From Defluviitalea saccharophila (GTDB lineage Bacteria > Bacillota > Clostridia > Lachnospirales > Defluviitaleaceae), in assembly GCF_038396635.1 (NCBI RefSeq), contig NZ_CP121687.1, forward strand, positions 310,001 through 374,000: DNA of 64,000 bases, written 5' to 3'. Positions 1 to 64,000 of this stretch are shown here, one piece after another. The notes below the pieces were generated by a model. That model was not told the DNA's origin. It searched no databases and saw only the letters and a list, made by a program, of their open reading frames with translations. Each line of letters opens with the position of its first letter. The first letter of the stretch is position 1. The position numbers were made by a program, and so were the translations under genes.

Positions 1-1262
1 CAAGTCGTGTTACTTTTAATGAAGTTTTTAGCCAAACCCTTCAAGGAGCCAGCGGAGCAAGTGCACAGACGGGAAGAGGCGGAAGAAATCCAATGCAGGT
101 TGGGTTAGGAGCTAATATTGCTTCAGTGGATACACTGATGACCACTGGTGCCGCTCAAAGAACAGATAATCCTTTTGATTTAATGATCAATGGAGATGGA
201 TTCTTTGTAGTAGGAGATGAAAGCGGAACATATTTCACAAGAGCCGGTGCCTTTCGTAAGGATGACGAAGGAAATTTAGTTATTCCTAATGGTATGAAAG
301 TTAAAGGCTGGCCTGCGGCAGATGACGGAACAAGAATTCAAAGAGGTGCCGTAGTGGATATAAAACTGGATAATCCAGAAAACCTGACAGCAGCTCCGGC
401 AGCTACAACAAACCTTCGTATTGAGGGAAATGTTAATCTTGCCGATGGTGGCAATTTTGCGACTGAAGAAGGTGGTATTCCAATTCAACTTAAATTTTAC
501 GATACTTTAGGAAATTTATATTCAACAAATTTGACGATGAGATATGATTCTACTGACACTGAAAAAAATTGGAAAATAGATATTCCGGACACTTTAACTT
601 TAACGGATTCAGCTGGTAATGAGTATACATTAAGTAATGTAGGTTCTGTTGAAGGAGATCCTGTAGTAATTGAATTTGATGAAAATGGAAACCTTAATAA
701 AACAAATTCCTCAGGAAATGGAATATTTACAATATCTCAAAATGGAACTGCCGATGCTGAATTTGATTTATCAGAGGACATTACTGCAGGCAACCCTGTT
801 AAAGCTCATCTCGGACCTCTTACAGTGGATTTTAGTGGATTAACACAATACAACCAAAAAACAAATGTTGACCCTCTTATGGGAGATGCTAACGGATTAG
901 GTGCAGGTCGTGAACCTGGAGAACTTACTGGATACAATATTGGAGCAGACGGAATTATTATAGGACAATACAGCAATGGTCAACAGAAAATGTTAGGGCA
1001 AGTAGTTATTGCAAACTTTAGGAACCCTGCCGGGCTTCAAAAGGTTGGAGACAATCTCTTTACAACAACTCCTAACTCAGGGGAGTTTGACGGTATTGGA
1101 GAGGAACCTGATCTTCAAGGAGGAGTTCTGGAGATGTCTAATGTAGATCTTGCTAAAGAATTTACAGAAATGATTACTACTCAGAGGGGATTCCAGGCTA
1201 ACTCACGAATAATTACTTCTTCAGATGAAATGCTTCAAGAGTTAGTTAATTTAAAACGTTAA
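1..1262 (+). CDS. flgE: flagellar hook protein FlgE (5'-truncated by window edge)
   Basis: The reading frame is open from base 3, so the true start lies upstream of the window. It encodes the hook subunit that polymerises outside the cell into the joint between rod and filament. Visible are the conserved FlgE/F/G segment with PFDLMINGDGFFVV, a variable middle region, the TGYNIGADGIIIGQYSNGQ stretch typical of hook proteins, and the C-terminal ITTQRGFQANSRII helix of the rod/hook/HAP family that packs in the filament core. Only about 30 residues before the first in-frame Met (base 93) are visible. The gene precedes swrD and motAB, the usual Clostridia order. Identity is clear; only the N-terminus is missing. 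Confidence 0.95.
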   Translation, partial: SRVTFNEVFSQTLQGASGASAQTGRGGRNPMQVGLGANIASVDTLMTTGAAQRTDNPFDLMINGDGFFVVGDESGTYFTRAGAFRKDDEGNLVIPNGMKVKGWPAADDGTRIQRGAVVDIKLDNPENLTAAPAATTNLRIEGNVNLADGGNFATEEGGIPIQLKFYDTLGNLYSTNLTMRYDSTDTEKNWKIDIPDTLTLTDSAGNEYTLSNVGSVEGDPVVIEFDENGNLNKTNSSGNGIFTISQNGTADAEFDLSEDITAGNPVKAHLGPLTVDFSGLTQYNQKTNVDPLMGDANGLGAGREPGELTGYNIGADGIIIGQYSNGQQKMLGQVVIANFRNPAGLQKVGDNLFTTTPNSGEFDGIGEEPDLQGGVLEMSNVDLAKEFTEMITTQRGFQANSRIITSSDEMLQELVNLKR

Positions 1263-1271
1263 AATAAAGTT

Positions 1272-1310
1272 CACACACTTTAAGTTATACTAACTAACTT
1301 AAAGTGTGTG
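1272..1310 (+). other. perfect intercistronic hairpin after flgE
   Basis: Bases 1272-1287 and 1295-1310 form a perfect 16-bp inverted repeat with a 7-base loop, starting 9 bases after the flgE stop. No clear T run follows (only gaaatttatt), so it is not a textbook intrinsic terminator. It could be a weak or partial terminator, a 3' mRNA-stabilising element or a processing site that sets hook protein level apart from downstream genes. The structure is read directly; the function is inferred. Confidence 0.6.
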
Positions 1311-1376
1311 GAAATTTATTATGCCTTTTTACAATGAAATTTTAAATTTAAGCTACAAAAGGCGGGATAGATCAAT

Positions 1377-1580
1377 ATGATTAAAGTAACGAGATTGAAC
1401 GATACACAGATTGTTATTAATGCAGAATTAATCGAATTTGTAGAAGAAACTCCTGATACGGTAATAACTATGACAACAGGACGCAAAATTGTTGTAAAAG
1501 AAACAGTTGATGAGGTTATCGACATAGTGATACAATATAAACAAAAAATTTACAGTCGAATAGATCATCTAGCAGAGTGA
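1377..1580 (+). CDS. swrD: FlbD/SwrD family flagellar protein
   Basis: A 67-residue protein starting MIKVTRLN with the INAELIEFVEETPDTVITMTTG core typical of the FlbD family. In Bacillus subtilis the member SwrD raises flagellar motor torque and is needed for swarming. It has no signal peptide or membrane segment, so it is probably cytoplasmic. An AGGCGGG ribosome site lies about ten bases upstream. It sits between flgE and motA, and the direct neighbourhood of the stator genes fits a role in motor power. Length matches the family. The assignment is secure; the molecular mechanism is not known from sequence. Confidence 0.92.
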   Translation: MIKVTRLNDTQIVINAELIEFVEETPDTVITMTTGRKIVVKETVDEVIDIVIQYKQKIYSRIDHLAE

Positions 1581-1590
1581 GGTGGAATTC

Positions 1591-2385
1591 TTGGACATTT
1601 CAACCATAGCAGGGCTTATAAGCGGAATAGTGTTTATTGTAGTATCAATTATGATGAATGGAAGATTAGGTTTATTCTTTGATGCGCCTTCTGTTATGAT
1701 TACAATTGGAGGTACATTCGCATCCGTTTTAATCTCCTATCCTTTAAATAAATTTTTTAATTCATTAAAATCAGCACGTTTAATTTTTCAAACTAAGGAA
1801 TTTAATACTGGAAATGTTATTCAAAGAATTATTGATTTAGCAAATATTGCTAGAAAAGAAGGACTGCTCGCGCTTGAAGAGGCAGCTCAGTCCATGGAAG
1901 ATAAATTTTTGCAAAAAGGAATATTATTAATCGTAGACGGTACTGACCCTGAATTAGTTAGAAATATATTAGAGACAGAATTAGCTTTTATTGAAGGACG
2001 ACATAAGGAAGTCCAAGGGTTTTGGGAGACTGTTGCGAGTCTAGGTCCTGCATGGGGGATGATAGGAACATTAATTGGTCTTATCAATATGCTAGACCAA
2101 TTGAACGATCCCTCTGCTATTGGTCCAGCAATGGCAGTTGCATTGGTAACAACTTTTTACGGTTCAATTGTTGCGAACTTCTTTGCTAACCCCGTTGCTA
2201 ATAAACTAAAAATTAGAAGCAGTGAAGAAGTTTTATTAAAAGAAGTTATGATTGAGGGGCTCCTTTCCATTCAAGCTGGAGAGAATCCAAGAATCATTGA
2301 AGAAAAATTAAAAGCATTCTTATCACCAACCTTACGCGATACTGTTAAAGAAAACAATGAAGGTGAAACAAAGGCGGGTGAATAA
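1591..2385 (+). CDS. motA: flagellar motor stator protein MotA
   Basis: This is the proton-channel stator subunit of the flagellar motor, an inner-membrane protein with four transmembrane helices and a large cytoplasmic loop that contacts FliG. The sequence has the N-terminal MDISTIAGLISG helix, a cytoplasmic region around residues 60-140, and the VASLGPAWGMIGTLIGLI segment of the third membrane helix. I chose the TTG at 1591 because GAGGTGG lies six bases before it; a GTG at 1582 would overlap that ribosome site. The gene ends one base before motB starts, so stator stoichiometry is probably set by coupled translation. MotA and MotP are hard to separate by sequence alone. Confidence 0.95.
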   Translation: MDISTIAGLISGIVFIVVSIMMNGRLGLFFDAPSVMITIGGTFASVLISYPLNKFFNSLKSARLIFQTKEFNTGNVIQRIIDLANIARKEGLLALEEAAQSMEDKFLQKGILLIVDGTDPELVRNILETELAFIEGRHKEVQGFWETVASLGPAWGMIGTLIGLINMLDQLNDPSAIGPAMAVALVTTFYGSIVANFFANPVANKLKIRSSEEVLLKEVMIEGLLSIQAGENPRIIEEKLKAFLSPTLRDTVKENNEGETKAGE

Positions 2386-2386
2386 A

Positions 2387-3160
2387 ATGTCTAGAAGACG
2401 ACAGGAAGAAGAAGTAAAACAAGGTGCTCCGGAATGGATGAATACCTATGGAGATATGGTTACTTTACTACTTACGTTTTTTATTCTTCTTTTTTCGATG
2501 TCAACTGTAGATATTGAAAAGTTTAGAGCTTTTATCAATTCTATGGAAGGCTCTATTGGAATATTGCAGGGAGGTTCGACTATAGGCGATGGCAGTGAAG
2601 TAGGAAATGGTATTAATCAATTGCCAGATTTAGAAAAGCTTCTTTCTGAAACTACTGAAAAAATGAATTTAAAAAGCCTTGAAGAACTGAAAAAGATGCA
2701 TTCAGATTTAGAAAACTATATTCAAGAAAATAATTTGACGGAAAAAGTAGATGCTAAACTAGGTGACTATTATGTAACATTAACTTTTAAAGATGGAGTC
2801 CTTTTTGATACAGGTAAAGCGAATTTAAAGCCAGAGGCAATTGAGGTGTTAGACAAGATAGGAATTCAGCTTTCAAAATATCCCAACAATAGGATTCGGT
2901 TTGAAGGACATACAGATAATGTTCCAATTCGTACAGCTCAATTTCCGAGCAATTGGGAATTATCAGCAGCAAGAGCTATTGCAGTTGCGAAGTATTATAT
3001 TGATGAATTATCTTTCAATCCTAAACAATTTTCAACGGAAGGTTTTGGAGAGTATTCCCCTATAGCCGATAATTCTACTGCAGAGGGGAGAGCAAAAAAT
3101 AGAAGAGTAGAAATAAAGATTTTGAGTGAATATGCTTCATATGCAGTTCTTAACCAGTAA
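2387..3160 (+). CDS. motB: flagellar motor stator protein MotB
   Basis: The protein has one N-terminal membrane helix (about residues 24-42) preceded by PEWMNTYGDMVTLL, with Asp23 in the position of the essential proton-binding aspartate of MotB. A linker/plug region follows, then a C-terminal OmpA-like peptidoglycan-binding domain with RFEGHTDNVPI and the AKNRRVEI signature. It anchors the stator to the cell wall and forms the ion channel with MotA. ATG 2387 is preferred over an upstream in-frame ATG at 2357 inside motA, because AGGCGGG precedes it. It is followed by fliL after 21 bases. Confidence 0.95.
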   Translation: MSRRRQEEEVKQGAPEWMNTYGDMVTLLLTFFILLFSMSTVDIEKFRAFINSMEGSIGILQGGSTIGDGSEVGNGINQLPDLEKLLSETTEKMNLKSLEELKKMHSDLENYIQENNLTEKVDAKLGDYYVTLTFKDGVLFDTGKANLKPEAIEVLDKIGIQLSKYPNNRIRFEGHTDNVPIRTAQFPSNWELSAARAIAVAKYYIDELSFNPKQFSTEGFGEYSPIADNSTAEGRAKNRRVEIKILSEYASYAVLNQ

Positions 3161-3181
3161 TGCTTTAAAGGGGGAAATACA

Positions 3182-3676
3182 ATGGAAAAAAACAAAATAT
3201 TTATCTTTGCTACTATCGGTGTTTTATTTGCAGCTGTAATTGCTGTTTCTGTTGCGCTTTTTTTTACTCTGAATTCATTAAAATCGATTGCTGATACAAG
3301 TCAACAGAGTGCATCGATTGCAGAAGAGAAAAAAGTAAATCCGAAAGATATAACTATTTTTTCTATTAGTGAGCCAATAACTGCTAACTTAATTGATGAT
3401 AAAGGTAAGGATGAAAAGCATATTCTTCGTTTATCAGTAGGGTTAGCTTTAGATAGTACTAAGAAAGATTATAAAGCCTTAAATGAAGATTTAAGCGGAA
3501 AAATGGAGGTTTTAAGACACGTTATCATCAGCGTCATTCGAAATAAAACATATGAAGAGATGCAAGAGCCCAATGTTCAAGAGTTGATGGGCAAAGAAAT
3601 ATTAAATAAGATTAAAACAGAATTTCAAACGGAAACAATAGTAGATATTTATTTTGGTGAGTTTTTTGTTCAATAG
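3182..3676 (+). CDS. fliL: flagellar basal body-associated protein FliL
   Basis: A 164-residue single-pass membrane protein: hydrophobic helix at about residues 7-29, then an extracytoplasmic domain with the ILRLSVGLALD strand typical of FliL. FliL proteins ring the stator units and support their activation and torque; the placement directly after motAB fits. GGGGGAA precedes the ATG. Length is normal for the family and I see no anomalies. Sequence conservation in FliL is modest, so context contributes to the call. Confidence 0.9.
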   Translation: MEKNKIFIFATIGVLFAAVIAVSVALFFTLNSLKSIADTSQQSASIAEEKKVNPKDITIFSISEPITANLIDDKGKDEKHILRLSVGLALDSTKKDYKALNEDLSGKMEVLRHVIISVIRNKTYEEMQEPNVQELMGKEILNKIKTEFQTETIVDIYFGEFFVQ

Positions 3677-3714
3677 CTTTGAAATATTCTAGATCTATTA
3701 TGGGAGGTGGTTAA

Positions 3715-4701
3715 ATGGGTGAAGTTCTATCACAAAATGAAATAGACGAGCTGTTAAAAGCTTTAAATACAGGAGAGTTAGATGTTACAAATATTCAAAC
3801 CACTGACCGGGAAAAACATATAAAAAACTATGATTTTGCCAGACCTTCGAAGTTTGCGAAGGAACAATTAAGAACTTTAGAAATTATTTTTGATAATTAC
3901 TCTCGAATTGTATCAACGTATTTATCCGGTTATTTACGCACTCCAACGCAAATAGATGTTATTAATGCAGAAGCCGTAACTTATTACGAATTTAGTAATT
4001 CTTTAGCGAATCCGGTCATTTTGTCCAGTGTAGACTTTTCTCCTTTAAAAGGATCAATTTTGCTGGAACTCTCTCCTAATTTGGGATATTGCATTATAGA
4101 TAGAATTTTAGGCGGCAAGGGTTCCATGATTGATAAAATAAGGGAATTTACGGAGATAGAAAGAATACTTTTAGAAAGAATGGTATCTCAACTAGTAAAT
4201 TTGTTACGAGAACCATGGGAAAATGTTGTTGAAATTAATCCTAGGCTGGAGAAAATTGAGACTAACTCTCAATTTGCTCAAATTATATCACCTAATGAAA
4301 TGATTGCCCTTGTAACTTTGAATATGAAAATTGGCGAAGTTGAAGGGATGATGAATATTTGTATACCTCATTTGGTTATTGAACCAATAATGGATAGGCT
4401 CAATACCAAGTACTGGTTTACAACCGTAGAACAGGATGACAATGTAACTTATAGAACATATTTAGAAAAGCGATTGGAGATCGCAAAAATTCCTGTTAGA
4501 GCGGTTCTAGGTAAAACATATATTACTGTTGGAGAATTTATAAATCTTCAAGTAGGTGATGTAATAAAGCTAGATTCATATACAAATTCTGACCTTGATG
4601 TTATGGTTGGAAATCTTTTGAAGTTTCGTGCGAAACCGGGACTATTCAAAAATAGAAATTCTATTCAAATTACTTCAATAGTGAGGAAGGAGGATGAGTA
4701 A
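3715..4701 (+). CDS. fliM: flagellar motor switch protein FliM
   Basis: The N-terminus carries LSQNEIDELLKAL, the CheY-phosphate binding peptide of FliM. A CheC-like middle domain follows (about residues 45-235, including ILLELSPNLGYCIIDRILGGKG) and then a C-terminal SpoA/FliN-like domain (about 245-320). FliM forms the C-ring with FliG and FliY and transmits CheY signals to the rotor. GGGAGGTGG precedes the start. The stop overlaps the fliY start by one base (TAATG), indicating translational coupling of the two switch proteins. Confidence 0.97.
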   Translation: MGEVLSQNEIDELLKALNTGELDVTNIQTTDREKHIKNYDFARPSKFAKEQLRTLEIIFDNYSRIVSTYLSGYLRTPTQIDVINAEAVTYYEFSNSLANPVILSSVDFSPLKGSILLELSPNLGYCIIDRILGGKGSMIDKIREFTEIERILLERMVSQLVNLLREPWENVVEINPRLEKIETNSQFAQIISPNEMIALVTLNMKIGEVEGMMNICIPHLVIEPIMDRLNTKYWFTTVEQDDNVTYRTYLEKRLEIAKIPVRAVLGKTYITVGEFINLQVGDVIKLDSYTNSDLDVMVGNLLKFRAKPGLFKNRNSIQITSIVRKEDE

Positions 4702-5897
4702 TGGGAGATATGCTTTCGCAAGCAGAAATTGATGCATTGTTAGGTGGGACAGATGCAGATTTTAACGATTCTAATGATGCATATGATGTAGCCCAAGATA
4801 CCCTTACAGAAGATGAAAAAGACGCATTAGGAGAAATAGGCAATATAAGTATGGGTACTTCTGCAACAACATTATTTACATTATTAAATCAAAAAGTAAC
4901 CATTACAACTCCAAAAGTAAAGGTTATGACTTGGAGTGAGTTATCCAAAGAATATAATGAGTCCTGCGTAGCAATTAATGTTGAATATAAAGAAGGATTA
5001 AGGGGAACAAACTTACTCATATTAAAAGAGGACGATGTTAAGATTATTGCCGATCTGATGATGGGTGGAGATGGGACCAATATACAAGGAGAACTTACAG
5101 AGCTTCACCTTAGTGCTATAAGTGAAGCTATGAATCAAATGGTTGGTTCTGCATCCACATCAATGTCATCGATGTTTAATAAGAAAATAGACATAAATCC
5201 TCCCCATGCATTTGTAGCTCATTTGCAAGAAGGCAATATGATTGATAATTTGGGGTTTGGAGAAGAAGGAATAGTAAGAATAGCTTTCAAAATGGAGATA
5301 GGTAATCTAATTGATAGTGAAATTATGCAAATTCTTCCGGTTGATTTTGCAAAGGGGCTTGTAAATAATCTAATGCATTCTGAGGAAAGTCAGCCTCAGC
5401 AGCCTAAAAAAGTAGAACAACCGGCTAAACCAAGTCCAAGCAGTGCAACTATACAGCAGCAGGAAATAAAGGCAAGTAGTCCACAGCCGGATTTATCCTA
5501 TGCTCAGTATAATCAACCCAATAATATGAGCTATCAAATGCCACCTATTCAACAACCGCAAATGATTCCTCAAAATCCTTACCAACAAAGTGTAAATGTA
5601 CATCCAGCCGAGTTTCAGAATTTTGATGTTGGTTCAATTATGAGGCAGAAAGAAAACATTGACATTATAATGGATGTTCCTTTAGAAGTTACTGTCGAAT
5701 TGGGAAGAACTCATAAATTAATTAAAGAAATACTTGAGTTTAGTCCAGGAACTATTATCGAGTTAGATAAATTGGCTGGTGAGCCTATTGATATTTTAGT
5801 TAATGGGAAATTTGTTGCAAAAGGTGAAGTTGTCGTGATTGATGAAAATTTCGGAATTAGAATTACTGAAATAATCAATCCCGAAAATAGGATATAA
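4701..5897 (+). CDS. fliY: flagellar motor switch phosphatase FliY (CheC-FliN fusion)
   Basis: The architecture is an EIDALLGG CheY-binding N-terminus; a CheC-type phosphatase region with two active-site helices (GEIGNISMGTSATTL near residue 50 and EAMNQMVGSASTSM near 145); a Gln/Pro-rich linker at about residues 230-300; and a C-terminal FliN/SpoA domain ending GIRITEIINPENRI. FliY is the Gram-positive C-ring protein that also dephosphorylates CheY-P at the motor. It replaces FliN, which is absent as a separate gene here. The long low-complexity linker is unremarkable for clostridial FliY. It is coupled to fliM and followed by cheY. Confidence 0.96.
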   Translation: MGDMLSQAEIDALLGGTDADFNDSNDAYDVAQDTLTEDEKDALGEIGNISMGTSATTLFTLLNQKVTITTPKVKVMTWSELSKEYNESCVAINVEYKEGLRGTNLLILKEDDVKIIADLMMGGDGTNIQGELTELHLSAISEAMNQMVGSASTSMSSMFNKKIDINPPHAFVAHLQEGNMIDNLGFGEEGIVRIAFKMEIGNLIDSEIMQILPVDFAKGLVNNLMHSEESQPQQPKKVEQPAKPSPSSATIQQQEIKASSPQPDLSYAQYNQPNNMSYQMPPIQQPQMIPQNPYQQSVNVHPAEFQNFDVGSIMRQKENIDIIMDVPLEVTVELGRTHKLIKEILEFSPGTIIELDKLAGEPIDILVNGKFVAKGEVVVIDENFGIRITEIINPENRI

Positions 5898-6018
5898 TAT
5901 TGCATCAAAGTAAATTTTATTGCTTTTGGCATAGAATTTATTAATAAAATATATTATAATACCTATAAAGTGAACAGCTAGATATTCTTCAATAATCATT
6001 CAAAGGAGAGGGTATTTA

Positions 6019-6381
6019 ATGGCAAAAAAGATATTAATCGTTGATGACGCAGCTTTTATGAGGATGATGATCAAAGATATTTTAACCAAAAATGGATATG
6101 AAATTGCGGCTGAAGCTGAAAATGGTGCGAAAGCAGTAGAAAAATTTAAGGAGTTGGCACCTGATTTAGTGATCATGGATATTACAATGCCTGAGATGGA
6201 TGGTATTCAAGCTGTTAGAGAAATTAAAAAAATAGATGGTAGTGCTACAATTATCATGTGTTCGGCAATGGGACAACAAGCCATGGTAATCGAATCAATA
6301 CAAGCCGGTGCAAAAGACTTTATAGTAAAGCCATTCCAAGCAGATAGAGTGGTTGAAGCTGTAAAGAAGGTTATTGGATAA
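6019..6381 (+). CDS. cheY: chemotaxis response regulator CheY
   Basis: A 120-residue stand-alone receiver domain. Asp9-Asp10 form the acidic pocket, Asp54 in VIMDITMPEMDG is the phosphorylation site, and DFIVKPFQ near the C-terminus supplies the conserved Lys. CheA-phosphorylated CheY binds the motor switch; in Gram-positive flagella CheY-P promotes counter-clockwise rotation. AAAGGAGAGGG precedes the ATG. The 121-base AT-rich gap before it contains a TATAAT at 5955-5960, but I could not pair it with a convincing -35 element. Confidence 0.96.
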   Translation: MAKKILIVDDAAFMRMMIKDILTKNGYEIAAEAENGAKAVEKFKELAPDLVIMDITMPEMDGIQAVREIKKIDGSATIIMCSAMGQQAMVIESIQAGAKDFIVKPFQADRVVEAVKKVIG

Positions 6382-6382
6382 A

Positions 6383-6868
6383 ATGAACGTTCAATTGGAT
6401 TCTTCTTTTTCATTTCTATTATTTCCGAATAGTATTGCTTCTAATAGTGGAGGGCAGGCGAATATAAACTGGTTTAATATGTTAGGCCAGTTTTTTTTCC
6501 TAATATTCCTATTTGCTTCTATTTTATATGGTGCCTATTATGTTACTAAGTGGATTGGAAGATTCCAATACCAAAGATATCAGGGCGGCAATATTAAAGT
6601 ACTAGAATCTGTAGGGATCGGTTACCAAAAGATGCTTCAGCTCATTCAAGTAGGAGACCGTATTTATTTAATTGGTATATCAAAAGATAATATTGTATAT
6701 TTAACAGAAGTTGAAAAAGAAGCCATACAAAATTTAAAAGAAAATATAAAAGATTCGCCTCATATTAAGTTTGATTCTTATTTAAAGCATTGGATTAAAA
6801 AATTAGGCAAAGATTCAGAGAGTACGGACATAAGTTCTGGTGGAGAGAAGCAAGATGAAAATAAGTAA
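6383..6868 (+). CDS. fliO: flagellar biosynthetic protein FliO (FliZ)
   Basis: A single-pass membrane protein (helix at about residues 36-57, LGQFFFLIFLFASILYGAYY) followed by a cytoplasmic domain with a conserved stretch around IKVLESVGIGYQKMLQLIQVGDRIYLIGI, typical of the FliO/FliZ family. FliO assists assembly of the FliP core of the flagellar export gate. I place the start at ATG 6383, two bases after cheY; a TTG at 6374 overlapping cheY is also possible because AAGAAGG is nearer to it. It overlaps fliP at its 3' end. Family similarity is weak in general; position strengthens the call. Confidence 0.85.
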   Translation: MNVQLDSSFSFLLFPNSIASNSGGQANINWFNMLGQFFFLIFLFASILYGAYYVTKWIGRFQYQRYQGGNIKVLESVGIGYQKMLQLIQVGDRIYLIGISKDNIVYLTEVEKEAIQNLKENIKDSPHIKFDSYLKHWIKKLGKDSESTDISSGGEKQDENK

Positions 6869-7661
6869 AAATACAAAATTTTTATTATCTGGAATAATAA
6901 TGATTTTAACTATACAATTACTTTTTGGGCTTGAAGTTTATGCGGAACCTTTAGACAATGCAACATTGACTATACCTCAAATCGGTATTGATGTACAACC
7001 TGCGGAAAGCCCGCAGGAGGTTGTTTCGAGTTTACAAATACTTTTTCTTCTTACAATTATTTCCTTGGCTCCATCCATATTAATTATGATGACGTCATTT
7101 ACAAGAATTATTATAGCATTGCATTTTTTACGTTCTGCATTAGGTACTCAACAAACTCCGCCCAATCAAGTTCTTATAGGACTCGCTTTATTTTTAACCC
7201 TATTCATCATGGGACCTACTTTTTCAGAAATTAATGAACAGGCTCTAAAGCCATATACTGCAGGACAAATATCTCAGGAGGAGGCTCTCGACAAGGCTAT
7301 GAATCCCATGAGAGATTTTATGTTCAGACAAGTAAGGAATAGTGACCTTAATTTATTTATGGGAATTGCACAAATGGATCCTATTGAGAATACTGAAGAT
7401 GTTAGCATAGCAGAGCAAATACCTTCAAGAGTATTAATACCTGCATTTATCATAAGTGAATTAAAGACGGGATTTATGATAGGATTTTTACTATATATTC
7501 CTTTTATTGTTATAGATATGGTTGTAGCCTCTACATTGATGTCAATGGGAATGATGATGCTTCCTCCTGTTATGATTTCTCTTCCTTTTAAAATCCTATT
7601 ATTTGTTATGGTCGATGGATGGAATCTTGTTATTGGACAGCTTGTTCAAACTTTTAGGTAG
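6855..7661 (+). CDS. fliP: flagellar type III export gate protein FliP
   Basis: The sequence shows an N-terminal cleavable signal sequence (hydrophobic residues 9-28, likely cleavage after EVYA), a conserved region around LTIISLAPSILIMMTSFTRI, and two further pairs of membrane helices ending SLPFKILLFVMVDGWNLV. FliP is a pentameric core of the flagellar protein-export channel together with FliQ and FliR. The ATG at 6855 follows GGTGGAG by nine bases and lies inside fliO, so translation is coupled; an upstream GTG at 6840 is less likely. Length of 268 residues is normal. Confidence 0.96.
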   Translation: MKISKNTKFLLSGIIMILTIQLLFGLEVYAEPLDNATLTIPQIGIDVQPAESPQEVVSSLQILFLLTIISLAPSILIMMTSFTRIIIALHFLRSALGTQQTPPNQVLIGLALFLTLFIMGPTFSEINEQALKPYTAGQISQEEALDKAMNPMRDFMFRQVRNSDLNLFMGIAQMDPIENTEDVSIAEQIPSRVLIPAFIISELKTGFMIGFLLYIPFIVIDMVVASTLMSMGMMMLPPVMISLPFKILLFVMVDGWNLVIGQLVQTFR

Positions 7662-7681
7662 AATAAGAGGTGGAAAACCTT

Positions 7682-7948
7682 ATGGAGCAGATGGTTATTG
7701 ATTTGGCACAAGATGCCTTGTTGACTGTTTTAAAAGTTTCAGCACCCATGCTTTTAATGGGTTTAACTGTGGGGTTAATTGTAAGTATATTTCAAACGGT
7801 TACTTCTATTCAGGAATCTACACTGGCTTTTATTCCCAAAATTCTAGCAGTATTTGTGTCCATATTAATATTTGGTCCTTGGATGCTTACCACTCTGATG
7901 GAGTATATAAATAATTTGTATACAAATATGAATATGTATATTCGCTAA
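7682..7948 (+). CDS. fliQ: flagellar type III export gate protein FliQ
   Basis: An 88-residue protein with two membrane helices (about 13-35 and 52-73) and the VGLIVSIFQTVTSIQESTLAFIPKI signature of the FliQ/SpaQ family. It forms the export-gate core with FliP and FliR. The AGAGGTGG site nine bases before ATG 7682 decides the start; a GTG at 7670 falls inside that site. It lies between fliP and fliR as in nearly all flagellated bacteria. Confidence 0.95.
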   Translation: MEQMVIDLAQDALLTVLKVSAPMLLMGLTVGLIVSIFQTVTSIQESTLAFIPKILAVFVSILIFGPWMLTTLMEYINNLYTNMNMYIR

Positions 7949-7961
7949 AGGAAAATTGATC

Positions 7962-8747
7962 ATGGATTTCTTGATGAGTAATGTATTTTTAAGGATAGAT
8001 ATTGTTTTATTAGTTTTTATTAGATTTTTAGGTTTTTTTGTTACCTCTCCAATATTTGGAGGCAGTAATGCTCCTATTTATTCAAAAATAGGTTTTTCTT
8101 TTATTGTAAGTACTATTTTAGTTTCTACGATGCCCACAATGACAGTAACCTATGATGATCATATTTTGGGCTATGCGATTCTTATACTAAAGGAATTGAC
8201 GGTAGGAGCAATTTTTGGATTTTTAGTATATTTAATTTTAAGTATTTTTTATTTAGCAGGACAATTAATAGATTATCAAATAGGGTTTTCAATGATCAGT
8301 GTCTTAGATCCACTAAGCAACATACAAGTACCTATTACTGGTAATCTTTATTATTTTATGATTTTAACAATTCTTTTAATAACCAATGGTCATCATAAAA
8401 TCATTCAGGCATTGTTTTATAGCTATCAAGTACTGCCTATCGGTCAAGCAGTTTTTAGTACTGATCTTTTAGGCAATTATATTGTTATTTTAACGGATAT
8501 TTTTATTATTGCAATTAAAGTTGCCTCTCCAATTATTGGAGCTATTTTAATTCTAGATTTTGCATTAGGTATATTAGCTAGAACAGCTCCTCAGATGAAT
8601 ATGTTTGTTATTGGATTGCCTCTTAAGTTAATCTTAGGATTGGCATGCTTAATAGTTGTAATGCCGTTATTTACAATGATCTATAATTATGTTGCTAAAG
8701 AACTGTTTGAAAAGCTATTTCTCATCATTAAGGGAATGATTCCATGA
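7962..8747 (+). CDS. fliR: flagellar type III export gate protein FliR
   Basis: A 261-residue polytopic membrane protein, about six helices, with RFLGFFVTSPIFGG near the start and LGILARTAPQMNMFVIGLPLK in the C-terminal half, both hallmarks of FliR/SpaR. It completes the FliPQR export channel. TAAAGGA lies nine bases before ATG 7962. The gene overlaps flhB by four bases (ATGA), a coupling that is common and mirrors the fact that FliR and FlhB are sometimes fused in clostridia; here they are separate. Confidence 0.96.
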   Translation: MDFLMSNVFLRIDIVLLVFIRFLGFFVTSPIFGGSNAPIYSKIGFSFIVSTILVSTMPTMTVTYDDHILGYAILILKELTVGAIFGFLVYLILSIFYLAGQLIDYQIGFSMISVLDPLSNIQVPITGNLYYFMILTILLITNGHHKIIQALFYSYQVLPIGQAVFSTDLLGNYIVILTDIFIIAIKVASPIIGAILILDFALGILARTAPQMNMFVIGLPLKLILGLACLIVVMPLFTMIYNYVAKELFEKLFLIIKGMIP

Positions 8748-9868
8748 CAGAAAAGATTAATATTACCGAAGAATCTGAACTATTAATATGTGATTTGCAG
8801 TTTTTTGCAGATAAAGATGGAAAAACTGAGAAGCCTACTGCTAGAAAACGCAGTAAGGCAAGAGAAGAAGGTCAAGTAGTTAAAAGCATGGAAATTAATA
8901 CGGCTTTCCTGCTTATATTTATGTTTTCATCTCTTGAAATATTCGGACCATTTATTTATGGCAGAATTACTTCTATTTTTGAAGACACTTATATTTTACT
9001 TCCACAATTAGACAATATTTTTACTAACACTTATATGTTAGATTTTGGTCCCCATATATTTTCGCAAATTATGATCATTGTATCTCCATTATTTGCTGTT
9101 GCATTGGCTGTAGGAATTACCATAAGTTATGTTCAGGTAGGATGGCATCCGACATTCAAGCCTTTGCGTCCTAAATTTAGCAGGATGAATCCAATTTCTG
9201 GTTTTGGTAGATTATTTTCAAAACACTCTTTGGTAGAGTTAATAAAATCGATTGTTAAAGTTGCAATTATCGGTGTCGTGATCTATAGTTCTGTAATTGA
9301 TGAAGTAGACAATATTGTGCTTCTGTTGGATATGGAGTTATTGCAGATGGTTCAATACATTGGTAAAGTCATTATTGACATGGGCATCAAGGTAGGTATG
9401 TTTTTTATATTTATTGCGGCAGCAGATTATGCATTTCAAAGATATGAACATGAACAAAACTTAAAAATGACGAAAGAAGAAGTCAAAGATGAATATAAAA
9501 TGACTGAAGGAAATCCTGAAATTAAAAGTAAAGTAAGACAAAAAATGCGAGAGATCTCTTTGAGGAGAATGATGCAAGAGATACCAAAAGCCGATGTCGT
9601 TATTACAAATCCAACTCATTATGCGGTAGCTATACAATATGATTCTAATATTGCTTCTGCACCGATTGTAATAGCAAAAGGTGTAGATTATTTGGCCTTA
9701 CGAATCAAAAGTATAGCAGGAGAAAATAATATTGAGATTGTAGAAAATAAGCCGCTTGCAAGAGCACTATATCAAACAGTAGATATTGGAAAAGAGATTC
9801 CGCCTGAATTATATCAGGCTGTTGCTGAGGTATTGGCATTTGTTTATAGTTTGAAGAAAAATATGTAG
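8744..9868 (+). CDS. flhB: flagellar export specificity switch protein FlhB
   Basis: The order is a cytoplasmic N-terminus with EKPTARKRSKAREEGQV, four membrane helices, and a C-terminal cytoplasmic domain with the self-cleavage motif NPTH at residues 289-292. FlhB wraps the export gate and switches export from rod/hook to filament substrates after cleavage between Asn and Pro. All catalytic features are intact. The 374-residue length is usual. The N-terminal extension of about 25 residues before the conserved KTEKPT stretch is slightly longer than in many homologues. Confidence 0.97.
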   Translation: MTEKINITEESELLICDLQFFADKDGKTEKPTARKRSKAREEGQVVKSMEINTAFLLIFMFSSLEIFGPFIYGRITSIFEDTYILLPQLDNIFTNTYMLDFGPHIFSQIMIIVSPLFAVALAVGITISYVQVGWHPTFKPLRPKFSRMNPISGFGRLFSKHSLVELIKSIVKVAIIGVVIYSSVIDEVDNIVLLLDMELLQMVQYIGKVIIDMGIKVGMFFIFIAAADYAFQRYEHEQNLKMTKEEVKDEYKMTEGNPEIKSKVRQKMREISLRRMMQEIPKADVVITNPTHYAVAIQYDSNIASAPIVIAKGVDYLALRIKSIAGENNIEIVENKPLARALYQTVDIGKEIPPELYQAVAEVLAFVYSLKKNM

Positions 9869-9930
9869 TTATGCAGAATCCTTGCATTTTATATTTGCAA
9901 TTTTCATGGTCTTTTGAGGGAGGCTTTTGT

Positions 9931-11976
9931 GTGAAATCTGGAAATATGTTTCTTGGAGCATTTGTAATATCAATTATAATGATGATTATTATACCACTTC
10001 CACAGTGGATTTTAGATATATTTTTTACTATAAATATTGCAGTGGCGCTAATTATTCTTCTTAATACGTTATTTTCTAAAGAAGCCACTGACATGTCAAT
10101 GTTTCCGTCAATCTTATTGATTACAACATTATTTAGACTAGCTCTAAACATATCTTCTACCAGATCAATTTTAGGAGAAGGATATGCCGGGGAAGTTGTT
10201 AATGCTTTCGGAAGCTTTGTTGCAGGAGGAAATATTGTCCTTGGTGTCGTTGTATTTATCATTATCGTTATTATACAATTTTTGGTTATTACTAAAGGTG
10301 CAGAACGTGTAGCAGAGGTATCTGCAAGATTTACATTAGATGCTATGCCAGGAAAACAGATGGCAATTGATGCGGATTTAAATACCGGATTAATTGATGA
10401 GGCTGAAGCAAAAGAGAGAAGAAAAAAAATACAGGAAGAAGCTCAGTTTTATGGAGCTATGGACGGAGCCAGTAAGTTTGTAAAGAATGATGCTGTTGCT
10501 GGAATAATTATTACTTTTATTAATATTATCGGAGGACTTATTTTAGGAACTACCGGAATCACAACAGGAAAACCAATTCCTCTTACGGAAGCTCTTGAAG
10601 TATATACAATTTTAACGATTGGTGATGGACTTGTAAGCCAAATACCATCACTACTTATATCAACAGCGACAGGGATACTTGTAACGAAAACAGCCACTGA
10701 AGCTGACATGAGTAGTGATTTATTTAAACAACTTGCAAGTACTCCGCTGATCTTTCAAATTTCAGGGGCTACTCTAATCGTTTTAGGAATAACCACTCCA
10801 TTGCCTTGGTATATTATGGTTCCAATAGGGATATTGCTGATGGTCGGAGCCAGTTCTATTGATAAAAGGCTTAAACTCCAAACAATTAATGAAGAAGTTT
10901 CAACTGAGGATATTGAAGCAGAAGAAGTTAGAAAGCCTGAAAATGTGGTGTCTCTGCTTCAAGTTGATCCTATAGAATTAGAGTTTGGATATGGAATCAT
11001 TCCTCTTGCAGATGTGAATCAAGGGGGAGATTTACTTGATAGAGTTGTAATGATCAGAAGACAGATTGCATTAGAATTAGGAGCTATCGTTCCTATCATT
11101 AGATTAAGGGATAATATTCAATTAAGTCCTAATCAATATATTATTAAAATCAAAGGTGTTGAAATTGCTAAAGGTGAAATTCTTTTTGACCACTATATGG
11201 CTATGAATCCAGGATACGTAGAAGAAGAAATTGATGGAATTGAAACGGTTGAGCCTGCATTTGGATTGCCTGCTTTGTGGATATCAGAAAGTCAAAGGGA
11301 AAAAGCTGAGATGATGGGATACACAGTTGTTGATCCGCCATCAATCATCGCTACTCATTTAACTGAAGTCATTAAACGACACTTACACGAATTACTCAGT
11401 CGTCAAGATGTTCAAACCCTTATTAATAATGTTAAAGAAAATCATCCTGCTCTTATTGATGAGCTGGTTCCAAAAATATTGGGCATAGGGGATATTCAAA
11501 AAGTATTGGCAAATTTACTCAAGGAATCAGTATCTATAAGAGATTTAGTTACAATATTTGAAACTTTAGCTGATTATGGAGCAGTAACTAGAGACACTGA
11601 TTTACTAACTGAATATGTTCGCCAAAGTCTTGGAAGGGCAATCTCTAAAAAGTTTTTAAATCAGAGATCAAACAATATTATTACTTTAGATCCAGTATTG
11701 GAGCAAACAATTATGGATGCTGTACAGCAATCAGAGCAAGGTTCTTATCTCGCTTTAGATCCACAAACAACGCAACAAATTTTTGAAAAATTAAGTCGTG
11801 AAATTGCTCGCTTTAATTCTATAGGACAGCAGCCAATTTTACTAACATCACCTATTGTAAGGATTTATTTCAAGAAATTAACTGAGCAGATTGCACCAGA
11901 TCTTGTGGTACTATCATACAATGAAGTTGATTCCAGCATTGAAATGCAATCTATTGGGATGGTGAGCTTGACATGA
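9931..11976 (+). CDS. flhA: flagellar type III export gate protein FlhA
   Basis: FlhA forms the nonameric export ring that docks chaperone-substrate complexes and uses the proton motive force. The N-terminal half has about eight membrane helices and the FHIPEP-family loop with ERVAEVSARFTLDAMPGKQMAID. The C-terminal half is the cytoplasmic domain from about residue 340, including LPALWIS and VDPPSIIATHL. I chose the GTG at 9931, seven bases after GAGGGAGGC, which gives 681 residues; an in-frame ATG at 9871 lacks a ribosome site and adds non-conserved residues. It overlaps flhF by four bases. Confidence 0.97.
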   Translation: MKSGNMFLGAFVISIIMMIIIPLPQWILDIFFTINIAVALIILLNTLFSKEATDMSMFPSILLITTLFRLALNISSTRSILGEGYAGEVVNAFGSFVAGGNIVLGVVVFIIIVIIQFLVITKGAERVAEVSARFTLDAMPGKQMAIDADLNTGLIDEAEAKERRKKIQEEAQFYGAMDGASKFVKNDAVAGIIITFINIIGGLILGTTGITTGKPIPLTEALEVYTILTIGDGLVSQIPSLLISTATGILVTKTATEADMSSDLFKQLASTPLIFQISGATLIVLGITTPLPWYIMVPIGILLMVGASSIDKRLKLQTINEEVSTEDIEAEEVRKPENVVSLLQVDPIELEFGYGIIPLADVNQGGDLLDRVVMIRRQIALELGAIVPIIRLRDNIQLSPNQYIIKIKGVEIAKGEILFDHYMAMNPGYVEEEIDGIETVEPAFGLPALWISESQREKAEMMGYTVVDPPSIIATHLTEVIKRHLHELLSRQDVQTLINNVKENHPALIDELVPKILGIGDIQKVLANLLKESVSIRDLVTIFETLADYGAVTRDTDLLTEYVRQSLGRAISKKFLNQRSNNIITLDPVLEQTIMDAVQQSEQGSYLALDPQTTQQIFEKLSREIARFNSIGQQPILLTSPIVRIYFKKLTEQIAPDLVVLSYNEVDSSIEMQSIGMVSLT

Positions 11977-13187
11977 AAATTAGAAAATATGAAGCTAGAA
12001 CGGAATATGAAGCAATTGAAAAAGTAAAAAATGACTTAGGTAAGGATGCATTGGTTCTAAATATAAAAAAAATCAGCCCCAAAGGGATATTTAAATTATT
12101 TAGACGTCCTTCAGTAGAGGTAATGGCTGCTTTAGATGAACAATTCTCTAAAACAAATCTTCAAAATGAAAAAAGGTTACCTGAATATAAAAATTCAGAT
12201 CCCAGTAAAACAAGCGATACGTTTAACTTAAATTTAAATGCATCAAAACATGTGATTGACGAGCAAAAGAAAACCATAAAAAGTTTAGAGAATAAATTAG
12301 ACAATCTCGAGGGACTTCTCACAAAAGTCATGGAAAAGGTAAGTACAGAAAGTCAGATTCAAATTATTGATAACAGCAATCAAACCAGACAATATAATAG
12401 TACCATTTTACAGCTCTTTTATGATAGTTTAATTAAAAATGAGGTACTTCCTGAGATTGCAGAAATTATATTAAGTGATTTAGATCAGACAGAAGAGGTG
12501 CAATCTAATAATATTAATGATTTAGTTGGAATTGTATATAATCGCATTATGCAAATACTGGGTAAGCCAAGTCCAATAGAACTTACAAATAATAAGCCAA
12601 AAATTGTTTTTTTTATTGGACCCACTGGAGTAGGAAAAACGACGACCATTGCCAAGATCACAGCACACTTTGCCCTCAATTTGCAAAAGAAGGTAGGCTT
12701 AATTACTGCAGATACCTATCGTATTGCTGCTGTTGAACAGCTTAAAACGTATGCTGAAATATTAAATGTTCCGGTGGAGGTTATTTATGCTCCAGAGGAA
12801 TTAACAGAGACATTAGAAAAAATGAAAAGTCGAGATATTATATTTATTGATACTGCAGGAAGATCTCATAAAAACCTTCAGCAGTTCCAGGAATTGAATC
12901 ATCTCATATCAACGATAGAAGAAAAAGAAGTATTTTTAGTGTTGAGTGCAACAACCAAGTATAAGGATATGGTTCACATAATTAATAAATATTCCCCAAT
13001 TTCCAACTACCGTATTATTTTCACGAAGATTGACGAGACTACCGCCCTTGGAACAATTTTAAATATACGTTATCTTACACAAAAGCCTTTATCATATATT
13101 ACCTTCGGCCAAAATGTTCCGGATGACATTGAATTGATGAGTCCGGAAAAAATGACCAAAGCCTTATTAGGGAGTATGGAAGAATGA
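11973..13187 (+). CDS. flhF: flagellar SRP-type GTPase FlhF
   Basis: The N-terminal basic B domain (MKIRKYEARTEYEAIEKVK) is followed by a variable linker, then an NG domain of the signal-recognition-particle GTPase type with P-loop GPTGVGKTT at residues 216-224, DTYRIAAVEQLKTY, DTAGR and TKIDET. FlhF sets flagellar position and number together with FlhG. The gene is coupled to flhA in front and flhG behind, each by four-base overlaps. Length (404) is normal. Confidence 0.96.
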   Translation: MKIRKYEARTEYEAIEKVKNDLGKDALVLNIKKISPKGIFKLFRRPSVEVMAALDEQFSKTNLQNEKRLPEYKNSDPSKTSDTFNLNLNASKHVIDEQKKTIKSLENKLDNLEGLLTKVMEKVSTESQIQIIDNSNQTRQYNSTILQLFYDSLIKNEVLPEIAEIILSDLDQTEEVQSNNINDLVGIVYNRIMQILGKPSPIELTNNKPKIVFFIGPTGVGKTTTIAKITAHFALNLQKKVGLITADTYRIAAVEQLKTYAEILNVPVEVIYAPEELTETLEKMKSRDIIFIDTAGRSHKNLQQFQELNHLISTIEEKEVFLVLSATTKYKDMVHIINKYSPISNYRIIFTKIDETTALGTILNIRYLTQKPLSYITFGQNVPDDIELMSPEKMTKALLGSMEE

Positions 13188-14074
13188 TTGATCAAGCAGA
13201 GAATCTAAGAAAAATTATAAATAATAATAATCAGTTAACACAGGAGGCTTCAAAGATACGTTCTGCAAGGGTAATAACAATTACCAGTGGAAAAGGGGGA
13301 GTTGGCAAAAGTAATGTTGCAGTCAATTTGGCTGTGCAATTACGAAAAATCGGAAAAAGAGTTGTTATCATCGATGCCGACTTTGGGTTAGCAAACATTG
13401 AAGTCATTCTTGGCATTGTTCCCAAATATACCTTTAGCGATGTTATGAATGGGGAAAAAATTATTACAGACATTATGACAGAAGGTCCAATGAACATAAA
13501 ATTTATTTCCGGAGGCTCTGGAGTACAGGATTTGATCCGCTTGAATGAGAGTCAACTATCCTATTTTATAAAGAACTTATACCTACTCGATAAAATGGCA
13601 GATATTATATTAATCGACACAGGGGCTGGTTTAACAGACGCTGTGTTATGCTTTTCGAGAGCTGCGGATGAAATCATTTTAGTAACGACGCCGGAACCAA
13701 CTTCTATTACAGATGCCTATGCACTTGTAAAAACATTATCTGCACAAAATAAAGAATCTATTCCAAATATTAAACTCATAGTTAATAGAGTTGATGATGA
13801 TGAAGAAGGAAAAGAAATTTATTTTAAATTAAAACAGGTATCCAAGCGTTTCTTAGATGTAGATATTGAAGAATTAGGGTATATCCCATATGATAGAGCA
13901 TTGGTTAAATCAGTAAAATTACAAGAACCCGTCTCTCTAAGTTTTCCGAAAAGTGAGGTAAGCAGAGCTTTTGAGAGTATTTCAAATAAAATAGCAAATA
14001 TTGATACTGAAAATAAAGAGGGCTTAGGTTTTACATCATTTGTTAAACGTCTAATGAATTTCTTTAATTCTTAA
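13184..14074 (+). CDS. flhG: MinD-like ATPase FlhG (YlxH)
   Basis: A deviant Walker A motif SGKGGVGKS at residues 35-43, the IDADFGLAN switch region and the IDTGAGL motif mark a ParA/MinD-type ATPase. FlhG counts or positions flagella, stimulates the FlhF GTPase through its N-terminus, and in Bacillus interacts with FliM/FliY. The N-terminus has the QAENLRKII stretch expected for FlhF activation. The C-terminus ends in an amphipathic helix (SFVKRLMNFFN) consistent with membrane association. It starts inside the flhF stop. Confidence 0.95.
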   Translation: MIDQAENLRKIINNNNQLTQEASKIRSARVITITSGKGGVGKSNVAVNLAVQLRKIGKRVVIIDADFGLANIEVILGIVPKYTFSDVMNGEKIITDIMTEGPMNIKFISGGSGVQDLIRLNESQLSYFIKNLYLLDKMADIILIDTGAGLTDAVLCFSRAADEIILVTTPEPTSITDAYALVKTLSAQNKESIPNIKLIVNRVDDDEEGKEIYFKLKQVSKRFLDVDIEELGYIPYDRALVKSVKLQEPVSLSFPKSEVSRAFESISNKIANIDTENKEGLGFTSFVKRLMNFFNS

Positions 14075-14098
14075 TTACTTCAGTAAAGGAGGACACTA

Positions 14099-14743
14099 AT
14101 GAAAGAACCTCTATCACCAGGTCTGAAAGTCGAGATAAAGCGGCTTAGTTTTTTAAATAATAATAAATCTCAAGGCTTTATAAGTCAGATTGAAGAATGT
14201 GTCAATGATAAGATTTTAATCATTGGAGCACCTATATCTGGCGGAAAAATTGTACCCCTTAAAATGAATACTGAATACATGCTGATAATATATGGGGCTA
14301 CTGGAATGTATAGATGCAATGTTGTCATTAAGAAATCGTTTAAAAAAGATTCAATTGAAATGTTAGAGGTTGAAAGGGTAACATCTTTAGAAAAAATTCA
14401 GAGGAGAGAGTTTTTTCGACTAGAATGTGTTATTCCTTTTCAATTTAAGGCAGGAGATACTTGGGAAAAAGGAATCATAAAAGACATTAGCGGTGGAGGT
14501 ATACGGTTTATTACAAATTCTCAATTAAAAACACAAGGAGAGATCATATTAAGAATTCCTTTGGATGAAGAAGAAATCACTTTATCAGGTAAATTGTTAA
14601 TAAAGGAAGCTTCTAACACAGAACTTTATAAATATCAGTATAGAGTGTCTTTTGAAGATATTAAAAAGAGTGACCAGGATACCATAATTCAGTATATTTT
14701 CTTGCAACAAAGAAAACAAGTTAGACAATATAAAGGATTGTGA
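14099..14743 (+). CDS. PilZ domain protein, YcgR-type flagellar brake
   Basis: The N-terminal half (about residues 1-95) matches the YcgR-N/PilZN fold type. The C-terminal PilZ domain shows RREFFR near residue 102 and DISGGGIRF near residue 128, the RxxxR and D/NxSxxG motifs that bind cyclic di-GMP. YcgR-type proteins bind the motor or stator when c-di-GMP is high and slow or stop rotation. The location between flhG and cheB, inside the operon, supports this. All c-di-GMP ligands appear present. Bacillus has its homologue (YpfA/DgrA) elsewhere. Function at the motor is inferred. Confidence 0.88.
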   Translation: MKEPLSPGLKVEIKRLSFLNNNKSQGFISQIEECVNDKILIIGAPISGGKIVPLKMNTEYMLIIYGATGMYRCNVVIKKSFKKDSIEMLEVERVTSLEKIQRREFFRLECVIPFQFKAGDTWEKGIIKDISGGGIRFITNSQLKTQGEIILRIPLDEEEITLSGKLLIKEASNTELYKYQYRVSFEDIKKSDQDTIIQYIFLQQRKQVRQYKGL

Positions 14744-14748
14744 TTGTA

Positions 14749-15816
14749 ATGATGGAGAAGAAAAAAGTATTGGTTATTGATGATTCTGCTTTTATGAGAA
14801 GAGTAATTTCTGATATAATTAATAATGACCATAGATTTATTGTTGTGGGAACTGCAAATAATGGCGAAGAAGGTCTTAAAAAGATTCAAGAGTTAAATCC
14901 AGATGTAATTACACTTGATGTAGAGATGCCCTCTATGAATGGGCTAGAGATGTTAAATGTTTTAATGAAAACAAATCCCAAACCAGTTCTTGTAATCAGT
15001 GCTTTAACAAAAGAGGGTGCGGATACAACTATTCAAGCCTTAGGACTAGGAGCAGTTGATTTTATTACTAAACCAAAAAATATTTTTAAAATGAATGAAG
15101 ATGAAATAAAAACACATATATTAGAAAAAATTTCTATCGCTTCAAAGATACACAATTTCCCTTCTAGAAGTGAAAAAAAGATAGAAAAGTACGTAACAAA
15201 AAGTAGAGCAGTATCATCTCCTAGTTCAAAGTTAAAGAAAATAGTTGCTATAGGCACTTCTACAGGAGGGCCCAGAGCTTTACAGGAAGTGTTGCCTTAT
15301 ATTCCTAAAGAATTGCCGGCAAGTTACGTAATCGTTCAGCATATGCCTCCCGGCTTTACTAAATCTTTAGCAGAACGATTAAATTCTTTAAGTGATATTA
15401 CAGTGAAGGAGGCAGAAGATAAAGATATCTTATATCCAGGAGTTGCCTATATAGCCCCGGGAGATTATCATATTTTAATCGAAAAAGCGAATTACTCATC
15501 AGATTATTGGATTAGATTATCAAGTAGTCCTTCTGTGGGAGGTCACCGACCATCGGTTAATGTTATGTTAAATTCTCTATCAGAGACTAATTTGGATAAT
15601 ATTGTTGGTGTAATTATGACTGGAATGGGTTCAGATGGATGTGAAGGTATGAAAAATCTTAAAACAAAAAATAATGCTTATATTATTGCTCAGGACGAAA
15701 AAACCTGCGTTGTTTATGGAATGCCTAAAGCTGTTGTTGAATCAGGAATTGCTAATGTAGTTGTACCTATACAACAAATTGCAAAAGAAATAGTAAAAGC
15801 GGTGGAGGTGCTTTAG
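14749..15816 (+). CDS. cheB: chemotaxis protein-glutamate methylesterase/deamidase CheB
   Basis: An N-terminal receiver domain with phosphorylatable Asp57 (DVEMPSMNG) is joined by a basic linker to a C-terminal methylesterase domain. The catalytic triad can be read as Ser171 in GTSTGGP, His198 in QHMPPG and Asp296 in GMGSDG. CheB removes methyl groups from chemoreceptors when phosphorylated by CheA. AAAGGA precedes ATG 14749 by 11 bases; the GTG at 14740 overlapping the PilZ gene is too close to it. No cheR is present in the window, so the methyltransferase must be encoded elsewhere. Confidence 0.96.
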   Translation: MMEKKKVLVIDDSAFMRRVISDIINNDHRFIVVGTANNGEEGLKKIQELNPDVITLDVEMPSMNGLEMLNVLMKTNPKPVLVISALTKEGADTTIQALGLGAVDFITKPKNIFKMNEDEIKTHILEKISIASKIHNFPSRSEKKIEKYVTKSRAVSSPSSKLKKIVAIGTSTGGPRALQEVLPYIPKELPASYVIVQHMPPGFTKSLAERLNSLSDITVKEAEDKDILYPGVAYIAPGDYHILIEKANYSSDYWIRLSSSPSVGGHRPSVNVMLNSLSETNLDNIVGVIMTGMGSDGCEGMKNLKTKNNAYIIAQDEKTCVVYGMPKAVVESGIANVVVPIQQIAKEIVKAVEVL

Positions 15817-15817
15817 T

Positions 15818-17896
15818 ATGGACATGAGCCAATATTTAGAAATATTTATCGAGGAATCAAAGGAACATCTTCAAGGGTTAAATGAAAATTTGCTCCAACT
15901 TGAAAATGAGCCTGAAAATATGGCCATCTTAAATGAAATATTCCGTGTAGCACATACTTTAAAAGGTATGTCGGGAACCATGGGATTTACAAGGATGCAA
16001 AAACTAACGCATAATATGGAAAATGTGCTTTCAGAAATTCGCAATGGACATATTAAAGCAAATTCAAATTTGCTTGATACTCTTTTCAAATGTTTAGATG
16101 CATTAGAAAACTATGTGAATGAAATCACAAATACTGGAAGCGAAGGACAAGAAGACTATAATAATATCCTTAAAGAATTAGGCGAAATACTATCGGGAAA
16201 GTCAGAAAACATAGAAGATAGCAGTGAAAAGAAAGAAAATACTGCTGGCTCTAACACAATTCCAGATGCTAATATTGCTAATTCAGATGTTTCAAATATT
16301 GTACTGAATGAATATGAAAATAATGCTGTAAAAAGTGCAGTAGCAAGAAATTATAATGTATATGAAATAACTGTTCAATTAAATAAAAGCTGTGTACTCA
16401 AATCAGCCCGTGCGTTTATTGTATTTAGAACATTAGAAAACTATGGAGAAATCATTAAAGCGATTCCTAAAGTTGAAGATATTGAAGATGAAAAATTTGA
16501 ATTTGACTTTACAGTAGTAGTGATTTCAAAAGAGTCAAAAGATGTTTTAAAGAAAGGTTTGCTAAGCATTGCTGAAGTTGAAGAAATCATTATAAAAGAC
16601 ATTGTTGTGTCACAAAGCAGCCCTTCTAGTTCAACTGAATCTTCAAGCAATGGAATGCAATTAAGTTCTTCAGCAGAAGATACGATACAAGATGCTACAT
16701 ATGAAGAAAACAGTGATGTTTCAAAAGATTCTGGATCAAAGTCAAAACCTAAAGCAGGAAAAACTGTTCGCGTAGATATAGATCGATTAGATACTTTAAT
16801 GAATCTTGTTAGTGAGCTCATCATTGTAAAAACAAGACTTGAAGGCATTGAAGGAGAAAACAATAGCCAAAATTACAATGAAGCAGTTGAGTATTTAGAA
16901 AGAATTACAACCAATATTCATGATGCTGTTATGAAAGTAAGGATGGTTCCTGTTGAAAGAGTATTTAATCGTTTCCCAAGAATGATAAGAGATATCTCTA
17001 GAAAGCTCAATAAAGATATTGAACTTACCATGTCTGGAGAAGAAACCGAGTTAGATAGAACCGTTATTGATGAAATAGGAGATCCTTTAATTCATTTACT
17101 AAGAAATGCAGCAGATCATGGATTGGAAACAACTGAGGAACGCATTCGTAAAGGGAAAGAAAAAACAGGTCATATTTATTTACGAGCTTATCAAGACGGA
17201 AATAACGTTGTCATTGAAGTAGAAGACGATGGTAATGGTATAGATACTAAAAAGGTTAGGGACAAAGCAATTGAGAAAGGTGCTATTTCTCCAGAATTAG
17301 CTGCTAATTTATCCGAGCAAGAAATTATTGAATTATTATTTAAACCAAGCTTTAGTACTTCAGAAAACATTTCTGATATTTCAGGAAGAGGCGTAGGTTT
17401 AGATGTAGTTAAAACTAAGATTGAGGCATTGGGTGGAGATATTGAAGTTAAAACAACTTTAGGAAAAGGAAGTAAGTTTATTGTTTGCCTCCCTCTTACT
17501 TTGGCAATTATTCAAGCACTTATGGTTAAAGTAGGGGAAGAAAAATATGCTATTCCTCTTAATACGATACAAAATATTGAAGATGTAAAAGTATCCGATA
17601 TACAATACGTACAAAAACAAGAAGTTATTGTTTTAAGAAATCAAGTAATTCCAATTGTTCGATTGGATAAAGTCTTAGATGTACAAAAACGCAATCAAAC
17701 AGATGTAATCACCGTTGTTATTGTTAAAAAAGGTGAGAAGCAAGCAGGTTTTGTAGTTGATGGCTTAATTGGACAACAGGAAATTGTAATCAAATCCTTA
17801 GGAAAATATTTAAGTGGTATTCGTATGATTGCCGGTGCAACTATTTTAGGGGATGGAGAAGTAGCTCTTATTTTAGATATTAATACATTAGTATAG
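15818..17896 (+). CDS. cheA: chemotaxis histidine kinase CheA
   Basis: Domains in order are an Hpt domain (residues 1-105) with phosphorylation site His46 in AHTLKGMSG; a P2 CheY/CheB-binding region in the middle flanked by Ser/Glu-rich linkers; a dimerisation domain starting VRVDIDRLDTLMNLVSELI; an HATPase domain with IHLLRNAADHGLE, VEDDGNGID and GRGVGLDVVK; and a C-terminal CheW-like domain. CheA autophosphorylates under receptor control and passes phosphate to CheY and CheB. GGAGGTG precedes the ATG, one base after the cheB stop. All catalytic motifs are intact. Confidence 0.97.
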   Translation: MDMSQYLEIFIEESKEHLQGLNENLLQLENEPENMAILNEIFRVAHTLKGMSGTMGFTRMQKLTHNMENVLSEIRNGHIKANSNLLDTLFKCLDALENYVNEITNTGSEGQEDYNNILKELGEILSGKSENIEDSSEKKENTAGSNTIPDANIANSDVSNIVLNEYENNAVKSAVARNYNVYEITVQLNKSCVLKSARAFIVFRTLENYGEIIKAIPKVEDIEDEKFEFDFTVVVISKESKDVLKKGLLSIAEVEEIIIKDIVVSQSSPSSSTESSSNGMQLSSSAEDTIQDATYEENSDVSKDSGSKSKPKAGKTVRVDIDRLDTLMNLVSELIIVKTRLEGIEGENNSQNYNEAVEYLERITTNIHDAVMKVRMVPVERVFNRFPRMIRDISRKLNKDIELTMSGEETELDRTVIDEIGDPLIHLLRNAADHGLETTEERIRKGKEKTGHIYLRAYQDGNNVVIEVEDDGNGIDTKKVRDKAIEKGAISPELAANLSEQEIIELLFKPSFSTSENISDISGRGVGLDVVKTKIEALGGDIEVKTTLGKGSKFIVCLPLTLAIIQALMVKVGEEKYAIPLNTIQNIEDVKVSDIQYVQKQEVIVLRNQVIPIVRLDKVLDVQKRNQTDVITVVIVKKGEKQAGFVVDGLIGQQEIVIKSLGKYLSGIRMIAGATILGDGEVALILDINTLV

Positions 17897-17910
17897 ACGG
17901 GGGCGATAAT

Positions 17911-18357
17911 ATGGAGAATATTTCTAATGCGGAATCCAAGCAATATGTAGTATTTAAATTGGGTAATGAAGAATATGGTATAGACATACAAAAAGTTCAG
18001 ATTATTGAGAGAATACAAAACATCACAAGAGTTCCTAAGTCCCCTTATTTTATTAAAGGAGTAATTAATCTTCGAGGAGAAATTATTCCAGTAATGAGTC
18101 TAAGAAGTAAATTTGATTTAGAAGAAGACGAATATAATGACGAAACGAGAATTATTATTGTTGAAATAGAGGATAGCAAGATTGGAATGATTGTTGATCA
18201 AGTAAAAGAAGTACTTCAAATTTCAACAGAAGCTATAGAAAACGTTCAAGGATTTACATCAGATATTAATTTTAATTTTATTCAGGGCGTAGGAAAGGTA
18301 AACGACCATATTGTTACTTTATTGAATTTAAAAAGTATTATTGATTCTACAATGTAA
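17911..18357 (+). CDS. cheW: chemotaxis coupling protein CheW
   Basis: A 148-residue single CheW domain beginning QYVVFKLGNEEYGIDIQKVQ and including FIKGVINLRGEIIPVMSLR, the SH3-like fold that links receptors to CheA. GGGGGCG precedes ATG 17911. A 91-base gap with a very strong hairpin separates it from cheC, while most other genes in the operon overlap or nearly touch. Confidence 0.96.
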   Translation: MENISNAESKQYVVFKLGNEEYGIDIQKVQIIERIQNITRVPKSPYFIKGVINLRGEIIPVMSLRSKFDLEEDEYNDETRIIIVEIEDSKIGMIVDQVKEVLQISTEAIENVQGFTSDINFNFIQGVGKVNDHIVTLLNLKSIIDSTM

Positions 18358-18378
18358 TTTGTATTTATATTTCATTGA

Positions 18379-18426
18379 ATAGATTTCCAATAAGAGTATA
18401 TTTATATACTCTTATTGGAAATCTAT
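18379..18426 (+). other. 22-bp perfect hairpin between cheW and cheC
   Basis: Bases 18379-18400 and 18405-18426 are perfectly complementary over 22 bp with a 4-base TTTA loop. The stem is AT-rich but long, and is followed by cattatttgaagg rather than a T run. As RNA it would be one of the most stable local structures in the operon. It may be a terminator with partial readthrough, an mRNA 3'-end stabiliser for the cheBAW transcript or an RNase processing site. The inverted repeat is certain; the function is inferred. Confidence 0.65.
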
Positions 18427-18448
18427 CATTATTTGAAGGAGTGAAATA

Positions 18449-19072
18449 ATGCCAGGTATCGATATAGATAAGTTAAATACGTTGCATCTGGATGTTTTGA
18501 GAGAGATTGGCAATATTGGAGCAGGAAATGCCACCACTGCGTTGGCAAAAATGTTAAATAAAAAAGTAGATATGGGAGTTCCTAAAGTTAATATTTTAGA
18601 GCTTAAAAATGTCGCTGATATCTTAGGCGGTCCTGAAAACCTTGTCGTTGGTATTTTACTTGATGTATCAGGAGAAATTAATGGTATGATGATGTTTGTT
18701 CTTGAACAGCAATCTGCCCATGTATTAGTTAATATACTAATGGAACGAGAAATTCATGATATTTCCGAGTTTACAGAATTAGATATTTCGGCACTTCAGG
18801 AAATTGGCAATATTTTAACTGGGTCTTATTTATCTTCTTTAGCGGCATTAACCAAATTGACGATTATTCCGTCCATTCCTCAGATGGCCTTTGATATGGC
18901 AGGTGCTATATTGAGTGTTCCTGCAATTGAATTTGGAAAAGTAGGAGACAGAGTTCTATTTATAGAGACTGAATTTGCAGAAGGAATTGACCACGTTACA
19001 GGGTATTTTATTCTGATACCTGATATTGGCTCTTTTGAAAAAATATTGACGTCATTAGGGGTTAGTTTATGA
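18449..19072 (+). CDS. cheC: CheY-P phosphatase CheC
   Basis: Two CheC active-site helices are visible, LREIGNIGAGNATTALAKML near residue 20 and LQEIGNILTGSYLSSLAAL near residue 120, each with the E/D-x3-N dyad. CheC dephosphorylates CheY-P and binds CheD, coupling adaptation to CheY-P levels. The 207-residue length is normal. GAAGGAG precedes the ATG, and the 3' end overlaps cheD, consistent with the known CheC-CheD partnership. Confidence 0.95.
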   Translation: MPGIDIDKLNTLHLDVLREIGNIGAGNATTALAKMLNKKVDMGVPKVNILELKNVADILGGPENLVVGILLDVSGEINGMMMFVLEQQSAHVLVNILMEREIHDISEFTELDISALQEIGNILTGSYLSSLAALTKLTIIPSIPQMAFDMAGAILSVPAIEFGKVGDRVLFIETEFAEGIDHVTGYFILIPDIGSFEKILTSLGVSL

Positions 19073-19563
19073 TGGATTCTAATTCAATTATTAAAGTTAG
19101 AATGGCGGATCTAAACGTAACAAAATACCCTGGTATTCTAACTACATTAGGGCTCGGCTCTTGTGTTGGAATAGCATTATATGATCCTGTATCAAGGGTG
19201 GGAGGTTTGGCTCATATAATGCTTCCAGACAGTACACAAATAAAAAATAATTCAAATATTGCAAAGTTCGCTGATACAGCAACTGTTAAGCTGATTGAAG
19301 ATATGATTAATATAGGTGCTAAAAAAGATAGAATAGTTGCTAAACTTGCTGGAGGAGCTCAAATGTTTTCATTTAGTCAATCTAGTGACTTAATGAGAGT
19401 TGGTGCAAGAAATGTATCTGCTGCTCAGGCTATTTTGGCGAAGCTTGGAATTCCTATTATAGCTTCTGACACTGGTGAAAATTATGGAAGAACCATAGAA
19501 TTGTATACAGAGGATGGAAGACTTGTCATTAAGACAATTGGTCATGGAATAAAACAAATATGA
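19069..19563 (+). CDS. cheD: chemoreceptor glutamine deamidase CheD
   Basis: The protein contains TTLGLGSCVGIALYDP with the nucleophile Cys32 and GGLAHIMLP with His49, the catalytic pair of the CheD deamidase family. It deamidates specific Gln residues on chemoreceptors and stimulates CheC phosphatase activity. The start is either ATG 19069 or the adjacent ATG 19072; both overlap the cheC stop. The 164-residue length is typical. Confidence 0.95.
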   Translation: MMDSNSIIKVRMADLNVTKYPGILTTLGLGSCVGIALYDPVSRVGGLAHIMLPDSTQIKNNSNIAKFADTATVKLIEDMINIGAKKDRIVAKLAGGAQMFSFSQSSDLMRVGARNVSAAQAILAKLGIPIIASDTGENYGRTIELYTEDGRLVIKTIGHGIKQI

Positions 19564-19573
19564 GGGATCAAAT

Positions 19574-19807
19574 ATGGTTAAAAAGTTGGATATTATTCTT
19601 CCTTTATTTGCGGGTATAATTATAGGAGGGATAAGTTACTTTCAAAAAGACTCGCTTAATACTATGGTTTTAAAGCTTATTGTAATTATTTTTTTATTTT
19701 ATCTAATTGGATTTATTATTCGGTTGATGATTGAAAAAATTTATTCAAGTCCTAAGAATAATGATCATACAAAAGAAATTTTAGACAAGGATCTAACAAA
19801 AAAATAA
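19574..19807 (+). CDS. small two-helix membrane protein of unknown function
   Basis: I do not recognise this 77-residue protein. It has two hydrophobic segments, at about residues 7-23 (IILPLFAGIIIGGISYF) and 33-53 (LKLIVIIFLFYLIGFII), followed by a charged, Lys/Asp-rich tail. GAGGGA lies six bases before ATG 19574. It begins 10 bases after cheD and is followed by sigD after 66 bases, so it is clearly part of the fla/che operon. Similar small membrane proteins occur at this position in other Clostridia, as far as I recall. A role at the flagellar membrane or in sigD regulation is only a guess. Confidence 0.8.
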   Translation: MVKKLDIILPLFAGIIIGGISYFQKDSLNTMVLKLIVIIFLFYLIGFIIRLMIEKIYSSPKNNDHTKEILDKDLTKK

Positions 19808-19873
19808 TTTTTATTAGAATAGTTCCTGTGATAAAATGCCGGCTGAAGATAAATTCGTTTCAGGAGGAATTAT

Positions 19874-20644
19874 ATGACTGAAAAAAATCTCCAAGAGCTA
19901 TGGGAACAATATGAGAAGACAAATCAGCCTTCTATAAAAGAAAAGCTTATTATTGAATATGCGCCTCTGGTTAAATATGTTGCCGGGAGATTAAATATTT
20001 ATTTAGGTCAAAATGTTGAGTATGAAGATCTCATTAGTTATGGTATTTTTGGATTAATTGATGCAATTGATAAATTCGATCTTTCTAAAGGAGTAAAATT
20101 CGAAACATATGCATCCCTTAGAATTAGAGGAGCTATATTAGACAGCATACGAAAACTAGATTGGGTTCCAAGATCTTTAAGACAAAAGTATAAACAAGTT
20201 GAAAAAGTCTGCATGGAATTGGAAACAGAGTTAGGTAGAAGTGCTACAGATGAGGAACTTGCAGAAAAAATTGGAGTGTCAGTAGAAGAAGTACAAGAGA
20301 CATTTAAAAAGATTAATCTCCTATCTCTTATTTCTTTAGAGGAATATGTTGAACAAAATAATGAGCCTAGAACTGATACGAATTTTCATAGGAATACTGA
20401 ACAACCTGAAGCATATCTAGAAAAACAAGAGTTAAAAAGAATTCTAAAAGAGGCGATCGAAAAACTGCCGGAAAGAGAGCAGAAAATTTTATTTTTTTAT
20501 TACTTTGAAGAATTAACTCTAAAAGAGATCAGTGCGATTATGGGCGTTTCGGAATCTAGGATATCTCAGCTTCATACTAAAGCCATTACTCGTTTAAAAG
20601 GAAAATTAGGAAGACATAAGTCAATTTTGTTTGAGTTATTTTAG
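19874..20644 (+). CDS. sigD: RNA polymerase sigma factor for flagellar genes, SigD/FliA (sigma-28)
   Basis: A 256-residue sigma-28 factor. Region 2 contains LVKYVAGRLNIYLG, DLISYGIFGLIDAIDKFD, KFETYASLRIRGAILDSIR and LDWVPRSLRQK, all diagnostic for FliA/SigD. Region 3 follows, and region 4 carries the helix-turn-helix TLKEISAIMGVSESRISQLHTKA. It directs transcription of late flagellar, chemotaxis and autolysin genes. CAGGAGG precedes the ATG. As in Bacillus it lies near the end of the operon, where distal position lowers its level. No matching sigma-28 promoter was found immediately upstream. Confidence 0.97.
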   Translation: MTEKNLQELWEQYEKTNQPSIKEKLIIEYAPLVKYVAGRLNIYLGQNVEYEDLISYGIFGLIDAIDKFDLSKGVKFETYASLRIRGAILDSIRKLDWVPRSLRQKYKQVEKVCMELETELGRSATDEELAEKIGVSVEEVQETFKKINLLSLISLEEYVEQNNEPRTDTNFHRNTEQPEAYLEKQELKRILKEAIEKLPEREQKILFFYYFEELTLKEISAIMGVSESRISQLHTKAITRLKGKLGRHKSILFELF

Positions 20645-20662
20645 TTAAGAGGGGGGAATAAT

Positions 20663-22306
20663 ATGCAAAACTTTGAAGGTTTATCACCAAACCTCCAGGA
20701 GAATTATGATGGCTTTTTTGATTTTGAAATGAAAGAAGATGGATTTTATCTTATTGTTTTTGCACCTCGGGGAAAGGGAAAATTTGTAACTGTTGAAGAA
20801 GTGGTAAAGCGTCTCAATCAAAAAAATTATAAGAAATTCAATTTAGAAGCTATTAAGCAAGCAGTTGACGCTGTAAGATCTCAAGAAAAAATTGAGGTAT
20901 TACTTTCTTCGCATATAGAAGCAGAACCTGTTAATGAACAAATTCTTGTAGAAATTTCGAAGGATAAAATGTTTGCAGTAATAACTTTTATTCCTCCTGT
21001 AAATAATGGTGCCCTTCTTTCATATGAAGATGTTCTTAAACAAATTGAAGCTAAAGGTGTAGTTTTTGGAATAGAAAAAGAAGAGCTAAAAAAGGCATTA
21101 GATGAAAGAAAACCAAATTACAAATATATCATTGCACAAGGCATTAAACCCATTAATGGCGAAAATGCTAAATTAGAGTTTCATTTCAGGGAGCATAAAC
21201 AAATTAAACCTAAAATTTTGGAAGATGGAAGCGTAGATTTCTTTAACTTAGATTTAATTGAGAATGTTTCAAAAGGACAGACGCTTATTACCCTGATTCC
21301 CCCAACAGAGGGTACTCCGGGAAAGAATGTATTTGGAGCAGAAATACCACCAATAAAAGGGAAAAATATCAAACTTCCAAAAGGAAAGAATACTGAGATT
21401 TCAGCAGACGGTACTCAATTATTGGCATCTATTGATGGTCAAGTTATTTATAGCAATAACGTAGTAAATGTTTATGAAACTTACGAGGTTCCTAATAATG
21501 TAGATAACGCAGTAGGAAATATTGACTTTGTAGGTAATGTCATTGTTAAAGGAAATGTTATAACAGGCTTTTCTATAGTAGCTGGGGGTAATGTTGAAGT
21601 ATACGGAGTAGTTGAAGGTGCTCGAATAGAAGCTCAAGGAGATATCATACTCCATAGGGGTATTCAAGGAATGAGCAAAGGCTATCTATGTTCAATGGGT
21701 AATATAGTAGCTAAATATATTGAAAACAGCACGGTAGAGGCTGCAGGAGATGTTAGCAGTGAAGCAATTATGCACAGCCAAATTAAATCCGGTGGCACAG
21801 TTAAAGTTGAAGGGAAAAAAGGATTAATAGTTGGGGGAGTTGTTCGTGCAAGAAAACAAGTAGATGCTAAAGTTATTGGCTCTCATATGGCTACTGTGAC
21901 AGAAATTGAAGTGGGAATAGATCCTGCTTTGGTAGAAAGATATCGTTATTTAAAAGATGAATTAGGAAAAACAAAAAAAGAGATCGTTAAGACAGATCAA
22001 GTTATAGAACTGTTAAATAAGATGAAAGAAGCAAATAAACTCACTGATGCAAAAAGAGAGATGCTTCAGAAATCTACTCGAACAAAAGTATTTTTAAACA
22101 GTCGGTTAAACAGTATTAAAGGAGAAATTTCAGAAATAGAGCCTCAATTAGAAGAAAAAGAAGACGGAAAGGTTCGAGCATATGGTACTATACATCCTGG
22201 AGTTAAAATTACAATTGGTACGGCTTGCATGTATGTCAGAGAGGAATTAAAATATTGTACCCTGTATAAAGATCGTGCCGATATTAGAACAAGCAGTTAT
22301 GATTAG
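20663..22306 (+). CDS. fapA: FapA family (DUF342) protein
   Basis: A 547-residue protein of the flagellar assembly protein A family. The N-terminal part (to about residue 170) is mixed alpha/beta. The central region, about residues 265-410, has repeated VxGNVxxG/AGGNVEVYG-type strands that indicate a right-handed beta-helix. A C-terminal coiled coil follows (about 420-500) with many Lys/Glu, then YGTIHPGVKITIG. FapA proteins affect flagellar placement or polar assembly in other bacteria; the mechanism is uncertain. GAGGGGGG precedes the ATG. It sits between sigD and two small genes, a clostridial addition relative to Bacillus. Confidence 0.88.
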   Translation: MQNFEGLSPNLQENYDGFFDFEMKEDGFYLIVFAPRGKGKFVTVEEVVKRLNQKNYKKFNLEAIKQAVDAVRSQEKIEVLLSSHIEAEPVNEQILVEISKDKMFAVITFIPPVNNGALLSYEDVLKQIEAKGVVFGIEKEELKKALDERKPNYKYIIAQGIKPINGENAKLEFHFREHKQIKPKILEDGSVDFFNLDLIENVSKGQTLITLIPPTEGTPGKNVFGAEIPPIKGKNIKLPKGKNTEISADGTQLLASIDGQVIYSNNVVNVYETYEVPNNVDNAVGNIDFVGNVIVKGNVITGFSIVAGGNVEVYGVVEGARIEAQGDIILHRGIQGMSKGYLCSMGNIVAKYIENSTVEAAGDVSSEAIMHSQIKSGGTVKVEGKKGLIVGGVVRARKQVDAKVIGSHMATVTEIEVGIDPALVERYRYLKDELGKTKKEIVKTDQVIELLNKMKEANKLTDAKREMLQKSTRTKVFLNSRLNSIKGEISEIEPQLEEKEDGKVRAYGTIHPGVKITIGTACMYVREELKYCTLYKDRADIRTSSYD

Positions 22307-22317
22307 GGGGGAGCTAT

Positions 22318-22626
22318 ATGTCCATTCGCCCTTTAGATATGCAGGTTATTATTCCTAAAACCCCTGAGGTTTCACAACAGTACCCTGATCAGTCTCATCG
22401 AGTAATAACGGAGCAACAGCAATTTGCACAGCAAATGGAAAAACAAATATCGAAAAACAAAGAAAAAGTTCAAAGCACCAATAAACCGGAGTATGCAGTT
22501 AATAAAGATTCTCAAAATAAAAACCAATATCAAAAAAATAGTGCCAAGAAGAAAAAGCAAGAAAAAAATAAAAGCAAAAAGGATGCCAAGTCCGATCACA
22601 GCAGTATAATTGATATCAGAATATAA
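22318..22626 (+). CDS. small Lys/Gln/Asn-rich hypothetical protein in the fla/che operon
   Basis: I do not recognise a named family. The 102-residue protein has a hydrophobic N-terminal signature MSIRPLDMQVIIPKTPEV, a Gln-rich segment, then a strongly basic, presumably disordered region of Lys/Asn/Gln from about residue 40 to 92, and a short C-terminal IIDIRI. It has a very strong GGGGGGAG ribosome site and lies 11 bases after fapA. The conserved-looking ends around a disordered middle suggest a peptide tether or partner of FapA or the next protein. The basic tail might bind nucleic acid or membrane; this is inference. Confidence 0.75.
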   Translation: MSIRPLDMQVIIPKTPEVSQQYPDQSHRVITEQQQFAQQMEKQISKNKEKVQSTNKPEYAVNKDSQNKNQYQKNSAKKKKQEKNKSKKDAKSDHSSIIDIRI

Positions 22627-22643
22627 ATTGAGGTGTGTTTAAA

Positions 22644-23150
22644 ATGCCCCAGATGGAAATTGTAACCGTGATGATTTTATTTGTTATATCAGTTGTAGCA
22701 ATAGTAGTAGTTATTGGATTGATTTTTATGAAGGACAAATCAGAATCTAATTATAATCTTATGATGATCGATCAACAAATTAAGGTTGAGAAAGAGCTCA
22801 AAGAAAGAATTGATGAAGCAGATCAGATGTTAAAGGAGCTCAATCAATTTTCTTCATATATTCAATCAGAATTAGAAAAAAAGCATAAAGAATTATTGTT
22901 TTTATATCAGCTCATTGAAGAAAAAGAAAAAAAGTTAGCAATTTCCAACGGCGGAGAGCTTCAGGATTATTTAAGTGATATAAAGGAAAAGAAAGAAGAA
23001 TTAGAAGTTCATAATATATTGAATAACAAATATTACAATTCAATTATCGAATTATATAAATCAGGAAAGGATACTGCTTCTATTGCAAAGGAATTAAACA
23101 TTGGAAAAGGTGAAGTTGAATTGATTTTAGGACTTGCTAGAACGAGGTGA
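22644..23150 (+). CDS. membrane-anchored coiled-coil protein with C-terminal HTH-like domain (DUF6115 type)
   Basis: A 168-residue protein with one N-terminal membrane helix (about residues 4-28), a Lys/Glu-rich coiled coil (about 40-120), and a C-terminal segment IIELYKSGKDTASIAKELNIGKGEVELIL resembling a resolvase-type helix-turn-helix. GAGGTG precedes ATG 22644 by eight bases; a GTG at 22635 overlaps this site. It is the last sizeable gene of the fla/che operon, just before rpsB. Bacillus swrB occupies the same place and encodes a protein of nearly the same length with one N-terminal membrane helix. A functional link to SwrB is inferred from position and layout, not from clear homology. 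Confidence 0.8.
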   Translation: MPQMEIVTVMILFVISVVAIVVVIGLIFMKDKSESNYNLMMIDQQIKVEKELKERIDEADQMLKELNQFSSYIQSELEKKHKELLFLYQLIEEKEKKLAISNGGELQDYLSDIKEKKEELEVHNILNNKYYNSIIELYKSGKDTASIAKELNIGKGEVELILGLARTR

Positions 23151-23156
23151 ACAAAT

Positions 23157-23201
23157 TTGGAGCTTCTAGAAGAAGAGCTAACTAGGCTTTTATTAGAATA
23201 A
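23157..23201 (+). CDS. possible 14-codon micro-ORF at operon end
   Basis: A TTG at 23157 follows a good ribosome site (GAGGTGA, which includes the stop of the preceding gene) by six bases and opens 14 codons, MELLEEELTRLLLE, ending in TAA at 23199-23201 just before the terminator. The amphipathic Leu/Glu pattern could be a short helix. There is no other support, so it may be a chance reading frame. Confidence 0.25.
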   Translation: MELLEEELTRLLLE

Positions 23202-23204
23202 AAG

Positions 23205-23239
23205 CACGACTATGTATAATAAGAATAGTCGTGTTTTTT
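23205..23239 (+). terminator. intrinsic terminator of the fla/che operon
   Basis: Stem CACGACTAT (23205-23213) pairs with ATAGTCGTG (23225-23233) around an 11-base loop, followed by six T (23234-23239) and flanked upstream by A residues. This is a textbook Rho-independent terminator and separates the flagellar operon from rpsB. Confidence 0.9.
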
Positions 23240-23328
23240 ATGCTGGGAATATAAATTATAGTTTTGTCAATAATATGCAATAAATGATTTGCATATCTAA
23301 AATTATAGTATTAAAAGAAATAAAAATA

Positions 23329-23357
23329 TTGATTAACTTAGAAGAATATGCTATACT
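23329..23357 (+). promoter_or_regulatory. housekeeping promoter for rpsB
   Basis: TTGATT at 23329-23334, a 17-base spacer, and TATACT at 23352-23357 with an upstream TG (extended -10). The predicted start near 23364 gives a leader of about 105 bases before rpsB. The 318-base gap between the coiled-coil gene and rpsB thus holds the micro-ORF, the terminator, this promoter and the leader. Confidence 0.75.
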
Positions 23358-23363
23358 TCCATG

Positions 23364-23468
23364 TGAAAATAAAACACACACGATTCGGATTTTTCGCTAT
23401 GGTGCCCAATGGGTCTTGCGGAAAGATGACGAATTCGGAGGTAAAACCAAAAATAGGAGGAAATTGTA
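23364..23468 (+). promoter_or_regulatory. rpsB 5' leader, candidate ribosomal-protein autoregulatory RNA
   Basis: The leader is GC-richer than surrounding intergenic DNA and contains short self-complementary pieces (GCCCAATGGGT at about 23404-23414, TCTT/AAGA around GCGG, and the palindrome CGAATTCG near 23434). Ribosomal protein S2 binding to its own mRNA leader is known in several bacteria. Whether this leader belongs to a described S2 leader class cannot be decided by eye. It ends in the ribosome site AGGAGG before ATG 23469. Confidence 0.45.
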
Positions 23469-24182
23469 ATGAGTGTTATTTCAATGAAACAATTATTAGA
23501 AGCAGGGGTTCATTTTGGACATCAAACAAGACGTTGGAACCCTAAAATGGCAGAGTATATCTTTACTGAAAGAAACGGAATTTATATTATTGACCTTCAA
23601 AAAACAGTAAAGAAAGTTGAAGAAGCTTATCAAGTAGTTCGTAATGTTGTTGAAGAAGGCGGAAATGTGCTTTTTGTAGGAACAAAAAAACAAGCTCAAG
23701 ATTCTATCAAAGAAGAAGCTGAACGTTGTGGAATGTTCTATGTAAATCAAAGATGGTTAGGTGGAATGCTTACCAACTTTAAAACCATTCGTTCAAGAAT
23801 TGACAGATTAAAACAATTAGAAGAAATGGATCAAAATGGAACATTTGATTTGCTTCCAAAGAAAGAAGTAATCAAACTTCGCCACGAAAAAGAAAAACTT
23901 GAAAATAATGTGGGCGGAATCAAAGAAATGACTCAACTTCCAGACTTAATCTTTATAGTTGATCCAAGAAAAGAAAGAATTGCTATCCAAGAAGCTCATA
24001 TTTTGGGTATTCCAATTATTGCAATCGTTGATACAAACTGTGACCCAGAAGAAGTAGACTATGTAATCCCAGGTAATGACGATGCAATTAGAGCAGTTAA
24101 ATTAATTGTTGGAAAAATGGCTGATGCAGTTATTGAAGTAAAACAAGGGGTACAAGATACCGTTACTGCCGAAGAGGAATAA
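23469..24182 (+). CDS. rpsB: 30S ribosomal protein S2
   Basis: A 237-residue protein starting [27 protein letters not shown], with [15 protein letters not shown] and [24 protein letters not shown], all diagnostic for S2. It binds the 30S body late in assembly and is needed for S1 or mRNA interactions. AGGAGG precedes the ATG. It is followed by tsf after a hairpin terminator that probably allows partial readthrough, the common rpsB-tsf arrangement. Confidence 0.98.
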
Positions 24183-24196
24183 AGTCATAAGCCTTT

Positions 24197-24230
24197 AGGC
24201 TTCAGCCTGTTATTAGGTTGAAGCCTTTTA
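24197..24230 (+). terminator. terminator/attenuator between rpsB and tsf
   Basis: AGGCTTCAGCCT (24197-24208) pairs with AGGTTGAAGCCT (24215-24226), 12 bp with one G-U pair and a 6-base loop, followed by TTTTATATA. The T run is short, so partial termination that lowers tsf relative to rpsB is likely. Confidence 0.75.
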
Positions 24231-24306
24231 TATACAGTGAATAAAGACATAAAAATTACAGACTATACATTATATGATAAAAAAATTTTATTGGAGGGTA
24301 CAAATT

Positions 24307-25227
24307 ATGGCAATTACAGCTACAATGGTAAAAGAATTAAGAGAAATGACTGGCGCAGGAATGATGGATTGTAAAAAAGCATTATCTGAAGCAAATGGTG
24401 ATATGGATAAAGCTGTAGAACTTTTGAGAGAAAAAGGATTAGCAAAAGCTGCTAAAAAAGCAGGACGAATTGCTGCTGAAGGTTTGGTTGTAACCTATAT
24501 TTCAGAAGATGGAAAAGTTGGAACATTAGTAGAAGTAAACAGTGAAACAGATTTCGTTGCTAAAAATGAAGAATTTAAAACATTCGCTGCTCAAGTTGCT
24601 AAACAAGCTGCAATAACAAAAACAACTTCTATTGAAGACTTTAAGAAAGAAGCATGGATTTTAGATCCTTCTAAGACTATAGAAGAAGTATTAACAGAAA
24701 AAATCTCTGTTATCGGTGAAAATTTGAATATTAGACGTTTTGTAAAATTTGAAACTGAAGCTGGAGTAATCGTATCTTATATTCATGGTGGCGGAAGAAT
24801 TGGTGTATTAGTTGAATTAAGCAGCCAAGATACTTCTGATAAAGTAAAAGAAGCTGCTAAAGATGTTGCGATGCAAATTGCTGCAGCTAATCCTCAATAT
24901 ATAACAAGGGATGAAATTCCTGCTGACTTTATTGAAAAAGAAAGAGAAATTTTAAAGCAACAAGCTCTAAATGAAGGTAAACCAGCTAATATTGTTGAGA
25001 AAATGATAGAAGGTCGTTTAACAAAGAACTTAAAAGAAATGTGCTTAGTAGACCAACAATTCATTAAAGATCCAGATATGACTGTTGCTAAATATTTAGA
25101 AAGTGTTTCAAAAGAAGTTGGAACAGATATCACCATTAAAGCATTTGCTCGTTTTGAAACCGGCGAAGGTTTAGAAAAGAAAGAAGAAAACTTTGCAGAA
25201 GAAGTTGCAAAACAAATGAATTTATAA
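24307..25227 (+). CDS. tsf: translation elongation factor Ts
   Basis: A 306-residue guanine nucleotide exchange factor for EF-Tu. The N-terminal UBA-like domain VKELREMTGAGMMDCKKALSEANGD and the core motif SETDFVAKNEEFK are present, and the C-terminal dimerisation region is complete. ATG 24307 follows TTGGAGGG; in-frame codons further upstream have no ribosome site and would add non-conserved residues. It is followed by a strong terminator. Confidence 0.98.
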   Translation: MAITATMVKELREMTGAGMMDCKKALSEANGDMDKAVELLREKGLAKAAKKAGRIAAEGLVVTYISEDGKVGTLVEVNSETDFVAKNEEFKTFAAQVAKQAAITKTTSIEDFKKEAWILDPSKTIEEVLTEKISVIGENLNIRRFVKFETEAGVIVSYIHGGGRIGVLVELSSQDTSDKVKEAAKDVAMQIAAANPQYITRDEIPADFIEKEREILKQQALNEGKPANIVEKMIEGRLTKNLKEMCLVDQQFIKDPDMTVAKYLESVSKEVGTDITIKAFARFETGEGLEKKEENFAEEVAKQMNL

Positions 25228-25243
25228 TTTTATTAGTAGAGTT

Positions 25244-25270
25244 GGGGGGGCACAATGTGTTTCCCCTTTT
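25244..25270 (+). terminator. intrinsic terminator after tsf
   Basis: GGGGGGGCAC (25244-25253) pairs with GTGTTTCCCC (25257-25266), ten pairs including three G-U, with a 3-base loop and then TTTTCTAT. It ends the rpsB-tsf unit. The next 122 bases up to pyrH are very AT-rich; promoter-like fragments exist there but no convincing pair of boxes. Confidence 0.85.
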
Positions 25271-25392
25271 CTATGGATGAATATAAATTTTTTTGTAAAA
25301 AACGTTTTTACTTAATATTTGGATATAAAATTTACAATTTATATGGAATAATATTAAAAAATATGATACATTAATAGCGGAGGAAAAATCCT

Positions 25393-26097
25393 ATGACAAA
25401 ATTTAAACGTATCTTAATTAAATTAAGCGGTGAAGCCCTAGCTGGTTCCAAAGGTATTGGTTTTGACTTCGATACAGTAATGTCTGTAGTTGGGCAATTA
25501 AAGAAATTGGTTGAGCAAGGAACAGAAATTGCTGTTGTTATTGGAGGCGGAAACTTTTGGAGAGGCAGAAGCAGTGAAGAAATGGACAGAACGAAAGCAG
25601 ACCAAATAGGGATGCTTGCTACTGTTATGAATGCTTTGTATACTGCGGAAATATGCAGATCGCAAGGCTTAAATGCAGTTGTTCAGACCCCATTTCAGAT
25701 AGGTACTATGACAGAAGTGTTTACAAAAGAAAGTGCTATTCATTACATAACCAATAATACAATCGTCTTTTTTGCCGGCGGGACAGGGCATCCTTTCTTT
25801 TCAACTGATACAGGAGCCGCATTAAGAGGATGTGAAATAGAAGTAGATGCTCTTTTATTTGCAAAGAATATTGATGGAGTATATGATTCAGATCCTAAAT
25901 TAAACCCCGCTGCAAAGAAAATTGATCAAATAACCTGCAAAGAAATTTTGGATAAGGATCTAAAAGTCATCGATGGAACGGCAGCAAGTCTTTGCATGGA
26001 GCAAAAATTACCCATACTTGTTTTTGGGCTTAATACGGACAACAGTATAATTAAGGCAGTTTCTGGTGAAAATATAGGCACATTAATAACAAATTAA
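25393..26097 (+). CDS. pyrH: UMP kinase
   Basis: A 234-residue amino acid kinase-family enzyme that phosphorylates UMP to UDP in pyrimidine nucleotide synthesis. It shows RILIKLSGEALAG with the phosphate-binding Lys, GGGNFWRG, ADQIGMLATVMNAL and DTGAALRGCEI. GGAGGA precedes the ATG. It starts the pyrH-frr-uppS-cdsA-dxr-rseP-ispG cluster and is typically allosterically controlled by GTP and UTP. Confidence 0.98.
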   Translation: MTKFKRILIKLSGEALAGSKGIGFDFDTVMSVVGQLKKLVEQGTEIAVVIGGGNFWRGRSSEEMDRTKADQIGMLATVMNALYTAEICRSQGLNAVVQTPFQIGTMTEVFTKESAIHYITNNTIVFFAGGTGHPFFSTDTGAALRGCEIEVDALLFAKNIDGVYDSDPKLNPAAKKIDQITCKEILDKDLKVIDGTAASLCMEQKLPILVFGLNTDNSIIKAVSGENIGTLITN

Positions 26098-26109
26098 GGG
26101 GGAAATACT

Positions 26110-26667
26110 ATGGATGCTAAAGCATATGAAGTTTATGAAAAGAAAATGAAGAAAACGATTAGTACATTGGAAGAGGAATTCAATACTATTCGTGCGGGAC
26201 GGGCTAATCCTCATATACTTGATAAAATTACTGTAAACTATTATGGTGTTCAAACACCGCTTCAACAGGTTGGAAATATTACTGTACCAGAAGCTAGAAT
26301 CATCCAAATTCAACCTTGGGATAATTCTTTACTAAAAGAAATTGAAAAAGCTATTATGACATCGGATATTGGAATCAATCCTAACAATGATGGAAAAGTT
26401 ATTAGATTGATCTTCCCTGAACTGACAGAGGAAAGAAGAAAACAGCTCACAAAAGAAGTGAAGAAAAAAGGTGAAGAAGCAAAAGTGGCAATTAGAAACA
26501 TCCGCAGAGACGCCCTTGAACACTTTAAAAAAGTTCAAAAAAATGGAGAAATTACTGAAGATGATTTAAAGGATTGCGAAGAAGACATTCAAAAAATGAC
26601 AGATCGTTTTATTAATGACATAGATAAACGTGTTGAACTTAAAAGTAAAGATATCCTTGCAGTATAG
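26110..26667 (+). CDS. frr: ribosome recycling factor
   Basis: A 185-residue tRNA-mimic that splits post-termination ribosomes with EF-G. Recognisable are TLEEEFNTIRAGRANPHILDKI, NYYGVQTPLQQVGNITVPE and the C-terminal helix RNIRRDALEHFKKVQK. It lies 12 bases after pyrH with a GGGGGAA ribosome site. Confidence 0.98.
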   Translation: MDAKAYEVYEKKMKKTISTLEEEFNTIRAGRANPHILDKITVNYYGVQTPLQQVGNITVPEARIIQIQPWDNSLLKEIEKAIMTSDIGINPNNDGKVIRLIFPELTEERRKQLTKEVKKKGEEAKVAIRNIRRDALEHFKKVQKNGEITEDDLKDCEEDIQKMTDRFINDIDKRVELKSKDILAV

Positions 26668-26681
26668 AATTATTACATATG

Positions 26682-26698
26682 CCCCTTCTCTGGAGGGG
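26682..26698 (+). other. short hairpin between frr and uppS
   Basis: CCCCTTC (26682-26688) pairs with GGAGGGG (26692-26698) through seven pairs including one G-U, with a 3-base loop and then TATTTGTT. It is weak for a terminator because the T run is interrupted; it might be an attenuator between frr and uppS. Confidence 0.45.
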
Positions 26699-26730
26699 TA
26701 TTTGTTAATTTATTCGTTATGGAGGTCAGG

Positions 26731-27465
26731 ATGGACGGAAGTTATTATAAACAGATGATTGACTTAGATAGTCTGCCAAAACATATAGCAATCATAATGG
26801 ACGGAAATGGACGTTGGGCTAAAAACAGAAAAAAATCAAGAACCCATGGTCATCAAGCGGGATCAAAGGCCTTAGAAAAAGTATTAAACGCAGCAGATGC
26901 TTTAGGGATACCCCATTTAACGGTATATGCTTTTTCTACTGAGAACTGGCAAAGGCCCAAAGATGAAGTAGAAAGTTTAATGAATTTACTTAGAAATTAT
27001 TTAAAAAAATACTTACGGGATTCAGACAAAAACAACATAAAGATTGATATTTTAGGAGATAAAACTAAACTAGATGAAGACATTCAAGATCAAATTCGTG
27101 AACTGGAAATGAAGACTTCCAAGAAAAACGGGTTAAATTTACATATTGCTTTGAATTATGGAAGCCGTGATGAAATGATCCGTGCGATAAAAAGAATGGG
27201 GCAAGATATTTTAGAATCTAAACTAAGTATTGATTCTATTAATCAGAGTACTTTTTCTATGTATTTAGACACAGGAAGTATTCCTGATCCTGATCTTTTG
27301 ATTCGTACCAGCGGTGAACAAAGACTTAGCAATTTTTTATTATGGCAAATAGCGTACAGTGAGCTATATTTTTGTGACAAGCTATGGCCGGATTTTGATG
27401 AAAACGATCTTTATAAAGCAATTTACGAATTCCAAAATAGAAACCGTCGTTTTGGATTAATATAA
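26731..27465 (+). CDS. uppS: isoprenyl transferase (undecaprenyl diphosphate synthase)
   Basis: A cis-prenyltransferase that extends farnesyl diphosphate to undecaprenyl diphosphate, the carrier lipid for cell-wall synthesis. Asp24 in IIMDGNGRWAKNR, the TVYAFSTENWQRP motif and the C-terminal LLIRTSGEQRLSNFLLWQ and RNRRFG motifs are all present. ATG 26731 is five bases after GGAGGT; an upstream ATG at 26719 overlaps that site. Length is 244 residues. Confidence 0.97.
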   Translation: MDGSYYKQMIDLDSLPKHIAIIMDGNGRWAKNRKKSRTHGHQAGSKALEKVLNAADALGIPHLTVYAFSTENWQRPKDEVESLMNLLRNYLKKYLRDSDKNNIKIDILGDKTKLDEDIQDQIRELEMKTSKKNGLNLHIALNYGSRDEMIRAIKRMGQDILESKLSIDSINQSTFSMYLDTGSIPDPDLLIRTSGEQRLSNFLLWQIAYSELYFCDKLWPDFDENDLYKAIYEFQNRNRRFGLI

Positions 27466-27483
27466 GGTTCGGAGGAGATTTTA

Positions 27484-28290
27484 TTGCGTTTGCGTATTAT
27501 AACAGCGGTTTTTGGAATTCCACTGTTACTAGGAATAGTTTTATCGGGTGGATGGATTCTAAAACTTGCAATCGGAGTTATGACTTTAGTAGGTTTATAT
27601 GAATTTTATACGGTGATGGAGAAGAAAGCTCATCCTATAAAATATATTGGGTATATTTACACTATGCTTTTTACATTTTTTGTGTTTCCTTATGATGAGT
27701 GGTATTTTGTATTTTTTATGTGTTTTTTATTTACATTACTTTTAAGTATTATATTTTTTCATCAAAAATATAATATTATAGATGTAGCCGTTACATTTAT
27801 AGGCTTTTTTTATGTTTGTATTTTATTTTTTTATGTTCAAAAAGTTCGTAATCTTGAATATGGAGAATATTTTGTCTGGTTAATATTTATCAGCGCTTGG
27901 GGAAGTGACACATTAGCATATTTTACCGGCATCACAATTGGAAAGCATAAGCTCTGTCCTCAGTTAAGCCCTAAAAAAACTGTAGAAGGTGCCTTAGGCG
28001 GAATTGTAGGTGGATCACTTTTATCACTTATATACGGCATCATTGTTACATATATTACAGAAATTCCGATTATATATTTCCCAGCGATTTGTTCTATAAT
28101 AGGAGGTACTGGGGCGATTGTATCACAATTAGGCGATTTGACAGCATCTTCAGTCAAAAGATATGTCAATATAAAAGACTACGGCAATTTGTTTCCTGGG
28201 CATGGAGGCGTATTAGATAGATTTGATAGCATACTTTTCACTGCACCATTAGTATATTATTCTATAATTGTACTCAATTTGATTTTCTAA
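27484..28290 (+). CDS. cdsA: phosphatidate cytidylyltransferase
   Basis: A polytopic membrane enzyme (about seven helices) that makes CDP-diacylglycerol from phosphatidic acid and CTP. The signature region is visible near the C-terminus: LSPKKTVEGALGGIVGG and GDLTASSVKRYVNIKDYGNLFPGHGGVLDRFDS. The start is TTG 27484, preceded by GGAGGAG. CDP-diacylglycerol feeds PgsA, encoded later in the window at 53835. Confidence 0.97.
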   Translation: MRLRIITAVFGIPLLLGIVLSGGWILKLAIGVMTLVGLYEFYTVMEKKAHPIKYIGYIYTMLFTFFVFPYDEWYFVFFMCFLFTLLLSIIFFHQKYNIIDVAVTFIGFFYVCILFFYVQKVRNLEYGEYFVWLIFISAWGSDTLAYFTGITIGKHKLCPQLSPKKTVEGALGGIVGGSLLSLIYGIIVTYITEIPIIYFPAICSIIGGTGAIVSQLGDLTASSVKRYVNIKDYGNLFPGHGGVLDRFDSILFTAPLVYYSIIVLNLIF

Positions 28291-28367
28291 GGCTTTTACA
28301 CAAGATTCCTTGAAGTTTATTAACTACTTATGAGGAAGTTGCTTGAATGATAAACGAGGTGAATATT

Positions 28368-29504
28368 TTGAGAAAAATTTCAATATTAGGCTCAACAGGC
28401 TCTATAGGTACGCAGACTTTAGACGTCATTAGAAATCTGAAGGATATAAAGGTATGTGGGTTATCAACTAACCAAAATATTGAGCTGCTTGAGCAACAAA
28501 TTCATGAATTTCATCCGAAAAAAGTAGCCGTTATGGATGAAAAAAAGGCATATGAGTTAAAAAAAAGATTAAATGGTTCTGTTGAAGTTTTAACTGGGAT
28601 TGATGGATTAATAGAAATATCTACTATGGAAGAGATTGATACAGTTGTTACATCTGTAGTAGGAACGATTGGACTCATACCGACTTTTGAAGCGATAAAA
28701 AGAAAAAAGAATATCGCTTTAGCCAATAAAGAAACTCTTGTTACTGCAGGACAAATCATTATGGAAGAAGCTAAGAAAAACGACGTTAGTATTCTTCCTG
28801 TAGATAGTGAGCATTCTGCAATATTTCAATGTTTACAAGGGAATAAGCAAAATTCCATTCATAGAATTATTTTAACTGCCTCCGGTGGACCATTTAGAGG
28901 CAAATCATTAGCAGATCTTCAAAGTGTAACCGTTGAAGATGCCCTAAAACATCCAAATTGGTCAATGGGTGCTAAAATCACTGTGGATTCTTCTACAATG
29001 ATGAATAAAGGATTGGAAGTTATTGAAGCAAAATGGTTGTTTAATGTTGAAGCCAAACAAATTGAGGTGGTGGTTCATCCACAAAGCATGATCCATTCTA
29101 TGGTCGAATTTGAAGATGGCTCTATTATGGCGCAGATCGGTGAACCGGATATGAGGGTACCCATTCAATATGCCTTAACTTTTCCAAAGCGCTATAAAAA
29201 TAATTGGCCAAAAGTTGATTTTACCAAAAGAAATGTATTTTCCTTTGAACAACCTGATTTGTCTATTTTTAAGTGTTTACAGCTAGCCTATGATGCTCTT
29301 GCCATTGGCGGCTCTATGCCTGCGGTATTGAATGCAGCGAATGAAATAGCAGTAGAGCGGTTCTTAACAAAAGAAATTCAGTTTTTGGATATTCCTTTAA
29401 TGATTGAAAAAGCTATGGAAGCACATAATACAATAATGAATCCAACATTATCGGATATCTTGGATGCAGATCAATGGGCGAGAGAATTTACGAAAGGGCG
29501 GTGA
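28368..29504 (+). CDS. dxr: 1-deoxy-D-xylulose-5-phosphate reductoisomerase
   Basis: The enzyme of the methylerythritol phosphate pathway that forms MEP. It has the NADPH-binding ISILGSTGSIGTQTLDVI N-terminus, ALANKETLVTAG, VDSEHSAIFQCL and ITVDSSTMMNKGLEVIEA. Two starts are possible: TTG 28368 with GAGGTG seven bases upstream, giving the usual short N-terminus, or ATG 28347 with GAGGAAG; I prefer the first. Its partner pathway gene ispG is two genes downstream. Confidence 0.97.
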   Translation: MRKISILGSTGSIGTQTLDVIRNLKDIKVCGLSTNQNIELLEQQIHEFHPKKVAVMDEKKAYELKKRLNGSVEVLTGIDGLIEISTMEEIDTVVTSVVGTIGLIPTFEAIKRKKNIALANKETLVTAGQIIMEEAKKNDVSILPVDSEHSAIFQCLQGNKQNSIHRIILTASGGPFRGKSLADLQSVTVEDALKHPNWSMGAKITVDSSTMMNKGLEVIEAKWLFNVEAKQIEVVVHPQSMIHSMVEFEDGSIMAQIGEPDMRVPIQYALTFPKRYKNNWPKVDFTKRNVFSFEQPDLSIFKCLQLAYDALAIGGSMPAVLNAANEIAVERFLTKEIQFLDIPLMIEKAMEAHNTIMNPTLSDILDADQWAREFTKGR

Positions 29505-29509
29505 TATAA

Positions 29510-30550
29510 GTGACAATTTTAATTGCACTTATAGTATTTGGGGCAATCGTTTTGGTTCATGAATTTGGGCATTATATTGTTGCTAAAAAAAGCGGCGTAA
29601 AAGTTGAAGAATTCGCCATTGGAATGGGACCTAAGCTTATTAGTAAGCAATATGGAGAAACTCTCTATTCAATTCGCCTCCTTCCAATGGGAGGATTTTG
29701 TAAGATGCTGGGAGAGGATTCTGCTTCAGAAGACAAACGTTCTTTTACCAACAAATCAGTTGGAACGCGTATTGCAGTTATATTTGCAGGTTCCTTTATG
29801 AATCTGGTTTTAGCTTTCTCAATTATTGCCTGGCTTGTAGGATCCAACGGATATATCACAACTATAATAGATCATGTATTACCAGATACTCCGGCTGCAA
29901 ATTCCGGTTTTCAGCCAGGGGATAAAATTATTTCTCTTGATGGACAGAAAATTCACATAAGACAAGAAATCAGTTTAATACTCAGTCAAACTCGCGATAA
30001 TCCAATAGAAATCGTTGCTTCCAGAAATGGAGAAAAAATTACGAAAGTAATTACGCCTGTGATTGATGAAAATACCAATCAGGGATTTTTAGGTATTAGT
30101 TTTGAAGCTAAAGATCAGGGTGAAGCAAGTTTATTTGAAATTTTGGGTCAGAGTTTTTGGCAGGTGATCTTTCTTGTAAAACAAGTAATAATTGGATTTA
30201 TACAAATTGTTACAGGACAAGTAAGCAGAGATCAGATTGCAGGCCCTGTTGGCGTTATTCAGATTATAGGAGAAAGTTATGAGTCCGGATTAAAAACAAG
30301 TTTCTATATTGCGATTCAAAATGTATTATATTTTGCAGCCATAATCAGTGCGAACTTAGGTGTTATGAATTTACTGCCTGTTCCTGCACTGGATGGAGGC
30401 AGATTAGTATTTTTAATCATTGAGGCTTTAAGAGGTAAGCCTATTGCTGTTGAAAAAGAAGGTATAATACATTTTATAGGGTTTGCATTATTGATGGTAT
30501 TAATGGTTTTTGTATTGTATAATGATGTAATTAGAATTATAGCGCATTAG
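29510..30550 (+). CDS. rseP: RIP metalloprotease RseP/RasP (site-2 protease)
   Basis: An intramembrane zinc protease. His17-Glu18-x-x-His21 (HEFGH) in the first membrane helix and NLLPVPALDGGR near the C-terminus supply the metal site; one PDZ domain lies between (about residues 115-190). It cleaves membrane-bound anti-sigma factors and remnant signal peptides. The start is GTG 29510, five bases after dxr. Length of 346 fits one-PDZ Gram-positive members. Confidence 0.96.
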   Translation: MTILIALIVFGAIVLVHEFGHYIVAKKSGVKVEEFAIGMGPKLISKQYGETLYSIRLLPMGGFCKMLGEDSASEDKRSFTNKSVGTRIAVIFAGSFMNLVLAFSIIAWLVGSNGYITTIIDHVLPDTPAANSGFQPGDKIISLDGQKIHIRQEISLILSQTRDNPIEIVASRNGEKITKVITPVIDENTNQGFLGISFEAKDQGEASLFEILGQSFWQVIFLVKQVIIGFIQIVTGQVSRDQIAGPVGVIQIIGESYESGLKTSFYIAIQNVLYFAAIISANLGVMNLLPVPALDGGRLVFLIIEALRGKPIAVEKEGIIHFIGFALLMVLMVFVLYNDVIRIIAH

Positions 30551-30568
30551 CTATTGGGAGGCTTAAAA

Positions 30569-31633
30569 TTGAACGCTGACTCTTTATACCGCAAACCAAC
30601 AAGGACTGTTTATATTGGAGATGTCCCAATAGGAGGGGAACATCCCATAGTTATACAATCCATGTGTAATACAGACACCAGAAATGTTATTGAAACTGTA
30701 AAGCAAATTCATGCATTAGAAAAAGTAGGCTGTGAGATTATTCGCGTAGCTGTTCCTGATATGGACGCAGCTAATGCAATCCGTGAAATAAAAAAACAAA
30801 TTCATATACCTTTGGTTGCAGATATTCATTTTGATTATAGATTGGCTTTAACTTGCATACAAAACGGTATTGATAAGTTGAGAATTAATCCTGGCAATAT
30901 TGGAGGAAAAGAGAAAGTTAAAGAAGTCGTTAAAGCAGCAAAAGAACGGGGAATACCAATCAGAATCGGAGTAAATGCGGGATCCTTGGAGAAGGCTTTA
31001 CTGGAGAAACATGGCGGTGTTACCCCAAAAGCTTTGGTAGAAAGTGCTCAAAAACATATTTATATTTTAGAAGAACTTGATTTTCATGATATTGTTGTGT
31101 CTATTAAAGCATCCAATGTTTTATTGTCCTTAAGAGCTTATGAAGAATTTTCCAGTGCAATGGATTATTCTCTCCATGTGGGAATAACAGAAGCAGGAAC
31201 AATAAGAAGCGGTACCATAAAATCTGCAGTAGGTATTGGGGCAATTTTGTCCAGAGGAATAGGAGACACGATCAGAGTATCGCTGACGGGTGATCCTATC
31301 GAAGAAGTTAGATGCGCTAAAGAAATACTTAAAGTGCTCGGTTTAAGATCTTTTGGAGTAGAATTTATATCTTGTCCTACCTGCGGAAGAACAGAAATAG
31401 ATTTGATTACTCTTGCTAATGAAGTTGAAAAAAAATGTATGGACATGGACAAAAACATCAAGGTTGCAGTGATGGGATGTGTAGTAAACGGCCCAGGTGA
31501 AGCCAGAGAAGCAGATATAGGCATAGCAGGAGGAAAAGGAGTAGGCATTATTTTCAAGAAAGGCGAAATTATTAAAAAAGTACCTGAAGATCAATTATTA
31601 GAAGCATTGCTTCAAGAAATTGATAAGTTATAA
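30569..31633 (+). CDS. ispG: 4-hydroxy-3-methylbut-2-enyl diphosphate synthase (IspG)
   Basis: An iron-sulfur enzyme of the MEP pathway converting ME-cyclodiphosphate to HMBPP, using flavodoxin or ferredoxin electrons. The TIM-barrel part includes [11 protein letters not shown] and [10 protein letters not shown]. The 4Fe-4S ligands are Cys269, Cys272 and Cys304 in SCPTCGR and [13 protein letters not shown] 30569 follows GGGAGG by seven bases. In Bacillus, proS and polC lie between the protease gene and rimP; here ispG is last and polC is missing. Confidence 0.97.
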
Positions 31634-31666
31634 GGTAAGATGTTGTAAATACAAGGAGTTTTTCCC

Positions 31667-31695
31667 TTGCATTTGTTTATCAGTAATGATATAAT
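31667..31695 (+). promoter_or_regulatory. promoter of the rimP-nusA-infB operon
   Basis: TTGCAT (31667-31672), a 17-base spacer and a perfect TATAAT (31690-31695). The predicted start is near 31702. A 26-bp palindromic hairpin follows only about 30 bases downstream, so the nascent RNA reaches a termination signal almost at once. Confidence 0.7.
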
Positions 31696-31730
31696 TCTTT
31701 GTAACGGATATCAAATAAGCATTTTACTGT

Positions 31731-31761
31731 AAAGAGTGGGTTGCAACCCACTCTTTCTATT
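31731..31761 (+). terminator. palindromic leader terminator/attenuator upstream of rimP
   Basis: Bases 31731-31756 are a perfect 26-bp palindrome (AAAGAGTGGGTTG and its complement). As RNA this gives a 10-12 bp stem whose 3' arm runs into TTTCTATTGT, an imperfect U tract. It is either the distal terminator of the pyrH-ispG unit or an attenuator in the rimP-nusA leader; its place about 30 bases after a near-consensus promoter favours attenuation. Confidence 0.75.
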
Positions 31762-31816
31762 GTAATAAGGTAAAAGGCTTGTGAAGCGAAACAAATGAAT
31801 AGGAAATTACCTTTTT

Positions 31817-31867
31817 TTGAAGACTATATAAAAGGATATATTATAGTATTAAGTCAATTAATACTAT
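31817..31867 (+). promoter_or_regulatory. second promoter candidate and 10-bp hairpin before rimP
   Basis: TTGAAG (31817-31822) and TATTAT (31839-31844) with a 16-base spacer could be a second promoter downstream of the leader terminator. A perfect 10-bp inverted repeat (31843-31852 with 31858-31867, 5-base loop) lies around its predicted start. The rest of the roughly 300-base gap before rimP shows no gene. Confidence 0.4.
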
Positions 31868-31940
31868 TATGCTTCATGATTTGATACATAATTGGGTTTT
31901 CAATCATTATAGAGGGAAAGAAATAAGAAAGGATGATTAT

Positions 31941-32405
31941 ATGTCTAAACATAGGATTGAACAGCTTGTACAATCTTATCTTGAACCTATCATGGAAAAA
32001 TATAATTTCGAATTAGTAGATTTGGAGTATGTAAAAGAAGGAACCAACTGGTATCTTAGAGCTTTCATCGATAAGGAAGGAGGAGTTACGATTGACGATT
32101 GTGAATTAGTGTCAAGAACATTAGAAGCAAAATTAGATGAAGAAGATCCTATCGAAAATCCTTATATTTTAGAAGTTAGTTCTCCAGGCTTAGATCGTCC
32201 TTTAAAAAAAGATTCTGATTTTGAACGTTTTAAAGGAGAAATTGTAGATATAAAGCTTTATAAACCTTTTAATAAAAAGAAAGAATATAGAGGCGAATTG
32301 GTGGGACTGAAAGATAATATTGTCACGATTATAGATGAAGACAATAATACATTATCTTTTTCAAGAAATGATATTGCCATTATACGATTGGCCATTTTAT
32401 TCTGA
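31941..32405 (+). CDS. rimP: ribosome maturation factor RimP
   Basis: A 154-residue 30S assembly factor. Recognisable are YNFELVDLEYVKEG, LRAFIDKEGGVTIDDCE and ENPYILEVSSPGLDRPL, followed by the C-terminal SH3-like domain. ATG 31941 is seven bases after AAAGGA; an in-frame ATG at 31869 has no ribosome site and would add about 24 unrelated residues. It heads the nusA-infB operon as in most bacteria. Confidence 0.96.
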   Translation: MSKHRIEQLVQSYLEPIMEKYNFELVDLEYVKEGTNWYLRAFIDKEGGVTIDDCELVSRTLEAKLDEEDPIENPYILEVSSPGLDRPLKKDSDFERFKGEIVDIKLYKPFNKKKEYRGELVGLKDNIVTIIDEDNNTLSFSRNDIAIIRLAILF

Positions 32406-32436
32406 TATATTTATGTTAAATGAGGAGGTAAATAAG

Positions 32437-33519
32437 ATGAACGCCGAATTCATCGGTGCATTAGAGCAGCTAGCAAAAGAAAAAGGAATTGATAAAGAAT
32501 TGCTTATTGAGGCAATTGAAACATCATTGGTATCAGCGTGTAAAAAGAATTTTGGTACATCTCAAAACATAAAGGTGATCATCGACAGAGAAAATGGTGA
32601 TGTATCCGTTTACGCTCAAAAAACAGTTGTTGAGGAAGTTGAAAACGATGCGTTAGAAATTTCACTGGAGGATGCAAAAAAGATAAAAGTGAATTATGAA
32701 ATTGGAGATATTGTAGATATAGAAGTAACTCCTAAGAACTTTGGAAGAATTGCAGCTCAAACTGCAAAACAGGTGGTTGTTCAGAGAATAAGAGAAGCGG
32801 AACGAGAAATTATATATAATCAATATATCACAAAAGAAAAAGATATTATCACGGGCATTATTCAAAGAAAAGAAAGAAAAAATGTCATCATTAATTTAGG
32901 TAAAACAGAAGCGATTCTTCCTCCAAATGAACAAATTGTTGGAGAAGAATATAATTTTAACTCTCGTATCAAAGTTTATGTTTTAGAAGTTAAGCAAACA
33001 ACCAAAGGACCTCAGATCAACGTATCGAGAACCCATCCGGAACTTGTGAAGAGATTATTTGAACAAGAGGTACCAGAGGTATACGAAGGAATAGTTGAAA
33101 TTAAAAGCATTGCAAGGGAAGCCGGTTCAAGAACGAAAATGTCAGTTTATTCTAAAGACCCAGAAGTAGATCCTGTAGGAGCTTGTGTAGGACAAAACGG
33201 TCAACGGGTAAATGTTATTGTCAATGAACTTAGAGGAGAAAAAATAGACATTATTCAATGGAGTGAAGATCCAAAAGAATACATTGCTGCGGCATTAAGT
33301 CCTTCCAAGGTTTTAGAAGTATCTGTTAATGAAGAAGATAAAAGTGCCAAAGTAGTGGTACCGGATTATCAATTATCCCTGGCGATTGGAAAAGAAGGCC
33401 AAAATGCTAGATTAGCAGCAAAGTTAACAGGCTGGAGAATTGATATTAAAAGTGAATCACAGGCTAAAAAAATAGGATTTATCGAGGAAAAGAAAGAAGA
33501 CGAACAGAATTTAGAATAA
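32437..33519 (+). CDS. nusA: transcription termination/antitermination factor NusA
   Basis: A 360-residue RNA polymerase-binding factor. The N-terminal domain (to about 130) is followed by an S1 domain (about 135-200) and two KH domains, with GACVGQNGQRVN and IGKEGQNARLAAKLTGWRIDI. The C-terminal acidic repeats of proteobacterial NusA are absent, as is normal for Firmicutes. GAGGAGG precedes ATG 32437. Its leader carries an intrinsic terminator, which fits the NusA autoregulation described in Bacillus. Confidence 0.97.
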   Translation: MNAEFIGALEQLAKEKGIDKELLIEAIETSLVSACKKNFGTSQNIKVIIDRENGDVSVYAQKTVVEEVENDALEISLEDAKKIKVNYEIGDIVDIEVTPKNFGRIAAQTAKQVVVQRIREAEREIIYNQYITKEKDIITGIIQRKERKNVIINLGKTEAILPPNEQIVGEEYNFNSRIKVYVLEVKQTTKGPQINVSRTHPELVKRLFEQEVPEVYEGIVEIKSIAREAGSRTKMSVYSKDPEVDPVGACVGQNGQRVNVIVNELRGEKIDIIQWSEDPKEYIAAALSPSKVLEVSVNEEDKSAKVVVPDYQLSLAIGKEGQNARLAAKLTGWRIDIKSESQAKKIGFIEEKKEDEQNLE

Positions 33520-33556
33520 TTCGGATAGAATAATTTAGTTGGAGAGGAGTGAAAAT

Positions 33557-33829
33557 ATGAAAACAAGAAAAATTCCTCTTAGAAAATGTACTGGCTGCCA
33601 GGAAATGAAAAATAAAAAAGAACTCATAAGAGTTGTAAGAAATAATGAAGGTGAATTTTCTTTGGATTTTACAGGGAAAAAGCCTGGACGGGGAGCTTAT
33701 ATTTGTCCTACGGAAGAATGTTTATTAAAGGCTCAAAAATCTAAAGGCTTAGAGAGATCTTTTAAGGTGGCAGTTCCCAGTGAAATATATGAAGCATTGA
33801 AAAGTGAGCTGAAAGATAAAAATGAATAA
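33557..33829 (+). CDS. rnpM: RNase P modulator RnpM (YlxR family)
   Basis: A 90-residue protein with RKCTGCQEMKNKKELIRVVR and GRGAYICPTEECLLKA, the DUF448/YlxR signature. The family member RnpM of Bacillus binds the RNA of RNase P and modulates it. GGAGAGGAG precedes ATG 33557. It lies between nusA and the L7Ae-like gene, overlapping the latter by eight bases, the conserved Firmicutes order. Confidence 0.94.
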   Translation: MKTRKIPLRKCTGCQEMKNKKELIRVVRNNEGEFSLDFTGKKPGRGAYICPTEECLLKAQKSKGLERSFKVAVPSEIYEALKSELKDKNE

Positions 33830-34133
33830 TCCGATTTTTTTTATGTTAAGTTTATGTCAGAAAGCAGGAAAGCTTTTATCTGGAGAATTTCAATGCGAAC
33901 AGGCAATCAAGACCGGAAAGGCAAAAATGATCATTATTGCTAAAGATGCATCTAGTAATACAAAAAAGCTGTTCAAAGATAAATGTAAGTTTAGGAATAT
34001 CCCTCTCTATGAATTGGGTTCAAAAGAACAGTTAGGACATACGATAGGAAAAGATCAGCGAGCTTCTTTAGCTGTCATAGATGAAAATTTTTATCGTAAG
34101 CTAAAGCAATTGCTAGAGAATGAAGAAGTATGA
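33822..34133 (+). CDS. rplGA: L7Ae/L30e-family K-turn RNA-binding protein (YlxQ)
   Basis: A 103-residue protein of the L7Ae/L30e/S12e/Gadd45 fold, with [36 protein letters not shown] typical of YlxQ. YlxQ proteins bind kink-turn RNA and may associate with ribosomal RNA or RNase P. It overlaps rnpM upstream, and its 3' end carries the ribosome site region for infB. Role in this organism is inferred from the family. Confidence 0.9.
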
Positions 34134-34152
34134 AATATTGGAGGTGGGCTAT

Positions 34153-36258
34153 TTGTCAAAAATTAGAGTATATGAAATTGCAAAACAGTTAAACATAAGT
34201 AGTAAAGAACTTATTAAAAAACTAAAGGAATTCGGAGTGGAAGTACATAGTCATATGAGTACGTTAGAGGATGACGAAGCACAATTAATCGTCGACTATT
34301 ATTCAAATGATAAACAAGAATCCGAAAGTACAGAAATACCAGAAGAAAAAGTTGAAGAAGATGCTAATATAGTTGCTAAACAAGAGCAATCTACAAAAAA
34401 GATGAATGACTCAAATAAAAAGGCAAAAAATCAAAAGGACAAAGGTATGAAAGAAGAAGTAAAACAAGAAGTAAAACAAGATTCCGTTGAGCACAGTGAT
34501 GATATTCAAGTGATTCAAATTCCGAATAAAATAACTGTTCAAACCCTTGCTGAAAAATTAGGAAAAGCTCCTTCAGAAGTCATAAAATTTCTTATGATGA
34601 AAGGGGTTATGGCAGCTATTAATCAAGAAATTGATTTTGATACAGCTTCACAGGTTGCTGAAGAATATGGCATCTTACTGGAAGAAGAAGCGGAAGAAGT
34701 ATTAGAGGAAAAAATGTTTGAAGAGGAACCAGATAATCCAGAAGATCTTGTGGAAAGACCTCCTGTAGTTGTTGTTATGGGTCATGTTGACCATGGAAAG
34801 ACATCTCTTTTAGATGCGATTAGAGAAAGTAATGTTACAGCTAAAGAAGCTGGAGGAATTACTCAGCATATCGGGGCTTCAACAGTAGAGATTAATGGAA
34901 AGAAAATCACTTTCCTGGATACTCCAGGGCATGAAGCTTTTACTGCTATGAGAATGCGCGGAGCGCAAGTAACCGATATTGCCATATTGGTTGTTGCTGC
35001 AGATGATGGTGTAATGCCGCAAACGATCGAAGCAATTAATCATGCTAAAGCAGCTAATGTTCAAATTATTGTAGCGGTTAACAAAATAGATAAGCCAAGT
35101 GCAAATCCTGATCGAGTAAAGCAAGAGTTGGCTGACCATGGACTTCTTGTGGAAGAATGGGGCGGAGATACAATTTGTGTTCCTGTTTCAGCCATTGCAA
35201 AAACGAATTTAGATACTTTATTGGAAATGGTTCTACTTGTAGCAGAAATGGCAGAATTAAAGGCTAATCCCAATAAACGTGCAAGAGGTACCATTATTGA
35301 AGCTCAGCTGGATAAAGGCAGAGGTCCGGTAGCCACAGTGCTTGTTCAAAGCGGTACGCTTAAAGTGGGAGATCCTATTGTTGCAGGTTCAGCTTATGGA
35401 AGAATTCGTGCGATGATGGATGATAAAGGCCGCCGTGTTAAAAAAGCAGGGCCATCTACACCTGTTGAAATTCTTGGCTTGTCAGAGGTTCCTGCAGCAG
35501 GTGACAGTTTCTATGTAGCTGAAAGTGATAAACAAGCTCGTCATTATGCACAAATACTGGCTGAAAGAAATAGAGAACAATCTTTAAGAGCAACACCTAA
35601 TAAAGTTTCTCTCGACGATTTATTCAGTCAGATACAGTCTGGAAATGTAAAGCAACTCAATATTGTTGTTAAAGCCGATGTGCAAGGTTCTGTAGAGGCT
35701 GTAAAACAAAGCTTAGAGCGTTTATCTAATGACGAAGTAAGAATTCATACTATTCATGGCGGAGTTGGAGCCATTACCGAGTCCGATGTTATGCTAGCCT
35801 CTGCTTCCAATGCAATTATTATTGGATTCAATGTTCGACCTGAAGCTGGAGCTAAGTCTGTTGCTGAGACAGAAAAAGTAGATATTCGATTATATCGTAT
35901 TATTTATAATGCAATCGAAGATATAGAAGCTGCAATGAAAGGTATGCTTGATCCGGAATTCCAAGAAAAAGTAATCGGTCATGCAGAAATTCGACAAACC
36001 TTTAAGGTGTCAGGTGTGGGAACAATAGGCGGTGCATATGTCCAAGACGGAAAATTTGTTAGAAATGCAAAAGTACGTATTATTAGAAATGGCATTGTTG
36101 TATATGAAGGACAATTAAGTTCTTTAAAGAGATTTAAAGATGATGTAAAAGAAGTAAATACCGGATATGAGTGCGGATTAACCTTTGAAAAGTATAATGA
36201 CATCAAGGAAGGCGACATTGTTGAAGCATTTGTAATGGAAGAAATACCAAGAACGTAG
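34153..36258 (+). CDS. infB: translation initiation factor IF-2
   Basis: IF-2 brings initiator tRNA to the 30S subunit and drives subunit joining. An IF2-N domain ([23 protein letters not shown]), a short charged linker rich in Lys/Gln, a second IF2-N domain, and the G domain with GHVDHGKTS at residues 210-218, DTPGHEAF and NKIDKP are visible, followed by domains II-IV. TTG 34153 follows GGAGGTGG; an upstream ATG at 34120 overlaps the previous gene and lacks a site. The linker is short, as usual in clostridia. The initiation factor gene itself uses a rare start codon. Confidence 0.97.
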
Positions 36259-36267
36259 GTGATAAAA

Positions 36268-36639
36268 TTGGCAAAAGGATCAAGAATGATAAGAATAAAT
36301 GAAGAGATTAAAAAGGAATTAAGCGATATCATTCGACAGGACTTAAAAGATCCTAGGATTAATCAGACGATGGTTAGTGTTCTTAACGTAGATACAACCA
36401 ACGACTTAAAATACTGTAAGATATATATTAGCATAATGGGAGACGAGGAACAGAAACAAGGAGTAATCGATGGCTTAAAAAGTGCCAGCGGATTTATTCG
36501 TCGAGAAATTGCAAGAAGAATTAATTTACGTAATACTCCTGAGTTAATCTTTAAAATGGATGATTCAATTGAATATGGCATTCGCCTCTCAAAGCTTATA
36601 CATGATGTAAATTCAAATACAGAGGATGACTCTCAATGA
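36268..36639 (+). CDS. rbfA: ribosome-binding factor A
   Basis: A 123-residue KH-fold 30S maturation factor with RINEEIKKELSDIIRQDLKDPR, VSVLNVDTTNDLKYCKIYIS and LRNTPELIFKMDDSIEYGIRL. TTG 36268 follows AGGTGA by five bases; GTG 36259 is less likely. The 3' end overlaps nrnA by four bases. Bacillus ylxP, normally between infB and rbfA, is missing. Confidence 0.95.
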   Translation: MAKGSRMIRINEEIKKELSDIIRQDLKDPRINQTMVSVLNVDTTNDLKYCKIYISIMGDEEQKQGVIDGLKSASGFIRREIARRINLRNTPELIFKMDDSIEYGIRLSKLIHDVNSNTEDDSQ

Positions 36640-37592
36640 ATGCTTTCGATATTATTCAATCATTGAAGAAATACACTCACATTGCTTTAGCAGCCCATAT
36701 TAGCCCTGATGGAGATGCCATCGGGGCATGTACTGCCTTAGCCTTGGCACTTGCAAAAATAAATAAGAAGCCTATTATTCTTATGGAAGAATATCTGGAG
36801 AAATACAATTTTTTACCGGGCAGGCAATACATCTATAACACATATCCGGCTGATGAGCCTTTAGAGCTTTTTGTTGCATTGGATTGTGGAGATTTGCAAA
36901 GGCTTGGGGCATATGCAGAGTATTTTGAGAAGGCCCCATTGACCATAAATATAGATCACCATATTAGTAATCCTAATTATGGAGATTATAATTATGTTGA
37001 TTCGGAGGCTTCTTCAACTTGTGAGATCATATATAAAATCATTAAACAATCTGAAATCAATATAGATGATGAAATAGCAGCTTCCCTTTATACTGGCATT
37101 GTCTTTGATACGGGAGGCTTTAAGCATAGCAATACAACTGCCTTAACCCATCAAATCATTTCTGATTTAATAAAATATAATATAGAGTTTTCAGATATTA
37201 TGGACAGATTATTCTATTCTCGTTCGATTGAATCTGCAAAATTGTTGGGCTTGGCACTTAATAAAATGGAGCTGCTGCAAGACAAGCAGTTGTGTGTATG
37301 CGATTTAAGCAAGAAAGAAATGGAAGAAGTAGGGGCATCCGTTAACGATACAGAAGGGATTATTTCTTCTATGAAGAATATAGAAGGTGTTTTGGTTGCT
37401 ATTCTTCTCTATGAAAAGAACAGCAATGAAGTAAAAGTAAGTTTTAGAGCTTCCGGGGATAAAGATGTTTGCAAAATTGCACAGATCTTTCAAGGAGGAG
37501 GCCATAAGAAAGCCGCTGGATGTTCTTTGAATACTGACTTAATTGATGCTAAGAAAAAAATTCTGGATATAGTTCAAAAAGAATTGTTTTAG
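36636..37592 (+). CDS. nrnA: bifunctional oligoribonuclease/PAP phosphatase NrnA
   Basis: A DHH-DHHA1 phosphoesterase of 318 residues. The N-terminal DHH domain shows HISPDGDAIGA, VALDCGD and Asp107-His108-His109 (IDHHIS). The C-terminal DHHA1 domain carries VSFRASG and GGGHKKAAGC. NrnA degrades short RNA oligonucleotides and 3'-phosphoadenosine 5'-phosphate. Its place between rbfA and truB is typical of Clostridia. Start overlaps rbfA (ATGA). Confidence 0.94.
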   Translation: MNAFDIIQSLKKYTHIALAAHISPDGDAIGACTALALALAKINKKPIILMEEYLEKYNFLPGRQYIYNTYPADEPLELFVALDCGDLQRLGAYAEYFEKAPLTINIDHHISNPNYGDYNYVDSEASSTCEIIYKIIKQSEINIDDEIAASLYTGIVFDTGGFKHSNTTALTHQIISDLIKYNIEFSDIMDRLFYSRSIESAKLLGLALNKMELLQDKQLCVCDLSKKEMEEVGASVNDTEGIISSMKNIEGVLVAILLYEKNSNEVKVSFRASGDKDVCKIAQIFQGGGHKKAAGCSLNTDLIDAKKKILDIVQKELF

Positions 37593-37604
37593 GGAGAAAT
37601 AAAA

Positions 37605-38510
37605 TTGAATGGAATTTTAAATATCTATAAAGAAAAAGGATACACATCCCATGATGTAGTAGCTGTTATCCGCAAAATGCTTCATCAAAAAAGAGTAGGT
37701 CACACAGGAACTCTTGATCCTGAAGCAGAAGGCGTTCTTCCTATCTGTATAGGGAAAGCTACTAAAGCTGTAGAATTTTTAACAGATCAGAAAAAAAGAT
37801 ATCTAGCAATTGCTAAGTTGGGTACTACTACAACAACACAAGATGCTGTGGGAGATATTATTGAGACAAAACCAGTTAATTTTGATAAAAATAAAATTGA
37901 AAAGATTGTTAACTCCTTTATTGGGGAATACGAACAAGTTCCCCCTATGTATTCTGCCATAAAAGTGAATGGAAAGAAATTATATGAGTTGGCAAGGCAA
38001 GGGAAAACCGTTGAACGAAAAGCAAGAAAAGTGTATATCTATGACATAAAGATTACTTCCTTTATGCCTCCAGATCAGATTGAGTTAGATATTCTATGTT
38101 CAAAAGGCACTTACATTAGAACTTTATGTGCAGACATTGGTGATCTATTAGGCTGCGGAGCTCATATGGGCAGTTTAATAAGAACAGAAGTTGGAATTTT
38201 TAATCTTAATAATAGTATAAAATTAGATCAATTAAAGGAATTGATTGATCAACAAAAGCTCGATACCATTATTACAAATATAGATGAATTGTTCCAGGAC
38301 TATCCTTCCGTAACCATAAAAGAAAACGGTGAAAAGGCTTTGATCAACGGCAATAGAATTTATTTTTCTTATATCAACAGTAATATGAAGGAAATAAAAG
38401 ATCAAGATATTATTAAAGTATACAATTATCGTGGAAGTTTTATCGGTCTTTATAAAGTTGTAATTGAAGGTGCAGAATCATACCTAAAACCGCTGAAACT
38501 ATTTTTGTAA
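37605..38510 (+). CDS. truB: tRNA pseudouridine(55) synthase
   Basis: The enzyme that makes pseudouridine 55 in the T loop of tRNAs. The catalytic Asp38 lies in RVGHTGTLDPEAEGVLP; the motifs KRYLAIAKLGTTTTTQD, PPMYSAIKVNGKKLYELARQG and CSKGTYIRTLCADIG follow. The C-terminal 60-70 residues form a PUA-like extension. The start is TTG 37605 after AGGGAG. It precedes ribF, the usual pair. Confidence 0.96.
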   Translation: MNGILNIYKEKGYTSHDVVAVIRKMLHQKRVGHTGTLDPEAEGVLPICIGKATKAVEFLTDQKKRYLAIAKLGTTTTTQDAVGDIIETKPVNFDKNKIEKIVNSFIGEYEQVPPMYSAIKVNGKKLYELARQGKTVERKARKVYIYDIKITSFMPPDQIELDILCSKGTYIRTLCADIGDLLGCGAHMGSLIRTEVGIFNLNNSIKLDQLKELIDQQKLDTIITNIDELFQDYPSVTIKENGEKALINGNRIYFSYINSNMKEIKDQDIIKVYNYRGSFIGLYKVVIEGAESYLKPLKLFL

Positions 38511-38521
38511 GGGGTTTTATA

Positions 38522-39445
38522 ATGAAATATATATCAAATTTAAATATTTCTCAAAATACTCCTAGTGTTGTAACATTAGGAAATTTTGATGGAATTCATT
38601 TAGGACATAGAAAATTAATAGAAACTGTTAAAACCGTTAGTAAAGATAAAAACTATCAATCTATTGTTTTTTCATTTTATCCCCATCCTCAAACAGTACT
38701 ACAAAAAGCCCAGTCATTAAAAATGATTTTCTCAAGATCTGAGAAAAAACACAGACTAGAACAAATGGGAATTGACGTCTATATAGAGTATCCTTTTACA
38801 AAAGAATTTGCAGATGTTTCTGCGGAAGAATTTGTTGAAGAAATTCTTATTAAACAGCTTAAAACTAAAGTTATTGTTATTGGTTCCAATAATAAATTTG
38901 GCAGAAAACAACAAGGTAATGTTCAGTTTTTAAAAGAAAGAGAAAAAGAATGGGGACTAACGGTTATAGAAATAACTCCTGTTTTATATCAAGGTGAAGT
39001 TGTCAGCAGTACCAGAGTGAGAGCAGAATTAGCCAAAGGCAATATTAATAAAGTCAATGAATTACTAAAGGTGCCCTATATCATTATGGGAAAGGTTTTG
39101 GAAGGAAAAAAATTAGGAAATACTCTAGGATTTCCTACAGCTAATATTGCAACGCAAGAAGATCGATTATACCCCCCAAATGGAGTGTATATAACTCGAA
39201 CAAAATGGAAAGATCAATATTATAATAGTGTTACAAATATTGGTTACAATCCTACTGTAAATGGAAAAAATAAAGTTATTGAGACTTATATTATAGATTT
39301 TGATGAGAATTTATATAATCAAGAGGTAGAAATAGAGTTTTACCAGTGGATTCGTAGTGAGCAAAAATTTTCAAATTTTGAAGAACTCACTAAACAAGTG
39401 AGAAAAGATGTGGATTTAGCAAAATCATATTTTGCTGATTTTTAA
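38522..39445 (+). CDS. ribF: bifunctional riboflavin kinase/FAD synthetase
   Basis: The N-terminal nucleotidyltransferase domain has VVTLGNFDGIHLGHRKLI and the SSTRVRAELAKG motif. The C-terminal riboflavin kinase domain (from about residue 180) has GKKLGNTLGFPTANI, PPNGVY and ETYIIDFDENLY. It converts riboflavin to FMN and FAD. It follows truB with 11 bases in between and closes the rimP operon; rpsO behind it has its own promoter. Confidence 0.96.
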   Translation: MKYISNLNISQNTPSVVTLGNFDGIHLGHRKLIETVKTVSKDKNYQSIVFSFYPHPQTVLQKAQSLKMIFSRSEKKHRLEQMGIDVYIEYPFTKEFADVSAEEFVEEILIKQLKTKVIVIGSNNKFGRKQQGNVQFLKEREKEWGLTVIEITPVLYQGEVVSSTRVRAELAKGNINKVNELLKVPYIIMGKVLEGKKLGNTLGFPTANIATQEDRLYPPNGVYITRTKWKDQYYNSVTNIGYNPTVNGKNKVIETYIIDFDENLYNQEVEIEFYQWIRSEQKFSNFEELTKQVRKDVDLAKSYFADF

Positions 39446-39483
39446 TAAATTTAATTGTTTTATTATGAAATTTATAAATACAG

Positions 39484-39512
39484 TTTACATTAAAGATGTA
39501 GAATGGTATAAT
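39484..39512 (+). promoter_or_regulatory. promoter of rpsO
   Basis: TTTACA (39484-39489), 17-base spacer, perfect TATAAT (39507-39512). The predicted start is near 39519, just before the structured leader. Confidence 0.75.
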
Positions 39513-39528
39513 ACTTTTTGTAAAATAA

Positions 39529-39573
39529 CCTTTGCTCGGATTTAGGTAACTCCGACCTGTTCTTAGCAAAAGG
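39529..39573 (+). promoter_or_regulatory. structured rpsO leader, S15 autoregulatory RNA candidate
   Basis: CCTTTGCT (39529-39536) pairs with AGCAAAAGG (39565-39573, one bulged A) and encloses a hairpin TCGGA/TCCGA (39536-39540 with 39551-39555). S15 represses its own translation through leader RNA structures in several bacteria, including Gram-positive ones. The fold here is read by eye; membership in a specific S15 leader class is not established. Confidence 0.6.
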
Positions 39574-39601
39574 GGTTAAAAAATAAAGGAGGATTATTTT
39601 A

Positions 39602-39865
39602 ATGGATAAGGTAAGAAAACAAGAAATCATCGCAAAATATGGAAGAACTGAGAGTGATACTGGATCTCCAGAAGTTCAAATAGCTCTTCTTACAGAAAGA
39701 ATCAATCATTTAACAGAGCATTTAAGAACTCATAAGAAAGACCATCATTCAAGAAGAGGTCTTCTTAAAATGGTAGGACAAAGAAGAGGTTTATTAAATT
39801 ATCTTATTAAGAAAGATATCGAAAGATATCGTACTATTATCGAAGAGTTAGGCATAAGAAAATAA
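39602..39865 (+). CDS. rpsO: 30S ribosomal protein S15
   Basis: An 87-residue primary 30S assembly protein that binds 16S rRNA helices 20-22. [40 protein letters not shown] is highly conserved. AAAGGAGG precedes the ATG. The gene is a single unit with its own promoter, leader and terminator, located before pnp as in most bacteria. Confidence 0.98.
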
Positions 39866-39872
39866 TAACCGT

Positions 39873-39903
39873 ATGGAGCGGAGTAATCCGCTCCATTATT
39901 TTA
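39873..39903 (+). terminator. intrinsic terminator after rpsO
   Basis: ATGGAGCGGA (39873-39882) and TCCGCTCCAT (39887-39896) form a perfect 10-bp stem with GTAA loop, followed by TATTTTA. The AT-rich stretch up to pnp (39904-40004) probably contains the pnp promoter, but no unambiguous boxes were identified. Confidence 0.85.
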
Positions 39904-40004
39904 GCAATTTTACACTATATTTCATAAAATAATTTTCATAAACATATCATCAATATTTAATACTAAATATACATAAGATTAATTAGGAAGGAGTAGTATA
40001 CTAT

Positions 40005-42125
40005 ATGTCTAAGATATTTTCGACAGAGTTAGCCGGGCGTACACTTTCCGTTGAAATTGGAAAAGTAGCAGAATTAGCTAATGGAGCTGCAATTGTAAGA
40101 TATGGAGATACTGTGGTTTTAGTTACAGCAACTGCTTCTGATAAGCCAAGGGAAGGGATAGATTTTTTTCCATTAAGTGTTGATTATGAAGAAAGACTGT
40201 ATTCAGTTGGTAAAATTCCCGGAGGCTTTATTAAGAGAGAAGGGAAACCCACAGAAAAAGCAATTTTGACATCTAGGGTTATTGACCGTCCGATTAGACC
40301 ATTATTCCCTAAAGATTATCGTAATGATGTTTCTATTGTGGCGACCGTACTTTCTGTTGACCAAGACTGCAGTCCTGAAATAGCTGCAATGATAGGCTCA
40401 TCCATTGCCCTTTCTATTTCAGATATTCCATTTGCAGGCCCTACAGGTTCTGTCAATGTTGGATATATTGACGGGGAAATCATTATTAACCCTACTGCAG
40501 CTCAAAGAGAAGTAAGCAGATTATCCTTAACCGTTTCTTCTACGAAGGACAAAGTAATGATGATTGAAGCAGGCGCAGATGAAATAGAAGAAAGTGTTAT
40601 GCTTGAAGCTATTTTTAGAGGACATGAAGAAAATCAAAAAATTGTACAATTTATAGAAGAGATTCAAGCAGAATGTGGGAAGCCAAAACACGAATATGAA
40701 AAACATGAAATTCCTGAAGAAATTTATAACACAGTAAAATCAGTTATTGGCGATGAAGCAATGGAAAATGCTGTTTTTACTGATGATAAACAACAAAGAG
40801 AAAAACAAATCAAGGAGCTTACAGAAAAAATTACGGCATATTTCCTTGAAAATCATCCTGAATATGAGGCTTATATTAATGAAGCCATTTACAAGTTCGA
40901 AAAAGAAACCGTACGAAGAATGATTTTAAAACAACATAAGCGCCCTGATGGAAGAGCACTAGAAGAAATTAGATCTCTTAGTGCAGAGGTTGACATACTT
41001 CCAAGAACTCATGGTTCCGCATTATTTAAAAGAGGACAGACTCAAGTTTTAACAGTAACAACTTTGGGTGCTATGGGAGATGTACAGATTTTAGACGGAT
41101 TAGATGCTTTAGAAGACACAAAACGATATATGCACCATTATAATTTCCCATCCTTCTCTGTAGGAGAAACAAAACCTTCCAGAGGCCCCGGAAGAAGAGA
41201 AATAGGTCACGGCGCTTTGGCAGAAAGAGCATTGCTTCCTGTTATACCTAGTGAAGAAGAATTTCCTTATGCAATTCGTTTGGTTTCTGAAGTATTAAGC
41301 TCTAATGGTTCTACTTCTCAAGCCAGCGTTTGTGGAAGTACATTATCCTTAATGGCTGCAGGTGTGCCGATTAAAGCTCCTGTTGCAGGAATTTCTGTAG
41401 GACTGGTAACTGGAGAAAATGATGATGAATTTGTATTGCTTACAGATATACAAGGATTAGAGGATTTCTTTGGAGATATGGACTTCAAAGTTGCTGGAAC
41501 CCATAAGGGAATCACTGCAATCCAAATGGATATAAAGATCCAAGGATTAACAAAAGAAATTATAGAAAAATCTTTACAGCAAACTAAACGAGCAAGAGCA
41601 TATATTCTCGATGAAGTAATGCTAAAAGCTATTTCAGAGCCTAGAAAAACACTTTCTCCTTATGCTCCGCAGATTGTTCGTACCAATGTTGATCCGGAAA
41701 AAATCAGCGAAATCATTGGACCCCGTGGAAAAACAATCAATAAAATTATTGAAGAAACAGGAGTTAAAATTGATATTGAAGATGATGGACGTATCTTTAT
41801 TTGTGGCGTAGACTCAGAAAAAGTAAAGAAAGCTCTCTCAATTATCGAAGGCATTGCAAAGGATATTCAACCCGGTGAAATATATTTAGGAAAAGTAACA
41901 AAGATTATGAATTTCGGAGCCTTTGTTGAAATTGCTCCTGGAAAAGAAGGTCTTGTTCATATTTCCAAATTAGCCCATGAACATGTAAAGAATGTAGAAG
42001 ACGTTGTTCATATAGGTGACGAAATCTTAGTTAAAGTAACTGAAATAGATAAGCAAGGCAGAATTAATTTATCCAGAAAAGATACTTTGCCTAAGCCTGA
42101 AAAAGAAGAGAATACAGAATCATAA
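40005..42125 (+). CDS. pnp: polyribonucleotide nucleotidyltransferase (PNPase)
   Basis: A 706-residue phosphorolytic 3'-5' exoribonuclease. Two RNase PH domains are visible, the second with [16 protein letters not shown] and GEFP-like [27 protein letters not shown]. They are followed by a KH domain ([17 protein letters not shown]) and an S1 domain ([30 protein letters not shown]). AAGGAG precedes the ATG. It acts in mRNA turnover. The stop lies within the left arm of the terminator. Confidence 0.98.
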
Positions 42126-42153
42126 ACATAGCCTCATGGTTTATGTTTTGTTT
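42121..42153 (+). terminator. intrinsic terminator after pnp
   Basis: CATAAAC (42121-42127) pairs with GTTTATG (42139-42145); T run TTTTGTTT follows. The left arm contains the pnp stop codon. Confidence 0.7.
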
Positions 42154-42204
42154 GAAATGAGATCTTTACTACATTATGCAAGGATAAATCGATTCATTCT
42201 ACGT

Positions 42205-42230
42205 GCGTGCGGCTATTGCACGCTTTTATT
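42205..42230 (+). terminator. second terminator downstream of pnp
   Basis: GCGTGC (42205-42210) pairs with GCACGC (42218-42223) around a 7-base loop, followed directly by TTTTATT. It lies about 50 bases after the first pnp terminator with no gene between them. Confidence 0.75.
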
Positions 42231-42250
42231 GTAATTATTAATGTTTTAAG

Positions 42251-42279
42251 AGGATAGTTTTTCAGAAAATGGCTATAAT
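42251..42279 (+). promoter_or_regulatory. probable promoter of the M16 peptidase gene
   Basis: A perfect TATAAT at 42274-42279 lies 34 bases before the start codon. No good -35 hexamer sits 16-18 bases upstream, so the call rests on the -10 box and on the terminators that isolate this gene from pnp. Confidence 0.4.
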
Positions 42280-42312
42280 GAAGTAAAAAATCCTTAGAAA
42301 AGGAGAAATCTT

Positions 42313-43581
42313 ATGTTCAGACTTAAGAAATTGCCCAATGGCGTTACAATTGTATCAGAGAAACTTCCCTTTGTAAGGTCTATTGCTTTAGGGATTTGGG
42401 TACGTAATGGTTCCAGACATGAAAGAATCCATGAAAGCGGGATTTCGCATTTTATTGAGCATATGTTATTCAAAGGGACTAAAAACAGAACTTCAAAACA
42501 AATAGCGGATGAAATGGATCGAATTGGCGGCCAGCTGAATGCTTATACGACTAAAGAATATACATGTTATTATTTTAGGGCTTTGGACAATCACATTGAT
42601 CAGGCGTTAGACATATTGACCGATATGTTTTTAAATTCAAATTTTGAAGAAAAAGAAATTGAAAAGGAAAAAGGAGTTATCTTAGAAGAAATTAATATGT
42701 ATGAAGATTCTCCTGAAGAACTGGTACATGATTTGATGCAAAAGGCTGTGTGGGAAGAAAATCCTTTAGGAGAGCCTATCCTTGGAACTACAGAGACCAT
42801 TGCCACATTTGATCATAAAACTCTAAAAAACTTTTTTAATAAGAGATATCGTCCTGAGAATACAGTTATTGCAGTAGCAGGAAACTTTGACTACGATGAA
42901 ATGATGGATAAAATTGAGCAAAAGTTTTCAAATTGGGACTTTAATGAAAAAGATGACTATGAATATACCTATCCTCAATATAAGGCACAAATATTAACCA
43001 AGACGAAAGATATTGAGCAGATCCATGCTTGTTTGAGTTTTCCAGGCATATCCTCAGATTCTGAAGATGTATATACTTTAATAACCCTTAATACAATACT
43101 TGGGGGAGGAATGAGCTCCAGACTATTTCAAAAGATTCGAGAAGATAGGGGTATGGCTTATTCAGTTTATTCTTATCCAACAAATTATAATGACACAGGG
43201 CTGTTTACTATTTATGCAGGAATGAATCCTTCTCAGACAATAGAAGTTTTAGATTTAATCATCAAAGAGATTCAAGCCCTTAAAACAAATAAAATACCCC
43301 CAAATGATTTATCTAAGACTAAAGAGCAATTAAAAAGCAATTATATTATGGGATTGGAAAGCACGAATAGTCGAATGTCCAGTATAGGAAGATCTCAATT
43401 GATGTTAAATAAAGTTAGAACGCCGGATGAAATTATTGAAAAAGTTGATGCAGTAACGGAAGAGAGAGTAGCAGTCCTCATTGACAAATTATTCGATTTT
43501 TCAAATATGAGCGCATCTATTGTAGGAAAATTAGATAGCATTAATTTAGAGGAGATTAAAGCATTATGTCAACTAAAGTAA
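42313..43581 (+). CDS. M16 family zinc peptidase (processing-peptidase-like)
   Basis: A 422-residue pitrilysin-family peptidase with the inverted zinc motif His46-Phe-Ile-Glu49-His50 in [15 protein letters not shown] and the downstream conserved Glu region [18 protein letters not shown]. The C-terminal half has the family's second domain, including [29 protein letters not shown]. The Bacillus homologue at the same place is mlpA (ymxG). It is likely cytoplasmic, with a role in peptide turnover. AAAGGAG precedes the ATG. It overlaps dut by 16 bases. Confidence 0.92.
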
Positions 43582-44018
43582 AAGTTTTAATTAAACAGGT
43601 TCCTGGGTCTGAAGATCTTCCATTGCCCCAATATATGACGAAACAATCTGCAGGTATGGATCTGTATGCCAGCGTAGAAACCAGGGAAATATTAAAAAAA
43701 GGTCAGATTAAATTGATTCCGACAGGTATAAAAATCCAACTGCCTAAGGGATATGAGGCTCAGATCAGACCGAGAAGCGGATTAGCTCTTAAATATGGAA
43801 TTAGTCTCGTAAATACTCCAGGAACAATAGATGCAGATTATCGGGGAGAAATAAAAGTTATTATGATTAATTTTGGAGATGAGGATTTTATTATTCAAAG
43901 GGGTGATAGAATTGCCCAAATGGTAATCAATAAAATTGAAGAAATAGAATGGATTCCTGTCGATGAGCTGGAGAGCAGTGAAAGAAAAGACGGAGGATTC
44001 GGACATACTGGAATCTAA
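43566..44018 (+). CDS. dut: dUTP diphosphatase
   Basis: A trimeric-type dUTPase of 150 residues with all five motifs: [46 protein letters not shown] and the C-terminal [10 protein letters not shown]. It hydrolyses dUTP to dUMP and keeps uracil out of DNA. The start codon lies 16 bases inside the M16 peptidase gene, so translation is coupled. In Bacillus this place is taken by ymxH. Confidence 0.97.
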
Positions 44019-44057
44019 AAGGTCATATGAACACAAATGTTCATATGACCTTTTTTT
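44017..44057 (+). terminator. strong intrinsic terminator after dut
   Basis: A 16-bp perfect stem (AAAAGGTCATATGAAC at 44017-44032 with its complement at 44039-44054), 6-base loop, ending in a run of seven T. It isolates dpaA from dut. Confidence 0.92.
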
Positions 44058-44095
44058 GATGCTTTTTTGGGCATTAAAGGGTTAGTGCTGGACTA

Positions 44096-44126
44096 GCACC
44101 AAATATAGATGAAATATCATACACTA
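44096..44126 (+). promoter_or_regulatory. sigma-K-like sporulation promoter of dpaAB
   Basis: GCACC at 44096-44100, a 17-base spacer and CATACACTA at 44118-44126, which matches the CATANNNTA -10 consensus of mother-cell sigma-E/sigma-K promoters with an AC-type -35. The Bacillus counterpart, the spoVF operon, is transcribed by sigma-K. The -35 overlaps a small hairpin (GTGCT at 44085-44089 with AGCAC at 44095-44099). Confidence 0.6.
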
Positions 44127-44169
44127 TAATATCAATAACCCCATAGGGCTTTAGCAGGAGGGATTGGGA

Positions 44170-45054
44170 TTGAAGTTTCAAAAAATAAAATTTGCCGTTG
44201 TAGGTGGAGACTTACGGCAAATCAAATTAAGCAATTTCTTAGCAAGAGAAGGATATGAAGTCAGAGTTTTTGGATTTAATGGGATAGATTTCGAAAAAAA
44301 CGTAATCATTTCAACAACCCTTCCCGATGTTGTGTCTAATGCAGATATTGTAATTGGACCAATTCCGTGTTCGCAGGAAAACGTTACTTTATATACTAAA
44401 TATTACGAGAAGTCAATTTTGCTGGAAGATGTGTTTAAGCATATTTCAAAAGATAAAGTTTTTATGGCAGGACGAATTACACCAGAGATTCAAAGAATTG
44501 CAAATCGTTATGATTTTAAAGTAGTAGATTTACTTGCCCGTGAAGAATTAGCGGTTCTAAATGCTATTCCAACTGCTGAAGGGGCAATTCAGTATGCAAT
44601 GGAAAATAGCGAAATTACACTTCATGGAAGTCACTGTCTTGTTTTAGGATTTGGAAGATGTGGGAAGGTACTGGCCCATAAGTTAAAAGGATTGGATGCA
44701 CACCTTACGGTAGAAGCAAGGAATCCTCAGGACTTAGCGTATATAAAGAGCTATGGCTATCAATCCCTTCATCTTCATGACTTAAAAGATAAAATAGGTT
44801 CTTATGATTTTATCTTTAATACGATTCCTTCTCTCATTTTAGACCGTGAGATGCTAAAAACGGTCAAGAAGGATTGCTTAATCATTGATTTAGCGTCAAA
44901 GCCCGGTGGGGTTGACTATAATGCAGCAAGCGAATTAGGCATCAAGGCTATTTTAGCCCTAAGTTTACCGGGTAAAGTCGCACCGGAAAGTGCAGCGTTA
45001 ATTATTCGTGATACGATATTCAACGTATATAGCGAGATGGGGGTAATTTTATGA
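44170..45054 (+). CDS. dpaA: dipicolinate synthase subunit A
   Basis: With DpaB it makes dipicolinic acid from dihydrodipicolinate for the spore core. The C-terminal half has an NAD(P)-binding fold (VLGFGRCGKVLAHKLKG), and LIIDLASKPGGVDYNAA and ALSLPGKVAPESAA are family signatures. TTG 44170 is seven bases after AGGAGGG; TTG 44164 is too close to that site. The gene overlaps dpaB. It shows that the organism belongs to a spore-forming line that makes DPA by DpaAB rather than by the EtfA route used in some clostridia. Confidence 0.96.
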   Translation: MKFQKIKFAVVGGDLRQIKLSNFLAREGYEVRVFGFNGIDFEKNVIISTTLPDVVSNADIVIGPIPCSQENVTLYTKYYEKSILLEDVFKHISKDKVFMAGRITPEIQRIANRYDFKVVDLLAREELAVLNAIPTAEGAIQYAMENSEITLHGSHCLVLGFGRCGKVLAHKLKGLDAHLTVEARNPQDLAYIKSYGYQSLHLHDLKDKIGSYDFIFNTIPSLILDREMLKTVKKDCLIIDLASKPGGVDYNAASELGIKAILALSLPGKVAPESAALIIRDTIFNVYSEMGVIL

Positions 45055-45644
45055 GCAGTTTAAAAGGTGTGAGAGTCGGATTTGCATTATGCGGATCCTA
45101 TTGTACTTATGATACAGTTTTGCCGGAGATGCAAAAATTAATCGATGAAGGTGCAGAAGTGTTTCCGATTATGTCCGGCAATGCCTATACAACCGATACG
45201 AGATTTGGCAAAGCACAAGAACATATAGATAAAATAGAAAAAATGACAGGTAAAAAAATCATTAAAACCATTGTTGAAGCAGAACCCTTAGGTCCAAAGA
45301 ATATGATAGATATATTAGTGATTGCTCCATGTACTGGCAACACTGTTGCCAAATTAGCCAATGCAATAACAGATACAGCTGTTTTGATGTCTGCAAAAAC
45401 TTTACTTCGAAATAAAAAACCAGTTGTCATCGCACTGGCAACCAATGATGGTTTGGGAATGAATATGAAAAACATCGGTATGTTAATGAATACAAAAAAT
45501 ATATATTTTGTACCTATGGGTCAGGATAATTATGAAAAGAAGCCGAATTCTATTGTGTCAGATATGAGCTTAATTCTAAAGACAGTGCAGAAGGCTTTAA
45601 AGGGAGAACAGCTTCAACCAGTTATTATCGATTTAAGCAAATAA
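45051..45644 (+). CDS. dpaB: dipicolinate synthase subunit B
   Basis: A 197-residue flavoprotein of the UbiX/Dfp-like fold. FALCGSYCTYDTVLPEMQKL and VIAPCTGNTVAKLANAITDTAVLMSAK are the family signatures. It is the second subunit of dipicolinate synthase, acting in the mother cell late in sporulation. The start overlaps the dpaA stop by four bases (ATGA), so the subunits are made together. An intrinsic terminator follows. Confidence 0.96.
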   Translation: MSSLKGVRVGFALCGSYCTYDTVLPEMQKLIDEGAEVFPIMSGNAYTTDTRFGKAQEHIDKIEKMTGKKIIKTIVEAEPLGPKNMIDILVIAPCTGNTVAKLANAITDTAVLMSAKTLLRNKKPVVIALATNDGLGMNMKNIGMLMNTKNIYFVPMGQDNYEKKPNSIVSDMSLILKTVQKALKGEQLQPVIIDLSK

Positions 45645-45653
45645 TTCAAAACC

Positions 45654-45688
45654 AAGAAGATTCCACTAGGGATCTTCTTTATATTTTA
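45654..45688 (+). terminator. intrinsic terminator after dpaB
   Basis: AAGAAGATTCC (45654-45664) pairs with GGGATCTTCTT (45669-45679), 11 pairs with one G-U, loop ACTA, then TATATTTTATT. Confidence 0.8.
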
Positions 45689-45689
45689 T

Positions 45690-45719
45690 TTGGACATTAT
45701 TGTGGGAATGTGGCATAAT
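45690..45719 (+). promoter_or_regulatory. promoter of the HAD phosphatase gene
   Basis: TTGGAC (45690-45695), 18-base spacer, CATAAT (45714-45719), start codon 37 bases further. It looks like a housekeeping-type promoter directly after the dpaB terminator. Confidence 0.55.
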
Positions 45720-45756
45720 AATTTTGAATGATTTAAATTAAATAAGGAATGATTAC

Positions 45757-46410
45757 ATGAATAAGGATTTTGTATTTATTTCAGATTTTGATGGCACCAT
45801 AACGGAAAAAGATTTTTACTGGCATATCATTGATAAATATTTGAAGGAAGAAGGATTGAATTTATATAATAGGTGGAGACAAGGAGAATTTAACAATATT
45901 GAATTTATCAGTACAATTTTTCAAAACATAGGACAAGATGAAAATCAAATTTATAAGGATATTATAGAAATTCCTATGGATTCGTACATTAAAGAGTTTA
46001 TTGATTTTATTCATAGTTTAAATGGAGAATTTGTTATCGTAAGTGCAGGCAGCTCCTACTATATTGAATTATTTCTTCGACATTATGGAATCAATAATAT
46101 TAAAGTGTATTCGAATTATGGAGTATTTAAAGATAACGGAATTCATTTGGAACTAGATCCTACATATGAATTTTATTCTGAACGATATGGATTGGATAAA
46201 AAGAAAGTCGTTAAATATTTAAAAGAGCAATATTCTAAACTTTATTATGCAGGTGATAGCACTCCCGACTACGAACCCAGTCTTTTATGTGATTGTCGTT
46301 TTGCCAAAGGAAGACTGATTCAGTTGTACGAAAAGAATGAAATCGAATACATACCTTTTGAAAATTTTCAAGACATCCGTAAAATTATGGAAAAACAAAT
46401 GAAAGTTTAA
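45757..46410 (+). CDS. HAD-superfamily phosphatase, MtnX/phosphoserine-phosphatase-like
   Basis: A 217-residue HAD-IB-type phosphatase. Motif I is ISDFDGTIT with nucleophile Asp10 and acid/base Asp12; motif II is VIVSAGSS; motif IV is YYAGDSTPDYEPS. The closest named family is MtnX-like phosphatases of methionine salvage, but no other salvage genes are nearby, so the substrate is unknown. It lies alone between dpaB and tepA, where Bacillus has asd-dapG-dapA. It has its own promoter. Active-site residues are intact. Confidence 0.85.
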   Translation: MNKDFVFISDFDGTITEKDFYWHIIDKYLKEEGLNLYNRWRQGEFNNIEFISTIFQNIGQDENQIYKDIIEIPMDSYIKEFIDFIHSLNGEFVIVSAGSSYYIELFLRHYGINNIKVYSNYGVFKDNGIHLELDPTYEFYSERYGLDKKKVVKYLKEQYSKLYYAGDSTPDYEPSLLCDCRFAKGRLIQLYEKNEIEYIPFENFQDIRKIMEKQMKV

Positions 46411-46436
46411 GTTCAGTCTTTGTTTTTGAATGAACT

Positions 46437-46479
46437 CTCTTCAATATACCCATACTAAAATAAATACTATATTGAAGAG
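46437..46479 (+). promoter_or_regulatory. 12-bp inverted repeat running into the tepA ribosome site
   Basis: CTCTTCAATATA (46437-46448) is the perfect complement of TATATTGAAGAG (46468-46479), separated by 19 bases. The right arm covers the first half of the ribosome-binding sequence GAAGAGGAG before ATG 46489, so the folded RNA would reduce ribosome access. It could also be a dyad operator. Structure seen; function inferred. Confidence 0.45.
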
Positions 46480-46488
46480 GAGAATAAG

Positions 46489-47217
46489 ATGAGTAACGAA
46501 TTGACACCTAATGAATTAGAAAAAAAGAAAAGTGAAACAACTGAATCCATTAAAGAATTTGGACAAATGCCTTTGCCGGAGGAAAAAAAGGCTTCAAATA
46601 AGCCAAAGATTCATTGCCTAACCATTATAGGACAAATTGAAGGGCATATTACTTTGCCGCCACAAAATAAAACCACAAAATACGAGCATGTCATCCCTCA
46701 ACTGGTAGCGATTCGAGACAATGATGAAATTGACGGAGTATTAGTGGTTTTAAATACCGTTGGAGGAGATGTGGAAGCAGGGCTGGCTATTGCTGAAATG
46801 ATTGCATCCCTGGGAAAGCCAACGGTTTCTCTTGTCTTGGGAGGAGGACATTCCATAGGGGTTCCTTTAGCAGTTTCAGCAAATTATTCTTTTATTGCTT
46901 CCAGTGCAACCATGACTATTCATCCTGTACGTATGAGCGGTACAGTCATAGGAGTTCCTCAGACATTCGAATATTTTGATAAGATGCAGGAGAGAATTGT
47001 AGATTTCGTTGCAAGAAATTCGCATATTTCTCAGCAGCGTTTTAAAGAATTAATGCTGGATACAGGCAAACTTGCAAAAGATGTTGGTACTATCGTTATA
47101 GGAGAAGAAGCAGTAAGAGAGAAATTGATTGATGAAGTAGGTGGGTTGAATGAAGCCTTAAACAAATTATATGAGTTAATCGATCAGGCTAAGACATCAA
47201 AGGAGGAGAACAAATGA
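46489..47217 (+). CDS. tepA: ClpP-like serine protease TepA
   Basis: A 242-residue ClpP-fold protease with an N-terminal Lys/Glu-rich extension of about 40 residues. The catalytic Ser122 lies in [11 protein letters not shown] and His145 in [10 protein letters not shown]. In Bacillus, TepA lies directly upstream of ylzJ and spoIIIE and has been linked to protein translocation and signal-peptide turnover. GAGGAG precedes the ATG. The 3' end overlaps ylzJ. Whether it works with a Clp ATPase is unknown. Confidence 0.92.
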
Positions 47218-47438
47218 TTTATTCAATAATACCTGAAGAAGTAATTTTCAGTGATATGCAAAATGAAAATAATTCTGTAGACGAATACAAAGAAATAGAG
47301 TATAAAGGATACTTACTGCAAGTGAGTTTAGAGAAAGATAATGGATTTAAAATTCAAAGAATCATTTCTACAGATCCCTATGCCTACTTAAACAGTGAAA
47401 TTCAACCCGGCAATATAATCTATGGAAATATAATCTAA
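47214..47438 (+). CDS. ylzJ: YlzJ-like family protein
   Basis: A 74-residue protein starting [14 protein letters not shown] and ending with [16 protein letters not shown], the pattern of the YlzJ family. The function is unknown. It overlaps tepA by four bases and precedes ftsK/spoIIIE, as in Bacillus. It has no membrane segment or signal peptide. Confidence 0.85.
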
Positions 47439-47461
47439 ATAGTGATATAATTTATTCGTAT

Positions 47462-47490
47462 GTGTTAGCAAATGCTAGCACTTTTTATTT
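47462..47490 (+). terminator. terminator between ylzJ and ftsK
   Basis: GTGTTAGC (47462-47469) pairs with GCTAGCAC (47474-47481), 8 pairs with one G-U, loop AAAT, followed by TTTTTATTT. It separates tepA-ylzJ from ftsK, or attenuates ftsK expression. The upstream GATATAAT (about 47444-47451) might be a -10 box whose transcript would run into this hairpin. Confidence 0.8.
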
Positions 47491-47510
47491 AAAAGAAGGG
47501 ATTGGAAATT

Positions 47511-49892
47511 ATGGGAAAAAGACCATTGATAGATAAAAAAAAGTCATCTAAATCCAAAACGAATAAAGTAAAGTCTCCTATAGGGGGAGCATTGTCGCAA
47601 GAGATAAAAGGCGTCCTAATTTTTTCGATATCACTTTTTTTTGGGATAGGCATTTATAGTCATGAGGCCGGATTTTTTGGAAAGTTAATACATAAATTTT
47701 GTGTAGGTGTATTAGGGATAGGAGCTTATATCCTGCCTGTATTGATTGGCATCTTAGGAATTTTTATGATGCTTAAAAAACTAAATACTAGTAATAAGTT
47801 AAAAATACTCATATCTTTTGGTATGCTGTTTTTATTATCTACTTTTGTTCATATTTTAAATGTGGTTAATGAGCCATTAGAAGGAATGAATGCATGGCTT
47901 AAGATCAAACATTACTATGAAATCGGAGATTGGGACAATGGTGGATTAATTGGTGCAGTATTTGGGAAGGTTTTAGTTAAGACGATAGGTATATATGGCA
48001 GTTATGTTTTTATTGCTACTTTATTTATCATATTATTAATTTTATTAACCGGGAGATCTTTTGTAGGTGACATTATATCCATTTATAAATGGATGGCAGA
48101 ATGTATCACTAAGCTAAAAGGTATTCTAGACCATTATCAAATGGAACAAGAAGAAAAGCGTACTCGAAAAAACTCTCAAGCTAAAAATAAAGACAATCGA
48201 TCTATGCCAAATATAAAAATAGAAGATGATGAAATCGTACATACCGATAATGAACCGCAAGAAGTAAAAAGCAGTATTGTAGAACCAGTAGAAGAAATCA
48301 AGGTATTGGATTTTGCTCAGAAAATCGAAGAAAAGAATCAAGCAAAAGAAAGCCAATCAGAAAATGTGCAAAGTTCTTCTTATGATGATTCAGTGGAAAT
48401 GCTTTCATCTATCAATAAACCGGTAGATTATCAATTTCCATCTATTGAATTATTACAAGCAAATACTTACTCCATTACATCTAACTCTAAGAAAAAAATG
48501 CTTCACAATGCAAAAAAATTAGAAGAAACTTTAGCAAGCTTCGGTGTTGAAGCAAAAGTAGTACAAATTAACAGAGGACCTACTGTAACGAGATATGAAT
48601 TGCAGCCTAGTCAAGGGGTTAAAGTAAGTAAAATCGTTAGTTTAGCAGATGATATAGCACTTAATCTGGCGGCTGCCGGTATTCGAATAGAAGCACCTAT
48701 TCCTGGGAAAGCTGCAGTAGGTATCGAAGTGCCGAATCATGAAGTACAGCCCGTATTCTTAAGAGAAGTTATTGAAGAAGAAGCATTTCAAAAGTTTCCG
48801 TCTAAACTTGCTTTTGCCCTTGGAAAAGATATTGCAGGGAACTCTGTTGTAACGGATATAGCCCGTATGCCGCACTTACTGATTGCAGGAGCGACGGGTT
48901 CAGGTAAAAGTGTTTGCATTAATACGCTTATTGCGAGTATACTTTATAAAGCGAATCCTAATGAAGTAAAATTGTTGATGATTGACCCTAAAGTTGTAGA
49001 ACTTAGTATTTATAACGGCATACCCCATCTGATGATTCCAGTTGTTACAGATCCTAAAAAAGCAGCTGGAGCACTGAATTGGGCCGTTCAGGAGATGACC
49101 AATCGTTATAAGCTTTTTGCAGAGAACAATGTCCGAGACATTAAAGGATATAATAATTTAAAGAGGAATGAAAATACTGATGACCAAAATCCGTCAGAGA
49201 TCATGCCTCAGATTGTAATCATCATTGACGAGTTGGCAGACCTTATGATGACTGCACCAGGAGAAGTAGAGGATGCCATTTGCAGACTGGCACAAATGGC
49301 AAGAGCAGCAGGAATCCATTTGGTTATTGCTACGCAAAGACCTTCTGTAGATGTTATAACAGGAGTGATTAAAGCCAATATTCCATCCAGGCTGGCCTTT
49401 GCCGTATCCTCCGGTACAGATTCTAGAACAATATTGGACATGGTAGGGGCTGAAAAACTTCTTGGAAAAGGGGATATGCTTTTTTATCCTGTTGGTTCTT
49501 CAAAACCTGTAAGAATTCAAGGAGCATTTATTTCCGATCAAGAGGTTGAGAGAATTGTAGAAAGCATAAAGCAGTCTGGACAAGCAGAATACAATCAAGA
49601 TATTATTGAAGAAATCACTACGGTGAATAATGTATCCTCCGGCGGAGAAGAAGTAGATGAATATTTGGAACAGGCAATAGAAATGGTTATTGAGAAAGAA
49701 AAAGCATCTATTTCTATGATCCAACGTTATTTGCGTATTGGATTTAATCGTGCAGCAAGAATAATGGAGGAAATGGAGGAAAGAGGCATTGTAGGTCCTG
49801 ACGAAGGAAGCAAGCCTAGAAAAGTCCTTATAACAAAAGAAGAATTTGAACAAATGAAATTATGCAGTGAGCCGACATCATCTAATTTTTGA
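47511..49892 (+). CDS. spoIIIE: DNA translocase FtsK/SpoIIIE
   Basis: A 793-residue translocase. The N-terminus has about four membrane helices (residues 30-190). A charged linker follows, then the motor: alpha domain, beta RecA-like ATPase with Walker A GATGSGKS at residues 460-467 and Walker B IVIIIDELADLMM, and a C-terminal winged-helix gamma domain (SMIQRYLRIGFNRAARIMEEME) that reads chromosome polarity. It pumps DNA through the division or sporulation septum. ATG 47511 follows AAGAAGGG. Only this copy is seen here, so whether it acts as FtsK or SpoIIIE cannot be decided. Confidence 0.95.
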   Translation: MGKRPLIDKKKSSKSKTNKVKSPIGGALSQEIKGVLIFSISLFFGIGIYSHEAGFFGKLIHKFCVGVLGIGAYILPVLIGILGIFMMLKKLNTSNKLKILISFGMLFLLSTFVHILNVVNEPLEGMNAWLKIKHYYEIGDWDNGGLIGAVFGKVLVKTIGIYGSYVFIATLFIILLILLTGRSFVGDIISIYKWMAECITKLKGILDHYQMEQEEKRTRKNSQAKNKDNRSMPNIKIEDDEIVHTDNEPQEVKSSIVEPVEEIKVLDFAQKIEEKNQAKESQSENVQSSSYDDSVEMLSSINKPVDYQFPSIELLQANTYSITSNSKKKMLHNAKKLEETLASFGVEAKVVQINRGPTVTRYELQPSQGVKVSKIVSLADDIALNLAAAGIRIEAPIPGKAAVGIEVPNHEVQPVFLREVIEEEAFQKFPSKLAFALGKDIAGNSVVTDIARMPHLLIAGATGSGKSVCINTLIASILYKANPNEVKLLMIDPKVVELSIYNGIPHLMIPVVTDPKKAAGALNWAVQEMTNRYKLFAENNVRDIKGYNNLKRNENTDDQNPSEIMPQIVIIIDELADLMMTAPGEVEDAICRLAQMARAAGIHLVIATQRPSVDVITGVIKANIPSRLAFAVSSGTDSRTILDMVGAEKLLGKGDMLFYPVGSSKPVRIQGAFISDQEVERIVESIKQSGQAEYNQDIIEEITTVNNVSSGGEEVDEYLEQAIEMVIEKEKASISMIQRYLRIGFNRAARIMEEMEERGIVGPDEGSKPRKVLITKEEFEQMKLCSEPTSSNF

Positions 49893-49961
49893 TAGTGTAT
49901 AAGAAACAGCAAAAACTGTTTTCAAATAAATAATTTCTAGTAATTGTGGGAGGATTTAGAT

Positions 49962-51632
49962 ATGAAAACTGACATTGAAATTGCTCAAGCAGCGCAAATG
50001 AAGCCTATCGCTGAGATTGCTGCTGAACTCAACATCGATGCTGACGATTTAGAATTATATGGCAAATATAAGGCTAAATTATCTGACACCTTATGGGACA
50101 AGCTAAAGGATAAAAAAGATGGAAAACTTGTTTTAGTAACAGCAATAAACCCCACTCCTGCCGGAGAAGGCAAAACGACTACCTCAGTAGGTCTGGGACA
50201 AGCCCTATGTAAAATGAACAAAAAGGCAATTGTTGCTTTGAGAGAACCATCTTTAGGGCCTTGTATGGGTGTAAAAGGTGGAGCAGCAGGAGGCGGATAT
50301 GCTCAAGTTGTTCCTATGGAAGACATCAATCTTCATTTTACAGGAGATATCCATGCTATTTCTGCAGCCCATAATTTGCTTTCCGCAATGATCGACAATC
50401 ATCTTCAGCAAGGCAATGAACTTCAAATTGATCCAAGGCAGATTCTTTGGAAAAGAGCAGTAGACATGAATGACCGTGCATTAAGAAATATAATCGTTGG
50501 CTTAGGCGGAAAGCCTCATGGCATGCCTAGGGAAGATGGTTATATGATTACTGTTGCATCGGAAGTCATGGCGATCCTGTGTCTTGCGGAAGATTTAATG
50601 GATTTAAAGAGAAGATTAGGAAAAATAATAATAGCATACAATTTTAACGGAGAACCGGTTACTGCTGAAGATCTAAAAGCCAACGGAGCTATGGCGGCTT
50701 TATTAAAGGATGCTATTAAACCTAATTTGGTTCAAACCTTAGAAAATACTCCTGTTTTAATGCATGGAGGACCGTTTGCAAATATTGCTCATGGCTGCAA
50801 CAGTATTAGAGCCACAAAGATGGCGCTTAAGCTTGCTGATATTGTAGTGACAGAAGCAGGGTTCGGTGCAGATTTAGGGGCAGAGAAGTTTTTTGATATC
50901 AAATGCCGTTTTGCTGGATTAAAGCCCGATGCAGTCGTTTTAGTCGCTACTATTCGTGCCTTAAAATATAATGGAGGCATACCAAAAAATGAGCTGGGTA
51001 CTGAAAATTTAGAAGCCCTCAAAAAAGGTTTTGATAATCTTAAAAAACATATAGAAAATATCAAGCAGTATCAAGTGCCGATTGTGGTTACACTAAACGA
51101 GTTTGTGACTGATACTGACGCTGAAATTGCCTATGTTAAAGAACAATGCGAAAGTATGGATTGTGCTTTTGCTATTTCTAAAGTATGGGAAAAAGGAGGA
51201 CAGGGCGGTTTTGAACTGGCTCAAAAGGTAATTGAAACTTTAGAGACAAAGTCTTCCAGATTTGAAGTATTGTATGACAACAACAGAACGATTGTAGAAA
51301 AAATTGAAACTATAGCCCGAAAGATTTATGGTGCCAAAGGGGTTGTGTTTACTTCCAAGGCTAAAAAAGACATGGAAAAAATAGCTCAAATGAATTTGGA
51401 TAAAATGCCCATATGTATTGCGAAAAATCAGTATTCCTTATCTGACGACCCAAGCTTACTGGGAAGACCAACTGACTTTGAAATTACGGTAAGGGAGTTA
51501 AGAGTTTCAGCCGGTGCAGGCTTTATTGTAGCCTTAACGGGAGATGTAATGATTATGCCGGGATTGCCTAAATATCCTGCGGCAATGAATATTGATGTTA
51601 ATGAAAAAGGACAAATTACTGGATTGTTCTAG
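49962..51632 (+). CDS. fhs: formate--tetrahydrofolate ligase
   Basis: A 556-residue enzyme joining formate and tetrahydrofolate with ATP to give 10-formyl-THF. It has the P-loop [37 protein letters not shown] (in two segments) and [24 protein letters not shown] precedes ATG 49962. It is a key enzyme of purine synthesis from formate and of the Wood-Ljungdahl methyl branch. The next gene, folD, provides the following two steps, 10 bases downstream. Confidence 0.97.
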
Positions 51633-51642
51633 GAGGGGTAAC

Positions 51643-52494
51643 ATGAGTGCCATTATAATTGATGGGAAAAAAATATCACAGGATATTAAGGATGAATTAA
51701 AAAAAGAAGTGGAAGAACTCAATCAAAAGAATATATTCCCAGGATTAGCTGTTGTATTAGTTGGAAACGATCCGGCATCCAAAGTATATGTTAATAATAA
51801 GAAAAAAGCATGTGAATATATAGGCATTAAATCTTTTTCCTACGAATTGCCGGAAGAGACTACAGAAGAAGAATTATTAAATCTTATAGACGTTTTAAAT
51901 AAAACAAAAGAAGTCAACGGTATATTGGTTCAGCTGCCTTTGCCAAAACACATAGATGAAAATAAAGTACTTCTTTCAATTGATCCAATAAAAGATGTGG
52001 ATTGCTTTCATCCATACAATGTGGGTTTGGTTTCAATCGGGAAAACGGATGGATTTCTTCCCTGTACACCGGCAGGAATTGTAGAGTTGATAAAAAGAAC
52101 GAATATAGAAATAGAAGGTAAAAACTGTGTTGTTGTAGGAAGAAGCAATATTGTAGGGAAACCGGTATCTCAACTTTTATTAGGTAATAATGGGACTGTG
52201 ACAACATGCCATTCTCGTACAAAGAATTTGTCCAAAGTATGCCAGGAAGCAGACATATTGGTTGCAGCTATAGGAAAAGCTCAGTTTATTAAAGAGGATA
52301 TGGTAAAAGAAGGCTCGGTACTTATTGACGTAGGAGTGAATCGTTTAGAAGATGGTAAATTGTGTGGAGATATCGATTTTGAAGGATGTAAAGATAAAGC
52401 TTCAGCGATTACTCCTGTGCCGGGAGGCGTAGGTCCTATGACTATTGCAATGTTGATGAAAAATTGTGTAAAGGCTGCAGTGATGCAGAACTAG
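51643..52494 (+). CDS. folD: bifunctional methylenetetrahydrofolate dehydrogenase/cyclohydrolase FolD
   Basis: A 283-residue enzyme interconverting 10-formyl-, methenyl- and methylene-THF. It has PGLAVVLVGNDPASKVYVNNKKKACE with the catalytic Lys (in the second part), GILVQLPLPKHIDE, DVDCFHPYNVG and PVPGGVGPMTIAMLM. AGGAGGGG precedes ATG 51643. It pairs with fhs to form a formate-to-methylene-THF module. Confidence 0.97.
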   Translation: MSAIIIDGKKISQDIKDELKKEVEELNQKNIFPGLAVVLVGNDPASKVYVNNKKKACEYIGIKSFSYELPEETTEEELLNLIDVLNKTKEVNGILVQLPLPKHIDENKVLLSIDPIKDVDCFHPYNVGLVSIGKTDGFLPCTPAGIVELIKRTNIEIEGKNCVVVGRSNIVGKPVSQLLLGNNGTVTTCHSRTKNLSKVCQEADILVAAIGKAQFIKEDMVKEGSVLIDVGVNRLEDGKLCGDIDFEGCKDKASAITPVPGGVGPMTIAMLMKNCVKAAVMQN

Positions 52495-52507
52495 AAAGGA
52501 GATTAAA

Positions 52508-53851
52508 TTGCCTATTAGAATAGCGTTTGTTTCATTAGGATGTGACAAGAATTTAGTAGATAGCGAAGTAATGTTAGGTTTACTTCAAAAATCGGGATTT
52601 GCACTGATATCTGACGAAAGTCAGGCGGAAGTTATAGTCGTAAATACTTGTTGTTTTATACAAGATGCAAAAGAGGAAAGTATTGAAAATATACTAGAAA
52701 TGGCTCAGTATAAGAAGACTGGCAATTGCAAAGCCCTCATTGTAACAGGATGTATGGCAGAACGATATAAGGATGAAATTTTAGCTGAAATTCCTGAGGT
52801 AGACGGAGTCGTTGGAACTACGGGATATGAAAGTATTGTTGAGGTCGTTGAAGAAATCTTGAAGGGTAAAAAGATTCAAAAGTTCTCCGACATTAATACA
52901 ACAATAAGAGAAGATTATCAAAGAGTGTTAAGTACTGCAGGATATTTTGCTTACTTAAAGATCGCAGAAGGCTGTGACAATAAATGTACTTACTGTATTA
53001 TTCCACAGCTTAGGGGTAAGTATAGAAGTCGTTCTATTGAAAGCCTCATTAGTGAAGCGAAAACTTTAGTCAGCCAGGGAGTAAGAGAATTAATTCTGGT
53101 TGCTCAGGATACAACAAGATATGGAATTGATTTATATGGAGAAAAAAGACTCCCACAGTTACTAAGGGAGTTATGCAAAATTGAGGAATTGAAGTGGATT
53201 CGCTTATTGTACTGTTATCCGGAAGAGATCACAGATGAACTCATAGATGTTATAGCAGAGGAAGAAAAGGTATGCAGCTATTTGGATATGCCTATACAGC
53301 ATGCAAACACTGCAATTCTGAAACGGATGGGAAGAAGAAGCACTAAGGAAGAGCTTATTCATCTTATAAACAAATTGAGAAATAGGATTCCTGATGTTTG
53401 CTTAAGAACAACTCTAATTGTAGGCTTCCCTGGGGAAACCGATGAAGAATATGAGGACTTAGTACAATTTGTTACCGATATGAAATTCGATAGACTGGGT
53501 GTATTTACATATTCTAAAGAAGAAGGTACTGCTGCTGCAAAATTGAAGGGACAGATTCCAAAGAAAATAAAAGAACTTCGAAAAGATAAGATTATGAAAC
53601 TTCAACAGGCTATTTGTGAAGAAAAATCTGCTCAATTCGTGGGAAAGACTTTGGAAGTAATCATAGACGGAAAGCTTCTGGAAGAAAATGAGTACTGCGG
53701 ACGAACCTATCGAGATGCACCTGAAATTGATGGGATGGTATTTGTTCATACCGATGAAGAACTTTTATCTGGAGATTTTATTAAAGCTTCTATAACATCT
53801 GCAAATGAATATGATTTGGTAGGGAGGATTGTAGATGAATCTGGCGAATAA
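52508..53851 (+). CDS. rimO: ribosomal protein S12 methylthiotransferase RimO
   Basis: A radical SAM methylthiotransferase of 447 residues. The N-terminal UPF0004 domain supplies three cysteines (Cys12 in SLGCDKN, NTCCFI, VTGCMAERY) for one 4Fe-4S cluster; the radical SAM motif CDNKCTYC has Cys156, Cys160 and Cys163. A C-terminal TRAM domain ends at DLVGRIV. VSLGCDKNLVDSE is diagnostic of RimO rather than MiaB. It modifies Asp89 of S12. TTG 52508 follows AAGGAG. It overlaps pgsA by 17 bases. Confidence 0.95.
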   Translation: MPIRIAFVSLGCDKNLVDSEVMLGLLQKSGFALISDESQAEVIVVNTCCFIQDAKEESIENILEMAQYKKTGNCKALIVTGCMAERYKDEILAEIPEVDGVVGTTGYESIVEVVEEILKGKKIQKFSDINTTIREDYQRVLSTAGYFAYLKIAEGCDNKCTYCIIPQLRGKYRSRSIESLISEAKTLVSQGVRELILVAQDTTRYGIDLYGEKRLPQLLRELCKIEELKWIRLLYCYPEEITDELIDVIAEEEKVCSYLDMPIQHANTAILKRMGRRSTKEELIHLINKLRNRIPDVCLRTTLIVGFPGETDEEYEDLVQFVTDMKFDRLGVFTYSKEEGTAAAKLKGQIPKKIKELRKDKIMKLQQAICEEKSAQFVGKTLEVIIDGKLLEENEYCGRTYRDAPEIDGMVFVHTDEELLSGDFIKASITSANEYDLVGRIVDESGE

Positions 53852-54380
53852 ATTAACTTTTTTAAGGATTATTATGATTCCTATCTTTTTAGCTGTGCTT
53901 TTGACAGATTGGATTCCTGACCCTCAAAGAAGAATACTTGCATTGGTTATTTTTGCATTGGCATCTCTTACAGATATGTTGGATGGATATATTGCACGAT
54001 CAAGAAATATGATTACAAATTTAGGCAAGTTTTTAGATCCTCTTGCAGATAAACTCCTTGTGACGTCGGCTTTAGTCAGTCTGGTAGAGTTAGGAGATTT
54101 ACCTGCATGGGTTGTAATTGTTATTCTGAGCCGTGAACTAGCCATTACTGGCTTTAGAACGGTCGCTGTGTCTGAAGGAATAGTCATTGCAGCAAGTTGG
54201 TGGGGGAAAATAAAAACAATTAGCCAGATGTTTATGATCATGTTATTTTTACTCGATATCTCTCTTCCAGTTTTTGATACAATTGAAATTGTTTTAATGT
54301 GGATGGCAGTTATATTTACGATTATCTCTGGAGTAGACTACATTGTTAAGAATAAGCGTGTCATTTCGATGCAAAAATAG
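53835..54380 (+). CDS. pgsA: CDP-diacylglycerol--glycerol-3-phosphate 3-phosphatidyltransferase
   Basis: A membrane phosphatidylglycerophosphate synthase of 181 residues with about five to six helices. The CDP-alcohol phosphotransferase motif is intact: Asp47, Asp50-Gly51, Ala54-Arg55, Gly64, Asp68 and Asp72. It uses CDP-diacylglycerol, the CdsA product, to start phosphatidylglycerol synthesis. Its start is inside rimO, so it is translationally coupled. The following 181 bases (54381-54561) show no gene and no clear terminator or promoter. Confidence 0.96.
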   Translation: MNLANKLTFLRIIMIPIFLAVLLTDWIPDPQRRILALVIFALASLTDMLDGYIARSRNMITNLGKFLDPLADKLLVTSALVSLVELGDLPAWVVIVILSRELAITGFRTVAVSEGIVIAASWWGKIKTISQMFMIMLFLLDISLPVFDTIEIVLMWMAVIFTIISGVDYIVKNKRVISMQK

Positions 54381-54561
54381 ATTTTTGTAAAAATATTCAT
54401 CCCCAGTCCCTTGAAGGAATATGATAATAAAAGAGAAGGTTTTTTTCTTTTTATGAAGGATTTATAGAGAAAAAAGTCGAATTGTTGAGATATAGAATAA
54501 TATATGTCATTCAATTCAAACGAGTGATGCTTTTATAGAAATATAGAAGGGCGGGGATGTT

Positions 54562-56205
54562 ATGAAACTAACTTTTCTAGGGGGAGCTAAGACTGTAACG
54601 GGTTCATGCTATTGGATGCAGGCTAATGGCAAAAACATCCTTATTGATTGTGGAATGTTTCAAGGACATGATAAGGAAGAAGACTTAAACTTTGAAGAAT
54701 TTCCTTTTGACGTCACTTCAATCGATTATTTGCTATTGACCCATGCACATATTGATCATAGCGGCAGAATTCCTAAATTATGCAAGGATGGGTTTAAAGG
54801 AAAAATTATTTGTACCAAAGCCACTGCAGATTTGTGTGCTATTATGCTTCCAGACAGCGGATATATTCAGGAATCCGAAGTGGAATGGAAAAATAGAAAA
54901 AGGCAAAGAGCCGGCAAACCTCTTATCGAACCTTTATATACGTACCAGGATGCTCTTGATTGCATACAATTCTTTAGCCCGGTATCCTATCACCAGGAAG
55001 TTCGTTTACAGGGCAATATCACTATTAAATTTTCAGATGCAGGGCATATTTTAGGCTCTTCTATTTTAGAAATTTGGGTCAATGAAAATAATTCTGAGAC
55101 AAAGATTGTTTTTTCAGGGGATTTAGGGAATCAAGATATTCCCTTATTAAAGGACCCAGAAATCATTGAAAGCGCAGATTATTTAATTATTGAATCCACC
55201 TATGGGAACAGGATTCATAAGGAAAAAGAAAATAAGGTTAGGAATCTTCTCAACATCATGGAGGAAACAATTGCACAGGGTGGCAATGTTGTTATTCCGT
55301 CCTTTGCAGTTGGAAGAACCCAGGAAATTATTTATGAAATTCATAAATATAGGGAATTATATAAAGATGATATGGAATTTCTTACCCATGTTCCTGTATA
55401 CGTAGACAGTCCTTTAGCAATTTCTGCAACAGAAGTATTTAGGAAAAATCTGGACTGCTATGATGAAGAAGCAAGGGCATATATTGAAAACGGAGATAAT
55501 CCCTTAGACTTTCCAAACCTTACTTTTACAAGAACTCCTGATGAATCCAGACTGTTAAATGAAAAGCAAGAACCGGTGATCATCATTTCTGCCAGCGGAA
55601 TGTGCGAAGCAGGAAGAATAAAACATCATTTGAAGCATAATTTATGGAAGAGCAACAGTACAATACTATTTGTAGGTTATCAAGCTCCTGGAACCTTAGG
55701 AAGACGTATTCTTGACGGAGCGCAAAAAGTAAAAATCTTTGGAGAAGAAATTTCTATTAATGCCAGAATTGAAAATATAGAAGGCTATTCGGGCCATGCG
55801 GATCAGCAAGGATTACTAAATTGGGTCAGGGGCTTTAAAAATAAACCTAAAAAGATTTTTATCGTACATGGAGAGCCGGAATCTCAACATGCCTTCGCAA
55901 AAATTCTAAAAAAGCAATTTAAAATAGAAACCATTATCCCTGAAAGAGGGGATAGCTATGAATTGACTTCATATAGCATTACAGCTCAAAAACCATTAGA
56001 GCATCTAAGAGAAAACTTTGTTCGCTTGCAGCTTTTGGCGCAGCTGGATGTGCTTTCAGAAGAAATTTACTTCCTTACTAAGCAACTGAATCAAGATGTA
56101 TTAAATGGTAAAGATGATGAAGAAATTAAGATCATTCAATCTGAAATCGAAGAAATCCAAAATTCGATTCTTCAAATCAATTTAATGTTAAAAGGCTCGG
56201 TATAA
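54562..56205 (+). CDS. MBL-fold/beta-CASP metallohydrolase, putative RNA-processing enzyme
   Basis: A 547-residue protein of the metallo-beta-lactamase, beta-CASP and RMMBL family related to CPSF-73 and archaeal CPSF. The zinc motif HAHIDH lies at residues 61-66; DAGHILGSSILEI, the beta-CASP region (NVVIPSFAVGRTQEIIYEI), ISASGMCEAGRIKHHL and SGHADQQGLLNW follow. The C-terminal 60 residues are an extra helical extension. These proteins are often exo- or endoribonucleases, but the bacterial members of this length are little studied; the activity is inferred. GGGCGGGG precedes the ATG. Confidence 0.88.
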   Translation: MKLTFLGGAKTVTGSCYWMQANGKNILIDCGMFQGHDKEEDLNFEEFPFDVTSIDYLLLTHAHIDHSGRIPKLCKDGFKGKIICTKATADLCAIMLPDSGYIQESEVEWKNRKRQRAGKPLIEPLYTYQDALDCIQFFSPVSYHQEVRLQGNITIKFSDAGHILGSSILEIWVNENNSETKIVFSGDLGNQDIPLLKDPEIIESADYLIIESTYGNRIHKEKENKVRNLLNIMEETIAQGGNVVIPSFAVGRTQEIIYEIHKYRELYKDDMEFLTHVPVYVDSPLAISATEVFRKNLDCYDEEARAYIENGDNPLDFPNLTFTRTPDESRLLNEKQEPVIIISASGMCEAGRIKHHLKHNLWKSNSTILFVGYQAPGTLGRRILDGAQKVKIFGEEISINARIENIEGYSGHADQQGLLNWVRGFKNKPKKIFIVHGEPESQHAFAKILKKQFKIETIIPERGDSYELTSYSITAQKPLEHLRENFVRLQLLAQLDVLSEEIYFLTKQLNQDVLNGKDDEEIKIIQSEIEEIQNSILQINLMLKGSV

Positions 56206-56217
56206 ACGAGCCTTTTA
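56189..56217. terminator. bidirectional terminator for the MBL and YprB-like genes
   Basis: TAAAAGGCTCG (56189-56199) pairs with CGAGCCTTTTA (56207-56217), a perfect 11-bp stem with 7-base loop. The loop contains the stop codon of the plus-strand MBL gene and the right arm contains the stop of the minus-strand gene. A and T runs on both sides make it work in both directions. Confidence 0.88.
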
Positions 56218-57321
56218 ATATTTAGGGAGTATGGATTGAAAAAATCCAATTGCCAGTTCGATGAATTCATCTTTTATTTCTAGAACTTTATCAGGTTCAA
56301 TATGAATGTACTTTTCTTTAGAGTTAATATTTTCTTTAAAAGTGGGCAAATGAATCTTTTCATTCATTATTTGAAGAAATAACCCTTTTCTTTTAATATA
56401 ACAATTTGAAGCAGCAGCTGGCTTTCTCTTTTCTTTGGGCAAAAAAGAAGCGACAGATTTATGAATTGCTTCATCCAGTTCAGAAATATAATAGTATTCT
56501 TTGTAGTTTTGGAAATAATGATATAAGGTAGTGTTTATTAATTCTATTTCAAATTCAAGGATTGTCTTTTCCTCATAAATTTTACAGGTCCAATTTCCAT
56601 TTTTTATTGTAAGCGTTAGGGGAGAAATCAGGGATGCTTCTAAGGAAAATAAAAGTTTGTTTTTTTCAATGCCTATGTATTGAGTATTAATAATAAAATG
56701 AGGATCTTTCAGCCTTCTGAAAAAAGAAATGTAATCGTATATCTTCAATATTTTAATAAGACCATAAAGATCTTCCTCATTATGAAGGAGTAAATTATTT
56801 TTTAAAGATTCGTTTTTATTTTTGCAGTAATCATAATATTGTTCGATCAGTTCTCCACCAGTATAAGGATCATTTCTATTGATTTTGAGAAAAGATTCTA
56901 TGGTTTTTAGCCTGCAGTTTTCAAGGCCAAGGATATTTTGAAAAGGACGGATATCTTTTAAAATATCTATGGATTCAAGTTTTTTTAATGGACAGGGTAT
57001 ATTTAATAAAGAAGCTTTTTCTTCTAAATAGGGAATATCAAAAGTATTGCCGTTAAAATGAATTATATATTTGAATGAATCGCATATTCTAAAAAAATTC
57101 ATAAGTAATTCTATTTCATCTTCGGGGTGCTCTGAAAAAAATTGATGCAATATCCAGATATTATTTTTAAAATAAATACAGCCGATTAAATAGAGCTGTG
57201 ACTGAGAGCGGGAAAATCCTGTGGTTTCAATATCGAACAAGATACTATTTTCATTTTTACATAAAGGAAAATACGATTGTATATTTAAAGAGTGGGAAAG
57301 GGGTTTATATATTTCTATCAT
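56215..57321 (-). CDS. ribonuclease H-like/DEDD exonuclease domain protein (YprB family)
   Basis: A 368-residue protein with a DnaQ-like 3'-5' exonuclease core. ExoI motif ILFDIETTGF supplies Asp30 and Glu32; YIIHFNGNTFDIPYL is ExoII; LHNEEDLYGLIKIL carries the ExoIII region. This layout matches the YprB family of Firmicutes, whose substrate is not well established. The C-terminal 150 residues are unrecognised but family-typical. AGAGGAGTC precedes the ATG on the minus strand. It is one of only two minus-strand genes here. Confidence 0.87.
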   Translation of the reverse strand: MIEIYKPLSHSLNIQSYFPLCKNENSILFDIETTGFSRSQSQLYLIGCIYFKNNIWILHQFFSEHPEDEIELLMNFFRICDSFKYIIHFNGNTFDIPYLEEKASLLNIPCPLKKLESIDILKDIRPFQNILGLENCRLKTIESFLKINRNDPYTGGELIEQYYDYCKNKNESLKNNLLLHNEEDLYGLIKILKIYDYISFFRRLKDPHFIINTQYIGIEKNKLLFSLEASLISPLTLTIKNGNWTCKIYEEKTILEFEIELINTTLYHYFQNYKEYYYISELDEAIHKSVASFLPKEKRKPAAASNCYIKRKGLFLQIMNEKIHLPTFKENINSKEKYIHIEPDKVLEIKDEFIELAIGFFQSILPKY

Positions 57322-57359
57322 AAGAGACTCCTCTTTATTCCTGATGTTTTGTTCTTATT

Positions 57360-57388
57360 AATCTAACATAAGGATTATTTTAATGCAA
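57360..57388 (-). promoter_or_regulatory. minus-strand promoter of the YprB-like gene
   Basis: On the minus strand, TTGCAT (57388-57383) and TAGATT (57365-57360) are 17 bases apart, with TG before the -10 (extended). The start codon lies about 40 bases downstream. Confidence 0.55.
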
Positions 57389-57446
57389 TATTACATCATC
57401 ATTTTAGCATATTAAAAGATTTATATTGAATTGTCAAAAATTATTC

Positions 57447-57475
57447 TTGAAATTGCAAGTTATTAGTTATATAAT
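57447..57475 (+). promoter_or_regulatory. promoter of the liv operon
   Basis: TTGAAA (57447-57452), 17-base spacer, perfect TATAAT (57470-57475). The 5' UTR is about 70 bases and holds a 7-bp hairpin (GAAATAC at 57496-57502 with GTATTTC at 57513-57519). A weak CodY-box-like sequence lies just upstream (57429-57443). Confidence 0.75.
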
Positions 57476-57552
57476 CTCATATATGAATAACACACGAAAT
57501 ACATATTAATGAGTATTTCATACAACACTTAAAACAATTAAGGAGGAGAAAT

Positions 57553-58710
57553 ATGATTAAAGCAAAAAAATTAATATCAATGGTATTAGTTGGAGGAGTT
57601 TTGCTTTCTAGCCTTGTAGGCTGCGGAAACGCAGGGAGTAATTCTCAGAATTCAGGAAGTTCAGATGTAATTAAAATTGGTGGAATTGCACCACTAACAG
57701 GAGATGTGGCTGTTTATGGAGTAGCAGCTAACAACGGAGCAAAATTAGCGATTGAAGAAATTAACGCAAACGGTGGTCTCTTAGGAAAACAAATCGAATA
57801 TGTGGCTTATGACGATAAGGGAGATCCAACAGAAGCAGTAAATGCATACAAGAAATTAACAAGTAATGATAAGGTTGAAGCAATTTTAGGGGCTGTTACA
57901 AGTAAACCAACAATGACAGTTACACCTTTAGCAGCAAAAGACGGTATTCCAATGATTACACCAACAGCTACAGCTTTGGAAGTAACATCAGCGGGACCAA
58001 ATATTTTCCGTGCTTGTTTCATTGACCCATATCAAGGGGAAGTTATGGCAAAATTTGCAGTAGAAGAATTAAAAGCTGCTAAAGCAGCAGTTATTTATAA
58101 TACTGCAGACGATTATTCCGTAGGTGTAGCAGAAGCATTCAGAGATGCTGCACAAAACTTTGGAGCACAAGTTGTAAGCTTTGAAGGGTACAATGGAGAC
58201 GACAAGGACTTTAAAGCAGTTCTTACTAATGTAAAAGGTCAATCTCCAGATGTATTATTTATCCCTGATTACTATAATAGAGTAGGACTTATTGCACAAC
58301 AAGCAAAAGAAGTTGGCATTACTGCAACACTTCTTGGTGCAGATGGTTGGGATGGAGTAATTGGAGTTAATCCTGAAGCTGTTGAAGGTGCATATTTCTG
58401 TAACCATTATTCAACAGACGATACTGCAGAAGAAGTTCAAAACTTCTTAAAAGTGTATAAAGAAAAATATAATGAAGATCCTGTGAGCTTCGCAGCTTTA
58501 GGATATGATGCAATGAAGATTTTAGCAGCAGCCATTGAAAAAGCAGGATCTACAGATAAAGAAGCTGTAGTAAAAGCTTTAGCTGAAACCAATATCACAT
58601 CTGTTACTGGAACAATTACTTTTGATGAAAATAGAAACCCAGTTAAAGGTGTAGCTATTATCAGAATAGAAAATGGCAGCAATAAATTATACACAAAGAT
58701 GAGTCTTTAG
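57553..58710 (+). CDS. livJ: branched-chain amino acid ABC transporter substrate-binding lipoprotein
   Basis: A 385-residue lipoprotein. The signal peptide ends in a lipobox with LVGC, Cys24 being the lipidated residue, followed by a Ser/Gly/Asn linker. The mature part is a periplasmic-binding-protein type I fold (IKIGGIAPLTGDVAVYG, EEINANGGLLGKQIEYVAYDD, PTATALEVTS). It captures leucine, isoleucine and valine, or a related amino acid, outside the membrane. AAGGAGGAG precedes the ATG. A hairpin after the gene probably enriches its mRNA relative to the transporter genes. Confidence 0.95.
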   Translation: MIKAKKLISMVLVGGVLLSSLVGCGNAGSNSQNSGSSDVIKIGGIAPLTGDVAVYGVAANNGAKLAIEEINANGGLLGKQIEYVAYDDKGDPTEAVNAYKKLTSNDKVEAILGAVTSKPTMTVTPLAAKDGIPMITPTATALEVTSAGPNIFRACFIDPYQGEVMAKFAVEELKAAKAAVIYNTADDYSVGVAEAFRDAAQNFGAQVVSFEGYNGDDKDFKAVLTNVKGQSPDVLFIPDYYNRVGLIAQQAKEVGITATLLGADGWDGVIGVNPEAVEGAYFCNHYSTDDTAEEVQNFLKVYKEKYNEDPVSFAALGYDAMKILAAAIEKAGSTDKEAVVKALAETNITSVTGTITFDENRNPVKGVAIIRIENGSNKLYTKMSL

Positions 58711-58713
58711 TAA

Positions 58714-58737
58714 AAAGGGAGAAGAGATTCTCCCTTT
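58714..58737 (+). terminator. attenuator hairpin after livJ
   Basis: AAAGGGAGAA (58714-58723) and TTCTCCCTTT (58728-58737) form a perfect 10-bp stem with a 4-base loop; only the last three T of the stem precede ATCTAC. Partial termination or 3' stabilisation would give more binding protein than permease. Confidence 0.75.
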
Positions 58738-58766
58738 ATCTACATTTACCACAAGGAGGGCAGCAC

Positions 58767-59642
58767 ATGACATTCTTACAACAGTTGATTAATGGTATAC
58801 ATGTAGGTAGTATCTATGCTTTAATTGCGTTAGGATATACTATGGTATACGGTATCATTAAATTGATTAATTTTGCCCATGGGGATATTATTATGATGGG
58901 CGCATATATTACATTTGTTTCTTTGATAATGCTCAATGTTCCGGCCTGGATGGCTATTATTATTGCTATTTTAGTATGTCTGATTTCTGGAATTTTGATT
59001 GAACGTATTGCATACAAACCACTCCGAAATGCTCCCAGGATATCTGCTCTTATTACAGCAATCGGGGTTAGTTTATTCTTAGAAAATTTATTTTTTAAAA
59101 TATTTGGAGGAAATCCAAGACCTTTCCCGGTGTTGATTAATACTACACCGATTTCTTTAGGTTCTCTTCAAATCAGTATGGTGACTCTTATTACAATCGT
59201 AATATCTATTTTCTTAATGTTAGCTCTTGACTTATTTGTTAAGAAGACAAAAACAGGGAAAGCCATGCGTGCAGTATCTGAAGATCAAGGAGCTGCACAA
59301 TTAATGGGTATAAATGTAAATACGACAATATCTATTACTTTTGCAATTGGTTCCACGTTAGCAGCTATTGGAGGCATTTTGTATAGTACCGCTTATCCAC
59401 AAATCGATCCTTTTATGGGTATGATGCCGGGTTTAAAAGCATTTGTAGCGGCAGTTCTTGGTGGAATCGGTATTATTCCTGGAGCTATGTTGGGCGGCTT
59501 TATCATGGGCATTGCTGAGAGTTTTACAAAAGGCTATATATCCAGCCAACTGGCAGACGCAGTTGTTTTTGGAATACTCATACTTGTGTTAAGCCTAAAA
59601 CCTTCTGGAATATTTGGCAAAAATGTTAAGGAGAAAGTGTAG
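58767..59642 (+). CDS. livH: branched-chain amino acid ABC transporter permease LivH
   Basis: A 291-residue permease with about eight membrane helices. GIHVGSIYALIALGYTMVYGIIKLINFAHGDIIMMGAY at the N-terminus (quoted here as the conserved block of residues 10-47) and KAMRAVSEDQGAAQLMGI, the ABC-interacting EAA-like loop, identify LivH. Confidence 0.95.
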   Translation: MTFLQQLINGIHVGSIYALIALGYTMVYGIIKLINFAHGDIIMMGAYITFVSLIMLNVPAWMAIIIAILVCLISGILIERIAYKPLRNAPRISALITAIGVSLFLENLFFKIFGGNPRPFPVLINTTPISLGSLQISMVTLITIVISIFLMLALDLFVKKTKTGKAMRAVSEDQGAAQLMGINVNTTISITFAIGSTLAAIGGILYSTAYPQIDPFMGMMPGLKAFVAAVLGGIGIIPGAMLGGFIMGIAESFTKGYISSQLADAVVFGILILVLSLKPSGIFGKNVKEKV

Positions 59643-60638
59643 GTGGGCAGAATGAATAAAAGATTAAAGTCATATTCCATAAACATCGGAGCTATCATAG
59701 TTATTTACGCTTTGTTAACTCTGCTCATGAAAACTGGAATCATAAACAGCTATTATGAAGTTATTGTAATAAGTATTGGTATTAATATTATTTTGGCTGC
59801 AAGCTTAAACTTAGCCACAGGATATTTGGGACAACTTGCCCTAGGTCATGCAGGATTTATGGCCGTTGGTGCCTATGTTTCAGCAATATGTACCTCACAC
59901 ATGAATTTACCTGATACACTCCAGCTTATTGTTTCTATCTTAGTAGGTGGAATTGTTGCGGGAATTTTTGGTATTCTTGTTGGAGTACCTGCACTTCGAT
60001 TAAAAGGTGATTATCTTGCGATTATTACCTTAGCTTTTGGAGAAATTATTAGAGTTATAATATTAAATTTGAAAATTACTGGTGGAGCAAGAGGACTTAA
60101 AGGAATTCCGCCGCTTACTGGATTTAATTCTGTATTTTGGATTACAATCATTATCGTTGCAATAATTTATACTTTAATCAATTCAAGACATGGACGAGCT
60201 ATTATATCCATTCGTGAAGATGAAATTGCGGCTGAGTCGGTTGGTATTCCTACAACGTATTATAAAAACTTTGCTTTTTCTTTAGCTGCAGTGTTTGCAG
60301 GAATTGGTGGTGGGTTATATGCCCATTACTATACTGTTCTGGATCCAGGATATTTTGATTTTATGAGATCTATAGAAATACTGATTATAGTAGTATTAGG
60401 TGGTATGGGAAGTTTAACAGGCTCAATAGTAGCAGCTATTGTTTTAACAATCATACCACAGTTGTTGATTGACTTTGCAGATTGGCGCATGCTTATTTAT
60501 TCCATTATACTCATCATTATGATGCTATTTAGACCAGAAGGTCTTTTCGGTAAAAAAGAGTTTTCTCTTATTACATTATTAAAAGGCAAACAACAAGCAC
60601 TCAATACTGCTCCTAATAGCAATGGAAGGAGTGAATAA
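59643..60638 (+). CDS. livM: branched-chain amino acid ABC transporter permease LivM
   Basis: A permease with eight to ten membrane helices. LNLATGYLGQLALGHAGFMAVGAY near residue 55 and ISIREDEIAAESVGIPTTYYKN, the ATPase-contact loop, mark LivM. The start is either GTG 59643 (AAGGAG nine bases upstream) directly after the livH stop, or ATG 59652 (AGGTGGG four bases upstream). It forms the membrane channel together with LivH. Confidence 0.95.
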   Translation: MGRMNKRLKSYSINIGAIIVIYALLTLLMKTGIINSYYEVIVISIGINIILAASLNLATGYLGQLALGHAGFMAVGAYVSAICTSHMNLPDTLQLIVSILVGGIVAGIFGILVGVPALRLKGDYLAIITLAFGEIIRVIILNLKITGGARGLKGIPPLTGFNSVFWITIIIVAIIYTLINSRHGRAIISIREDEIAAESVGIPTTYYKNFAFSLAAVFAGIGGGLYAHYYTVLDPGYFDFMRSIEILIIVVLGGMGSLTGSIVAAIVLTIIPQLLIDFADWRMLIYSIILIIMMLFRPEGLFGKKEFSLITLLKGKQQALNTAPNSNGRSE

Positions 60639-60640
60639 CT

Positions 60641-61399
60641 ATGGCATTACTAGAAACTAAGGACTTAGGGATTACTTTTGGCGGCTTAAGAGCCGTTGGC
60701 GATTTTAGTATTAAGATTGAAGAACAGGAGCTAATGGGTCTTATTGGTCCCAATGGCGCCGGAAAAACCACTGTTTTTAATTTATTAACAGGAGTATATC
60801 TTCCCACAGAGGGAGTTATTAATTTAGACGGTGAAAACATTGTAGGGAAAAAGCCTTATGAGATTGTTCAAAAAGGTATTTCGAGAACATTTCAAAACAT
60901 AAGATTATTTAAAGATTTGACTGTTATAGATAATGTAAAAATGGCCTTTCATCATAAGATGAAATATTCAGCTGTTGAAGGCATATTAAGATTGCCTTCA
61001 TATTGGAAGGAAGAAAAAGAAATCCATGAAAAGGCATTGGAATTATTAAAGCTTTTTAATATGGATCAAGCAGCATATACAACTGCAAAGAATCTTCCTT
61101 ATGGTCAACAAAGAAAACTAGAAATTGCAAGAGCTTTGGCTGCAGATCCTAAATTGCTTTTATTAGACGAGCCTGCAGCAGGGATGAATCCTAATGAAAC
61201 AAAAGAGCTTATGGAAACCATTCATTTTATTAGGGATAAGTTCAAAATAGCGATATTGCTTATTGAGCATGATATGAGTTTAGTTATGGGTATTTGTGAG
61301 AAAATTGTTGTAATTGACTATGGAATGATTATTGCAACTGGAACTCCTGAGGAAATCAAGAAAAATAAAAAAGTTATTGGGGCTTACTTAGGAGAATAG
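60641..61399 (+). CDS. livG: branched-chain amino acid ABC transporter ATP-binding protein LivG
   Basis: A 252-residue ATPase with Walker A GPNGAGKTT, Q-loop region RTFQNIRLF, the LivG-type signature LPYGQQRKLEIARAL and Walker B LLLLDEPAAGMNP, followed by the His switch IEHDMSLVMG. It powers import with LivF. It starts two bases after livM. Confidence 0.97.
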   Translation: MALLETKDLGITFGGLRAVGDFSIKIEEQELMGLIGPNGAGKTTVFNLLTGVYLPTEGVINLDGENIVGKKPYEIVQKGISRTFQNIRLFKDLTVIDNVKMAFHHKMKYSAVEGILRLPSYWKEEKEIHEKALELLKLFNMDQAAYTTAKNLPYGQQRKLEIARALAADPKLLLLDEPAAGMNPNETKELMETIHFIRDKFKIAILLIEHDMSLVMGICEKIVVIDYGMIIATGTPEEIKKNKKVIGAYLGE

Positions 61400-61408
61400 G
61401 AGGTAAAA

Positions 61409-62110
61409 ATGCTAACAGTAAACGGAATCAATGTATATTATGGAGCTATTCATGCAATTAAAGACGTTTCTTTCCATGTTGGAGATGGAGAAATTGTAAC
61501 TTTAATTGGTGCGAATGGTGCAGGCAAGACAACAATTCTTCATACGATTTCCGGATTGTTAAGAACAAAAACCGGAGATATTAAATTTTTAGATAATCCT
61601 ATAAATAAAGTTGAACCTCATGAAATATTAAAAATGGGCATTGCCCATGTACCTGAAGGTCGAAGAATTTTTTCACAAATGACTGTTTTGGAAAATTTGC
61701 AAATGGGTGCATACACTAGAACGAATAAAGAAGAAACAAATAATATGATTGAAATGGTATTTGAAAAATTCCCTCGATTAAAAGAAAGAGTTAATCAATT
61801 GGCAGGAACAATGAGTGGAGGCGAGCAGCAGATGCTTGCTATTGGCAGAGCATTAATGTCTAAGCCAAAACTGTTATTAATGGATGAACCTTCAATGGGA
61901 TTAGCACCTATTTTAGTTCAAGAAATTTTTAATATCATTCAGGAAATCAATTCTGCCGGAACTACTATTTTACTTGTTGAACAAAATGCCAATATGGCTT
62001 TATCCATTGCGAATAGAGCATATGTTCTCGAAACCGGAAAAGTTGTTTTAGAAGGAAATGCAAAAGAGCTTCTTGGAAATGAAAATGTACGAAAGGCTTA
62101 TTTAGGCTAA
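61409..62110 (+). CDS. livF: branched-chain amino acid ABC transporter ATP-binding protein LivF
   Basis: A 233-residue ATPase with Walker A GANGAGKTT, signature MSGGEQQMLAIGRALM, Walker B LLLMDEPSMGLAP and the His-less switch VEQNANMAL typical of LivF. AGGAGG precedes the ATG. The last codons and stop lie within the left arm of a bidirectional terminator. Confidence 0.97.
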   Translation: MLTVNGINVYYGAIHAIKDVSFHVGDGEIVTLIGANGAGKTTILHTISGLLRTKTGDIKFLDNPINKVEPHEILKMGIAHVPEGRRIFSQMTVLENLQMGAYTRTNKEETNNMIEMVFEKFPRLKERVNQLAGTMSGGEQQMLAIGRALMSKPKLLLMDEPSMGLAPILVQEIFNIIQEINSAGTTILLVEQNANMALSIANRAYVLETGKVVLEGNAKELLGNENVRKAYLG

Positions 62111-62145
62111 AAAAAAGAAGGCAAACGCCTTCTTTTTTTTAGCCT
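62104..62145. terminator. bidirectional terminator between livF and the CBS-ACT gene
   Basis: A perfect 19-bp stem (62104-62122 with 62127-62145) with AAAC loop. The left arm contains eight A followed by GAAGGC, the right arm GCCTTC followed by eight T, so either strand gives a GC-rich stem and a U tract. It overlaps the stop codons of both convergent genes. Confidence 0.92.
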
Positions 62146-62788
62146 AATCTTTCTTAATGATTGATAATATATTATATCCGCGATTTTTTAATGAATTTAC
62201 CAGATCATCAACCTCGGTTGTATTTAAACGAATGATGATTTCACTTTGCCCTTCTTTTACAGTATAATTGCTCACATGTTGAATATTGATGCCGTATTGT
62301 TTAATAATACTTGCAATATCTGCTAAGGTACCTAATTCATCCTTTACTTCAAGAGAAATTCTAGTTCCGTGGTCATTGGCACCAAGAAATTCAATAAAGG
62401 CATCAAATAAATCTGTACGGGTTAAAATTCCAACAAGTTCATTATTTTCTATAACAACCGGAAGGGAACCTATATCATTACTTCTTAATAAAACAGCTGC
62501 TTCTTCAATGAGCATATCAGGATCAACTGTAATTACTTCAGTTAACATGATATCTTTTACCTTTGTTTTAGAAAGAAGGTAATTGATTTCATAGACACTT
62601 AAAGAGGTAGCTTTTGATGGGCTAACTTCCGTAAGAACTTTTTCTGTAACAAGACCGACTAATATACCGTCTCTTACTACAGGAAGCTGAGAAAAGCCAT
62701 GTTCCATCATCAACTTAAATGCCTTAGAGATAGAAGCATCTTCGGTGATTGTAATTACATTGGTATTCATTCGATTTTTAACATACAT
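62144..62788 (-). CDS. CBS-CBS-ACT domain protein, AcuB-like
   Basis: A 214-residue protein. Two CBS domains (about residues 6-60 and 78-130, with HGFSQLPVVRDG and NDIGSLPVVIENNELVGILTR) are followed by an ACT domain (about 140-212, ISLEVKDELGTLADIASIIKQYGINI). This is the AcuB-like layout. CBS pairs usually bind adenine nucleotides and ACT domains bind amino acids. GGGGG precedes the ATG on the minus strand. Its place next to the liv operon suggests, but does not prove, sensing of branched-chain amino acids. Confidence 0.88.
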   Translation of the reverse strand: MYVKNRMNTNVITITEDASISKAFKLMMEHGFSQLPVVRDGILVGLVTEKVLTEVSPSKATSLSVYEINYLLSKTKVKDIMLTEVITVDPDMLIEEAAVLLRSNDIGSLPVVIENNELVGILTRTDLFDAFIEFLGANDHGTRISLEVKDELGTLADIASIIKQYGINIQHVSNYTVKEGQSEIIIRLNTTEVDDLVNSLKNRGYNILSIIKKD

Positions 62789-62813
62789 AGCAATGCCCCC
62801 AATCGTAATATGT

Positions 62814-62842
62814 ATTTTGAATTTTCATAAAGGCTTAGTCAA
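62814..62842 (-). promoter_or_regulatory. minus-strand promoter of the CBS-ACT gene
   Basis: On the minus strand, TTGACT (62842-62837) and CAAAAT (62819-62814) have a 17-base spacer. A TATAAT further upstream (minus strand, about 62850) is an alternative. Confidence 0.45.
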
Positions 62843-62985
62843 TTATATTATATCACATAATTGTATATTATAATAGAAAAATTATTTTAATATACATAAA
62901 GTTCATACGGTAAACAATAATTTTCTTATTGTATGAATAGATAAAATGGTTTTTTGTTATGATAATGTTAAAAGGAGATGATTGC

Positions 62986-63183
62986 TTGAATACTAATACA
63001 TTTGAAGATCTAAAAGAAAAATATAAACAAGGCTATCGATGTATTCGTACGGAAAATGAAAATGGTACAATGAAAATATATCTTAAAAATTTTGAAACTG
63101 AAAAAACGGAAACAATGGTTACGAATAATCATGAAGAGATCAGCCAAATCAATCAATATATTCATACTGTAACAGAAGGGTAA
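62986..63183 (+). CDS. small hypothetical protein upstream of fbp
   Basis: I do not recognise this 65-residue protein. It is hydrophilic and acidic/basic mixed, with a central beta-rich piece GYRCIRTENENGTMKIYLKN and a C-terminal helix; it has no signal peptide or membrane segment. TTG 62986 is eight bases after AAAGGAG and is preferred over ATG 62959. It is followed at once by a good terminator, which shows it is a real, separate transcription unit. Its neighbour fbp belongs to gluconeogenesis, but no functional link is evident. Confidence 0.7.
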   Translation: MNTNTFEDLKEKYKQGYRCIRTENENGTMKIYLKNFETEKTETMVTNNHEEISQINQYIHTVTEG

Positions 63184-63211
63184 AAGAACTACAAAGGGTA
63201 GTTCTTTTTTT
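63182..63211 (+). terminator. intrinsic terminator after the small gene
   Basis: AAAAGAACTAC (63182-63192) pairs with GTAGTTCTTTT (63198-63208), 11 bp with a 5-base loop, and runs on into further T residues. Confidence 0.88.
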
Positions 63212-63239
63212 ATGCCATATAACTTTTTTTGCTTTTTTA

Positions 63240-63248
63240 TGTTATAAT
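63240..63248 (+). promoter_or_regulatory. extended -10 promoter of fbp
   Basis: TGTTATAAT at 63240-63248 is an extended -10 element (TG, one base, perfect TATAAT); the -35 region is T-rich without a good hexamer. The fbp start is about 50 bases downstream. Confidence 0.55.
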
Positions 63249-63300
63249 CAATTTAAAATAAAATTGTGGTAAAGATTTACTTAGAAAGAAGGGATCGAAA

Positions 63301-64000
63301 ATGTCTTACGAAGATAAGGATTTAAAATATTTAGAGCTTTTATCGACCCAATATCCGACAATTGCTTCTGCTTGTAAAGAAATAATCAATTTAAAAGCGA
63401 TTCTAAATCTCCCAAAAGGAACCGAACATTTCTTAACTGATATTCATGGGGAATATGAAGCATTTAATCATGTACTAAAAAATGGCTCAGGCGTTATAAA
63501 ACAAAAAATCAACGATATTTTTGGAAACACTTTAAGCCAAAAAGATATAAAAAGTCTTTCAACTCTTATTTATTATCCTGAACAAAAATTAGAGATTATT
63601 CTAAAAGAGGAACAAAATATCGAAGACTGGTACAAAATTACTTTGTATAGACTAATTGAGATTTGCAGATACGTATCTTCAAAATATACTCGTTCCAAGG
63701 TAAGAAAAGCGTTGCCTGTGGATTTTTCATATATCATAGAAGAACTTTTACATGAACAATCCGATAGATTGGATAAAGAAGAGTATTACAGCGAAATTAT
63801 AAAAACGATCATATCCATAGGAAGAGCCAAGGAATTTATCATTGCTCTGTCTAAACTGATTCAAAGATTGGTGATCGATCGATTACATATCATTGGAGAT
63901 ATATATGATAGGGGACCGGGAGCCCATCTGATCATGGATACTCTAATAAAATATCATTCTGTGGATATTCAATGGGGGAATCATGATATCGTTTGGATGG
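63301..64000 (+). CDS. fbp: fructose-1,6-bisphosphatase class III (3'-truncated by window edge)
   Basis: The first 233 codons of a class III enzyme of roughly 650 residues. The start [20 protein letters not shown] is family-typical, and the metallophosphoesterase motifs [21 protein letters not shown] and QWGNHD are present. It hydrolyses fructose 1,6-bisphosphate in gluconeogenesis; the class is characteristic of Firmicutes. GAAAGAAGGG precedes the ATG. The remainder lies outside the window. Confidence 0.95.

Follow-up and report, generated by a model that had tools for sequence, protein, structure and literature searches.

In 28 of 33 published cases, clostridial stem-loops at which mRNA is processed carry no run of U (PMC4423207). 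Those of the cip-cel operon cause the transcript to be cut next to them, and the fragment that retains the stem-loop is protected (PMC10311766). Cleaved stem-loops of type I contain two regions of two GC pairs and those of type II contain one region of six GC pairs; at the stem-loop IR4, the combination of AU pairs at the stem base and a small stem-loop before it shifted the cut upstream, which favored the downstream gene (PMC10311766). RNase Y is suspected there, without proof, as the processing enzyme (PMC10311766). A different use of intra-operon stem-loops is described for R. cellulolyticum, in which the stoichiometry of ABC transporters is set by internal terminators that have long stems and a low U content (PMC9045158). 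There, 32.8% termination was still seen when the tail had three U, two of which adjoin each other; a three-U tail without poly(U) gave 9.4%, and a stem-loop without its U tract gave none (PMC9045158).

Here we describe a hairpin in the intergenic region that separates cheW from cheC in a fla/che operon. Like the stem-loops termed SRPS, it is a clostridial intra-operon stem-loop, and most of them share its lack of a U run; orthologous SRPS stem-loops are kept between species, as this hairpin is in seven of eight genomes; and the genes on its two sides, like those that flank them, probably have products required in unequal amounts. It differs in belonging to a chemotaxis operon and in being known from sequence alone, whereas the SRPS type is recognized by the mapping of processed ends and by flanking transcripts of unequal abundance. 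The GC-pair signatures of SRPS types I and II are absent from it (5 G-C pairs among 22, with one CC/GG step). Its AU-rich stem base resembles that of IR4, but of six sequences from its family, G006 alone is predicted to form a small stem-loop upstream. With the internal terminators of clostridial ABC importers, which lie downstream of substrate-binding-protein genes, it shares a long intra-operon stem and a low U content; theirs, however, are described as longer, GC-rich stems, in contrast to the AU-rich base found here (PMC9045158). An SRPS operon has also been predicted among clostridial flagellar genes, operon 1018 (flagellar biosynthesis) of C. cellulolyticum, but the passages on it name no junction, and the text of that paper holds no match to cheA, cheW, or chemotaxis (PMC8219983). 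In the titles and abstract openings of the literature that we searched, no cheW-cheC hairpin was named, which does not imply its absence from print.

The cheW-cheC hairpin and its operon

The window, which is the whole stretch of DNA that we analyzed, comprises 64 kb (bases 310001 to 374000) of a 3.01-Mb single-contig genome (G000), which we place in Defluviitaleaceae. The fla/che operon has the order flhA-flhF-flhG-(PilZ gene)-cheB-cheA-cheW-cheC-cheD-sigD, in which flhA, flhF, and flhG are names that we presume. This order, on a single strand from flhA to sigD, is kept in all seven genomes compared (7/7), and we infer that the genes are cotranscribed. A first-pass annotation of the same DNA had named cheB, cheA, cheW, cheC, and cheD, in agreement with Pfam (Table 1), and had reported a perfect 22-bp stem with a 4-base loop in a wide gap between cheW and cheC, among genes that otherwise overlap. 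The stem-loop was described exactly: it reads ATAGATTTCCAATAAGAGTATA, TTTA, TATACTCTTATTGGAAATCTAT, and all 22 pairs are Watson-Crick. The gap is indeed wide, at 91 nt (cheW stop, 18357; cheC ATG, 18449), and the overlap is real for cheC and cheD (4 nt) but not for cheB and cheA, which are 1 nt apart, or for cheA and cheW, which are 14 nt apart.

Table 1. Positions, within the window, of the hairpin, its parts, and the neighboring genes
Feature	Positions	Strand	Basis
cheB	14740..15816	+	Pfam CheB_methylest
cheA	15818..17896	+	Pfam Hpt, P2, H-kinase_dim, HATPase_c, CheW
cheW (adjoins hairpin upstream)	17911..18357	+	Pfam CheW
A/U-rich spacer from cheW stop to stem, poorly conserved	18358..18378	+	Sequence, alignment; possible cleavage region by inference
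Whole stem-loop, 22 bp with 4-nt loop	18379..18426	+	Sequence, folding, genome hairpin scan
Stem 5' arm	18379..18400	+	Sequence; pairing counted in family alignment
Basal stem 5' side, AGATTTCC, invariant	18381..18388	+	Identical in six distinct family sequences
TTTA loop	18401..18404	+	Sequence, folding
Stem 3' arm	18405..18426	+	Sequence, pairing count
Basal stem 3' side, GGAAATCT, invariant	18417..18424	+	Identical in six distinct family sequences
Conserved 22-nt spacer from stem to cheC, with likely ribosome-binding site AAGGAG at 18436-18441	18427..18448	+	Sequence, alignment
cheC (adjoins hairpin downstream)	18449..19072	+	Pfam CheC
cheD	19069..19563	+	Pfam CheD
Flagellar sigma factor, sigD type	19874..20644	+	Pfam Sigma70 r2/r3/r4; sigD name from operon position

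Folding of 103 nt around the hairpin gave z = -7.1 on the plus strand, with none of 200 shuffles equally stable. The minus strand of the same region folds as well (z = -9.2), so that folding alone cannot assign the strand. Within 464 kb of the genome (the window and a further 20 segments of 20 kb each), the hairpin ranked third among 39 near-perfect hairpins scoring at least 14, only two scoring higher, and several of the 39 were copies of one repeat. The top-scoring hairpin of this sample is a 28-bp palindrome between open reading frames called divergent (L258, 10303-10361). Immediately after the cheW-cheC stem, the tail CATTATTTG holds 5 T in nine bases, in runs of two and three. The earlier description of the hairpin as lacking a U tract is thus correct in that no T run exceeds three, but it passes over those five T and over the loose terminator scan of the window, which picks up the site. 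An operon-wide hairpin scan is a weak control, as its cutoff also misses the interrupted stems of three relatives (G001, G004, and G006). Around the start of cheC, a further hairpin (CATTATTT/AAATAATG) was spotted by eye but dropped because it is broken in relatives. Elsewhere in the window, a 13-pair hairpin followed by TTTATATACA lies between rpsB and tsf (24197-24226), a junction that bears hairpins in G003 and G006 as well; it looks like an internal terminator, unlike the cheW-cheC hairpin.

The whole hairpin, searched on both strands, finds itself alone in its genome. Its motif GATTTCC..GGAAATC gave 18 forward matches over eight genomes, namely, the junction in seven genomes and 11 sites elsewhere, compared with 15 matches for a reversed-pattern control. 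The self-only match and the control-level number of off-junction matches rule out a repeat family of the REP or MITE type, and a known Rfam RNA family is ruled out by the lack of any match at gathering score in the 64-kb window. The pattern AGATTTCCAA..TTGGAAATCT has one further site in the genome, with the same 10-bp ends and an unrelated middle. This second palindrome (L053, C1:1260947-1260990 of G000), which has a near-identical counterpart in G039, sits between two genes that resemble, by appearance only, those for sugar-binding lipoproteins. A palindromic repeat of about 46 bp with A/T-rich outer arms, CATAGGAAAT..ATTTCCTATG, is present in 35 genome copies (for example, C1:38165-38192 and 2884594-2884621 of G000; reversed-pattern control, 0), with no exact copy in the window; it forms a family of the REP or MITE kind that has no relation to the hairpin at cheW-cheC.

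Conservation of the stem in Defluviitaleaceae

Lack of conservation in close relatives had been named at the outset as grounds for refuting the first-pass reading, and the outcome went in its favor. We found the hairpin, with compensatory changes, at the same cheW-cheC junction in seven of eight family genomes (G000, G039, G001, G002, G005, G004, and G006), among which G039 is of the same species as G000 and has an identical gap. The eighth, Defluviitalea phaphyphila (G003), has a 35-nt cheW-cheC gap without the hairpin. Because G003 is nested among hairpin-bearing genomes in a CheW+CheC tree (supports 0.88 and 0.92), one loss is the simplest reading.

The eight basal pairs formed by AGATTTCC and GGAAATCT are the same in all six distinct family sequences. 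In cheW+cheC of these six, by contrast, only 10 of 87 fourfold sites are invariant, as are 53 of the 236 codons that specify identical residues. Above the stem base, five pairs have changed on both sides, compared with 2.3 ± 1.0 in shuffles (8 of 500 shuffles reach five) and 0 to 2 in partner-sliding controls; the covariation score was equaled by 4 of 500 shuffles. Further pair types were not above shuffles in the six sequences (9 versus 8.6; 275/500). All of these covariation counts come from only six sequences, which are related, and the structure was taken from one of them. The pairing is uninterrupted over 22 pairs in G000 and G039, and the G002 stem is paired throughout once G.U is counted; in G001, G005, G004, and G006 the pairing is broken after 11 pairs by mismatches or an internal loop, above which the upper stem is short. 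None of the six sequences has a T run longer than three, and their first nine tail bases include 4 or 5 T. The stem ends 21 to 24 nt before the cheC start in all six, and upstream of the stem the family sequences align poorly. Judged by this conservation, the stem is very likely functional.

Among 22 stems, G.U wobbles on the coding strand outnumbered A.C mismatches by 10 to 3 (one-sided P = 0.046, a value that ignores relatedness), and no A.C mismatch occurred in the six family stems. This G.U excess points weakly to RNA of the coding strand.

Hairpins at the junction across the order

A search of the order matched 238 of 392 genomes. We analyzed 109 loci, hand-picked among the matches listed to spread over genera and leaving aside five duplicate loci (L157 to L159, L176, and L177); in 30 of these, cheW was not located next to cheC, and their exclusion from the cheW-cheC count left 79. 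Hairpins were called strong at z ≤ -3 and at least 10 pairs. Gaps of 40 to 300 nt were folded and shorter ones counted as without a hairpin, and stems extending into coding sequence would escape this folding. Strong hairpins were present at cheW-cheC in 10 of 79 loci among the matches listed, compared with 0 of 79 at cheA-cheW and 0 of 106 at cheC-cheD; the Fisher test (P = 3.8e-6) ignores kinship among the ten strong-hairpin loci. When folded gaps alone are considered, the counts at these loci among the matches listed are 10 of 18, 0 of 6, and 0 of 12, respectively, so that the concentration of wide gaps at cheW-cheC is part of the contrast between junctions. This concentration of hairpins fits the first-pass suggestion that the junction divides cheBAW from cheCD-sigD.

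The cheW-cheC gap was below 60 nt in 62 of the 79 loci among the matches listed and at least 60 nt in 17, with a median of 20 nt that includes the hairpin-bearing loci. Most loci thus have a short gap and no hairpin, which makes the element optional. Defluviitaleaceae supply six of the ten strong loci, two of which belong to a single species; the other four come from family f6, taken as Lachnospiraceae, and represent three genera (g39, g9, and g133). The cutoff is soft, as L008 was missed at z = -2.8 while its duplicate L078 passed at -3.5, and the helix counted at L009 is an upstream A/T hairpin, although the conserved stem is also in the fold. By the same rule, an overlapping 80-locus set gave 12 of 76 at cheW-cheC (with L113 borderline), 0 of 75 at cheA-cheW, and 1 of 79 at cheC-cheD. 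The last is a 25-pair hairpin between cheC and cheD of Lachnospira pectinoschiza (L153).

Outside Defluviitaleaceae, the junction in the 80-locus set carries stems of the CCAAGGAAGAAG type (L100, L101, L108, L113, and L116), stems of the ATAGTGAG type (L134 and L149, labeled Roseburia, and L209 and L213 of the order set), and other unrelated stems (L127, L138/L142, and L146). The ATAGTGAG type is present in one copy per genome in the two f6 genomes that bear it and in none of two genomes with other stems. Of three genomes tested for the CCAAGG type, two have a single copy, and the third has a variant stem missed by the exact pattern; five Lachnospiraceae stems of this type end 22 to 23 nt before the cheC start. 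To judge from their unlike sequences, these nonfamily hairpins probably arose independently.

Candidate roles of the hairpin

The reading that we prefer, at just short of even confidence, is that the hairpin may be a cis-acting stem-loop of the fla/che mRNA that works like an SRPS stem-loop and uncouples, posttranscriptionally, the amounts of cheB-cheA-cheW from those of cheC-cheD-sigD. A stem with pairing under selection, no U run, and an AU-rich base would make a poor canonical terminator and a good protector of mRNA ends or processing signal. One long mRNA could then yield unequal amounts of upstream and downstream proteins through a hairpin that is cut or that protects. Cleavage downstream of the stem, within the 22-nt spacer, would favor CheW and the upstream genes, and cleavage before the stem would favor cheC-cheD-sigD; the AU-rich stem base suggests the latter, if the parallel with IR4 in the cip-cel operon holds. 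RNase Y (TIGR03319) scored above the cutoff in seven of the eight family genomes, the miss being G002, which is 78% complete. Against the SRPS-like reading, D. phaphyphila lives without the hairpin, and most cheW-cheC gaps in the order are short.

The strongest rival, which we nevertheless consider unlikely, is a weak internal intrinsic terminator at which some polymerases would stop past the stem, lowering cheC-cheD-sigD relative to cheB-cheA-cheW. A terminator of the canonical kind is ruled out by the AU-rich stem base and by the lack of a U run longer than three, and here the initial statement that the hairpin is not a simple terminator was sound; it does not reach the weak internal kind. 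The tail, with its short T runs, passes the loose scan, some Lachnospiraceae hairpins (L213, L134, and L149) have a displaced T run, and in work on low-U, long-stem internal terminators of R. cellulolyticum a three-U tail still terminated at 32.8% (PMC9045158). The same source reports inactivity of the stem-loop lacking its U tract and only 9.4% for the three-U tail without poly(U) (PMC9045158), and the family sequences, with 4 or 5 T in no run longer than three and a stem base that is AU-rich rather than GC-rich, likewise weigh against termination. Translation insulation comes next: the stem would part cheC from ribosomes finishing cheW, break their coupling, and keep the cheC ribosome-binding site free, with no processing involved. 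The usual gap is short enough to permit coupling (median, 20 nt over 79 loci), and the stem keeps its distance from cheC both in the six family sequences (21 to 24 nt) and in the five CCAAGG-type stems (22 to 23 nt), as an insulator might. However, a 91-nt gap should uncouple by itself, which makes selection for about 20 bp of pairing hard to explain, and the distance to the cheC start reaches 104 nt in other lineages (L127); we therefore regard insulation as distinctly unlikely.

Lower still we place a role at the DNA level, as the operator of a dimeric regulator or as a palindrome whose perfect symmetry is maintained by template switching during replication, without any function in RNA. Template switching is able to mimic compensatory changes, the symmetry in G000 is perfect, and a protein could read the invariant half-sites AGATTTCC and GGAAATCT. 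Such a reading is improbable, because the half-site spacing is variable (GATTTCC..GGAAATC spans 32 to 43 nt in the family), the off-junction matches of the motif stay below their control (11 versus 15 over eight genomes) and thus reveal no regulon, and the relatives' G.U wobbles and internal loops, together with the lack of A.C mismatches in six family stems, are unlike template correction. Least likely of all, to the point of being very improbable, is that RNase III cuts within the 22-bp duplex and thereby divides the mRNA. Sites of this enzyme consist of about two turns of uninterrupted duplex. The 22 uninterrupted pairs of G000 and G039 and the G002 stem, paired throughout including G.U, would suit it, but such a duplex is not conserved, with 11 pairs before the mismatches in G001, G005, G004, and G006, and cutting within the stem gives no reason for keeping the basal sequence. 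The RNase III-type site suggested by the first-pass annotation is therefore weakly supported.

Extending the SRPS-like reading, cheW-cheC may be a recurrent site of RNA-level stoichiometry control in the order, gained several times with unrelated sequences. In Defluviitaleaceae, IR4-like upstream cleavage would then give a separate, hairpin-capped cheC-cheD-sigD mRNA, setting the supply of the sigma factor and of CheC/CheD apart from that of CheA/CheW; we think this broader scenario unlikely.

What makes the junction of interest is that it bears unlike stems in several lineages. The CheA/CheW array proteins, the CheC/CheD adaptation proteins, and the flagellar sigma factor share one row of genes, yet the quantities required of each are probably unequal. 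A conserved hairpin without a U run at cheW-cheC, with unrelated ones at the same place elsewhere, would offer a simple posttranscriptional answer, and it would readily allow SRPS to be tested beyond the operons of cellulosomes and transporters.
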